Positions 1-64,000 of a stretch of 64,000 nucleotides of DNA are shown in pieces. A program made the position numbers and the translations under genes. The notes beneath the pieces were generated by a model. It was given only the letters and a program-made list of their open reading frames with translations, was not told where the DNA came from and did no database searches. Source of the stretch: Tubulanus polymorphus (taxonomy: Eukaryota; Nemertea; Palaeonemertea; Tubulaniformes; Tubulanidae); the NCBI RefSeq assembly GCF_964204645.1, contig NC_134025.1:12219001-12283000 (forward strand), written 5' to 3'. How positions within the stretch are numbered: position 1 is the first letter of the stretch; each line of letters starts with the position of its first letter.

Positions 1-17
1 TATATATATATATATTT
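1..17. repeat. (TA)n microsatellite, cut by window edge
   Basis: The window opens in an alternating T/A dinucleotide run that probably continues to the left. No gene is visible in the ~760 bases that follow. Confidence 0.8.
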
Positions 18-781
18 TCTGAATGTTAAATGGGTTTTTCCCTCGAATGACGATCGTGGGTGTTGCTGTTGTGCATTCCTGAAAGAAAAAAATGATCTGC
101 TTAATGAAAATTTTTCAAAATACATAAAGGTGTCATTCATTTATTACATACGTATTAGGAGAAGAGGTAAGTGCATACTGTTAATGCTTTATTTATATGA
201 AAAAATGGCTGATTTAACGCACATTGGGGGAGGGGGTAAAAAAATCCAAATTTTAATTAGGATTTTTAGGATTCCAGTTGGACAGCCATGGCCAAGATAA
301 AAAAAAACAGTCTAAGACCATCGAAGTTCTTTTGCCAATCTAACTACATAAGATCCTATTTTTATGATTTAGGACAACTTTAGACAAAGTCATTGCAGTG
401 CAACTCGGCCCAGAATCATAAAACATGAAACCAACATTGTTATTATAGAGCACAACCTTCTCTGGATTTTCTTTTAGAAGGTATGGTAACAAATCAATAC
501 TTGCCTTTAATTTCAAAGCTGTAAGAAATAATATTTCAAATAAGAAAAGTTAAAAAACTGCGCTTTCAAAAATCGGTGAAATATCATAACACTTCATGTG
601 ACCCCTGGTTATACTGTTAATGAACACACAGTTTTTAATTTCACCAACTATTAGAAGTTAATTTATCTACCCTAAGTGATCAAAACTTCAGTGAAATTCA
701 GCGTAGATAAATGGAAGGTCACGTGGCATTGAGATTGTAAACTAATTGGTTTCTCACCCGATTTTGAAGCTTCATCGCAAG

Positions 782-1028
782 CTAGCTCCAATTCACTTTC
801 ATATAGCTTCGCAACGCATCTGCAGTTATGGAACCATTTGATTGGCGGCCCTTTATTGTTTTCAACAATTTCTCTCGAATCAGATCCATATCAGGCCTTG
901 ATTTCTCCGCTTCTTGATTGATGTATTTCAAATGTCTCTCTATAGATACATCTTCTTCCAAATCCACTTCAGCCACATTCGATTTTTTCGAGACACGCAT
1001 AGACAGGTCGGTGAAAAAAATTTGGATG
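782..1028 (-). CDS. possible terminal coding exon, unknown protein
   Basis: An open frame of about 82 codons follows a plausible 3' splice site on the minus strand (a pyrimidine-containing stretch ending in ATTCAG, just above 1028) and ends at a stop at 782-784. The peptide is charged and looks helical, with Lys/Glu-rich text such as RPDMDLIREKLLKTIKGRQ, and ends in SYMKVNWS. I do not recognise a family. No partner exon was found upstream, so this may be a last exon or chance. Codon content looks more protein-like than that of neighbouring frames. Confidence 0.3.
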
Positions 1029-1261
1029 TCTGAATATGGACGTTGAGAAATGAATGATAAATGCACTTATGTTTTCACCAAATCCTATTATTCAAAGACA
1101 ATCAATTCAAGTGATTCTTTAGAAAATGGTTGAATATTCTTTTCGGACATTTTGACCTGATGACTGACGTCGATGACTTTATTTAGGCCTTAACCAGTTA
1201 CTTTAGTGACCTATGATTCTGTTCCTGTTCAATTTGATAATGCTCATTCTACATCATTGAT

Positions 1262-1515
1262 TAGGCTGGTCCTTTGGCATTTTGCATCTGGCATTTTTAC
1301 CGAACTAAGTGAATTTTGTTGTGTGATACTAATGCTATTGAGCAATGAGTTGCACATGTTCTAATTTCTGCGCCGCAACGCGACCGTTGCAACCGACCTG
1401 CGTGCTGTTGCGACTGGCAGCAACTAGTCGCACACAGTCGCTGACAACCGCATCGCAACCGACTTGCGCGGCCACTTGTGACGCGACGATCGCGTCGCGT
1501 CGCTAGGCCAACCTA
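1262..1515. mobile_element. probable MITE with GC-rich inner repeats
   Basis: A GC-rich island in AT-rich DNA holds several copies of a GCAACCGAC-like motif in both orientations and short CG-rich palindromes (around 1485-1503). The outer ends, TAGGCTGGTC near 1263 and GGCCAACCTA near 1506, are imperfect inverted repeats. No ORF is present. The element type is inferred from this symmetry only. Confidence 0.35.
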
Positions 1516-3228
1516 TGTCCGGCTTTAAGTAAAAAAACTCTTAAAAGATAATTTGATGATTATTTACAGTTATGCTGTAAATATACCATATAGTTACTGT
1601 AGAGTGCATAGCTACTAAGTTGTAAGATTTACATCATGCATAAGTCACTGATGATGGAGGTCATTAATATCGTTTTTTTCCTAGAGCAGGCAAAGAAATG
1701 CATTACGTTTTATACATGATGGAACTGAAACCATTTTTGTGACTGGTTTGTGGCGGATATCATCGCCGAAATCTACATCAATAACACCCACCAACAAAAC
1801 TGGATCGAATCTAGGATCCCTACTTTAACGCATCAGCCACGACGTAGAGTTTTCCCTTTCTATATCGTATTTCGAAATCAAAATCCTGAGTTAACACGAG
1901 TTAGACCAGTCAAATCGGTCCGTACCTAGTCCGGTCCAAACTTAGACCAGACGAAATTTTGAGCCTTCACATGGCGTTTTTACACGCGTCGATAAAATCG
2001 CTTGTCACAGGGCCCACAAGATATCGCCATGGGTATTCTAAGTTCGATAAAACCTGCTGAATAATTAACTGGACCTGGATGAAGTCTAGCTTCAGATTCC
2101 AAGTAGATCATGCGTTCTTCATGTGACAGTAGCTGAACGGTTTCCTGTCCAGATCACTGGATGCCCGAAATAACAAATCGAAAACACTATTAGCTCCGGT
2201 ATCAAGTTGTGGTTTTTATTCGACAATTTGCAAGTACAACGGAATTCCTTGTTTAAAAATCAATAAGGCAGGCACACACTGAGAGTTTGGTAACTAAATG
2301 ATGGACGAACATCGAAAAGCAATAACGGGAAAAGAAAAGAATAACGGAAAGAAAAGAAAGGGGGAGAGAAAAGACCTTGAAATATAATTAGAAATACAAT
2401 TAACTTATCACTGGTAAAACTGGTGGAGGCAACGTTCCAAAAACCCCAAAATTTGTGTAACTAACTGGCTGCACCGTTGAATACAAATACTTAATGTTAA
2501 TTGATATTTCCCCTAGTTAAAATAAGTGAAACCCAAGTATTAAGTTTAAACTCACCAGAAAGAGATTGATATAAAAGCTCCTAGGGAAAAATGGGAGGGG
2601 AAGAGACTTCCCACACACGTCTGCTCCAAGAAAGTTCTAAAAACTGTGTGTCAAATAAAACATCTACATGTAGGCCAAATAAAACTATATATCCCAGCAG
2701 GGGATATTCCAAATTACTAAAATCCTGCACCTCCACAAGTCTTACCAGGGACCATCGATCCAAGTCATGTCATTACCAACAATGCGGCGCATCGACCTCT
2801 GCTCATGCGCGCAACAATAGGCCGCGCTCGAGTCGACGGCTGACTGAGTTTCTATAGACCAACGAACTTCAAATCGCTGTGCTAGATTCCTGTTTGTTCC
2901 TTTTGATAAACGGTTTTCGACATCATTTACCAGACACCTTCAGTTATATGCTGCAAAAATATCATTAAGTTGCCAGAATATTTAATCCCTTCACTTTTTG
3001 AAAACAATTTTTAATTTGGATCTTGTTCAAAAGTGCCTATTGCGTAACGCGCAAGCGTGGTCGGGTTGTTTTCACGAGATGCAAGGCTAAATTAGAAAAT
3101 CAATACAGAAATAAAGTTTTCGACGAGTACAAGTATATGAAAAATCCTACTCTGTGGTACTAAACACAAGCAGGTGCCTTTAAAAAAGTTCCCTTCACTT
3201 TTACCCTGAAAAATTTAGAAAAAAATCA
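1516..3228. other. intergenic stretch without recognised gene
   Basis: About 1.7 kb with only short, unconvincing open frames on either strand. I see no repeat structure or protein similarity that I can support. Confidence 0.5.
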
Positions 3229-3298
3229 GAGCGCGATGCGGACGCGAACTACTAACCTCCCGCTTTGAAACCAATCGCTCTACCCACTGTGCCATTAC
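3229..3298 (-). repeat. tRNA-like sequence, probable SINE head or tRNA pseudogene
   Basis: Read on the minus strand, the segment has an A-box-like TGGCACAGTGGGTAGAGCG followed about 35 bases later by a B-box-like AGTTCGCGTCC. These are the spacing and order of a type 2 RNA polymerase III promoter inside a tRNA. The T-arm and acceptor pairing look too degenerate for a working tRNA, so a tRNA-derived SINE is more likely. Confidence 0.45.
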
Positions 3299-4083
3299 GT
3301 GTGCTTGTCTTCTGACCCAAATTTATTATCACTTTTGTTTGTATTTCTAAATCTTGTTCCAGGTTATTGCATAATACCAGCTCTCTGGCTACCTTGGCTC
3401 GGGGCGAAGCCAAAACAAAACAGCGGGCGGGATCCCGGGTATCATGGATGTGTAAACTGCGGTTTACTCCGCTCGATTATTGAAATATTTTTTTTAGTGA
3501 CAAACAATTTAAGGATCGTACCAACTCGGCGGATATCACCGTCGACACATTTTTACATTCCCGGGCAAAAGATCCAACTTGAGGGAGTCTACTGTACGTC
3601 CATAACAATTAAGAACAATCTTTGAAGCTACTATGGGTGGGACATGCGGTGCCTTGATTGATAATCCTTGATAAGTATCCTTGATTGAATTTTTAAAGAT
3701 CCTGAATGAAGACGACAGCAGCTTTCAGCCGTGAGAACCAATTTTTCAGCGAAAAGAAAACGAGAAAAAGATCCCTTTCTGCGGACAACTGTATAAAAAA
3801 CTGAGATCTATTAAAAGATTTTTCAATCTATTCTTTATTACGAAAATCAATGCTGTAATAACATATATAAAAAAAGACTAACAAAAACAAATTCGGAACA
3901 CATTTACATTGCACATTTCAAAGTACTTAGGACGGTATGAAGTGTAAATACACCAATAACACCACATAGGCATTGGATAATAGGTGCTTTATATATATCA
4001 ACAGTGATACCCTTTTTAGGAAACAGGCTCCAATATATATATGTAGATAATTCACTGGGAATATCACCAACAAAAACTACATC
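3299..4083. other. intergenic / 3' flank of the transposase-like gene
   Basis: There is no credible gene. A minus-strand AATAAA at about 3833-3838 could serve as poly(A) signal for the transposase-like ORF at 4208-6727. Positions 3997-4034 are a reverse-complement copy of part of that ORF (see the inverted repeat entry). Confidence 0.4.
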
Positions 4084-4366
4084 AGGCTCCGGTTTTATAG
4101 ACTGATATTAGCTTTAACCCAGGGGTTAACTCAATTGAAAACGAACTTTAGTTAGCCCCTGGGTTAAAGTTAATTAAAACAAGTTTATAAAACTGGCCCC
4201 CCGAGGTCTACTGACCAGCCAATTCTCTCCGCATCAATAAAATACTTTTGAGCCTGTCATAGTTTCTAGCATTTGTTTTGAAACCTAGTTTCTGAAGCTC
4301 CGACTTAACACCCTCTACAGTTGAAGGAATTGGAGCCTGTTTCCTAAAAAGGGTATCACTGTTGAT
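3997..4366. repeat. 38-bp perfect inverted repeat across the 3' end of the transposase-like ORF
   Basis: Positions 3997-4034 are the exact reverse complement of 4329-4366. The right arm lies inside the transposase-like ORF near its C-terminus; the left arm lies ~175 bp beyond its stop codon. All 38 bases match, so the duplication is recent or constrained. The loop of ~294 bp holds the stop codon and a palindromic MITE. Confidence 0.85.
4084..4201. mobile_element. short palindromic MITE
   Basis: The ends read GGCTCCGGTTTTATAGACT on the left and AGTTTATAAAACTGGCCCC on the right, an imperfect inverted repeat. The inner arms pair better: 20 bases around 4115 (CTTTAACCCAGGGGTTAACT) are complementary to the segment around 4151 with one mismatch. 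Nearly the whole 118 bp folds into one hairpin, and it carries no ORF. Confidence 0.6.
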
Positions 4367-6727
4367 TTCATCCAAAATTTTGCGTTTTTTATTTTGAGCT
4401 CTGCTTTTTTTTTCCTCGTCCCAAAGTTTCGTATTTTCTTTAGAATATTTTCTCTTTTTTCTCTGGTGACCTTCCTTATTTAAATACTCGATACGCTTCA
4501 ATACTGTAAGAGCATCTTTTGGTCCATCACTACGGTTTGATTTTGACATATTAATTGACTTAACTACGTCATTTAATTTCTCAATACTTTGACCACTGTA
4601 TCTACTAATGGGCCCGTGCTCTTTTATCAAAAACGGAACGTGGTACAAGAGTACATGCATATAGGGCGTCACATTGGCCTTTTTATACCCTTTGCGTTTA
4701 CTGCCTAACGACAGAAATAAATTCACAAATGATTTAGCTTTTTCAAAACAAGACAGATGATTGTGGATATCAGTGCCACCGGTACTAGTTATATACGAAT
4801 GCAGAGAAATAAAATCAGCCCACAATTTAAGGACATCAGTCATTGTATCTTCATGCATGATTTTAGAAGTTGATAGTTTGTCTGGAAGTTGATTAAACAA
4901 TTTCTTAAATTCCGACCCTTGCAAAGAGCTCCATTCTAATTTTCCAGTTCCTTTCAATGTGACTGGATCACGGACCTCCCATATATGGAACACTACACCA
5001 CATTCTTGAATCAATCTTACAAGTCCATGCAAATTTTGACCAATGACTGATGCACTTAAATCGCGGGCAAATGATGCTTCATCGTCTACATCTTTGATAT
5101 CGAAGATTAGATTTCTCAGGAGAACATCTCCAACCCTGAGAAGTAAATGCAGTTCATCAACTACTAGATTTTTCATATCCACTGAAAACAAAGGTAATCT
5201 CTCCACACAAAATTGTGATCTCAAGGCGTCATCGCATAAGTTTTCATGCGTTCTTGCGATATAATCATTGTGGTAGAAGTCCCATGCTTTTGAAGTATCA
5301 TATCGATCATCTTGTGATACCTTACACCACGGACATGAATATTTTGCCGTAGAACCTTTTAATCCTAGAAACATTTGAATAAATTTCAAGTCGCCACCTA
5401 AAAGTATATTAATCTCATAAGTTTTCCCATCAATATCTATCTGTTTTGATGATATTAAATCATTAATTTCATCTATGAGGGGTTTCAAACCAGTTTTGAA
5501 ATTTTCATACGACTCAGAACCTTTTAATATGCCAAGTGCTATGGGCTTGTCAGGTAGTCCTGCATTTAGGAAATTAAACGCCACCGTAATAAAATTACTT
5601 GTCTTTGTCATACGTGCGCCATCGCCACTAATGCGAATTTCAATCTTTTTACTCGAATCCAAATTTTCTTTTTCAATTTTGCTGCAAATGGCCTCTTTCA
5701 AGCTAACATATGCACCAGGAATGCCCCCTTCAGCCCTATATATCGAGAAAATTTTGTTGAGAGATTCGCGGCATTGTACGATTAAACTGTTAGATGGTAA
5801 ACTCCCAGAGTTAAGCATAGATATTTCATGATACGCAGCATCACTGACACATAAACTATCTAAGACGTACAATAAATCCTGAATTCTGCTTTTATCCATA
5901 TCTGATAATTTATCAAATGATTTCTTGCTACTACTTTCTTCATCAAAATCTAATCTAAACTTCTGATTCTGATCACAAGAATCTCTAAAAGTTAAAGTTT
6001 CAGGAATCAAACCAAACGATTCTGCAAACCAAAGGGCCCGCTCAGCTTCATCCTTGAGGATTTTCAACTTCCTGTTGACTTGACTCTTCGACAAATCTTT
6101 AAACGCTTTACCACTATTGGTAATGCTAGGTTTTTGATACATAGTTTGAATGTAGTTTTTCAAATTTCTGTCAAGTTTGTCAATAGTTTCACATTTTTTT
6201 TCTAGTGTGTTTTCAAGATATTGATTTTTCTGCAGCACACCCTGTAATTTTGAGGAAAGTGATGACAACTTTTCCACAAGGTTCTGATTCTCTGAAACTA
6301 TATTTGACAGATATTCACTAATATGTGCTACGTTTAAGACTTCATCACTATGAATTGCAAGAGAATGAACTATACCTTGAAATTTTTGAAATTTCTTTCC
6401 ACCTTTATACAACTTATCTTTCCTAAACTTCAAGCATACACTGCTGCACAGATCGTGCAATCTATTCTCAACACGAAATGCATAATCAGAAATTTTGGCA
6501 TATTTCAAGCCAATGTTAACCATAGAAATATAACTTAAATTTTCATGAGATCTTTTTAACCCATTTAGTTCACGTAAAAATGCATTGCTTAACTTCAATA
6601 TAAACGCGATAGGTGTACTATTTATACACCGCTTTGTATCGACATATCCAACAGTTGATAACTGAATCTCTAATGCCTGGTGAAATTTAATTTCACAGTA
6701 ACTACCACGAACTAAATTGTCAGACAT
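4208..6727 (-). CDS. DDE transposase-like protein with RAG1-type catalytic and zinc-ligand spacing
   Basis: An uninterrupted 839-codon ORF starts at the ATG at 6727 (MSDNLV); the frame is open about 125 bp further upstream but has no other ATG. It is probably a cut-and-paste transposase or a domesticated one, acting on DNA in the nucleus. Seen: a helical, coiled-coil-like stretch at about residues 145-200; Asp369 in ISGDGARM; Asp446 in LGGDLKF; Cys465 and Cys468 in CPWCK; His691 and His696 in MHVLLYHV; Glu716 in QSIEKLND; and a Lys/Arg-rich tail. The distances Asp446 to Cys465 (+19), Cys to Cys (+3), His to His (+5) and His to Glu (+20) equal those between D708, C727, C730, H937, H942 and E962 of mouse RAG1. 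The first Asp to second Asp gap is shorter (77 versus 108). Many eukaryotic transposase superfamilies share a CxxC/HxH insert, so membership in the RAG/Transib group is inference. No flanking terminal inverted repeats or target duplication were found. Confidence 0.8.
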   Translation of the reverse strand: MSDNLVRGSYCEIKFHQALEIQLSTVGYVDTKRCINSTPIAFILKLSNAFLRELNGLKRSHENLSYISMVNIGLKYAKISDYAFRVENRLHDLCSSVCLKFRKDKLYKGGKKFQKFQGIVHSLAIHSDEVLNVAHISEYLSNIVSENQNLVEKLSSLSSKLQGVLQKNQYLENTLEKKCETIDKLDRNLKNYIQTMYQKPSITNSGKAFKDLSKSQVNRKLKILKDEAERALWFAESFGLIPETLTFRDSCDQNQKFRLDFDEESSSKKSFDKLSDMDKSRIQDLLYVLDSLCVSDAAYHEISMLNSGSLPSNSLIVQCRESLNKIFSIYRAEGGIPGAYVSLKEAICSKIEKENLDSSKKIEIRISGDGARMTKTSNFITVAFNFLNAGLPDKPIALGILKGSESYENFKTGLKPLIDEINDLISSKQIDIDGKTYEINILLGGDLKFIQMFLGLKGSTAKYSCPWCKVSQDDRYDTSKAWDFYHNDYIARTHENLCDDALRSQFCVERLPLFSVDMKNLVVDELHLLLRVGDVLLRNLIFDIKDVDDEASFARDLSASVIGQNLHGLVRLIQECGVVFHIWEVRDPVTLKGTGKLEWSSLQGSEFKKLFNQLPDKLSTSKIMHEDTMTDVLKLWADFISLHSYITSTGGTDIHNHLSCFEKAKSFVNLFLSLGSKRKGYKKANVTPYMHVLLYHVPFLIKEHGPISRYSGQSIEKLNDVVKSINMSKSNRSDGPKDALTVLKRIEYLNKEGHQRKKRKYSKENTKLWDEEKKSRAQNKKRKILDEINSDTLFRKQAPIPSTVEGVKSELQKLGFKTNARNYDRLKSILLMRRELAGQ

Positions 6728-6728
6728 C

Positions 6729-6975
6729 TTTAACCCTTTCAGTGCAGAATAAGTAATACCTGAAAGTACTGGAGATAATTTAAAACTTTTCAAAAATTCA
6801 ACACTAATGGGTAGAGTGTCTACACCGCGACGCAGTGTATCGTTAGTTACTGATATTCACTATGTTTGCTGCAGTCATTTATTAGATATAAATTACGTCG
6901 GGCTGCGGTGTACTCGCTAAGTCTTTCAGCAATTTATACACCGAACTGCAGTATAGATGCACTGAAAGGGTTAAA
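6729..6975. mobile_element. 247-bp hairpin element at the 5' edge of the transposase-like ORF
   Basis: Positions 6729-6746 (TTTAACCCTTTCAGTGCA) are perfectly repeated in inverse orientation at 6958-6975. A second inner inverted pair, TACACCGC near 6820 and GCGGTGTA near 6905, makes a nested hairpin. The left arm ends one base before the ATG of the transposase-like gene, so the element may supply its leader or promoter. No target duplication is obvious. Confidence 0.6.
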
Positions 6976-7096
6976 ATAATTATTTCCTATGGGCAGCTAG
7001 TTCTTTAAAGACTTAAAAATAAAAACTAACGGAATGTCTAAAAAGAAAAAGACAGCTAAAACAGTCAAAGTACAGTATTATTGTAAAAACAGTCAT

Positions 7097-8399
7097 TCAA
7101 AGAGTTAATTTGTCACATGCACGGGACACAGCAGTGAATACGATGACTTCTTTAGGTTGCTGCTTTCCACGTTTCAATTCTCCATCTTGGACATAATATA
7201 TTGGACGAGTGAAGCTAAGCCTTGGACGTATCTTCACTGGAAATGTTAGTTTTACTCCCTGCCCGTGTTTGTCCAAAACATAATACCAATTGACATCCAA
7301 CGATAAATTCTCGAAATCAGCCAATTCGAGACTAATAAATCCTTTTTCGCATGGGTTACCTTTACGATAAAACACCGAACGATAAACATCCAGAGGAAAT
7401 GGAATTGTGATGGTCAAGTTGCCCTCCAATAATTTTGAGCGTATATGCGACATGAAGACATCTGCTACCTCTAATATTTTCGATTGGTCCACAGCAGGAT
7501 TCTTAAAATTGTCAAGAATTTCTTTTGGTATGTGGTGCTTTGGTTCCCATGTACTTTCGTGAAGATTGTAGTGTTGCCAATGGACGAGATACTGAAAATT
7601 AAAGATTTTTCAAAGCATGAATTAAAAAAAAAACAAGAAACTAATAGGCTATCGCTCTTTGTCAAAAGAGGGGTTGAATAGAGTCGTTCAAGACTGTCAC
7701 ATTGTCAATTACCCTTCTTGTCAAAATGGTATGCATGGTCATTGTAAACAGTATTTAAAATGAGTAGGCCTAGGTACCGACTTGACCTGACTCTTAGTCT
7801 TGACACATGGCTTTTAGGACATCTAGATTTAGGCCCGTGACGACCTTACCGACCTATTACATTGTCAATGTACAAAATCTCAAAATCATTTTCTGCCGAC
7901 ATTTTGAGACAGTCGGCAACGCAAAATTTAACATTTTTTCTGAAGCTGGTTCACACTCTGTCAGAATGCCTACTCGACCCGGTAAAAAGTAGCCTAAGCC
8001 TACCTACCCTAGTGTAGTATGGATAGAGGCTGACCGGTATTGTTTTCGTAGGAATGATATATAATAGCTTTTAGAGGGATAGCCTAATTAGGATAGTGGT
8101 GCGATACACGTACATTTTTAGGCTCCTAGGGCAGGCTGTTGTTGTTTAGTTAGGTTGATTTATGAATTTTGTCTAACGAAACTTACTTCCTCGGTTGATT
8201 CCTTGTATGTTATCAGGCGCTTGATTATATACCACCCCTCTAGAATATCCCTGTGCTTTCTTTGTGGTTCTCGTTGATATCTAACAGCTTCTCCATTAGC
8301 TAAGCGTTTAAAGTCGATCTTCTTGTTACGTAAATTGTACGGAGACTGATCGGTCTGATCGCTCGACGCGAGTAACCGGGGTAACCGGGGCGCAGCCAT
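7097..8399 (-). CDS. chromodomain protein, two exons, 235 aa
   Basis: Exon 1 is 8399-8187 and starts at an ATG in good context (AAAG before ATGG). Its donor is GTAAGT at 8186-8181. Exon 2 is 7591-7097, with acceptor TTTTCAG just above 7591. The join is in phase 0 and gives 71 + 164 codons. Residues ~55-101 form a chromodomain: GWYIIKRL, then across the join YLVHWQHYNLHESTWEP and a closing helix KEILDNFKN. Likely methyl-lysine cage residues Tyr57, Trp76 and Tyr79 are present, by comparison with HP1. The N-terminus is basic (SPYNLRNKKIDFKRL). The ~135-residue C-terminal part is rich in beta-strand-like text and is not recognised. The gene lies 370 bp upstream of, and on the same strand as, the transposase-like ORF, so it could be its transposon-borne partner or an unrelated neighbour. 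Confidence 0.75.
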
Positions 8400-8526
8400 C
8401 TTTGAACAGCGCGCTCGTAGCGGTGACTGGGAAAATCAATATGCGCCGTATTGTTGGTAATGAAGCAAAATGCTCCAGTAACCCAGGATGAGCAGTAACC
8501 TGGACATCTCTGCTAAAAATCAGCAA

Positions 8527-9440
8527 TTTAACTACTGAATTCTAAGAAATTCAATTTACACCGGCCTAGTTAGAAATAAACAAAATACTACATACTGTGC
8601 CCATGCCACATTCATTTGACCAATTCATTCCTGTCAGGTTTCGACATTTTTGCGAATGCGATTTTATTCTATCATGCTGAAACTCAAAAGCGACGTTTAA
8701 ACACGATTCAAAATATGGTAAAACGGATGATGATACACGAATATTTACAATGAATACGAATAGGAATATTTATTTCACTCCTAACATTCCCATGGTATAT
8801 GGAGGATGTAATGGAGCCAAGGATCAGGGGGAACCAATCCTTAGATAGCTTCCTTTTACTAATTAGTTTCTAATATAAAAAAACAACAGCTATGACAGTG
8901 ACGCAGTGAATTAAAATACTACTAAAGGCTATTTATTTACATATGAATAATATAAACACGTCGGATCTTCGGATCTACTCTATTGGATGACGCATCCATA
9001 CGTGCCACATAGAACGACGATTGCGTACTCACACAGGAACCTTTCTTTACGAAATCGGATCACTCGCGGGCTTCCTTGGAGCACTGACACCAATGACCAT
9101 GAAAAACAAAAACTTCGAATCCGGATTGAGACTCACACATCTAGGCGCGGCGACGATACATTTTACTCACAATAGAATCTCGACTACTACCTGCTACAAG
9201 TTACAAAACATGGCTACTATACTAAAACAAAAGATGGATTGCTCCTACCAAATCTAAGTGCCATCGGCAACGTAATAATACGTAATAGTAAAAAATTAGG
9301 GTGACTCCTAATAATGCCTATGAGTGATAAGTATAATATATAAGTGCTAGACAGAACAGAGGAAAAAACAGTATTTACAATTATTTACATAAACAGTAGT
9401 AAAAGCATTCCAGAGTTGATGTTTCACAGAATTCTGCAAA
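8527..9440. other. anonymous stretch, no gene recognised
   Basis: This lies upstream of the chromodomain gene. Short open frames on the plus strand (around 8987-9257) have no recognisable features. It may contain the gene's promoter; I see no defined site. Confidence 0.4.
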
Positions 9441-10005
9441 TATTTCCATGAATTCTGAAAATTTGAGGACGCTATTTATTGTCTTGCAATTGCTGTTGGT
9501 CCAACCGATTGAATGGACTTTTTTCACAACTGATAGAATGAATATGTATTGCTTTAGTTACGTTTGTGATTTATCGAATTCCAATCATCTATTGTTCAGC
9601 GTTCCACCTTTACCAGAAATCGCTACAATTTTATCCTTCACTTTTTTACACCAGTTATGTAATAAATGTCATTTTATGTTTTTGATTAAATGCTGGTAGC
9701 ACAATATTTGACTTGATGCGGGGAATGTCTCTTTTACTACCTTGAGCAATGCTTTCGATTCATCTGTTCCGAAAGTCAGGGCCTCAATGTATGCCTATTC
9801 TGTCTTTACTTTTTCCGGAGTTATAACAATTAAGATCAGTGTGCGAGATTAATTTCATGTGATATGAACCTTTGTCTACTTTTACTAAGCACCTAGCTCC
9901 CAAAAAATTAAGATCAACTAACTCCGGCAATGGATTAAGGAGCACCTTTAGACCAAACTGTTCTTGAACGCTCGTGTATTCTCGGTTTATTTGGCGACTT
10001 GGCAA
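9440..10005 (-). pseudogene. MULE-like transposase fragment, broken
   Basis: Minus-strand translation, with stops and frameshifts, gives EALTFGTDESKALLKVVKET followed by LCYQHLIKNI, and later GWTNSNCKTINSVLK. This order (second catalytic region with a Cys-x2-His type 'LC.qHl..N' motif, then 'WTNnnCEs.N..LK') is typical of MULE-type transposases of animals. An upstream open piece of 73 codons (to 10005) reads FLGARCLVKVDKGSYHMKL and may be its N-terminal part. Stop codons make it non-functional. Confidence 0.5.
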
Positions 10006-10009
10006 TCGT

Positions 10010-10480
10010 CCGGGCTGTAGCCGTATATCTCACTTTCATTAGCCAACTCGACTTCCCACAGCTTTTTCAACATGCTATTCAAATCAGCGCTGTCAGTGAC
10101 TGTGAAATGTAGAAATGCATGCTTACTAACGACGGATCATTTCTTACCAGAACGCCCTACACATGTCCAACCGAGTGTGGCGAACGATCGGGTCACGGTC
10201 GTTATTGAAGGGTTCTTCAATTGAACGGTGTAGTTCTGCATGATGAAGTCCAATAAGCAAGCTGATTTTTGCATTCATCGGTACAGGTGGAAATGCTATG
10301 TCTTTCATATGTGGAAAAGGATTCTTAGCCGCATGATAGAGATATGTTTCAGAGTACCAATTTCCTTGCTGTAACGGTCATTTAAACTAGCGAAGGTGAA
10401 TTGAGTGGAAGGTATGGCAGGCAGACCCAACCATATTCATGTTTCATTCCGACAATTCTCTGTTCAGACGAGCGCTGTTG
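10010..10480 (-). pseudogene. BEL/Pao retrotransposon pol fragment, broken
   Basis: Minus-strand frames show MKDIAFPPVPMNAKISLLIG, continuing as LHHAELHRSIEEPF, then after a one-base frameshift TLGWTCVGRSG, and further on TVTDSADLNSMLKKLWEVEL. These match in order the protease-to-reverse-transcriptase linker of BEL/Pao elements ('LIGlD..eL', 'PLGWtCiG', 'L.rfWEle'). Only this part of pol remains; no LTRs were found. Confidence 0.65.
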
Positions 10481-10619
10481 CTATCTCTTCCGAAATATAA
10501 TGTCGGTGCTATAGTCATCTAAGACGATAGTCGTCTAAGATGGCGACTATTTTCATATGATTATTCCCATTAGCAACAATAACTGGTATCGTACGGAGGA
10601 ATATGTTCTATATCGTATG

Positions 10620-12156
10620 GACAAATGTGCAACAAATAAGATGATAGAGTACTCTGAAACCGGAACCAGAATGGTGATGCCCTACTGCTGACCAAACGCG
10701 ACTAGCTTACTCCAAGCCCGTTCATAGGCCTTCGCGGTTTCCATTGTCACGGCCACTGCTAATAGGCGTCTATAGTGGGCTTATACTTTCTGGTAGCCAA
10801 GACTGGGGAATCGGCGTAGGTTGAGGGTAGGCCTATGGCACTTCCACGCAAAATCGACGAAACTGGAACCGAGAAAGTAGGTCGGGTAAAATGTTATATT
10901 TACCGGGTATGTGTTCGCTAATGAAAAAACAATATTATATTTCAAACACACAGAGATCATCATAGCCTTATCTTGTGATGATTGTTTATTAATCACGTGG
11001 ACCACAGATTAGTTATCAGAATTAAAACATATATCGTAAATAAAATCGTTAAGCGATGAGCCTTCTGGGTACGATAGGTGGTGAATAACCCTAAAACCCC
11101 GGACCTTTTAGGACTACTCCTAGGGGCGAAACGTGGGTTGGGGTACCGTGCGGCATGAATGGCGTCTGAAAAGGACCCAGAACTCAACCGTTGAAAGCTC
11201 TTTGCTGACCCTTTCATGGATCACGTCGGGCGCTCCCTAGCGGACTTGAGGTTATCCATGCATTTGGTAGATGAAGGGCCCGTGAAAAAACTGTCTATGC
11301 GAAAACCAGAGGTAAAACCTTGGATAATAATGTCACGATCCTCGGCCTTGTAATCGTGAATGTACTTTCTTAGTTCGGTAAGTTTGACCAGCGTTGGCAA
11401 ATTATGATTTATAGGCCTGGTCGTTATGCTTATATCCACTCGAGGGGCCTGGCGTTTTTTTGACGCGAGCAACAAGCGGCCGAATGTGGGCCTCTGCATA
11501 ACTTGCATTGATGTGCGTATATGCAAGGTTTACGCGAACAGGATGAGGCGGCGCTATTAAATGCGTAGCAGAATTTGACCGCCTGGGCCAAAGATGCCTG
11601 AAAGGGCTGTTTCATGTTATTACTTCGAGTCTTAGCTTCCAACCACAGCTCCCAAATGAATGGTTGAATAGATTTCGCCCTCACCCACTGATCGATTGAC
11701 TTTATGGTTGTAAGCCTAAGTGTCGCTATCGATACGTGAGGCATTTCCTGACCGGGTGCGGGCAGTACGTTAAAGGAGTACGAGGCATCGAGCTTATGTG
11801 AGAGTACCGCAAAGTTGAGCCATTTCCCTGACCAAATAGTTTCTTTAATTTTATCCGGCACTAACGCATCTAATGCTACCGCAGAAGATAGGAGAAAGCC
11901 CGGTCCGCTCAACTGCGGTTGTTGAGGAATACCCATACTATCGGGTGCAATATAAGGAGATATCCCTGCTTCCGGCGTTTCCAGATCCAGAGCCTGTGGG
12001 ACGGTCTCCTGTTGAGGCGTATTTGTAGCGGTGTTTGCAGGGATGGCATGATTGACCTGAGGTAACAAAGAGACTGCTCTTTCGAGCGTCTCCAGAAGGC
12101 AGTCTGCCCGAGCCTCCTTCTGTATGCCCATTATACACAATGCAGCTATTATTTCT
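10620..12156 (-). mobile_element. deleted DIRS-type retrotransposon unit, copy 1 of a tandem pair
   Basis: In minus-strand order the unit holds: (1) a gag-like ORF (12161-11430) ending in a Cys/His-rich knuckle, CSRKPCIYAHQCKLCRGPH; (2) the start of the DIRS reverse transcriptase ORF (11526 down), with TLVKLTELRKYIHDY, IIIQGFTSGF and NLKSA, then after frameshifts FRVIHHLSYPEGSSLNDFIY; (3) a jump to the N-terminal core-binding part of a tyrosine recombinase, ETAKAYERAWSKLVAFGQQ and ILFVAHLS. The RT palm, RNase H and recombinase catalytic parts are missing, so the unit is non-autonomous. At its upstream edge the recombinase frame of copy 2 runs without a break into this gag frame. Confidence 0.75.
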
Positions 12157-13693
12157 GACAAATGTGCAACAAATAAGATGATAGAGTACTCTGAAACCGG
12201 AACCAGAATGGTGATGCCCTACTGCTGACCAAACGCGACTAGCTTACTCCAAGCCCGTTCATAGGCCTTCGCGGTTTCCATTGTCACGGCCACTGCTAAT
12301 AGGCGTCTATAGTGGGCTTATACTTTCTGGTAGCCAAGACTGGGGAATCGGCGTAGGTTGAGGGTAGGCCTATGGCACTTCCACGCAAAATCGACGAAAC
12401 TGGAACCGAGAAAGTAGGTCGGGTAAAATGTTATATTTACCGGGTATGTGTTCGCTAATGAAAAAACAATATTATATTTCAAACACACAGAGATCATCAT
12501 AGCCTTATCTTGTGATGATTGTTTATTAATCACGTGGACCACAGATTAGTTATCAGAATTAAAACATATATCGTAAATAAAATCGTTAAGCGATGAGCCT
12601 TCTGGGTACGATAGGTGGTGAATAACCCTAAAACCCCGGACCTTTTAGGACTACTCCTAGGGGCGAAACGTGGGTTGGGGTACCGTGCGGCATGAATGGC
12701 GTCTGAAAAGGACCCAGAACTCAACCGTTGAAAGCTCTTTGCTGACCCTTTCATGGATCACGTCGGGCGCTCCCTAGCGGACTTGAGGTTATCCATGCAT
12801 TTGGTAGATGAAGGGCCCGTGAAAAAACTGTCTATGCGAAAACCAGAGGTAAAACCTTGGATAATAATGTCACGATCCTCGGCCTTGTAATCGTGAATGT
12901 ACTTTCTTAGTTCGGCAAGTTTGACCAGCGTTGGCAAATTATGATTTATAGGCCTGGTCGTTATGCTTATATCCACTCGAGGGGCCTGGCGTTTTTTTGA
13001 CGCGAGCAACAAGCGGCCGAATGTGGGCCTCTGCATAACTTGCATTGATGTGCGTATATGCAAGGTTTACGCGAACAGGATGAGGCGGCGCTATTAAATG
13101 CGTAGCAGAATTTGACCGCCTGGGCCAAAGATGCCTGAAAGGGCTGTTTCATGTTATTACTTCGAGTCTTAGCTTCCAACCACAGCTCCCAAATGAATGG
13201 TTGAATAGATTTCGCCCTCACCCACTGATCGATTGACTTTATGGTTGTAAGCCTAAGTGTCGCTATCGATACGTGAGGCATTTCCTGACCGGGTGCGGGC
13301 AGTACGTTAAAGGAGTACGAGGCATCGAGCTTATGTGAGAGTACCGCAAAGTTGAGCCATTTCCCTGACCAAATAGTTTCTTTAATTTTATCCGGCACTA
13401 ACGCATCTAATGCTACCGCAGAAGATAGGAGAAAGCCCGGTCCGCTCAACTGCGGTTGTTGAGGAATACCCATACTATCGGGTGCAATATAAGGAGATAT
13501 CCCTGCTTCCGGCGTTTCCAGATCCAGAGCCTGTGGGACGGTCTCCTGTTGAGGCGTATTTGTAGCGGTGTTTGCAGGGATGGCATGATTGACCTGAGGT
13601 AACAAAGAGACTGCTCTTTCGAGCGTCTCCAGAAGGCAGTCTGCCCGAGCCTCCTTCTGTATGCCCATTATACACAATGCAGCTATTATTTCT
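12157..13693 (-). mobile_element. deleted DIRS-type retrotransposon unit, copy 2 of a tandem pair
   Basis: This repeats 10620-12156 at an offset of exactly 1,537 bp. The encoded gag (236 codons from 13677, start context differing only at the junction), RT-start (12758-13063) and recombinase fragments are the same. The only difference I saw is one base (11386 T, 12923 C), which makes KLTEL become KLAEL. Such identity means a very recent duplication, gene conversion, or an assembly artefact. Confidence 0.75.
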
Positions 13694-13799
13694 AACCCTA
13701 TGAAATGGTTATCTACAGAGACTTTATAGTTTTTTATTCAGGAAGTTTGTGACACAGCTTCTTCTCATATCCACCAACTCTTCTGAATGCACACTGCCA

Positions 13800-14800
13800 C
13801 CAACCTGCTAGACATCTAAGTTGTATAATATTTCAGAGCCATCTTCTTATCAACTGAGTTGATCTGTGGTTTGACTTTCGAGATAATTGTGTCTTAAAGC
13901 ATCTTGCAACTGCAGTATTTTCCAAACCTTATCTTTTTTCTGTTTATCTCTGCCCGTTTGGTTACTGGTACAGTGCAGAGTGGTACCTAGATAATATATT
14001 TTTTCTGTGATATTACATTATCAGCAATCTGGGCTAATTGCTACATCCTCATTGATTTATTTTTACCAGCCCCATCAGTAGGTATATCCCTAACAATTGC
14101 TCCAACTCTCCGACAGTCAAATTTGTAATAGTTGTGTTAGGTCACGTCTAGCAAGCTCATGTATTTGTCAACTGGATGATGTCATCAACTGTAAGTTTAA
14201 GCATTTAGTGACAAAACCTAACTTTATGGTGTCCAAATTTAAGCCTGGTCGACGAATGAAGCTGATTTTCTGTATGATACAGTAGCACTATAGTTTCAAT
14301 GCTTGATGTTTCTTAATGAACGAGCTTGCAGACATGAGCTGGAGGCTCCTGCTCCACTCCTTTATCAAACGTTGGATCCACAGCCGCCCAACCGTCTTCT
14401 AAATCTCTTTGGTCCCTGAGGTTGACTGGAGAGGGTCCACGGCTATCTAGTGCATTATCCCCAAACACTGGACCCTAGCAATAAAACCTAGGAATTACTG
14501 CTTGCGCTTCAAAGATAGTGCTTTTTAATGCGATCTTTGTCATGACAATCCTGCCCTCTTGATAGGATAGTATCTCTCTTGATAGGATAGTATCTTAGAC
14601 TCAGCAATTTGGATGGAGTGGAGGGCATCCCAAAATTCACTGGAATTGGATATCGAGAGTGAACCACAGGGTCCTAAATGTGTATTTGGAACCACCTTGA
14701 AAATTGTTGAAACACTTAATAATGATAACACCCCAATTGGGTCACTCATTTGAGTCATCGCTAGCTTCGGGTCCTGGCTGTTGACAACCAATTATGTTAA
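13800..14800 (-). pseudogene. piggyBac-like transposase remnant
   Basis: Minus-strand translation with many stops gives, in order, DGWAAVDPTFDKGVEQE, TVDDIIQLTNT, LTVGELEQLLGIYLLMGLVK and DKVWKILQLQDALRHN. The phrase 'l...eLe.flGi.llMGlvk' followed by 'DK..ki.pl.dalr.n' is the N-terminal half of the DDE_Tnp_1_7 (piggyBac) transposase. Multiple stops and frameshifts make it dead. A 16-base direct repeat (ACTATCCTATCAAGAG on the minus strand) sits near 14559-14594. Confidence 0.5.
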
Positions 14801-15293
14801 TTCTCATTTGTATAGTGCAAAACAACACCACATCCATGTTTCAATTGGCTTGGGGTAAGGAGCAGTATGTACAGATCTGTTCCGAGATTTGTCAAGGGCA
14901 ATGGCCTGTTATTTGTCACTGCCTGAATTTCTCTAGTGAGTGTTATCTTTGAAATGTATAAATTACTTCCCTTAGACCATTTTATGGTTGATTTGCAAAT
15001 CCTGGTTATTCCTGTAGACTCTGTCGTGTGTGAATGCTTTTAATTTGTCACCCCCTCCGTGGAAGACTTTGTTAACCTGGAAATCTGGTTAATCATAGCA
15101 TTTAAGTGATCCAGTACTTTTCCTCAGTTGAGTCCTTGTTGATCTTATCCCATAATAATCCATAGTTTTGTTGGCATGCCTTATTAGTAGTGTGCTTACA
15201 GGTGAATTTGCTGGTGCAATAGACTCCAGTTGCCTCTGAGGCGACTGTCTCGGATAATCGGATGCCTCGGATCAAAAATAAATACCCTTTTTA
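14801..15293. other. anonymous stretch, no gene recognised
   Basis: There are no long frames and no repeat structure that I can support between the piggyBac remnant and the first tandem-repeat element. Confidence 0.4.
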
Positions 15294-16325
15294 GCCGACT
15301 TGGGACTAAAGTCCCAGCGGGCTTGCGTACAGTTTTCGTCCGTTGTCCGTCCATCTGTCCATCCGTTCGCCTGTAGACGGAATCCAGTTATTTTGGGAAG
15401 TTTTTTGAAAAGACACTTCAATGTAATGTCTTGATATTTGGGTTACACATGTACCTAACCTAGACACATCTTCAGACCTCTGGCCCTGTCAGATTCAAGA
15501 TGGCCAACTGGCAACCATTGTTGTTCGCCAAAATCAGCACTTTTTACACATTTTTCATGGGAAATTTCGAGGGAAATTTTGAAGACAATTCAATCAATTA
15601 TCTTGATCTTTTGTAGGTATTTGTATCCCCCCCCGGGCCCATCAGCATAAGAAAAGTTGTGTCGATCGGACTCGTGATGGCTGTCCTGTGGCTTTTTTGT
15701 GACCAAAAATGTCACTTTTGGCCCGAATTCTGAGTCCTGTAGCTTCCTACAGGTTTGCCATTTTTCATTGAAATTTGTGGTGGCTATTCTATGGAAAAGG
15801 ATCTTTAATACCTAAGACAGATATTTTAGATCTGTCAGTTTAGATCAGACCAATTATCATGCAACTGGCCGCCATCTTGGTGTCATCAGTACTCATTCGT
15901 AGGTGGAAAAAAGTTTTTCCGCATTATATTGATACCTAAGCGTATTTTGTTACCACAATCATTTGCAATCAATGATTATATTCGTACATATGCATATTTT
16001 GTTACGACAATCAATTGCAAAATTCTATGATGACATGTTCTATGATTGTGGTGAGTGTCAAGGTCATTTGGGTTTGCATATGGTCACCAGGGGGCGTTGA
16101 ATAGTATAATAACTTAGTATTTCCATATTATATTGGTACCAAGGCATATATTGTTATCTCAATCAATTGCAAAATTGTAGCTGCTGACATGTTCTTTGAT
16201 TGTGGTGAGTTTCTAGGTTATTGTATTTTTATATGGTCATCAGGGGGCGTTGAATATTGAAATTGTTAGATTGTTAAGCATTTGAAACCCTTTCCAAGTG
16301 GGCATTGTGTCCCTGGACCCCTACT
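15294..16325 (+). mobile_element. tandem-repeat-bearing interspersed element, copy A
   Basis: The left end carries a hairpin (GGGACTAAAGTCCC at ~15301) and a CGTCCGT-rich stretch. The right half contains ~150-bp tandem units marked by TGGTCACCAGGGGGCGTTGA (near 16082 and 16232), and the element ends in a tail around CCAAGTGGGCATTGTGTCCC. The same modules in the same order recur at 18757-22060 and partly at 32812-33125. It has no ORF. Structure with an internal 150-160 bp array recalls 'pearl'/Helentron-associated non-autonomous elements of molluscs; that assignment is inference. Confidence 0.6.
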
Positions 16326-16439
16326 TTCTGTTACGCATTCTCAATTAGAATATATCGCTTGACTCAGGGCGGATCAGGGCGGATTATCGTTCAACTCGGA
16401 GGTTTCTATTGGAACAAACGTTCTTTTCTTTCTCGGACG

Positions 16440-18180
16440 CTGAGAGCACTTCATAAAATTTTTTTTTTTAATGGTTCATTCTGAGTATCGACGGGTACAT
16501 GTATTATATTTCCGACAGTGATCAGATTTACATTCTACAGTACCGTTTTATTTTCGTTCATACATTCAATCACACACATAGTACTCTACCACTTTGAATA
16601 TCTTTCACCGACTAAACTTTATTACACACTATGTTAACAGGGTCATGATACGTGTCATGTTAAGTTTACATGGTTAACACCCCCACTTAAACTTTAATTC
16701 ATGTACACAATATTTTTTACTACAATTCTAATTATAAAACTAAGATAATAATTTCCTTAATAATCTTGTATATAATGTCTCAATATAGTTCAATATAATT
16801 CATACAGAAAACACTTTTGTCAAAAACTGTAATTTTGTTTTCGACACTGGCTTAGTAAGAACATCTGCTAAGTTTTCCTCTGATGGTACGTACTCTAGTT
16901 TTACAACCCCCATTCGTACTTCTTTTCTTATGAAGTGATACCTGATATCGATATGCTTGGATCTCTGATGTTGTACAGGATTGTTTGCTAAAGCTAGTGC
17001 ACCTTGATTATCGCCATACAGCAGCAAAGAATCTACATCAAAGTTCAAGTCTTTTAACAATTGTAGTAGGAACTTCCCCTCGCATATAGCTGATGCTAAA
17101 GGCATGTATTCCACTTCACATGTTGACAATGCAACAGTTGGTTGTTTTCGACTCTTCCAGGAAATGAATGAACTTTCCCCTGATAAACCAAAACAATAAC
17201 CTGTAACACTGCGTCTATCAGCTGCAGCACCCCAGTCTGCATCACAGTAACCAACTAACGATAAACTTTCTGACCTTATGAAAGTCAGACATTGATTCCT
17301 TGTGCCCTTCAAATAACGTAATACACGCTTTGCCATGCTCAGATAGAGTTCAATAGGGCAAGACATGTACTGAGATAACAAAGTTACTACCAAACACAAA
17401 TCTGGTCTGGTAGCTGTCATGATGTAAATTAGACTACCAATTATTTCTTGATACAATTTCAACTCACTGCCTTGCAATAAATTTGACTGAACTACAATCT
17501 TATTGTCCCCTATTTCACAAGGGGTTGATCTCGGTTTACAATTTTCCATCGAGAATCTGGAGAGAATTTTGTCAATATACGGTGACTGACTCATAGATAT
17601 GTAATCTTTTTCGCATTCAAATCTGATACCTAGGAACCATGATAACTTTCCGAGATCTTTCATTTGGAATCTTCTACAAAGACATTGTTTTATATCATCC
17701 AACATACGGTAATCAGTTGTAGCGAAAATGATATCATCTACCCAGATGAGTAGTATTATAATTGACTCTTCAGTGAACTTCATATATACACAATAATCAG
17801 TTCGAGACTGTGTGAACCCTTCATTTATCAAATATTTATGCAATGTTCGATTCCAATTATGACCGCTTTGTTTTAAGCCATACAGCGATTTCTGTAATTT
17901 ACAGACTAAAATTTCACCGTTTTCACCTTTAACAGAATAACCTTCCGGTCATGTTTCTGATCATCGAATTTTACACATCTAACCCTCTTTATAGCTCTAG
18001 TTTCTGGATAGTATACTAGGTACGCAGGACTACCTTTATCGTAACCTATAAATACACCTTTTTCTGACCTAGGGTCAAGCTTTCGTTTGTGTTGAACATA
18101 TGCATAACATGGTGCCCCAAAAACATGCATGTGACTCAAATTTGGCTTTCGACCAGTTAGCATTTCATATGGGGTCTGGT
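16440..18180 (-). mobile_element. Ty1/copia retrotransposon with internal deletion
   Basis: Minus-strand order: end of integrase, 18180-17945 (TPYEMLTGRKPNLSHMHVFG, then GVFIGYDKG), fused directly to the middle of reverse transcriptase (KLQKSLYGLKQSGHNWNRTL), then a 347-codon frame, 17843-16800, with the RT active site WVDDIIFA, LGKLSWFLGI and SQSPYIDKIL, and RNase H motifs YCDADWGAAADRRSVTGYCF, ALSTCEVEY, RSKHIDIRYHFI and NLADVLTKP. A purine tract (AAGTGGGGG) and TGTTAACC near 16685 mark the start of a 3' LTR, with AATAAA inside. The first half of RT is missing and the join is out of frame, so the copy is inactive. No 5' LTR was seen. Confidence 0.85.
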
Positions 18181-18640
18181 ACGATAGAAAATGCATGACA
18201 TGAAAATGACTGTAACGGAATATTCCTACAATGAAAACATGGGAATAATCCACTATTAGAAAATACTAGAAATGGCACAACCTGATAAAACAAGAACTGG
18301 AGAATGTAGGAACGTACACACTGGATTATAAAATAATAATCCAATAGTGGAATATACAAGAAATACCCCTTACTGGAAAATACAGGAAATTGAAAATGTA
18401 GGAATTTCCTGAATATTCCAGTTCCTGCAAAGTGTGATGCATGTTTTTCCGGCATTTTCCTGTTCTTGTACTTTCCAGTTCTTGTTCATTATTGATGTGC
18501 ACATTCTTGTAATTTCATGTCATGCTTTTTCTAGTTCTTGTTTTTTCATGTTGTTCATTTTCAGCATCCTACTGTCTATCGCTGAATGTGCACAACATGA
18601 AAATACAAGAATCCATTAATGATCTTTATATAGAAATTTC
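18181..18640. repeat. fold-back / degenerate repeat block at the copia 5' boundary
   Basis: The segment holds many imperfect copies of CAAGAACTGGAAAATACAAG-like text. The left half (18186-18420) has it in one orientation, the right half (18430-18620) in the other, so the block could fold on itself. It replaces the expected upstream part of the copia integrase, so it is either an insertion or the new flank of the truncated element. Confidence 0.45.
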
Positions 18641-18756
18641 GGGATTTCATCCAGTTTTCAATAAATAATTAATGACAAATGGCCTATAAACATTTGCAAA
18701 AGCAAAAATCATCCACGAAATTATTTATGGTAAAACAATACTTCATGTTTAACCCT

Positions 18757-19520
18757 TCAAACCAGCCGTGCTATGACTTTTTTGTGCCCAAAAATGTCAA
18801 TTTTGGTCTGAATTTTTCATTGCAATTTGTGATAGGTATTCTTTGGAAAGGGATCTTTTTGATCAACCAATTATCACGCAATTGGTGGCCATCTTGGTGT
18901 CATCAGTACTCAATCATAGGTTGTAAAAAGTATTTCCACATTATATTGATACCTAAGCATATTTTGTTACCGCAATCAATTGGAAAGATGTAGCTCATAG
19001 CATAGCACGTAGCTCAGTTCTATGTTACTCGTGAGTTTCAAGGTCATTGGTTTTTGTATATGGTCACCAGGGGGCATTGAATGTTACACTAACTTAGTAT
19101 TTTCATATTGTTTTCTTACCTATGCATATTTTGTTACCATAATCAGTGCAAAGTTGAAGCTCATGACATTGGCTATGAGTGTGGTGAGTTTCAAGGTCGT
19201 TAGTCATTCCATATGGTCACCAGGGGCGTTGAATAGTAGAATAACTTAGAATTTCCTTATTATATTGGTACCTAGGCATATTTTGTTACCATGATCATTT
19301 GCAAAGTTGTAGCTCACGACATGTTCTCTGATTGTGGTGAGTTTCAAGGTCATTGGGTTTTGCCTATGGTCACCAGGGGGTGTTGAATAGTAGAATAAGT
19401 ATTTCCTTATTATTTTAGTACCTAGGCATATTCTATCACAATCTATTACAAAATTGTAGCTGCCGACATGTTCTATGATTGTGGTGAGTTTCAAGGTCAT
19501 TGGTTTTTGTTTATGGTCAC
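18757..19520 (+). mobile_element. tandem-repeat-bearing interspersed element, copy B (left part)
   Basis: This is homologous to 15690-16260 of copy A, including CCATCTTGGTGTCATCAGTA and at least three ~150-bp units centred on GGTCACCAGGGGG (near 19062, 19215 and 19366). It is interrupted at 19520 by a gypsy LTR element and resumes at 21977. Confidence 0.65.
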
Positions 19521-20399
19521 TGTTGTGGGGGCACGTTGCTTTCTCCCCTCGTGTTGTCGTTGTTGGTTCGGATTAATCCGATAAGTGATATCCCTCTGAC
19601 TCCGGAATAATAACAACTCTTCTAGTGGGTCTAAGTTCTTCCTTTATTCTCCCGTACAATGCTTATTCCTTCCTACCGCTCGAATTTTAGGCTTCTCCAC
19701 CACTCTAGCATCTCTCAACCCCCTTACTGTGCTGACCCTCCCTTTTTATCTGATTTCATGTTACTCGCGACGTATACTTCTACATATGTAATACGTCACG
19801 AGTTTATTACTTGTTACTACTTAGCCATACCAGAGCTCAAGGCTGCCGCTATAACCAGCAACCCTATGCAGATACTCACGTCACTTTCACCTATCTTCTA
19901 TTCAGTGTCTTATGTGCGACATAAGCATCTACGTAGGTTGTTTACTAACTTCAGCCACTGCCCTGAACTCTGGCTTCCCTCCCTGTTATGCAAACTACTA
20001 ATTTATCACCCCAATACTATCCCCCTCTCCAGACGATTGGTCTCCAATCGCCAAAAATCCACAAGACCCCATTGTGTTTCAAAAAATCGTTTCAAAAGTA
20101 CATAGGGTTCAGAACATCATTCCTAAGCCACATCTCTTACATACACAAATCCAGCCCAAGGTAATTAAAATTACACAAAATCTTCAGAACACAAGACTAA
20201 TGATACACAACTACCACATCGTTCATCAATTTACAACATCTGTATAGTACCCATAAATTACAATTTCTGACCCTTACACCTATTCCCGAATTACCCGATC
20301 TTTCCTCACACAACTTTTGGGCACTTTCCGTCTGTATAGCTCTGGATAGCTGCCCTAAGCCATCCTTGCCCCTGTCCTAATTATTCTGCTGGTGTTGGT

Positions 20400-20600
20400 T
20401 CACATTCTGACGGCAGTATCTCCTAATATGTCATGGTCGTCCACACTGATAACAAATAATGTCTCTACTCGTAGCCATACGGGCGGGTGTCGGCGGTCCC
20501 CTGCAATTCCTGGCCATATGTCCTAACATAATACACCGGTAACATCGGCCACTAAACGTAGGGTTTCGAAATCCAGTGTCCGTAGTTCCATTTCGCGCGT
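20400..20600 (-). pseudogene. detached gag nucleocapsid with two CCHC knuckles
   Basis: This lies directly downstream of the gag stop, in a different frame. The first knuckle, CYRCIMLGHMARNC, is a perfect CX2CX4HX4C. The second keeps all four ligands but has an in-frame stop inside the X4 loop. It is inactive unless rescued by frameshifting and readthrough. Confidence 0.65.
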
Positions 20601-21380
20601 TCATTGGTGATGTATACGTGATCGAAAAAAAGCTTGATTTCCCTGCGCCATCGGTTGCTCCTTCCTCTGCTTAATCTCCAGCTGATCGATTCTAGTTTTC
20701 AGCTGATCCCACTCGGCGTTCGATGTTCCGATTTGACTGATACCAGGGCCATCCATCTTCATCATTTGGACTACGTTACTTGCCATTTTGATGGCTTTGT
20801 CCAGATCCTCTGGCATTTGCATCCAGACTATTTTCCGTATGTCCGCGGAGAGACCGTCAATAAATGTACTAAGTGTCACGTGCGCGGGTAATTCCAGTTC
20901 ATTCGCTCTCTGTTTAACATCGTCTGCGAAATTGTCTACTGTTTGGCCTGAAACCATGCGCATGTGTTTCAGCTGGTGAGTTTTTATTATTTTCCGATCC
21001 GGGTTATTATATCGCTGGTTAAATGCCTTTAACAAGTCATTCCACACGCGTTTCTTTTCTTTATCGACGCCTAAATACCACGATCGGGCTTCTCCCCTCA
21101 AAAACAAGGGAAAGCTCCTCAGTATCTGACGGTCAGACCATGCCATGAGTTTTACGTATTGTAGAAATGCGTCTAACCATGGTTCAGGATCATCTGTTCC
21201 GTCAAAATGTTCTGGTTTCAGCCCCCTTACGCCTTTTGGCACGATGATTATTTCATCGTCGCTATCATCTTTGTCCGCTCGTTCTACAGCTGGATTGGCT
21301 GGTCCCACGGCCGGTTGCTGTCCCGCGTTTGCCATGCACAACAGTTGTGCTTTTCTTTTAACGGGTTGGTTATAAAACAT
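20601..21380 (-). CDS. gypsy gag polyprotein, truncated by stop
   Basis: The 259-codon frame contains gag hallmarks: LKPEHFDGTDDPEPWLDAF, PLFLRGEARSWYL, WNDLLKAFNQRY, and HMRMVSGQTVDNFADDV, typical of a Ty3/gypsy capsid region. The more likely start is the internal MANAGQQ methionine. After the stop at 20601, in another frame, comes a zinc knuckle CYRCIMLGHMARNC, and then a second, CYQCGRP-stop-HIRRYC, broken by a stop. A frameshift has therefore separated capsid from nucleocapsid. Confidence 0.8.
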   Translation of the reverse strand: MFYNQPVKRKAQLLCMANAGQQPAVGPANPAVERADKDDSDDEIIIVPKGVRGLKPEHFDGTDDPEPWLDAFLQYVKLMAWSDRQILRSFPLFLRGEARSWYLGVDKEKKRVWNDLLKAFNQRYNNPDRKIIKTHQLKHMRMVSGQTVDNFADDVKQRANELELPAHVTLSTFIDGLSADIRKIVWMQMPEDLDKAIKMASNVVQMMKMDGPGISQIGTSNAEWDQLKTRIDQLEIKQRKEQPMAQGNQAFFRSRIHHQ

Positions 21381-21976
21381 AAACCAGAGTTTTTATAAAT
21401 CGAATCAAAGTATTTTGTTTATAATGTCACTCACCACTAGCTTGGCTGCGAGACCGGAATTCTGCTGCTATTCTCCACCAGTGTTATGGGGGCACATTGC
21501 TTTCTCCCCTCGTGTTGTCGTTGTTGGTTCCGATTAATCCGATAAGTGATATCCCTCTGACTCCGGAATAATAACAACTCTTCTAGTGGGTCTAAGTTCT
21601 ACCTTTATTCTCCCGTACAATGCTTATTCCTTCCTACGCTTGTATTTTAGGCTTCTCCACCACTCTAGCATCTCTCAACCCTCTTACTGTGCTGACCCTC
21701 CCTTTTTATCCTATTTCATGTTACTTGTGATGTATACTTCTACATATGTTATACGTCACAAGTTTATTACTTGTTACTACTTAGCCATACCAGAGCTTAA
21801 GGCTGCCGCTATAACCAGCAACCCTACGCAGATACTCACGTCACTTTCACCTTTCTTCTATTCAGTGTCTTATTTGCGACGTAAGCATCTACGTAGGTTG
21901 TTTACTAACTTCAGCCACTGCCCTGAACTCTGACTTCCCTCCCTGTTATGCAAACTACTAATTTATCACCCCAATA

Positions 21977-22060
21977 GTCACCAGGGGGCGTTGAATATTG
22001 AAATTGTTCGATTGTTGAGTATTTGAAACCACTTCCCAAGTGGATATGGTGTCCCTGCTC
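21977..22060 (+). mobile_element. tandem-repeat-bearing element, copy B (right tail)
   Basis: This continues copy B after the gypsy insertion: GTCACCAGGGGGCGTTGAAT, then the same tail as copy A (AAGTGGATATGGTGTCCCTG versus AAGTGGGCATTGTGTCCCTG). Confidence 0.65.
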
Positions 22061-23927
22061 CTTACACCAGGTCCAAAGCAACATTTACCTTTGGTTCTGT
22101 TAAACAATACAGTTTAGTTCTTCATTTAGAACACGCTCTCCTGGCTCATTTGCAATAGGGAGAGCTTCAGCAGTCAGTTCTCTCTAGCCAACTCGAGATA
22201 ATCTTCATCAAGGTCATTGTCACCACTTTCATTATGATTCCTTTCATCATTGGAGTCAGTTTTATTCATTTTCGTCATTGGTTTTGATGTCTTGCAAGCT
22301 ATCAGGATTTGTGTATCCTTTTATCACATATCATGCAACATTCACAAATTTGGCAATGGAACATCGTCCCTCCGATAGTATTTGAGTGCATTATTTGATA
22401 GCATTATCCATTTAGACTTCACTCCGTTTATGTTGCCTTCTGATTGTCAGTCTGTGCTGAAGATGTGTTGTTTAACATTCCGTGTATCCAATGCAATTTT
22501 CTTCAGATTGTTCAAATGAAGAAATAGATAGGGATGTACACCTTCTGTCTGAGGGTGGTGAAAAAACTTTCCACAGCATTGTTCGCTCGTTCAGTACAAC
22601 TATTGACAGAAAAATGACCAAACTAATCCCGAAACTGGTTTAGCTACCTATGTCCAACTTTGGGAATATCTCTGGCAATGCATTGTGTTCGGTGCTACCT
22701 CCCCCAATTGGTTTGTACGAAATGAAACCATCAAAATATTAAAGTTCAGATTCATTTCATGAAATTACAAATTGCATGTCATTTAAAAAGTGCAATTTAG
22801 TTTTGATAGTATATCTAAGATTAGATTTGATGTGTCAAATATGATGCGTCATTTTATGTAAATTTGATGGATGAATTCGAAGTTTAGTTTTGAATTGTAA
22901 AAAAGTTTGATGGGTAATAAATGAAAGTTTGACTTAAATTTGATGTTTCATTTTTACAGCGTGTCTATGCCATAGGTTCACAGTACTTGTAGCAAAATTC
23001 TTGTCTGAATATTATTGAATGGTTTTTGTCTTGCATTGCCTTCGAGTATGGAGTTTAGTCAGGAGGGTGTGGAAAGGGGAAAAGTTCGTAATAACAAACA
23101 TGATGAATACAATAGTGCTTTCTGCGAAGCAGCAGAAGGCTTTGATGTCTTCATATTTCCTTCAATGAACCTGCTTGGTAACATATGGCAGACTCACTGT
23201 TTTGAACTACACAAGACAAACAGTGGCAGAGATTCAGTGATACATCCATATTACAATGTGTCCCTATAAAAACACTCCTGCCTATGTTCTTCATTGTTTA
23301 GCCAATATGTTATGGTTTTCTGTACCAAATGTTAAACACTAAGTATATACAAATGTGAGGAAATTACTACAATAATGACCAATCAATGAGATTATGATTT
23401 AGGATCCTACCACGAAGGTTGTGGGTTAAAATCACCCGGTGAATATCCCACAAGGTACACCCCCCACTAAATATTCCTCTAAGGTAAAAATCCTGCCGAA
23501 ATTCACTTTTCTATCGAACTAGAGTAAAAACTAGATGATACAATATTTAGAATTACATATCTGCATAGATATTCTATTATTACTTTTCAACTTCATAGAG
23601 ATTTTCAAGACTACTATCAGGACCCAATTTTGGATACATGTGGCTTGCTTAAGTCACATAATATTGCCATTTTTATGAATATAGCTTGCTTAAAGTCACT
23701 GATAGTCCAAGGTGAATATTGTGACCAATACTTGCATAATTTGAAATTTCTGAAATCTATCAATGTTTTCAACATAAGAATATTGAAAGATTTTGTTGTG
23801 AAATCAAATTTGGGGGATTTTTAGCAGGTTTTTTTTATATCTATTACCTTGCAGGATTTTACCAGGGGATAATTACCTGTTACCAGGAAACCAAATGAAG
23901 TTAAATTTGTTACTATTTGTGTTTCAG
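22061..23927. other. anonymous stretch upstream of the ferredoxin exons
   Basis: About 1.9 kb with no supported gene. The missing 5' exon(s) of the ferredoxin gene (mitochondrial targeting sequence) should lie here or further upstream, but I could not identify them. An 84-codon frame at 23015-23269 has no recognisable features. Confidence 0.4.
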
Positions 23928-27158
<3,231 letters not shown>

Positions 27159-28850
27159 CGAATGCTGGAATAAATAGTTGTTTGATAGGATAAATCATGA
27201 ATCACCATAATATCAGGACTTTGAATCCGGAGTAGAATTTTAGAATTGCGTCGGTGTGTTATCGGAATCTAGCTGTACTGTGTTGGGGATGTCGTATCTT
27301 CCCGGCCAGTGGAAGTTCTACTGCCTTTAATCAGACATTTTACCTCTAAACAGAGCCGTCGGAAGGAATTTTTTCAGTGGCGAGGCTTATTTCTGAACGG
27401 TGGTCTGGGGGCCCTCCCCTAGAAAAATTTTGGAAATTCAATCGCCGGAGATGCGTTTTGGCCGGAGATGCGTTTCACGGTCTCATTCACAGAAGCATGA
27501 GAAGTCGTGAGTCAACCACCTAGTACAGACAACGACGAGCTGCTACGTGGTACAGCGTGCTTTTGAAAAATTTTTTGTTAAGCAAAAAAGTGTTCCGACG
27601 GCCCTGCTAAACCGCAGCTGGTACGAACAACAAATAACATGGCTCTATAAATCTGCTCTCAATTTTAATTCGAATATCAAGTATTTTATCTGAACTGTTT
27701 ATTTATTATTATTATGTAATTTTCCCTTGTAATTAAATGATAGAATATTTTAAAAGGCATTAAATTCAGTTTTCGTTTCTCCTTTTTGGTTAAGTGCGTC
27801 AGTCATTTGAATGTGAATTTGGAAAACAGATGCAGTAGATAGAGGCAGAAGCCTCGGTGGAGGCAGATTGTCTCCGATTCCCCATCCTCCCCAGGCGAAC
27901 CAGATTGCATCGCTTCACTCAGCCACGGTTCGATCTCGATACCATCACGTTCGAATCCCGATTCACTCGCATTCTGGGCTTTATTTATAACAATTATTTA
28001 TGCCATAACCAATGACCCATCGTTACTCTGCGTTGGACGAAATTGATCCGTCCGCGAGATCAAATTTAGTTCATTTTCGATGAACTCGAACTGAATTTTT
28101 AGGCACCCGAATCAACACATTATCACAAGGACCCACCAAATATACATCGAAATAAGGTTTATTCTCAATAATTTGAACTATTTTTCAATAATTCGTTTAT
28201 TTAAGATTAATATTCAGGTCTAACTGAACTGTACAAGAAATACAGAATCAGACTAAAAGATAAGACAGATAAGAATAAAACTGTACAGAAGACACGGAAG
28301 ACCGGGTATAATTACATGGTGGATCCTCGCCTGCCATAAGTGGAATCATCAATTGCCACAGGAGTTTCCCACCTACAACTATCATCGAAAGGCAAAATGC
28401 GCTAGAAAAATCACCTGCACACATGCCGAAAAATTGTGTTGCCGAGTAGAATACTGGGAAGGGAATTGAGGAAAAATTAGTCAGTTCAATAGAGACCTCA
28501 CCACCCAACCACACACGCGAACACACACAACTTCTGGAGAGTAGTTGCATCAACTTTTGGGCCAGTAACAAAGATTGGAAGGTTGAAAAGTTGTGTCAAC
28601 TGAACGTAGATACGGCTCAGAAAATTTTACCCACAATTTGGATGGACGAGGAATCTTGTGCACAGTCATAAGTAATGGAGCAGAAATCAAAAAAGAAACT
28701 TGCGAAAAAAAGTCCAACCATTGATGTCATACCACGTGTCAAGCCTGACGCCAGAAATTTCAAAAGGGGATTGATTGACTTTTTCAGGCAAATATAGGAA
28801 ATAAAAAAAGGGATTGACATATTGATCTCTGGGATTGACCCTGTTCTTAA
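27159..28850. other. intergenic stretch after the ferredoxin gene
   Basis: No convincing gene. The ferredoxin 3' UTR probably occupies the first few hundred bases. A B-box-like GTTCGAATCCC at ~27950 hints at a degenerate tRNA-derived piece. Minus-strand open frames at 28248-28937 have no recognisable domains. Confidence 0.4.
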
Positions 28851-28854
28851 TTTG

Positions 28855-28925
28855 ATGGGTAGATTTTGTTTGATTTGGTGTCCCTTACAAAACCCACCAC
28901 CTGCCGACAGCGAAACAATCGTCCA
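28855..28925. repeat. dispersed repeat fragment (family shared with 29560-29720 and 43130-43350)
   Basis: The text TTTGATTTGGTGTCCCTTACA plus an ACCCACCACCTGCCG motif recurs near 43150-43200. It is part of a dispersed non-coding family. Confidence 0.5.
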
Positions 28926-29394
28926 AACAGTCCGCACCAGCCCGATATTTTCTTGGAGTAATCATCTTGTCAAGTTAATCATATACATAATTACTGCAAG
29001 GTTTCTCAAAACAAGGCCGGAGCTGTAAGGTTCTATAAAGATAGAAATGCATACTTTGAAACCATTGGAAACACAAAAATTTAACGGCTTACGACAATGA
29101 TATCTGCTATCAGTTGTTTAGCGTTCATGCGACAAACACATTTTGACATAACCGGGTAGATATGAATTCATGCCCATAAATATCTTCTCTAAAGTATTTT
29201 GGAAATGATACTTATTCCGGAAGCTCGGTATTACATTTGACAGAATGAATATTGCCATTACGATATTAATCTGGACTCTCGATATACAGATCTTCTTTAA
29301 CCCAGAAAACTCAAATATCAGTGACCAACAGGGGTTTTAAGTAATAAAAACGACTGTATGACTTATTCCATATTTCCTTTATGCGAGTGTCGAT

Positions 29395-29720
29395 CCAACC
29401 AGCTTCGAATCCAACCTCGGCAAGCGACGATGGATTGCCGAGGTTTGATTGCCACCCAACGAAGCTAACGCACAAACCGTGGCCGCACCTCTTTCATTGA
29501 TCTACCTAAACTATTTCGGTGAAGACTCCAATCAGTCGCTTACCGGGTTAGACTTGTTGGAAGATTGCTTCAATGTACCGGAGCCGAATTTCCCAATTAT
29601 GTACTTCGAATCAAACAAAAAATTCTGTAAACTCGACCACCGATCACCCAACTATATTCTGTATTTCGATTTCCGATTTCAAAATCAAACCCCCTGTTTT
29701 GCTCCCGGGTTTGTAAGGAC
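29395..29720. repeat. dispersed repeat, inverted relative to 43130-43350
   Basis: The segment 29560-29720 (GATTTCCGATTTCAAAATC, TGTACTTCGAATC and TACCGGAGCCGAATTTCCC) appears as reverse complement at 43180-43350. A small hairpin AACCTCGGCAA / TTGCCGAGGTT lies at ~29413-29445. The 160-codon open frame across it (29449-29931) is therefore probably not a gene. Confidence 0.55.
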
Positions 29721-30311
29721 CAAAATAATAAATAGCAGGGTCAATTCCTATTTTAAGATAAAAAAAAGATTTTACAGATACATAATTCGGTGGACAGGTT
29801 GCTACTTAACGGTCACCATGCAGTCCTATGTCCGCTGCGTTGCATCGGCAGGGCGATGTCTGCCAGTGCAGAACAAAATGGACGCCATACTATTGAGAAA
29901 ACGAAAAGGAAACATGTTTGTCATAAGTTGATTGATGATTTTTCGAAATATCTCATTAATTGTTACTCGCTTTATATCAGTATCGTAACTGTTCTTGTTA
30001 TATCCGTCTTGATTTGTTTGAAAAAAGTTGTTTTGACGGCGTATGTTGATTTCAGCATCTAGGTCTGATAAGAACTTTTTAGTCCTGAAAAAAACTTAAA
30101 GCTATTTGCAGCTCCCGCAGAAAACAAAAGTTGATTTCAGCACCCACTGAAATTAACTTTTAGGTACTGGCAAATTTTCACATAACAAAATTATTGATGA
30201 GAGTATATTAATCGAGAGTTAAGTCCCAGATGTTGCAAAGACATTGCATTCCAAGTTATTCTGCGTTCCTGTTTGTGAAATCGGTTTAAAAGGCTTGTGA
30301 GTCGTAAATAG

Positions 30312-30504
30312 AAACCTGGGTCCAGTTCCACAGTTCCGAGTTGAAATTTAACTCTGAGTTAACTTATTGAAAATGAACTAAAGCCTGGTTTTCACGAGCG
30401 GGTTCCAGCTAGCTTTTTCCAGCTGCCGCAGGAAACCGCTCGTGAAAACCAGCCTTAACTCAGAGTTAACTCTAACTCACAACTGTGGAGCTTGGCCCAG
30501 GTTT
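30312..30504. mobile_element. nested fold-back MITE
   Basis: The outer arms AAACCTGGGTCCAGTTCCAC (30312 on) and its near-complement ending GGCCCAGGTTT at 30504 enclose a second pair (AACTCTGAGTTAA / TTAACTCAGAGTT) and an inner pair (GCCTGGTTTTCACGAGCGG / CCGCTCGTGAAAACCAG). All three levels pair in order, so the element folds into one long hairpin. It has no ORF. Confidence 0.65.
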
Positions 30505-30850
30505 CCAGCTAGCTTTTTCCAGCTGCTGCAGGAAACCGCTCGTGGCCCCGAGCTGGAAAACGCGGTAGCTGGAAATTGCTGGCTGGAAAATGTTTGCCGC
30601 AGCAGCTTCCAGCTCTGAAAAACGCTCGTGAAAACGGTCAAACTGCGGGAGCGGTTTCCAGCTACCAGCGGCAATTTCCAGCCATTGCATGCAATAGCTT
30701 TTTTTGTCCAGCAGCTTGGAAACGCTCGTAAAAACACGTGCCGCTGGTATTGAAATTAGGTTGACCGGGGGACCATGCGCATGCGTGCTTGTTGTTGCTC
30801 GAGGCATTTTCACGTAGCTGAAAAACAGCCGCAGGAAAAAGCTAGTTTAT
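30400..30850. repeat. cluster of CAGCTGGAAA-type motifs
   Basis: About 450 bp contain many copies, in both orientations, of TTTCCAGCT(A/G)-like words (for example TTCCAGCTAGCTTTTTCCAG twice, at ~30409 and ~30503) and several CGCTCGTGAAAA words. The unusual G+C content stands out from its AT-rich surroundings. It lies just upstream of the first glycosyltransferase gene and may be a composite of nested MITEs. Confidence 0.55.
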
Positions 30851-31314
30851 GCTATTGTTGAGTTTCAGTGTTTCGGTGTTGTGTAAATGAATAAGATAGG
30901 GAAAAGTGGATAAAAAGTGGAATTGATTCGTCAGTTATTGAGTGCGGTTTCACAAAATCCTCGACTTGTAGGCTTTTGGAAATTTTTCGTGCCTTTTCCA
31001 CGTCTTTCTTAATGAACCGGTATATATAAAAATGATATCGATGACAATCTTTGGTATTTTGAATTTGCAAATTATTGTTTTTTCAGGGAATGTTTTCGGA
31101 AGGGTTCATCGAAAATGTATGTGGGCAAGCCGAAGAACCAACGTTTTCGAGTGGTAATCTTGTCAACAATTGTCGTACAAAGTCAAAATTATGAGGGGGA
31201 TGCGCACAATTGTTTAAAGCTGGCGTTTTGTTTACCGCAGATGTTGTTTAGCATACGTTGCATTTATTTGATAGTTCTTCCTCTATGTCATTCAAATGCT
31301 TAATTCAAATAATC

Positions 31315-34449
<3,135 letters not shown>

Positions 34450-36013
34450 AATCTGCACCGACATCATCTGCTGTCAACTACCGCAACGAATGAAGAGTAT
34501 ATGGCGAATTGTAAAAAAAAGAATTTATTCTAAATATACGATCTTGGGTACAAAAAGATTAATATCTTTTTTACGAATTGAAAAATCTTTTGTTTGACTT
34601 TTTCGAATGAGAAGTCGATAGTATTTTTCAAACTTCTTTTGATGGCCCTGGACGGCAGATTTCCATGCTTAGAAATGTATTCATTTGTAGAAATGTAATA
34701 AAGCGATCAGTTAAAAATATTCTACCCGTACAAGATCGGACATGGTAGAATAACTACACTTTGACGCGGAGAACAGATCATAAGTTTAAAACCCACACTA
34801 TATACATAATTTCTAAGGTCAAAAGCAAAGTTTATTATTCAAAGATTTAAAACCAAAAGACACGACGTTTCAGACTCTAGAGACCATCGTTACACTTAAC
34901 GTATATAGTCAGCCGTGTGTGCGTTTTAAACTTAATTAAGATCGGATATATTTATTCTGATTTCTTAGTTTCAAGCAATTTACATGTATTACTCGTCTAG
35001 AAATGCATTAACGATTTTTTTCCAAGTTCACAAATCAAATATAATTTTTTCTCGTATACACCAGGACGCCTCCGTATTCATATAGTATTTTATGATTTAG
35101 AAAATAGGTTGCCTATGTTGTATTGATCTATGGTGTATTAATTGTGGCTTGACAATCATCGATATCTAGTCTATCGTCGTTATGTCTTTTTGGAAAAATA
35201 AAACAAAAATCAAATGCTCGAAGTGATGTCTTTGCAGACGTTTCGAATCGATCGTGTATTCAAAGTGTGCATGATTTTCAATTACTCGTTTTTCATCTTC
35301 GATTGAAGTAAGTTCTTGCTGGCTGTCTTCACTTTAAGAGTCACTCAAAATACAACATCAAGCTCTATAACCACTGGGCAAGTGGACAAGTTCCATTGGT
35401 CTACTGGCTAGCGTTTAGAATATAGCGTTTTAATCTTGCAACATCTTTTTTTCTTTTCAGCTTATAAAGTTCTCCACCATAGTGCTTGTTCTGAACTTCG
35501 AGAGACTTTCCATACTCTCCCAAGCTCTGGTTTTTTCTTTCGGCCCATTTATATCAATTCATCATACGGGTAGAAGATTTTGACCTCTTTTGGTAATGTC
35601 AACTAAACTAAGATAAGTAGTATCTGGATAGTTGGGTGTTGGCCAACAGAATCATTCATTACTGTGGAATTTTATGAAATATTGGATTTCAATTTCTATT
35701 TGAGACGTACGTAAGTACGGGGAAAGGGTTTTAGTCACATCTTGGAGTAATCATTTAAAATGATTACTCCAAGGTCACATCACGATGCTTAGACCAATCG
35801 ACTTTCCAATGTCGACAACGTAGCCGGGTCGCTAAAGACATTTGTCAAGTAGCGACATACGAGTCGACGAAAATGGACTTGCGGAGTGATACCGCGATAT
35901 TAATCGACGCGATATATCGATTAAATTATTTCAAGAAAAATCAATAGCTTCCACAGATTTCATACGCATCTGTTGCATATTTTTGATTTTGTTTTAGTTG
36001 GTGATTGGAAGTC
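34450..36013. other. intergenic spacer between glycosyltransferase copies 1 and 2
   Basis: No gene seen. It contains the 33-bp palindrome described separately and presumably the promoter of copy 2, which is not resolvable by eye. Confidence 0.45.
35734..35780. repeat. 33-bp near-perfect palindrome flanked by GTCACAT direct repeats
   Basis: The arms CTTGGAGTAATCATT and AATGATTACTCCAAG (35741-35755 and 35759-35773) are exactly complementary around a 3-base centre. The palindrome is bracketed by GTCACAT at 35734-35740 and 35774-35780, as a target duplication would be. Confidence 0.75.
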
Positions 36014-39000
36014 ATGATGAAGTGTTTACGCGCGGCAATTTTTGTACTAATGATTCTTTCGATTTGGTATGCATTATACATATTCATGTACGTTTTATCG
36101 GTAAAACGCGCATTTATTATCTCAGAAAGAAGAAACAGTCACGGCAGTTTGTTAACAGCTTTATTTTCTGTGACCAAGACACCTTTTCAGCCATCCAAGA
36201 AGTTTGTAAGACCATTTGAAAAAGAGTCAAAAAGTCAATGTGTTCTTAGCACGCCACGTCCAGGTACGTATTTGGTTAATTTGCTATCTCTAATTTGATA
36301 CCGGTCAACGGGAATATACTGGGCAAAGTTTTAAGAAACTTCGCAGCTATATCAGGTCACGGTCAATGCTCAACTAAACACATAGAATCTACTATATAAC
36401 TTAATGGTTATCATTCAATATGCATCGATTGAATACATGATAATATATTTGAAAAGGTGGACCCATCCGATGGTCTGTTGAGCATCCCAGTTTTCCAGAA
36501 CTCGAAAAGCGTTTTTCAAGCCTGCTACAACCCGACGGTCACGGTCGGCCTAATGATTGCGTTGCAGATCATCGAGTAGCCATCATTGTGCCGTACCGAA
36601 ATCGCGAATTAAATCTGAGGACGTTTCTAAACCACATGCATCCATTCCTACTCAGGCAACCTATAGATTATAGAATATTTGTCATTGAACAACAGGTAAT
36701 TTTCTCCTTTGTTTGATGTGCGTATGAAGTCTGTATACATCTATAAATGTAATGATATACATGTATATTATTTTTAGAATGACACTTTACCGTATAACAA
36801 AGGAATGTTAATGAATATAGGATTTATAGAGGCGAGAAGAGTGTATAATTTCACTTGCTTTATCTTCCACGATGTTGACTTGCTTCCCTTGGACGACCGA
36901 AATTTGTACACATGTTTCGATAACCCGAGGCATTTGTCGGTGTTAATAGATATTTTTAAGTTTAGGTATACGATCAGTATATTATCCGCCTAGTTAGTTT
37001 TATCGTAAGAGAATCATTCCTCGGAGCCATAATTGACAGTTTTGCCTAGCTATTTTAATTTCGTTTTCGACTTTGTAGACCTCTTTATAAAGATATCTTC
37101 GGCGGGGTTTGCGCAATAAAACCGGAACAGTTCATCCGTATGAATGGGTATTCGAATGTGTACTGGAACTGGGGAGCAGAAGACGATGACATGGCTCTAC
37201 GGTAAACACTTAATTGCGTTTGTTTGATGATTTCAATTTTTTACGCTCATATGCATCTCGCAACATTACCCGTCTTCTTTCCGGTATATTACAGATCACA
37301 GATTTAGAATGTGCTAGAGAAAGAAAGAGCAAATTTACACGAATTTGGTCTTTCTTCCGATAGATTTCATCCTGTTGTGTTGGTTAAGTTATTGAAAAAA
37401 AACATATGTATTTTCCTTTAGATTGAAGAGAGCTGGCTTCAGAATTCATACGCGTTATCCATTGCACATTGGCAAGTATACGATGTTATCTCACAACAAG
37501 TCCCGAGAGAATCCTAACAGGTAAAAATAAGATTGAAAACAGAATAGATGTAAACTATATGTGGAACAGTGGCAAGACTTTGATAATTCCAGCCGATATC
37601 AGAACTCTTAATATACTATGGATGAATTGTAGTCACATGATCAAGACTATTATCATGTAGACCGACCTGGAAAAATAGTGAGTGAGTTGACCTGGTTGTG
37701 CAATCCCCGATCAAACGAAGCTGTGTAGGTATATGACGACCACAGAATAGGCCACGTTTAGGAAGAATATTCCGATTCAAGTGCAAAACCTATAATGCGA
37801 ATACGATTACACGTATTGTATAAATATGTTCAGCACGTTCACAACTAATTCACCAAAACCATCTGGATTTCATAAAGACCCCAGCTCCCGTGATCGATTA
37901 CTTCGTTTAATTGTTAGTGATAATTAATCAACGTAAATCTTCACTGTCAAAGTAATAATATATTCGGACTGATAAGCAAATCTACGCGTCAGGTCAGTTT
38001 GAAAATAACTAATACCGTGGTTTTTATGTTCACCAGCGCTTTCGATGCTTTACAATTATAGGTGGTAAATCTTTTTATAATTTCTGTAATTGAATATGAA
38101 ATATCACGGGGATGTCAGATGTATCTGCTGATAAAATCATCAATTGTGATATTTGAAAGGTTCGATCAACTTCAATTATACGATCTACTTGAATCGTATA
38201 GTTGGTACTCTTCTGCAGATAATACATCTCCCTATATATCTCAATATCATTGTCATATCTTGATCGTTCAAATTAATTCTATAATGAAACGACTTGCGTG
38301 TTGGCTGTGGAAACTATAGAATTGAGGTAGAATTTTAAAAGGCTGTGCATTACTGTCGCAAAGAGATGCACAAACTCCCTCTTATTCTAGACAACACCCA
38401 AATACAATTCCTGATATATGATAAGGTCCAAATTGGGTCCTTACATCAAATTTGGAACGACCGATCGAGTCAGAGTGCGCATTCACACAGTCATGCGTTG
38501 CCATATTGGCTACAGATTGACTTGCCCCGCAAGATGTCGCCTTGAGAATCTTACACCGCAGTCTTTAAATCTAAATGATAGATTTATGAATCCCGGACTT
38601 TAACATATATATTTAGAATATTTTGATTACCGAAGTTTATCTTAAATCTGGACACATTAATCTACGCATGTTAAATTCTATGACATTTTCAAAGCATCAA
38701 AATTTGGAGGTAGGTCTTTTAGGTGGGTCCAAATTATTGGAGCGTTCCAAAATGGAACGGACTAACTTGGAACGGACTTTTTGCAAGTGTGAGCGCTTGG
38801 TCCAGTCAGAATAAATAATATGCACATCTCCCATTATTTCAAGAAATTAGGTTTTGGAAACTCTTTGTTTTTGCAAGCGCCCAAAATTATTTATGTATTT
38901 CTCGTTTTGTCGCGGTTGCAAAAACAAGGGCATTTTTGGGGGAATTTGTACTCTTTCGCATTTCATTACCACCTATATTCAAATGTCAGGAATTTTACTT

Positions 39001-39429
39001 TATGGCCCAAATCAGCCAAATACTAGTAAGCTGACAATAGAATTTTTTCCAAAACATTGGTCGATGTATACAACGAGTAATTGTATCTTTTGGCAATGAT
39101 CATAACATGTAATATTTTTACATACAAAAGTCAAACCTGTGATCATAAACAGCCTCGTTAAGTATAGTCATTAGGTTACTTCTTTGCGGTTGGGATCTTT
39201 TTCTGTTTCGCTCATCAATACATTCATACCAAATATCACTTCATTTTCTAGATTCAATTTACTTAGAACAGCCTATCGAAGATTTGACATCGACGGGTTG
39301 ACAAATATCGGCGAATTTTACAAAGTTCTTGAAAGGACACACAGTCCGCTATTCTCATATATCACCGTTGAATTAGGACGACCGGCACCAACAACGGATG
39401 CGCACCATCAAACGACGAACTATTATTAG
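36014..39429 (+). CDS. beta-1,4-N-acetylgalactosaminyl/galactosyltransferase, copy 2 (6 exons, 358 aa)
   Basis: Exons: 36014-36263, 36457-36695, 36778-36965, 37079-37201, 37422-37520, 39252-39429; the joined frame is intact (359 codons). Same architecture and intron phases as copy 1: one N-terminal membrane helix (AAIFVLMILSIWYALYIFMY), stem with FVRPFEKES, then VPYRNRELNLRTFL, DVD, PRHLSV, and the family motif changed from WGWGGEDDD to WNWGAEDDD. The Tyr289-equivalent is Ile (in YKDIFGG), predicting UDP-GalNAc use. CSDNPRH has become CFDNPRH. The Gly to Asn and Gly to Ala changes in the acceptor/donor loop are unusual and may alter or weaken activity. One extra Gln (IEQQ) sits at the end of exon 2. 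Confidence 0.88.
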
Positions 39430-41369
39430 CTCCTCGCAACTTCAGTGTCTCGGATGTATCATGTTTTGTTTTCTTTCTATTATTGTAAAAACCTTACACA
39501 CAGCAAGAAACAGGAAACGGAAAAAAGAAACAGAAACACTTTCTGTTTGGACTTGTTACTTTGCTCCGAAAACATCATTCGATGTATATGGTTGTATTCA
39601 TGTTGTAGTTTTCATTCATAGTTGTTGTATTATATCAATCCATAGAACTCATGTGATAATCCTTTTTCAGTACTGTGAAGGTTGTTTAACTAGATTCTCT
39701 CCAATAGTTGTAGATATTGATACAATGTGCCTCGATGAGTGTATGTTCAGAATAAATCAGTGTTGTTATAGATCTTTCAACTGGAAGGAAGTCTCGTCGT
39801 TTCTCCCGGACCTGAGAAATTCTCTGGAGTCCTCGATAGTATGGACAAAGCCTGAGTTTTTCATCACGATGAATATAATGACGAACCCTATAAAATACAG
39901 GATTACGGGATACTTTTGTCTACATTTTTCACGTATCAACTAGTGGACGAACACTATAGCAACGCCAATACAACATTCATTCATTCATTGACTATGTTAT
40001 CTCCTCTGTTGGAAAAAAAGCTCAAATAGTTAATTAAGAATAGCTTTGGATGGAAGCTACATTCTAACCAGAATTGCATTCAATATTTCTTATCCTGATA
40101 TACATAACGTTTTCTAGATAAAGGTTTTCATTTCAAAAATAGTTTTGCTTATTATGTTGAATCGATCGACTGGAGTTCATTAGCTTGATAGTTATTGGTG
40201 TCTGGCATCGTTGCTTGCGTTTGTATCCTGTGTTATAAAAAAAAACGAATCAAAATACCCATTACAGAGTGAGTTATGTGTATACATCATGCGCATTGGA
40301 ATCGATCGGTGTCGGTGAAAACACATGCACGATTCGTTAAGTAGCTAATACCCCAGAGTTAATAAAAGGGCGATTTTTTTTTAAATCAGTTGTCATGGGA
40401 CATTTTGCTCACTTGCCAAAGTGCTTGCAAATTTTACAATATTCAGTTCCAGGTTCAGTCTCAGTTTCAGATTCAGATTCAGATTCAGGTTTATTGCTCT
40501 ACAAGAGAAGATACATTTTGTTCATAAAAAAAGACACGAAAAGTTTACAGAGGGGATACACTAAAATATATTCATCTATAGTACGGTCATGTTGAATAAG
40601 ATTTAACGTACGATTCTGGAGTTAGTTTTATCCGAAGGGCTCTACGATCGACGGTGGCAATCGTGGATTCAAATTGTTACAATAGAGGATTCCGGGGTCG
40701 CTATACTATGCTTTCGGACATCGATAGAGAATTTCTCCTCAGATTCCATCGAAATCCATAGTTCCTCAATTTTTTTTCATGAATGATTAAATCTTTTGAA
40801 GTGGGTACGGTTACGTAGACCAATTACAATGGATAGACTAATGGTTGCTGCATTGAAGTGATACGTTGACCCTAGGCTAGTTGATTTATGGAACCCCTGA
40901 ATCGATACTTTGTATATGGTAATGTACAATCGGATCTCCTTTTTGTGTATACTGTTCAGGAAGAAGAATTCGATCAATCCAATATAAAAACTGCGGAATA
41001 GGAAAATGAGAGGGGGAAATGGCGTCATTCTTTTGCTAAATATAATTTAGTTTACTCAATCATTGCTCTCCAACCATTTGTGTTCGTTTCCCCTAATATT
41101 TATCTATTTGGAAATGCTCATACAGGTTTGTTGCGGTTCAAGTACGTAGAATAGAAGTGAATGCATGGAACGCGATAAATGAAAACAACATTTTCAATAG
41201 TCTACAACGACATTCTTGAATGTGACCGCCATTTTCAATTGATATCGCATCCTTCTTTGTTGACAATAGATACGTAATTATTGGGATTAATCAAAGTTGA
41301 CTTATAAGTATCGCAGATGTTACGCCGCATACGTTGTGTTTATTGTTAGTTTTTCTGTCTAGTGCAGAA
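39430..41369. other. intergenic spacer between copy 2 and the pseudogene
   Basis: No gene supported. A short run of TTCAGA-type hexamer repeats at 40441-40487 followed by AGGTTTATTGCTC looks like the simple-repeat tail of a retroposon. A 181-codon frame starting at 39398 overlaps the end of copy 2 in another frame and looks accidental. Confidence 0.4.
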
Positions 41370-41720
41370 GCGTCATGGGGACATCATTTACGAGAAATGA
41401 AAAATGTTACTTTCAGTTGAGATATATCTCAACATAAAATCATTTACGATTAATAAAGAGCTTCGTCGAGCTATTATCGATTCAGACACTTTCTTCTTAA
41501 ATTCAAAATTCGATTTTTCCGTCGAGATCCACCGCCGTCCTGGGGACATCATTTATGAAAAACAAAATTGATGTTATGTCGAGTTATTATCTCAACATAA
41601 ATTCATTTACGACTAATAAAAGTTTTCCAACTTTTTTATTAATCGTAAATGAATTTATGTTGAGATATATCTCAACTGAAAATGAAATTTCTTAATTCCT
41701 AAATGATGTCCCCAGGACGC
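41370..41720. mobile_element. 351-bp fold-back MITE with three end copies
   Basis: The left end GCGTCATGGGGACATCATTT (41370 on) and the right end, whose complement reads GCGTCCTGGGGACATCATTT (ending 41720), are inverted repeats with one mismatch. A third copy in the left orientation begins near 41533. The segment 41533-41720 is itself a long hairpin with GTTGAGATATATCTCAAC-type inner arms. The element abuts the remains of exon 1 of the glycosyltransferase pseudogene. Confidence 0.7.
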
Positions 41721-41733
41721 TCGTAGATTCTTG

Positions 41734-42880
41734 ATTCTTTCGATTTTGTATACTTTATATGTATCCGTACGCCCCTATTGGAATGAGCAATTAATCAGTT
41801 TAGAAAGTAGAAACAGTTATGGCAGTTTGCTTACAGCTATGTTGTCTGCAACTTAACCACCTTTCCAGTCATCTAAGGAATTTGTGAGACTCTTTGAAAA
41901 GGAATCGAAAATTCAATGAGTTTAAAGGTAGCTGATTCGGGCCATACTAAAAATTTTTTCTATACTGTCGTGTTTGGCCTGGGGCGTCTTTGCCAAACGG
42001 GGATCCTCGTTGATATCCTTGGTCCGTTCATGAGATATGTGGTTTCCTCAAATCCTCATAGTATCGATCATAACGAAAACTCCGCTCTTAATATATATTT
42101 CAATATCTTTTATTCTTGACGATACGTATATATAAAATGTCGAGGCCTTTCTAAACATGTCTTGCCCATGCAAGATCTCTAGCTCGACTCCCCTGTTGCC
42201 TCTAAAACTCTCCCTAATATCTCGTGGATCTCGTGATGCAACCAACATCTGGTTTCCATCACTGCCCACGCAGATCCTGCATGCTTAAACCCCGCATCCT
42301 ATTGTTCGCATTCCTGTGACCAACAGGAATCCCACTTATAATGTTTGTATCTAATAACTTTATAACAGTACAGCTAAAGCAACGATAAAAAATTGTTTAC
42401 ATTGGCCCGTTTTTTTGTTTCCTCACGCGAGAATTAAAAACTTCTGGTTTTCCCGCGTGAGAAAACAAAACGTTTTGGTTGCTCGTGCGAGAATTCAAAA
42501 AGTTCGGTCGGCCTAATGCTTGCGTTGCCGATCGATCGAGTATCCACATTGTGCCGTACAGAAATCGCGAACTAAATCTATGAACGCTTCTAAACCATAT
42601 GCATCCATTCCTACTCAGGCAACCTATAGATTATAGCATATTTGTCATTGAACAGATGAATTTTGTGCCTTTCAGTGTTACTATACGTAAGTGTTTTCAA
42701 GCATCAATCGATGAATGCTTGATTTTTTTCAGATTGATACTTAAACGTTTAATCGGTGGTATTTTTTTCGGTGGTATTTGTGCAATAAAACCAGAACAAT
42801 TTACTCAGATGAATGGCTTTCCGAATGCGTACTAGGGCGGGGGGGGAGGGGTGAAGATGATGACTCGGCTCTACGGTAAA
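41734..42880 (+). pseudogene. beta-1,4-glycosyltransferase pseudogene, copy 3
   Basis: Recognisable pieces: exon 1 remnant ~41734-41918 (start codon and first part lost, in-frame stop in CTGCAACTTAACC); exon 2 remnant ~42506-42653 with frameshifts (PYRNRELNL region) and its donor changed from GTGAAT to ATGAAT; most of exon 3, including the DVD motif, deleted; exon 4 ~42750-42877 with the first Trp of WGWGG changed to TAG and extra G residues. Exons 5 and 6 were not found. Sequence is closest to copies 1 and 4. It is clearly non-functional. Confidence 0.85.
42417..42470. repeat. small hairpin inside the pseudogene
   Basis: TTTCCTCACGCGAGAA and TTCCCGCGTGAGAAAA form an imperfect inverted repeat, with a third related word (CTCGTGCGAGAATTC) just after. 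It lies just upstream of the broken exon 2. Confidence 0.45.
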
Positions 42881-43129
42881 TGAATTATCGTTTGTGTGAT
42901 TCCATGAACAGAATCCCTATACACGTAGTCAATTTTAAAGCACTGGTTTCTGGCTACCGCCACCTGACACGCTTCATGCATCATTGCATCGGGAAACGTT
43001 TCAAACGCAGCAGATGGGCTGTGTTGACCTATATTACGAAAATCTAATGGTGAATGTATAGGTCCAGTTACATACAGGGAGAAGTTATGTTTTTTTTAAT
43101 CTTAAAATATATATGGATTTTCCCTGTTA

Positions 43130-43350
43130 TTTATTTGGCTGGTAAATTTCGTTTGATTTTTTGATTGAGTGTCCCTTACAGACCCACCACACCTGCCGGG
43201 AGCGAAACAGGGGGTTTCATTTTGAAATCGGAAATCGAAGTAAAAATATAGTTGTGTGATCGGAGGTCGAGTTAACAGAATTTTTTTTTAAAATCGAAGT
43301 ACATAATTGGAAATTCGGTTCCGGTTCATTCAAACAATCTTCCATTCAGT
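43130..43350. repeat. dispersed repeat, inverted copy of 29560-29720
   Basis: It contains GTGTCCCTTACAGACCCACC, GAAACAGGGGGTTTC, TGAAATCGGAAATCGAAG and GGTTCCGGTTCATTC; the last three correspond to reverse-complemented text at 29560-29720. Confidence 0.55.
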
Positions 43351-43639
43351 CTGAACCGACAAGCTACTGATTTGGGTGAATCCCTTACTGAACGTAGTAA
43401 ATAGAACCACAATCGACACTATGTGAACTGTCACTAATAAATGAAAACAAAAAAAAAACTTCTTCCAAAAATCGGTGTTTATTTCTGAATGCAAATTCCT
43501 CACTTAACAAATTGATGCATAAAAGTAGACCAACTTACCGGTAGTATTAACGAAATTATGGATCAAAACGCGCAAGGAGAGCATGTGCGACAGACTAGTT
43601 CATGCAACTGCCACCAGGAGACTTTGAAAGAACCATATC

Positions 43640-45070
43640 TTCAGTTAAGCCCTTTTGGTACATCGATACTTTTTACATGGTAGCCCTTGTATGTAGCTGG
43701 ATCCATATATCCTGCATATTGTTGACCCAGGTTGCGCTTCTTGGAAATAAGTCATATGTTATGAACTGTAGAATTATTTCGATGACGCTTCCCAGTGCGA
43801 TATATGAACCAGTTAGGCAGAAATCCGTTATCGCTGCTATGTAGCTATATTTATTATTATTATTATAAATTTTCCACTTTCAAGCCAAAAATGTTTCATA
43901 AAATGTAACTCCTCTCAGATTCGACGACTAACAGCTAATAAACGTAATTTTCAATTATGAAAGAACTATAACCCAGCGCCTGACCATTTCGAATTTGCGT
44001 ATTGTAATTCATCATGAATTAATTCCGCATAATTATTGGGTCTAAACAGCGAATAAGAAGGTCGCAAGCATCATCATCCATTGATAAATGTACATCCCCA
44101 AAAGCCTACACATTACCGGACGACCTTGAGCTTCAAACTCAACCGTAAATCACGGATTCGGACTAACATCAGTCTGGATCCGTCATTTCCCGCGAACAAT
44201 AACTACATCGGTGCGCAACGAAACAACATGGCGGATGGTTGAAATTTGAAAACGATTTCAATTGGTCTCCTAAGATTTCTATTATACTTTCTTTCGCTCA
44301 TCTTTGATAGTATATAACTGAGTAATTATTATAACATTTGATTGCTTAATTACAGTTGGGAAGAGGTTAGCTGGCATGAAAATCGACTGTGGCTGACTAA
44401 TTGACGCGCACAGATAAAGCGATGAGGTTTCAAAAGATGTCGCCAAAATGCTTGTATCATCAGGGGTAGACTATATCCAAAGATAAATGAAAACTCCACC
44501 TTGTTGATCGTCAGTTGATTTTGCTGTAATTATTTCGTCTGGATAAATCGACACATACTTCATTTCAAAATCTGTGTTCAGTAGAATTTCTTTCATTAAA
44601 ATGAGAATCTATTAGACTAATTTTTGACTAATGTATTCAGGAGTGAATTTGAATTGATCTCAAAACCAGAGAAAGCATTCTTGAAAGCTTTAGAAAGTCC
44701 TAGACTCATAATCAAATTCTGTGAAGGTCTTTTGCGCGAATCAAGCCAAGGGCTCAGGTGGCTAAAATTCAATTCCTCACTGTCCTATAATGCCGAGTAC
44801 GACGGAGCAATATGATGACGGCCCTGCCCCGCGCGCTCCATCTGAGACAAAAATAAGTTGGACTGTATTGCTTCGATGCTTTACCAAATGGACTCCTAAT
44901 ATCCACATATCCAGCATAATGTTGAACCAGGTTGCGCTTCTTGTCAATAGTCATATGTTATGGGCTAGAATGATTTCGATGAAATCTTCGTACGCTTCCC
45001 AGTTCGACATATGAACCAATTAGGCAGAAACCCGTTATCGCTGCTATGCAGCTATATTTTAGATTTATAA
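43640..45070. repeat. direct duplication of ~200 bp flanking the glycosyltransferase array (43640-43855 and 44860-45060)
   Basis: Both segments share long text such as CAGGTTGCGCTTCTTG, GTCATATGTTATG, ATGAACCA(A/G)TTAGGCAGAAA and CCGTTATCGCTGCTATG. Neither has a recognisable gene. They look like leftovers of segmental duplication that also copied the region upstream of exon 1 (compare 41268-41360 with 45066-45200, both reading GTTACGCCGCAT...CGTTGTG or its variant). Confidence 0.6.
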
Positions 45071-45231
45071 TTACATATTCATTGGGATTACTCAAAGTTG
45101 ACTTATAACATGGACGTATAAACTAGTGAATACGTCCATGCTTCTAGGTATTGCAGGTGTTACGCCGCATGCGTCGTGTTTATTGTTAGTTCTTCTGATG
45201 AGCGATTCAAATATACTATATTTGAATAGTC

Positions 45232-48200
45232 ATGATGAAAATATGTTTACGGGCAATTAGTGGACTCATGATTTTTCCGATTTTATATACTTTATACGTT
45301 TTCGTGCGCATCTATTGGAATGAGCAAACAATCAGCTTAGAAAGAAGTTTGCTTACAGCTATGTTGTCTACGGCTAAACCATCTTTTCAGTCATCTAAGA
45401 AATATGTAAGACCCTTTGAAAAGGAATCGAAAATTCGATGCGATCTTGGCACGCCACGACCAGGTACGTTTTTGCTTGATTTCATTAATAGCTATAGTTA
45501 TGAATTCATTGCAATCAGTAGACTCCTTGCTTGGTACTGGTCAACTCAGAGCCTTATTTGATACCGGTCAACTCTGAGAAAGCTCGGGGTACGGTTTAAG
45601 ATACTTTCAAGTTAACGGCCATTTGTGGACTCGAGCCAATGCTGCCTAGGCCTATTAGGGTAGACTCAACTGACATCGTAACCGATTGCCTCGGATTATT
45701 GCAGCCCTAAAAAAATTTCAAAATGACTCCATTACAATTCATTTGCAAATGAGATCCATTATTGACTCGGAGAAACTTGCATCTAGCACTGCCAATTTCA
45801 CTGACAGAGATCTTCTTTCATTTATTCATTTAAGATAGTGGACCCATACAGTGGTCGCTTGAATGCCCTAGTATTCGAGAACTCGAAAAGCGTTTTTCAA
45901 ACCTACTGCAACCCGACGGTCACGGTCGGCCTAGTAATTGTGTTGCCGATCACCGAGTAGCCATCATTGTGCCGTACAGAAATCGCGAATTAAATCTGAG
46001 AACGTTTCTGAACCACATGCATCCATTCCTACTCAGGCAACCTATAGATTATAGAATATTTGTCATTGAACAGGTGAATTTTTGTGACTTTTAGTGTGCG
46101 GTTGATGAATGTTTACAAGTATCAATCGATAAATGCTTGATTTAAACGACATTTTTCAGATTGATAATTTAACCTTTAACCGAGGAATGTTAATGAACAT
46201 AGGATTCATTGAGGCAAGACGAGTGTATAACTTTACTTGCTTCGTATTTCATGATGTCGACTTGCTTCCTATGGATCACCGGAATCTGTACACGTGTTCG
46301 GACAACCCGAGGCATTTATCGGTGGAAGTAGATTTTATAAAATCAATGTATGTTAATTGAGTGGTCAACGTATTGATAGATGAGAACATTTTAGTAAGCC
46401 ATTCTTCGTTGCAGACTTCCGCCTGACGATGTATTCGGTGGGGCTTGTGCAATAAAACTGGAACAATTCATCAGGATCAACGGATCTCCGAATACATACT
46501 GGGGCTGGGGAGGTGAGGATGATGACTTGGCTCTACGGTAAATAAATCGCCATCTTTCTAATTACATGTTCTTTCAAAAATGCCAGTACATTGTTGAACT
46601 TCGAACCCGATAGGGATAATATTCATTGACTGGTTCTATAGTCAGTAACTTCTGCTCTACTGAGCAACGAAATGTTTCTAGCTAATCAAACGCTTAGTTT
46701 AATTCACATAAATTCTCATAGCCTTTGCAAAAACTTAGATTTATTCAATTCAATTTAGAAGTAATTTAAGAAGAAACACAATACCCGTGTAACATAAGAG
46801 AGAAAATCCACAAAACAGCAGGATATTTGATAAAATAAATCAATCAAAGGAACTGAGTCTAATGGTCATACATCTGATATCACTTAAGTGGCTGAAACGT
46901 GGACTAAGATGACAACAATAATGCCCACTAAATCATTGATTAACATATGAAGAGAAATATACATGAATTTGTGATGAGAAATTCGTGTTTTCCTTCGATA
47001 TTTTCATCTAGTTCGAGTTTGTAAAGTTGTTGAAAAAATCAATCCTTGATCGTGAAATGCTGGCCTGAAAATTTGTGTCTTTCTTAAGTTCTGCATCCGT
47101 TTTTTATCATCTCTCCGATATTTTCGTCCAGTTTTAGTTGTAGAGTAATCGAAATAAATATCATTTCCTAGATCTAAGAGCGCTGGCCTGAAAATTCTTC
47201 GTTATCCATCGTACATTGGCAAGTATACGATGTTACCCCACACAAAGTCTCGAAGGAATCCTAAAAGGTAAAAGAACTTTAAAAAGAATAGAATAGATGT
47301 TAACTAAAAGTGGAAATAGAGCATAAGTGTGGTGCCCCCGAGTCACTCTGGATATATTTGTATCATTATCAAAAATATATTTGGAAATGATTTTATTGAT
47401 GTATCATAATCGAAGCCATTCATTTGAAGGACCGAAAGAAACAATACAGTGAGTGAATTATCTTCTGCCATCCTTGATCAAACGAAGTGGGTATAATGCT
47501 CTGATCGGCCGGAGAGGGAAGCTCACATGTTTTGCGCTTTTCGGTAAAAGATGCCGATTCAGGTGCAAAAACCGTTATACAATTATAAGATAACGCGTAT
47601 CTTAGAACATTCGAGTATAAAATGCAGAACACTAGCTCAATCTCAACAAATTCATCAAAACCAGTCTGAAATTACATAGGTCTCATGCAGTACTCGTGAT
47701 CGATTACTTCATTAATATCAACAAAAGATCATAAATTTTTACTAAAGAGGTGATAAGATTACTTGAATCAGAGTTGGCACTCCGCAGATGATACATCACC
47801 CTATATATCAATTCATTTCCTAATTAATTTTCATAAAGCCAATACGTAGCTGCTCAGAAACGAAAATAACTAAAACGTGACCATACTCATTATCCTTCTG
47901 CAACTAGATTCAAAATGTCAAAGGTTTCGATTTGATGAAAATTCATAAATATTCTTAATTGGTAAACTCTAAGTCAATGCTACGCACTGGTAAGCCTGAT
48001 CCGTTTTCATCATAACAAGCTTTATGGTGGCTGATTCAGGCGATAACGCAAAATCATTGACAAGGGCGTTAGATAAAATGATATTGCCCAAACATTTTCG
48101 TGGCATCGGTTTTGGTAATTCTTCAAGTTCAAGTAATACACTCAACAACAAGGTGCCCATGGGCACTGTTAGATTCAGCGCAGAGGTTAGTGGATTGAAG

Positions 48201-49845
48201 GAGTTAATCATATCCACCATACCGGGCAACCGTATACTAGACCATACATTGGTTTAGTAAGGTACTCTATCAGCTTATACTTAACTTAAGAGGAAATGCA
48301 TGTTATAAAAGTATAAGGTAATTAGATTTTAAATGACGAAAAGTTGTTTACACAAGGAAGAGAAAGTAAATACGTAGCACATTTTAATTAAGTAAGCCTA
48401 ATAGATTTTGAAATGAAATACATATATATAATCGTTATAAATTATAAGCCTCTAATAGATTACAAGGTTTCGTTGAATCAAAAGCATCTCAGATGTCATA
48501 TTTATATTTTTGTTGCTGAAGCTGAGATCAAATCTAGCTGTATCGGGAGATGCAATGAAAGTATTCTAAGTTCAATACAAACTCTTTCAGAAAAGATTTT
48601 CAGGATTCAAAGCCAAGACCTAAGGCTAAAAAATTGATGCCTTGTCTCTCCACGCATTGCTGAGCTTAAAAGTTGATACAGCCGGCCACCTATCTTTACC
48701 CTTTACATCACTTTTTAAAAAACCATGATCAATTATATTTTTACTATAACAGAACCATTTTTAGCTCCGCTGTGACCGAAGGTCAGCGGAGCTAATGGGT
48801 TGGGGGTGAGCCGTCGTCGTCCGTTCGTTCGTTCGTGCGTCTGTCAACTTTTTTTCTTCAAATCGCTACTAGTCCTACAGTTTTAATCGGATCAATTCCA
48901 AATTTGGTATGAATGTTCTATGGACCACGGACTATGAAGTTACACAGCCATATTTTGGATTTGTCCCCAGGAGCACCCCCTGGGGGTGGAGTTTATATTT
49001 CTTCAAATCGCTACTAATCCTACAGTTTTAATCAGATCAATTCCAAATTTGGTATGAATGTTTTATGGACCTAGGCCTATAAAGTTACAGAGCCATTTTT
49101 TGGATTCGTCCCCCAGGGGGCGCCCCTGGGGTTGGAGTTCCTATTTCTTCAAATCGCTACTAGTCCTACAGTTTAATCACATCAATTCCAAATTTGGTAT
49201 CAATGTTCTACGGACCAAGGCCTATAATGTTACAGAGCCATTTTTGGATTCTTCCCCCAGGGGCGCCCCTTGGGGTGGAGTTACTGTTTCTTTAAAGCGC
49301 TACTTGTCCTACAGTTTTAATCAGATCAATTCCAAATTTGGTGTGAATGTTCTATGGACCACGGACTATGAAGTTACAGAGCCTTTTTTATTCGTCTACC
49401 AAGGGGCGCCTCTGGGGGGTGGAGTTTCTATTTCTTCAAATTGCTATTAGTCCTACAGTTTTAATCAGATCAAGTCAAAATTTGGTATGAATGTTCTATG
49501 GACCAATACCTACAAAGTACAGAGCCCTTTTTGGATTTGGCCAAAAGGGGGAACCCCTAGGTATGCAGCTTCCATTTCTTCAAATCACACAGCGGAGCTA
49601 TATTAGCAGATAGGCTCCTTGTTTTCTGTTTCGCTTATCAATACATCACTTTATTTTCTAGGTTCAAGTTATTTAAAACGGCCAAGTCGAGATTCGCCAA
49701 GGACGGGCTGACGAATATTGGTGAATTGTACACAGTGCTTGCAAGGGAAAATAATCTGCTGTACTCATTTATCAAGGTTAAATTGCAACGTCCGAAAAAC
49801 TTATCCAGATACACCGCTCCCCGGCAACTACTTCACGCGCGTTGA
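45232..49845 (+). CDS. beta-1,4-glycosyltransferase family 7, copy 4 (6 exons, 353 aa)
   Basis: Exons: 45232-45463, 45835-46073, 46160-46347, 46415-46537, 47172-47267, 49662-49845; joined frame of 354 codons. N-terminal membrane helix (LRAISGLMIFPILYTLYVFV), stem FVRPFEKES-like (YVRPFEKESKIRC), VPYRNRELNLRTFL, DVD in FHDVDLLPMD, PRHLSVE and WGWGGEDDDLALR are all present. The Tyr289-equivalent is Val (in PDDVFGGACA), unlike Ile in copies 1 and 2, so donor choice is open. The exon 2 acceptor used by the other copies would shift the frame here; an AG four bases upstream (45833-45834) restores it at the cost of one extra codon. Intron 5 (2.4 kb) carries a large tandem-repeat element. Confidence 0.88.
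48023..48260. other. open segment in intron 5 of copy 4, probably a repeat
   Basis: A 77-codon plus-strand frame is present, but its start (GTGGCTGATTCAGGC) belongs to a short dispersed motif also seen near 41930, 54065 and 59205. I therefore read it as part of an interspersed element, not an exon. Confidence 0.4.
48771..49604 (+). mobile_element. hairpin-headed element with ~144-bp tandem units
   Basis: It starts with a hairpin (TTAGCTCCGCTG ... CAGCGGAGCTAA, 48771-48800) and a CGTTCGTTCG-rich stretch. It then has six units beginning CTTCAAATCGCTACTAGTCC at about 48856, 49000, 49145, 49289, 49431 and 49576, and closes with AGCGGAGCTA, which repeats part of the head. Units carry GGGGGCGCCCC-type palindromes. 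It sits in intron 5 of copy 4. The layout parallels copies A and B at 15.3-22 kb but the sequence differs. Confidence 0.75.
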
Positions 49846-50012
49846 TTATGAGCTCCCAGTCCCGCAACTTCAGTGTCTCGTCGTAGGATGTGTTCCATGC
49901 TTTTTATTTGCGTTAATGTAAACGCCGACATCAAATGTTCTATGACGATGTTGATTGGGAGGACCACAGACATAAGAATTGAATGAATTTCATTTTTCTG
50001 CCGAACGATTTA

Positions 50013-50684
50013 GGGGCCGTGCATAAAGTACGTACGTCCGTAGGGGGTGGGGGGGGTGGCGGGTTCTAAAATCCGTACAAAAGCGTACAGGGGGAGGGGA
50101 GGGGAGGGGTCAGCTAAAAACGTACATACTTTCCAAGGGGGGAAGGTTAATATTAATAGTACGTACTTTGTGCACGAAACATAATGTGAATTTCACAAAT
50201 ATCCCCGTTTGCCGACGATCCTGTTCATAATTATATTCAATAGGTAGTAGAATAAAACAAACAATAGTTTATTTTTATTGTGATCAATATTTTAATATAA
50301 ACATCTATGTCTGTGGGTAAACCTGTCTTCCTTTAATGTACAGCAAACACTGCCTTAATTGCGAAACCGGTCTCCCTGGGTTTGTTGCATTCAATATATT
50401 ATATTTGGATCTCGGGAATTCCCCACTTTCAGTCTTTCATTTCGTCGCCGTGGAAGATCGTTGATCAACGTCAGCAGGAACTCCGTTGAATCAGGGTGAA
50501 TTTTGCCTTCTTTAAACCATTATTCCTGAAGATTCTGTTTTACTGGGGGGGGGGGGGGTTACCCCTAAAAGTATGTACGCAAGGGGGGGGGGGGGGTTAT
50601 AAAAAAACGTACAATGAGCGTACAAGGGGGGAGGGGGGTTAAAAATACCCGGAAGTCAAGCGTACGTACTTTATGAACGGCCCC
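50013..50684. mobile_element. 672-bp TIR element with G-runs, PIF/Harbinger-like target site
   Basis: The terminal inverted repeat GGGGCCGTGCATAAAGTACG at the left matches the complement of the right end (GGGGCCGTTCATAAAGTACG), one mismatch in 20. It is flanked by TTA on each side (50010-50012 and 50685-50687). Inside both ends lie runs of G, including GGGGGAGGGGAGGGGAGGGG, able in principle to form G-quadruplexes. There is no transposase ORF. A TTA duplication fits PIF/Harbinger; this assignment is inference. Confidence 0.75.
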
Positions 50685-50689
50685 TTAGC

Positions 50690-52500
50690 CTACGCTAATT
50701 TGTATTGTTAAACCTCATTAATGCGATTTTATTCAAGACGAAACTAGTTTATTCAGGTGTTTTACATCATGTCCCAGCCAACAATCAAGATTTGTATACA
50801 AAAATCCATTTAATACAACAATTTCGGCACTTTCGCCGACACAAGATTCGTATTTAACGTAAAGGGTAATCCCGACTGACTGTGGTTTTCCTTGCATGGC
50901 CGAATAATGAAAACAAAAACAGAACGATTTTTCTGAATGCAAAATACTCTGATATGATCAACCGGACAAACGTACGCATCAAAACGTCGCACAGAGAGCG
51001 ATGCCGGCGTTGCGTTGCTGATGATTGCTTGTTTGTCTTTTTGTTTGTTTACGTCGTTCGGACCTTGGCTTTTAACCCTATTGGATTGTTCATTTAATCT
51101 CACGACGGGATGGCGTTGCCGCACACTGTAAGCAGTCAGCCACTTGTCACTCAGCACTGATAGTTGTCAAAAAGTGTTATAAAGGATAACAATTTCTATT
51201 TTGATAACCAGGATTCGCTAATCTAAAATTATTTTCAAAAATGATTTGCTCAACGAACTTTTTCCTTCCAACCCTCCTGTCATGACGAGGAATGATTTAC
51301 TCTCTCCTTGCTTATCATCGTTTAGAGAACTGCTATTCTTTGCGAATTACCAACAGACGTATACAACAAGAGAAACTTTAGAGAGCTAGTAATAACATTT
51401 AACACAAATTAATTTTCCTAAAAATTTAGCGATTATTTACATCTTGTTCTTAAATAACATCCAGATTACTCAAATTAGATATATTTTCAAAACTTTGTTT
51501 TCATCACAAATTACGGTACAAACTCATTGTTTCTTTTCGACTTTTCATTATTACTTTTGATTCGGAAATACATTGTGATTAATTATCAACCCTAAAAATA
51601 TTCTATAACTGTTATACTAATTCTATTACAGTACGGGATAAAGCAAAACAACAATGTCTCCCCATATTTCCGTTTCTATTTTTATAGAAAGTAGTCAGAA
51701 GTATCATGAAGTAAGAGCGTGATCCTTTCACATTATCAATACACTCCATTGTTCCGAACCAACCAAACACGGTTCCGTCTATTCTTAGGTTTATAAAAAG
51801 ATTTCTGAATGCTTGCCAGATATCGCAGCAGAAGAACTGAGGAAGAATTATTTTTCACCAGCCTGATTTATGGTCAGCGCTGATAGATTAAAGCATCAAA
51901 CAACAACTTGCTTACTACATTGTTTGTTGTCTGACAACCATTAACCACCTACAGGAAATTAATCAACACATACAGGAAATTAATCAACATTACAAACATT
52001 TCTAGCTACTACGAAATCTTGCTGCGGATCAATTGTTACGTGTAGTTTGTAGATTACTATTTTTGCGACAGCGCCACGGCGCTGGAGCATATTAAGATGA
52101 TCAAACCACCTGCTGTCTTCCAAAATACCACCACCTAGTAGGCTCAATTCAAGTTCAAATATACTTTATTAGTACTTATTCAAATATACTTAATGATTAC
52201 TTTATTCAATACTTTATTGTTCCCAGTACTGCAAATACATCGGATTTCCGCAATTAAGTAGACAGAACACAAATAAAATTAAGAATCTTTTAATATTCAG
52301 AAAACAACGTATACATGCATCTTGTTTTTCCACTTTAATTAGCAATGAGATAATTTTTTGCGACACTCACGGATGATGCGCAATTCCCTTTCGGGAATGG
52401 CTGATCGGCTCTTCCCTGAAAAATTAATCGCTGAATCGACGTCCCGCTAATGATGAATACTATTTTTATTTATACTCTATTGTACTGAACCTATGTGATT
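50690..52500. other. AT-rich intergenic stretch
   Basis: No supported gene. A minus-strand frame of 115 codons (50810-51157) has no domain that I recognise. A ~20-bp direct repeat (ACAGGAAATTAATCAAC twice, 51953-51990) is the only clear structure. Repeated AATATACTT(T/A)-like words at 52150-52210 resemble a retroposon tail. Confidence 0.4.
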
Positions 52501-52504
52501 GTTG

Positions 52505-52590
52505 TATTCATACGGATCAATACAGCGACTTTGACTTCGACTTCTGACAGCATCACGCCTTTATCTCACTGAGCTACCGAGGCCGGGGAC
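52505..52590 (-). repeat. tRNA-like SINE fragment
   Basis: The minus strand reads CCTCGGTAGCTCAGTGAGAT, a good tRNA D-arm/A-box, followed ~35 bases later by a degenerate B-box region (AGTCGAAGTC). Acceptor and T-arm pairing is poor, so a SINE or tRNA pseudogene is likelier than a working tRNA. Confidence 0.45.
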
Positions 52591-52944
52591 GTAGCCACGG
52601 CTTCTACAGGTCCGACCTCGTCGGACCAATATTTGAAAATATCGTTATCGTAGAAAACCCCAAAACGATCTTTTTCAATAAGGGGGCGGGGTGGGGTCGG
52701 GGGTATGGTACAAGCTGTCAAGATTATATATTCGTTTATTATCTCTTGACTAGATGTATACAATCTCTTCCCTGGAGCTTCCTCTAAACTTTTAGAAACC
52801 TCTAAGCTTTCTTCAACCTAAGCTTTCTTCCACCTATAAACAATTATAAACGCTCCCTTTTATATTATTTTCTCTTAAGTTACGTGTGCAGGCCCTCCTC
52901 CACACGTGGCTTGAAATTCATGGATTGTGTACGTCACAACATTC

Positions 52945-53050
52945 CTCTAATCCATGTATGCGTGATGACGTATCTGCACACGTCACAATTACCATTTTAC
53001 TAGCATTGGCATGACGTCATAGACGTCAACCAATGCTAAAAATGGCAGTA
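52945..53050. promoter_or_regulatory. cluster of CRE-like TGACG sites within an inverted repeat
   Basis: Within ~90 bp lie TACGTCAC, TGATGACGTA, ACGTCACAA, the full CRE palindrome TGACGTCA (~53012) and GACGTCAAC. Part of the block is an inverted repeat (TTTTACTAGCATTGGC against ACCAATGCTAAAAA). It could be a cAMP-responsive regulatory site or simply the ends of a MITE; no gene start is adjacent. Confidence 0.35.
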
Positions 53051-53274
53051 AAAGGTAGATGGATGATTAATTTTTTCAGATTGATGTTACTACGCATTCA
53101 TTATTCAGGTCGTGCATTAATGAATTTTTTAGGGTCCCCAAATTTTTTTCTAAATAAAAAGTAACTCTACACATTGCACTGTGATGCCATATCAGACTTA
53201 GGTCTTATGTACTAATCGGCTCGTTCCGCTCGAGTTCCGTTGCTTGATGGTCACCAGTTTCTAGCACCATTGCT

Positions 53275-53505
53275 TGTATTTCGGTGCTAAAAAAAAACGA
53301 ATTGAAAATTTACCTCGCAGAAACGCGCCCAAAAATGAATCTTTGTTTCTGCGCCCATTTTGGCGCAGTGATTCTTCTCTCGATTCTGCGCCCCGCAGAA
53401 ACAAACTTCGTTTCTCCGTCCGAAATTTACCGCGCAGAAATGCACCGAAATGAACCTAAATTTTGCGCTCGTTTCTGCGCCCGGGAATCTTTATTAGACG
53501 GCAGC
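53275..53505. repeat. GCGCAGAAAC-rich repeat block
   Basis: Words such as CGCAGAAAC(G/A) and its complement GTTTCTGCGC recur at least six times in alternating orientation, together with CATTTTGGCGCAG. A shorter block of the same family is at 53990-54045. It looks like a palindromic non-coding element; the 80-codon frame across it is not a gene. Confidence 0.6.
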
Positions 53506-53984
53506 GCCAGCCATCTTACATACTGATTACTGCCTAAAAACGTCGTAGGCCTACGAACTGATTGGATACCGGATGGTGCAACAAAACACTTGGTTACTCG
53601 GAGTGAAAATCATTTCCTTTTCAATGAAATTCGAACTTGATTTCTAGACTGCCAAATACGAAAACTATCAAAATAGTCATCGAATAGATAACTTTTTCAC
53701 TAAGTGCATGGTACCGATTTTGCTAAAAATTTATTAACTTCTGAGCAAAGTTCATTCGAATCTAATCGAAATGTATAAGAAAATTGAATCGCGGTAATCA
53801 ATTTATTGCCAAAAACATAAAGCAATAATATTCGATTTCACGGATAGATGCGCCCTACTTGGTTAAGTAAAGGAGAGTAAGGTTTCTTTAGTAGACCACG
53901 TTTAGAATGATTTGTTGAACCTAAGAAATGACCTTATAACGTCTCGTGCCCTTGGCCGGGACTGCACCACGTGGTAAAAATTGA

Positions 53985-54090
53985 AATATTGCTGCGCAGA
54001 AACGGGCACAGAACGAAGGTTCGTTACTGCGCTCGTTTTGGCGCGGTTTTTTTTTTCTTATTGGCCCGAATCAGCCACCATACGTGTGAC
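53985..54090. repeat. second GCGCAGAAAC block ending in a dispersed GCTGATTCGGGCC motif
   Basis: It has CTGCGCAGAAACGGGCAC and TTACTGCGCTCGTTTTGGCG, then on the minus strand TATGGTGGCTGATTCGGGCC. The latter motif also appears at ~41929, ~48023 and ~59205. It lies just beyond the stop codon of the transporter gene, probably in its 3' UTR. Confidence 0.5.
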
Positions 54091-54099
54091 ATCGCCGTG

Positions 54100-57000
54100 T
54101 TAAAGGAAATTTAATAATAAATGTGGACTTTTGTTCGGACGAGTGGATGAATACCTTTCGTCATTCCTTTGTTGTTCGCTAATTTGCAGGCAATCCTCGA
54201 TAGTCTGTGGTAAATTCCTCGCGGTTGTTTCCGGCAGTAATAACGAAAACAACCCGGCCAGATACGCCAGTGTTCCAAACGTCACCAGAGGAACGACCGG
54301 TGCGTACTTCCCCGATAATGTTGAACCCTGGAAATATATGCAACGGAAAATATACCGATCATTCCAAATGGATGAGATCATCTTTTAAAGGTAGAAAAAA
54401 GCAGGAAACCGTATCTAGACACCGTATCTAGAATATGAGGCCACACAAAGAAATATCCTAGTTTCTCTTCAGATTATTTTCTGGAAAGTGACGAGGTCGG
54501 GCGAATTTCATTTTTATTGCTTTTTTGAAATGAGAAAGTTTGAATAAAAAGTTCAACCTGAGACTTATAGAACAGACGAGGGAGGGAAGTTTTTTTTACC
54601 AATGCCAAACAAATACCAGTTGCAGGTAGAACATATGCAAAAAAAGTTTATTGTAGCTCCCCAAAACCTATAAAATCAAACTATATCGACTCATTCAATC
54701 GGAACCGAGACAATCATTTTCACTATTTTCACGCTTCCTCGAAATGAAGTAAAAGGAAACGAACCTGGCGCTGTTTTTCGTCACCAAAAATCCGAATTAC
54801 TAGTGCGTCGAGGATGAGCATATAAATGCCCGCAGAATAAAACCACTGTCGTACACTATACAGCTACGCGGGCGAGCGGGTTTTAATTTTTATTTTAAAA
54901 AAGATGATTGATGCTTTGGCGATGCGGGTGAGCGCACTTTCCTTCTTGATTTTATTAGGGACATTTTTCATGACGCGGGCGGCATTTGAATTTCTTGAGA
55001 AACTAGGGTATTTCTTTGTGTGGTTTACGCGTAGCTTTTTTCAAAACATTATGATGGTCAAATGAATGTCTTCCGGTCGTTACTGAAATATGGCGATGCC
55101 GTCATTTTGGACAATGGGAAATGTGGCACTGGATTTGAGTGTCTAAACTATTTGGAACAATCTTAGCGACAAAAAGGAGAACATGAAAAAATGACGTCGG
55201 GTAACGTAGGCCAGTACGTACAAGCTCTGCGATGTATGGACCTGAGATACTTCCGAATCTAGCAAACATGGAACAGATACCCAACGTGGCATTTCTCGCA
55301 ACAGTTGGGTAAAGCTCCCCTGTGTACAGGTAAATGATCGAATATGCTGCAGAAGTGCCGAATTTTCCCAGCGTAGCCAAGGTCGTAATCAACCAGTACA
55401 TATCTGAAAATTAGATACAGTACTAAGTTAAGTTTTAGATTCATTTTTTAGATCGTATAAAGGTGATTATCGTATAAAGATGATTAAGGTTAATCTCGCA
55501 GTTTTGCAGTTTGAAACACAATACAATATAACTTAGTATCAAACTATGAGGGGAGGGACAATTTTCATGAAAGTGTCACCGAAGACGCTGCGATGTGTTC
55601 AAAGGGGTTAGGAGAATAAGGCGCAATCCACACTCGCAATAGGATCTGCAAAAGGGTTTGATTTTTCTGTACCTGTTTGGCTGAAAATACCAATGAACAT
55701 TGTACTGAGCAAAGACGCGCCGGCCATCAGCATGCTGAAACAATGCACTTTTTTCCGTCCGAACCGGTTCAGCGTCAGAATGACGATCACGTACGCCGGT
55801 GCCTCCACAACTCCGCTTATCAAAAGGTTTATGTAAACGTTACCTTTTCTCGTCCCGGAGTTCAGCGTTAAACCATAATAAGAACCGGAAATGACGAACC
55901 TATTCGTGTAAATATTCGAACTTCATTGACTAGTGATTCAAGACATTCAACAAAAATAATGAAATCAAAACAAAATGCCTGACATAAAGCCTGTGCCCAC
56001 ACTATCCCGGTTTTCCGAAAGGGAAATATTAGGGAAATAATGGAATAATTTGACAGGAAGTATTATGACCACCGTGACACCTCCTGTTAAATATAGCAGA
56101 CATTTTGGCCAATTCCGGAAACTCTGCTAAAGAAGCTCAGTTTAACATTTTTTTCTACTTATGAAAGTTTCAATCACCAATTAAACATCAATATCGTTGT
56201 CCTAATAGCAAGTCTCTTGTGCCTGAAAATACTGGTCAGCGGCACACTTCTACTAGACTCAGCAGGTTCACGATCATTTTTGGACAGCTGGAGACACCCA
56301 TTTGGGAATGACCGGCCATTCATAACCGCCGCCCGTCGCAGAATTTCTTCCGCTTCGTCTGCTTTTCCATGCGTAATTAGCCAATGTACCGATTCAGGTA
56401 TAAACCTAGAATGTCAAACAAGACTTATTGGACAGGTATTGTAAACGAAACCTGGATTCAATAAAATTTCCCACCACCAACATTGCGAACACGCAAGATT
56501 CTCAATCATTTTTTACACCACCCCTCAAAATTGAATACACCAGACAAAGACCCTAAATTCGTGACGTTAGGTGGGTATCCTTTATGATAGAGGCAGCTAG
56601 TGCCGAGATTCAATATCTTCTTCGCGTTGTCCTCAGGTCCGTAGCCAGTCATGTCTTTCTAACAATGGAACTATTTTCATGGAAGTAGAATTTTCTGCTA
56701 TGAGGCGTCCATGCAAATGTCTGGTCCTGGACGTTCTCGCGCCGAAAAGTTTTCAAAATTGGATGCCAAGAGAAATAATTTCACAATTTCTAGCATATTA
56801 GGGGTAGAAATTGGGCTTATTTTCCCTACAATTTGGCCTCCAATCATGTAAGTTGGGAAGCGTGTGCACATTTCGAACGAAAACGAATGAAATTATCGAG
56901 CTTTATAGAGCTTGCAAAAATAGAAAAAGATGTTGATGTTTCGAAAACGCCACTTTGTTGGCGAAATATGTATTTCAAAGGTCATTGAAGACTTCTAGGT

Positions 57001-60000
57001 AAGAAGTATCTAGATATTGATTTCTTTTTAAAGATAACTGCACGTATAACAGAGGTACAAACGTTTTACTATTTTGCTCCTATCGGTCGAAATGTGAATT
57101 AATTTGATATTTCATCGATTGCAATTCCATATAAAGTACCATAGAAGTGTTCTTTTATGTAAGTACCAAGGTTCATGGAAAGGACTGCGTTCGTGCAGTA
57201 AATATTAGTTTGTATACATTGTAGGATGGAACCATCAGAGAACTGTTTTATTTTTCTAGAAATAAACTACAATAAAGTCTTCTGACGTACATCTATGATT
57301 GAAATACCAAAGCAAAGTTCTGAAATTCTTTACCAATTGCGCTATGGGGACGCCGAAAAGTGTTGGACATATATCACTGAATGAAACGACTTGATATTGC
57401 ATCATTGCCGTTTTATTGTTCTTCCTATTGTTGTATTGCTTGGAGGTACAACCAGATATCCAGAAGGGGGTACGAGGTCAAATGACAGATCATTTCAAGT
57501 ACAAAATGTTTTCATCTTTTATAGTTATGGAACTAAGGTCGAAAAACCTCTTTTTGAAATTTGGGCCCCTTGACCCTGGCCCAAACGGATGGTCTGAGAA
57601 TATTGCCACCATTGCCAAAATAAACTTCAGGTTTGTTGGCTGTAACTTTCCCGATGATGTCGAGCTGAAACCTCAAAAATTCTCAAGCATTCTCTAACAC
57701 TCAACAACCTTTGCAACATGCTAAACTTATTGGAAAATGTAAAATTTCCCCTAGCAGAAGAACATTCTAACATTTCATTTGTGACCTTGAAGGAGCTGAA
57801 TAACTCCTGGAAATTTCATGAAGAACATTTAAGAATTGGCGGAGAAATTTCGAAATTATTGCGTGGTATAAAAGAATATATACCAATGAGAGAATAACGA
57901 TAGATTTTCTACAGAAAGGAAGAGATTGTTAAGATAAATATCAACGGGACACCGTCCTAGGTATGAAGGAACTCACCATAAAAAAGGAATTAGTAATGCC
58001 GATAAACAGGAAATTGCCGTTTGCAAATGTCGCCAATGAGTAATCCCATACGCTAGGGCAGATAGGACAACGTAACCTATTGAATACACGAGACAAATTC
58101 CAATACCTGTCACTGGTCTCTTCGAAGGACCTACCAATTCCATTCCTGTTTCAGAAATGACATATCATCGATTATGATTAGATTTGCATTTTTCAATTCA
58201 GTATTGGAACGACGTTGAATAACAATGCTATGGATCTAGGATCATCTTACTATACTTTGCTTAATCTCTACATACCCAGTACAAATATCGACGAATACAT
58301 GGCGTTGTTGCCCATCGCAGTTATACCCCTCAAAACTACGAAACTATATATTTCGGGAACCCATGCGGACATCAGGCCTGCAGCGCCTTGCAGTATTAAG
58401 CCAACTAGCACCATATTTTTTCGACCAAACCTTGAACATAGATTTGATGTTATTATTAATCATCACTAATGTATGACAAAATAAGAAATTCTTTGTTAAA
58501 GCGGGCCAAATGATTTGTTTTAGTTACAGCAGACTCCGGTAAAGGTCTATCCGGTAATCCGTTCGATTCGGTAAAATGAAAATAAGATTTCCGTTTACTA
58601 CCGTCTAATATCGTCTAGTCCGGTATCGCTCTATTCGGTAATCCGCCTTATCCAGTTAAATCTTGACTTCATTTCTGTTCATTCTGCACCTAAACCGTAA
58701 CGACTCATCACATACGGACTTACTTTACGTTATTACGTATTTGTGATTTTACAATAACTATTACTGTTATTACTATTACTGCACAATCGTGCCCTAACTT
58801 GGCCATATAGTTTCCATTACGAAACTGCATCGTGAGTAAACCGAGACGAAGGAAAACGTCAGGAATCTAAAAGAACGTAAAATGCTAAAAGGAATTGTTC
58901 GGATGTTTCGGTTGTTCAACCGGTAATCGCCTAATTTAGTATAAAAATGAAGGTCCCAACTTAACTGGTTAAGGGGGAGTCTACTCTACTTATTTTGGCG
59001 TTGGCGTTGCTGTTATAGTGCCTTCATTAACATGTCTGAAATGTTAGGTTATAGCCACCATACGTTTTGATTGCCTTTAAGCTTCCATCAACGAAAGAAT
59101 GCGTACTTCATATCCAAAGCTTCGACAATCTTTAAGAACTAACATACTTCATTTTATAAGTACCTATTTTGGCACCTACTTTAATACACAGTCTCGTATG
59201 GTAGCTGATTCGGGCCATAAAAAGAAATATGAAACTCAATCTCCATCAATTATTTTTAGACAAGAAAATCCGTTTAAAACGCCTGAAACGTTGTTTTCAT
59301 ATCTTCAGCGGGTGCTAAATATTTTACCAATATTTTTCTCAAACAGATTTGGCTGCCCAAATCAACGGCAATAAACGTTCATGCCATGTATTAGTGTGGT
59401 GATAATTGAGTCTCGTATTCATATGGTCTTCATCACACACCATGTAGCCTAACTGACAATGCCTCCATATCGTAGACAGACATGGTAAGCATTGACAGCT
59501 CTGAGGTTCCTCCAGGGAAAAATTACAAAGGCCTATCAGAAGTGCAATAGGACGGGATGATGAAGGGAAGGTGCTACATTACCTGTCTGCAAGATAGCTT
59601 AATGTAAGTGAACTTATTAGGACGCCTACCATAAAACCCGTTGATGGAAGTGCCCTCAAATATTGACGGTCACAAACCAAGTTGAACTGAAAATATCATC
59701 CACAAATGAAATACATTAACAAAAATGCCACATCAAGTTGATATGGCCACACGGCTACTTATCAACTTGCCTGTTTTTTTTTCTTATTAATGTTTACCTC
59801 AGTGACCGCTGTGGGCCCGTATATAGAATTGTCATAGAGCCATTTGCGGCATTTCCTCGTATTTGTGACATTAGTGGTGTTCTTGAATTGTGTAATCTTG
59901 TTTTCAGCGTACGAGCAGTGGTTATCACAACCAGTTTCTACACACGATGACATGTTTTGAAGAGAAGGGCCGTAATAGGAATAATCTTTCGACGTCGTTG

Positions 60001-60638
60001 CGCACCTGTAATACAGAATGTTTTCTTTTACAAATAATTACGACGCAAAAAAACTGTTACTTCACTCTTGAAGAATGAAATCGATTTATACCTCTATTTT
60101 CAAGACGTGTGTATATTTCTGCAGGTCATCTCTAGACCTCAGGACCCGGTTCCAGAGTTTTGTTTGTGATAGAATGCAAATCTTATAGAGATATATTTGA
60201 AAATAACTTATGTCAACTGACAGTCACTAATAGTACTCTAACTGTGTCCTGGATTACAGGATAATCCTCCACAGGAATCGGATAATCGTAATAGAATAAT
60301 AGATGACTTTCATCATGAGTTTCACCCGATCTAATGGGCTGCTTCTCACCAGCCGATACGTGTTGCTGGGCTGAACATTTCGTTTCGTTCAAATTCCCCA
60401 GCTTTAATTTCAAGATCTTACAGGTGGACGTTATTTTACAAATTTTGATATATAACATGTTTGTGAGATGAATAATAATGTGAAAATCGATCTACCTGTA
60501 ATTCAGTGTGTACACCGTGAACACAGTCGCCATCATTTGACATGTGATCAAAATTACTGGCAACATCAACATAACGTATTGTCGAATCTGGTACTGGCCG
60601 AATTCCCCGATGCGGACGATGATTTGATCGAGATACAT
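54100..60638 (-). CDS. SLC22-type organic cation/anion transporter (9 exons, 547 aa)
   Basis: Exons in reading order: 60638-60496, 60005-59798, 59686-59583, 58430-58276, 58145-57977, 56405-56178, 55899-55673, 55403-55222, 54327-54100. All are bounded by GT-AG and join in frame to 548 codons, the usual SLC22 length. It is a twelve-helix plasma-membrane carrier of the major facilitator superfamily moving small organic ions. Seen in order: N-terminus IGEFGQYQIRQYVMLMLP with helix 1; a large Cys-rich extracellular loop (CATTSKDY to CRKWLYDNSIYGPTAVTE) with N-glycosylation sequons; NLVCDRQYLRALP; loop 2-3 signature ADRFGRK; PESVHWLITHGKADEAEEIL; YYGLTLNSG; VVEAPAYVIVILTLNRFGRK; IIYLYTGELYPTVARN; LLPETTARNLPQTIEDCLQI. 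The substrate cannot be told. An 81-codon minus-strand frame in intron 1 (60213-60458) is not needed for the reading frame. Confidence 0.92.
56406..57976. other. intron 5 of the transporter gene
   Basis: A 1.57-kb intron, the longest in the gene. No nested gene or recognisable repeat is seen. Confidence 0.6.
58528..58992. mobile_element. possible pogo/Tigger-like MITE in intron 3 of the transporter
   Basis: The left end CAGCAGACTCCGGTAA and the complement of the right end (AGAGTAGACTCCCCCTTAA) are imperfect inverted repeats. CCGGTAATCC-like words follow the left end, and ACCGGTAATCGCC lies near the right end in inverse arrangement. 'AGACTCC' ends with CGGTAATCC words recall Tc1/mariner pogo-type elements. 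The target duplication is not clear. Confidence 0.4.
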
Positions 60639-61539
60639 GTCTAAATTATTTTGCAGACGAACAGAAAATCGCAGTTTCTATCATGATATCCGTAAACACC
60701 ACCCAGTCAAGACACAGTGAACAAGAACTAGGTTAAAAGATAGACCAACTAGGAATATGAATAGTCCATGCTAGATGTTTAAAAGTTCTTGACACGCTAT
60801 CAGTTGACTGGGTAATTATTTCATGCACCGAATGCAAGGTCAAAGTACATTGCAATGACGCGTATGTACCCTATCCCTCTTGTTTCAGTGACAAGTACTA
60901 CTAAAAGACATACCCGTGAATTTTGCTTTTACTACGTACCGGCATTACTTACAGGTTAACTCCAGCTAAAGTACAAAGTACAGGCATGCTAAATGCAACA
61001 TGAATGAAATTTTAGCTTCCGATATAGTTAACTTTTTGATAACAGCAATTTAAAGGTGGGAATTTTCATTGCCCTTGATCAGTTCAATGATACGAAATAA
61101 TGTAAAACGAATTTTATTTGTACATGATTTATATTTCGTTGGATTATATACCGGTCTTTTATTGTTAGGGCCTATACCTTTTCAATGAGCCTTTTACAAC
61201 TTCCAGGCGCGAGTACCCGCTGGGTCCGCTGTGATAAAATCAAGCTGAAAATAACCACTAGCCAAGTGGACTTCATAGTTCCAATGATCTACTTAATGAT
61301 CTACTTACACGCTGGGGCCCAAGAGCTACGGGTAATTTCACTGTTGCTCCTTATCAATCGTTACAGCGCAGTGTTGATTTTTACCCCCTATTTCTTCAAT
61401 CCCTCCAATTTGATTTTTTTGAATTTCATTCATATCTTTGGATGGAGATAAATGAAGTAAATATAACAATAAAATCGGATAATTACTTTCAAATATTCGT
61501 GTATCAGACCTTGTTGAATTGGTTCCTACTATAGTATTG

Positions 61540-61770
61540 GCCGATTTTGGCCGTCGGTAAATGAGCGGTTCTCTTAATCGGTTATTGAGCGGTTTTCCGG
61601 TGGTAAATCGTCGGTAAATGAGTGATTTTGTTGTCGGAAAATTGTCGGAAAACTGTCCACCTTTCCGACAGTTAACCGACGCTTCACGGAGTCGAAGGAT
61701 CGTCGGTTATTCGTCGATAAGCGCAACCGTCATATTTCCGACAGTTTTCGACGCTCCACATCGGTGACGT
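61540..61770. repeat. block of GTCGGTAAATGAG / GTCGGAAAA repeats
   Basis: GTCGGTAAATGAGCGGTT-like text occurs twice, and GTCGGAAAATTGTCGGAAAA is followed by the opposite orientation CCGACAGTTTTCGACG and TTCCGACAGTTAACCGACG. The block is palindromic overall and more G+C rich than its surroundings, suggesting a fold-back element. Confidence 0.5.
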
Positions 61771-61849
61771 CATTAAATAGATTTCTACCGGGTAACGCTC
61801 CTTTCGCACCCGGAACTACGTTACTGCGTGGTGAACTAGGTCATCGCGT

Positions 61850-62430
61850 ATATACACACACCAGTTCGACTTAATACACGGATTTTCATTAGACACATAC
61901 GCAAGGCTCATGAGCTCGTTTTTACTGCAATAACAGCTGCTCTTCAACAGTTCAAGGCATTAATATTCAATAAATTTCTCCGCGTTTGGTAAGTACCGGC
62001 ATGAAATATTTGTTTTGTGAATGTTTCATGTCACTAGGCTATGTAAGTTTTTTTGCTGGCGGATTTTTTAGCCGTTAGCCGAGCGTACTACGTGCACGAC
62101 GTAGTCGTAGAGTTCATCAGTAGTAGGCCTAGTATAGTTTTATCGTGGTGGATCCACTACGTAAAAAATGATACTATGACCTGATGACTGGTAGATTAAA
62201 TGTATGGTGACCTCAGGCCAAGTTGACCATTTGTTGGCATGGGCATGGAATATGCTTTATTACTGCTTTGCTCAAGTACTGCTAGTCAAATAGTTTTTTT
62301 TCGAATTTTTTTTTCAATCCCCCGACACGTGTTACTCAAACTGTCAATGTATTGGAAAACCCAAAAGACGTCACTTTGTAGTGATGAGAAATGATTTGGA
62401 AATAGCTACATACACCCAGAAGCTAAAAGG
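61850..62430 (+). promoter_or_regulatory. possible promoter and first exons of a plus-strand gene
   Basis: GTATATACA at ~61849 is TATA-like. A strong donor TTTG|GTAAGT follows at ~61990 with no ORF before it, as in a non-coding first exon. A second candidate exon ends at ~62429 in AAAG|GTAAGC and could begin translation at an ATG near 62384 (MRNDLEIATYTQKLK). No downstream coding exon is recognised, so this is tentative. Confidence 0.25.
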
Positions 62431-62536
62431 TAAGCATAACTTCAATAAATATAACATTTTATATTTAATCATTCAAAAGTATAAAATTATGAATTTAATA
62501 ACGAAACAAGTATAATAGTAGGTATTTGAAATTAAT

Positions 62537-63204
62537 TTAATAATAATTTGAAATTGTTTGTAACGATAACTGTAATGCCTTTTTTTCCATCAATTCGCCA
62601 AGATTTGTCATACATTTTATAACCACCAGATAGTTTCCATCTGAATAGAAATGTGACATTTCAGTTAGGCCTATAGAGTCTTTTTTTATAAGATGTTTTG
62701 TGCAAAAATAATAAAGCTTACCTTCTTTCTGTTTTTTCAATACGCATTGCCCAATTACATTATCCTCCGGGCAAGTTATGTCGAAAGTCTTTTCTGTTGA
62801 TTGTTGTTGCTTCTTCTTTCTAAGATTATTGAAATTAGAAGAAAACGATATATCGTATATGTTCCCGGAGATGACTTTTGATGTGCATTCATCTGGGAAG
62901 ATACTTAACTCAGTGATGAATACATCTTAGTGAAATGAAATTTTTTTAAAGCCAATGCTGTTTTTTTTTTAATGATTGAAGTTCTATACAAATTTAAACT
63001 ACTGTAATGACGTAAATTATATTTTATAGCCAACATCCTTTTCTTGTAATTTGCTCTTATCTGTGTATTGTATTCAACTTAGCTTCTTCAAACCTGTACA
63101 TACCTTGCTTCTGTATCTCTTTTGTTCTTCTTATACGATTTTATTTCTTTATTGATAGTATTTAGACTCATATGAGTGCCCATTTTATTCAATTCTTCTT
63201 GTTT
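62537..63204 (-). CDS. 3' exons of an unidentified gene
   Basis: Three minus-strand exons are consistent in splice signals and phase: 63204-63104 (acceptor TACTTTGCAG, donor GTATGT), 62903-62722 (acceptor GAGTTAAG, donor GTAAGC), and 62640-62537 (acceptor TTCTATTCAG, stop TAA). The joined text reads KQEELNKMGTHMSLNTINKE, then SIFPDECTSKVISGNIYD, FDITCPEDNVIGQCVLKKQ, and finally DGNYLVVIKCMTNLGELMEK to LQTISNYY. It is Lys-rich with a helical look; I do not recognise the family. The 5' exons lie above 63204 or outside the window. Confidence 0.4.
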
Positions 63205-64000
63205 CTGCAAAGTAGAATTTCATTCTCTGCTGTAGTGAAAATAAGGATTCTTTATAAATTGCACAAGCAATTTGATAACAATGTACCATTTTCGTCGCTT
63301 TCATCAAGTTTTGTTCAATATTACACACCACTTTTACTAAATCCTAGAGATAAAAAACTACTTTCATTTTTATATTTTCATCAGTAGTAGAATGAGGATT
63401 TGAGATTAAAATTGTAATCTAACTTTTTACCCTAAATAGTTTTCTTTCTGCCGTCATTGTTGTACCTTTTTCTTTCTTTTTCTTTGTCAGCATTAATTCT
63501 CCTACAGATACGAATAGTTTATTATTAAGTTTCCAATTATTATTTATTTTCATACAACTTGAATATACTCATAGGTAAGTTATCAAATATGATGTTTCAA
63601 GGGGCCCATGGATTTAAAATGTCAGCATGACGTGATCCCGTGTGAAAATATTGATTATCTTTAACGTTAGTTATTTATGTTACAACAATCATCAACATCC
63701 TAAAACTGAATATAATGTACAAAAAATATAAAGTCATCGATAAAACGGTTTTTTAATCAATATTTGATATCTTGATTGCCATTAAAAATTCGGATTGCAA
63801 TGTTAAAGTTTGGAAATTAAGGGATTATTATGGGAACGTGACTGCCTTGTCGGCTATCTAACTAATATTTTGAAACCTGAGCTACTACTAGCTCCATCTA
63901 TCGGACTCCAATTGAAGCTGTTCATTGTTTGCAAATTTTTGAAATAACTGAAAATAATGAAACTGAAAATAATGGATAATCGAAAAACCTCAAGTTTTCA
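63205..64000. other. unassigned right edge
   Basis: AT-rich, with possible upstream exons of the unidentified minus-strand gene (a frame preceded by TTTATCTCTAG near 63347 reads DLVKVVCNIEQNLMKATKMV) but nothing certain. Confidence 0.3.

Follow-up and report, generated by a model that had tools for sequence, protein, structure and literature searches.

A Chapaev-related transposon of Tubulanus polymorphus with a RAG1-type predicted fold, a chromodomain partner gene and apparently no target-site duplication

The stretch of Tubulanus polymorphus DNA analysed here (contig NC_134025.1, positions 12,219,001 to 12,283,000; 64,000 nucleotides, hereafter the window) carries a long intact frame for a putative DDE protein, which raises the question as to whether this is a close relative of RAG1, a host gene of transposase origin or part of a mobile element. 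The first-pass annotation had suggested a poorly described sister family of the RAG/Transib transposases, either recently active or domesticated. Its intact frame was confirmed as one open frame on the minus strand, with an ATG at 6727 and a stop codon ending at 4208 (861 aa if begun at an upstream TTG). The frame lies in a minus-strand transposon of 5,692 bp, the features of which are as follows:

2711..2770, plus strand: left flank, part of a dispersed repeat containing the target site (empty copies L071, L072 and L110)
2771..8462, minus strand: whole transposon, delimited by homology to a copy on contig C10 (L005) and by inverted ends at both borders
2771..2792, plus strand: terminal inverted repeat CATTACCAACAATGCGGCGCAT, exact only at two full copies (four of eight matches with up to three mismatches)
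4208..6727, minus strand: DDE transposase of 839 aa, open frame with a predicted RAG1/Transib fold
4580..4582, minus strand: Glu716, putative third catalytic residue, in a long helix predicted with low confidence; aligned with the Glu of RAG1 NESGNK
4640..4657, minus strand: His691 and His696, forming the H(4)H motif, which aligns with the His pair of RAG1; His696 is Asp in L009 and L010
5324..5335, minus strand: Cys465 and Cys468, forming the C(2)C motif, which aligns with the Cys pair of RAG1
5390..5392, minus strand: Asp446, putative second catalytic Asp, just past a predicted core strand; aligned by HMMER with an Asp of RAG1
5621..5623, minus strand: Asp369, putative first catalytic Asp, where a predicted core strand (168-175 in the core model) ends
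7097..7591, minus strand: chromodomain gene exon 2, chromodomain followed by about 130 aa without a Pfam match
7592..8186, minus strand: predicted chromodomain-gene intron (GT...AG), whose donor is GTAAGT and whose acceptor is TTTTCAG
8187..8399, minus strand: chromodomain gene exon 1, 71 codons long; the sequence shows its start codon and a GTAAGT donor
8441..8462, minus strand: terminal inverted repeat CATTACCAACAATACGGCGCAT, paired with the repeat at 2771..2792
8463..8522, plus strand: right flank, same dispersed repeat as the left flank

The ends of both the window and C10 copies are formed by the 22-bp inverted repeat CATTACCAACAATRCGGCGCAT, which starts with CAT, and the termini CATTACC..GGTAATG have the CA..TG form found in most members of the Chapaev/Transib/RAG1 clade (CMCT, for EnSpm-Mirage-Chapaev-Transib). 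The genome examined comprises 267.8 Mb in 77 contigs, and a search of the whole of it located exact ends at the window and C10 copies only. Copy numbers from the genome are to be taken as at least those given, with 53 of 95 candidates scored in one search and 53 of 193 in another. The C10 copy is 5,678 bp long; over 5,667 aligned bases it shows 17 substitutions relative to the window copy (0.3% divergence), besides six gaps. Its transposase is broken into several pieces, one with a stop, while that of the window is a single open frame. As the same ends are found on two nearly identical full copies, the transposase frame sits in a recently mobile DNA transposon of 5.7 kb. The recent activity proposed in the first-pass annotation is borne out by this second copy. 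Matches to the C10 flanks in the genome were limited to these flanks themselves.

Borders were also sought elsewhere. Repeats carrying CATTGGCAACAATGCG, read at five places, match one another from the first bases of the stretch, so CATTGGCAACAATGCG is internal to another repeat. For the C12 subfamily (L009-L012), inverted repetition at the apparent borders of L009 is limited to TAAGT, and other copies extend beyond these borders. No ends were found for the L014, L015 and L019 subfamilies. It should be mentioned that L014, a copy on C2, is flanked by L104 and L105 (C2:12172800-12182300), inverted repeats of 1.27 kb which are 93% alike, and it perhaps lies within a larger mobile element.

The seven residues named in the first-pass annotation (Asp369, Asp446, Cys465, Cys468, His691, His696 and Glu716) are all in place, the last six at intervals of 19, 3, 5 and 20. 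The pattern D-18-C-2-C...H-4-H-19-E occurred anywhere in just four of 20,000 shuffles of the protein, which puts the residue spacing above chance. The D/C/C spacing is kept in nine of nine sequences examined and that of H/H/E in seven of nine; in the near-identical copies L009 and L010, Asp replaces the second His with the spacing unchanged. C(2)C and H(4)H thereby lie between the second Asp and the Glu, in keeping with the C(2)C and H(3-4)H that are the hallmark of CMCT enzymes at this place, and an LH motif is also present, within DELHLLL. The sole Pfam match of the transposase, PUB2_N (E-value 0.00038; 20.9 bits against a cut-off of 29.5), was read as a coiled coil and rejected. Chapaev transposases have a Chapa zinc-finger domain at the N-terminus; in the window protein no zinc finger was detected with the Pfam models used, and its N-terminal part is predicted to be helical, with low confidence.

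A first structural model, of the full-length transposase with 23 rows of the window family, reached a pLDDT of 50.7, and for this reason the catalytic core was refolded with an alignment of 18 rows (A2) which includes Chapaev-type sequences. The best structural matches of the predicted core are RAG1 and Transib, pointing to the RAG1/Transib catalytic core fold; no other DDE superfamily came out on top, and there was no Chapaev structure among the matches. A profile with the Chapaev-type rows added also resembles RAG1 (HMMER), with the Asp, the Cys pair, the His pair and the Glu all aligned. By phmmer, RAG1 matches the transposase with an E-value of 0.29. Pfam RAG1 (PF12940) was not listed for the window protein at E-values up to 10, one of the 18 A2 rows (its name not being given) matches it at 0.0053, and across the animal's own genome it gave one match, at 0.3, below the cut-off. 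Two protein queries of viral contigs yielded no confirmed relatives.

In searches of its own genome, among the matches listed, the transposase has its own subfamilies at about 40-53% identity over the main pieces and 24-33% over N-terminal pieces, and beyond these a large group at about 26-31% (best E-value 2.6e-10, 28% identity over residues 415-579). One member of this group, L035, matches Pfam DUF1280 at 1.6e-22, and DUF1280 is also matched by five of the 18 A2 rows, presumably the five Chapaev-type ones, as row names were not given; for the window protein it was not listed at E-values up to 10. According to a passage in one source, DUF1280 corresponds to the Chapaev transposases, in one clade with RAG1 (PMC3985635). 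Judged by similarity and among the matches listed, the nearest relatives outside the family are Chapaev-type. The intervals of 19, 3, 5 and 20 are found in six of the six Chapaev-type proteins examined, out of many in the genome, so they mark the clade and do not single out RAG1 as had been thought. Furthermore, the two Asp are 72-77 residues apart in five Chapaev-type proteins for which the pattern found the first Asp; the distance of 77 in the window protein lies within this range and points to Chapaev.

Chapaev elements are described as having generally a 3-4 bp target duplication, "invariable" CAC..GTG ends and the motifs C(2)C, LH and H(4)H (PMC4079192). A Chapaev-type element delimited in the same genome is 5,910 bp long with ends CACGACCGTAGGCG, and of the two copies read one is flanked by the duplication GATT and the other by ATGC; a second Chapaev-type insertion, with duplication ACAT, splits a copy of the window family whose sister copy has the uninterrupted sequence. 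As a control, therefore, three of three Chapaev-type insertions have a 4-bp duplication. L035 (C12:10755197-10758712) and its copies on C3 and C12 comprise at least five full Chapaev-type frames with about 100% protein identity, which probably moved recently. The insert of the Chapaev-type rows contains a Cys-rich, PHD-like stretch that is absent from the insert of the window protein; in L035 this resembles a PHD finger, and one of the 18 A2 rows matches Pfam PHD at 0.0036.

Upstream of the transposase and in the same orientation lies the second gene of the transposon, an intact chromodomain gene predicted to be spliced from two exons and expressed. Pfam Chromo is matched by exon 2 alone at 1.5e-7 and by the joined protein at 3.5e-8, while CDYL2-type chromodomains in the PDB match the protein at 0.0018; no kelch or PHD was matched in it with Pfam. 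Exon 2 adjoins the transposase in other subfamilies too (C12, C2/C20, C9 and C2; 39-53% identity). By tblastn, exon 1 was detected in the two full copies and in none of these subfamilies. A Trp and a Tyr of the methyl-lysine cage do not vary among four aligned rows of exon 2, from which another two rows, containing stops, were omitted.

Four insertion sites of elements with these ends could be read, namely those of the window copy, C10, a 2.86-kb element (C1:14060344-14063201) and a 493-bp pair (C1:25755863 and 25762299), the latter lying in one G-rich array and counted as one site. At none of the four do the flanks share a direct repeat as long as 2 bp, a single agreeing base being present at C10 and in the array. 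The search for inverted ends and 5-bp duplications proposed in the first-pass annotation thus returned the former but not the latter. The window flanks join gaplessly across the junction when compared with empty sites on C5, C7 and C4 (81, 87 and 82% identical, respectively), so there was neither duplication nor loss at this site. For the element at C1:14060344, eight of 18 other places were read, seven of which span the junction; all seven lack three bases, ACC, present at the left end, and these do not repeat the right flank. In the array, the insertion has one extra T relative to the array unit. The window site is the one clean case without duplication, the other junctions being irregular, and the pattern could come from joining without stagger or from end joining that adds a few bases.

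A target duplication of 2 to 5 bp is the usual property of CMCT elements in the passage of PMC12730594 that describes them; neither this nor the 3-4 bp of Chapaev is found with the window transposon. Wording on absent duplications in that source concerns TET/JBP genes and not Chapaev. A precedent for such a loss is provided by the Spy transposons of the PHIS group, described in an excerpt as lacking duplications (PMC4482050); these are likewise cut-and-paste DDE transposons, but of another transposase superfamily and with a preference for AAATTT.

The transposase can be considered with good confidence to be the DDE enzyme of a two-gene cut-and-paste transposon related to the CMCT clade, and to belong to a mobile element and not to a host gene. 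Placement in CMCT follows from homology, the motifs and the CA..TG ends. The transposase is homologous to the Chapaev, Transib and RAG1 enzymes and would work like them, and it is filed beside these named families, as Chapaev, Transib and RAGL each have a tested hallmark that is absent here. With Chapaev (DUF1280, CMC group) it shares the C(2)C, LH and H(4)H motifs, the 19/3/5/20 spacing, the Asp-Asp distance, sequence similarity and CA..TG ends; however, the window transposon has CAT..ATG ends, lacks the 3-4 bp duplication, the DUF1280 match and the PHD-like stretch in the insert, and has a chromodomain second gene. Transib makes 5-bp target duplications and has CAC ends, and the PHD of RAG2 is a histone reader. 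With Transib and RAG1-RAG2 (RAGL) the likeness lies in the predicted core fold, in the order and spacing of DDE residues and zinc ligands and, for RAGL, in a second gene with a histone-reader domain (PHD in RAG2, chromodomain here). The 5-bp duplication and CAC ends of Transib are absent, though, and the Asp-Asp distance of 77 differs from the 108 given for RAG1/Transib in the first-pass annotation. No RAG2-like gene was seen, and the chromodomain partner has the same orientation as the transposase, whereas RAGL genes are convergent according to a passage in PMC7204232. The CMCT lineages ESTA, Plavaka and Lanisha, compared by description only, have the same Cys and His motifs with varied ends and duplications, ESTA making 2-bp (TA) and Plavaka 2-3 bp duplications and those of Lanisha not having been seen, as summarized in the relevant part of PMC12730594. 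The element is a transposon related to Chapaev; its transposase has a RAG1-type predicted fold, its ends are unusual, it carries a chromodomain partner gene and it apparently makes no target duplication. It is possibly a family previously deposited in Repbase.

That this is an ordinary Chapaev family, which lost its 3-4 bp duplications by mutation, inter-copy recombination or gene conversion at the few sites seen, would agree with the sequence kinship and with there being only four readable sites, two of them with odd junction bases; we regard it as unlikely, given the gapless joining of the window flanks to three of three empty paralogues and CAT..ATG ends where those of Chapaev are termed "invariable" (CAC..GTG) in the section cited (PMC4079192). 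The divergence of 0.3% between the full copies also makes loss by mutation unlikely. That the element represents a true sister family of Transib and RAG1, nearer to them than to Chapaev, as the first-pass annotation had it, draws on the structural matches and the insert without a PHD-like stretch; but no Chapaev structure was there to compete, the Chapaev-type rows match at 2.6e-10 against 0.29 for RAG1 by phmmer (different databases, only roughly comparable), the Asp-Asp distance of 77 agrees with the Chapaev-type rows and the 5-bp duplication is absent. Resemblance to RAG1/Transib is supported by the predicted fold and by the profile with Chapaev-type rows added, the nearest sequence kin being Chapaev-type, and we consider this sister-family reading improbable. 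As to a domesticated host gene, the long intact frame could be cited in its favour, yet the inverted ends, the near-identical second copy at another locus and the decayed relatives indicate a transposon, leaving domestication with very little probability.

For the CMCT transposon favoured here, the transposase would bind the inverted ends and a metal site of Asp369, Asp446 and Glu716 in an RNase H fold would cut the DNA, with the helical insert held by a zinc site of Cys465, Cys468, His691 and His696 as in RAG1. The element would probably be freed by double-strand breaks and both its ends joined to target phosphates that lie opposite, or almost opposite, each other, in which case no duplication would form. 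The chromodomain protein is probably a reader of methylated histone tails that steers or protects the transposition complex. It is possible, and we put it forward tentatively, that this is a separate lineage of the RAG1/Transib/Chapaev clade without target duplication, joining its ends to blunt or repaired breaks and guided by its own histone-methyl reader, and that a RAG1-like nuclease has here been paired with a chromatin reader for a second time, independently of RAG1-RAG2 and in parallel to it. Should more insertions confirm it, this would represent RAG1-clade integration without a staggered target cut, and Chapaev-type relatives with 4-bp duplications in the same genome would make the structural cause of target stagger testable by comparison. 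The built-in chromodomain gene is a parallel to the PHD with which RAG2 reads histones, and is relevant to the question of why RAG-like nucleases gain chromatin readers.

Some other features of the window deserve mention. Just past the transposase stop lies a strong hairpin (4107-4174; the DNA fold of 3990-4180 has a z of -5.6), which may be a gene-end signal or a small nested element with inverted repeats, and a 38-bp stretch coding for the transposase C-terminus (4329-4366) is repeated exactly, in inverted orientation, downstream of the stop at 3997-4034. Near-identical frames of 243 and 236 aa with a Cys-rich end are present about 1.5 kb apart at 11430-12161 and 12967-13677, perhaps a tandem-duplicated mobile-element gene. 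Finally, frames at 16800-17843 and 20601-21380 resemble, by eye, a Copia-type reverse transcriptase/RNase H and a gag-like protein.
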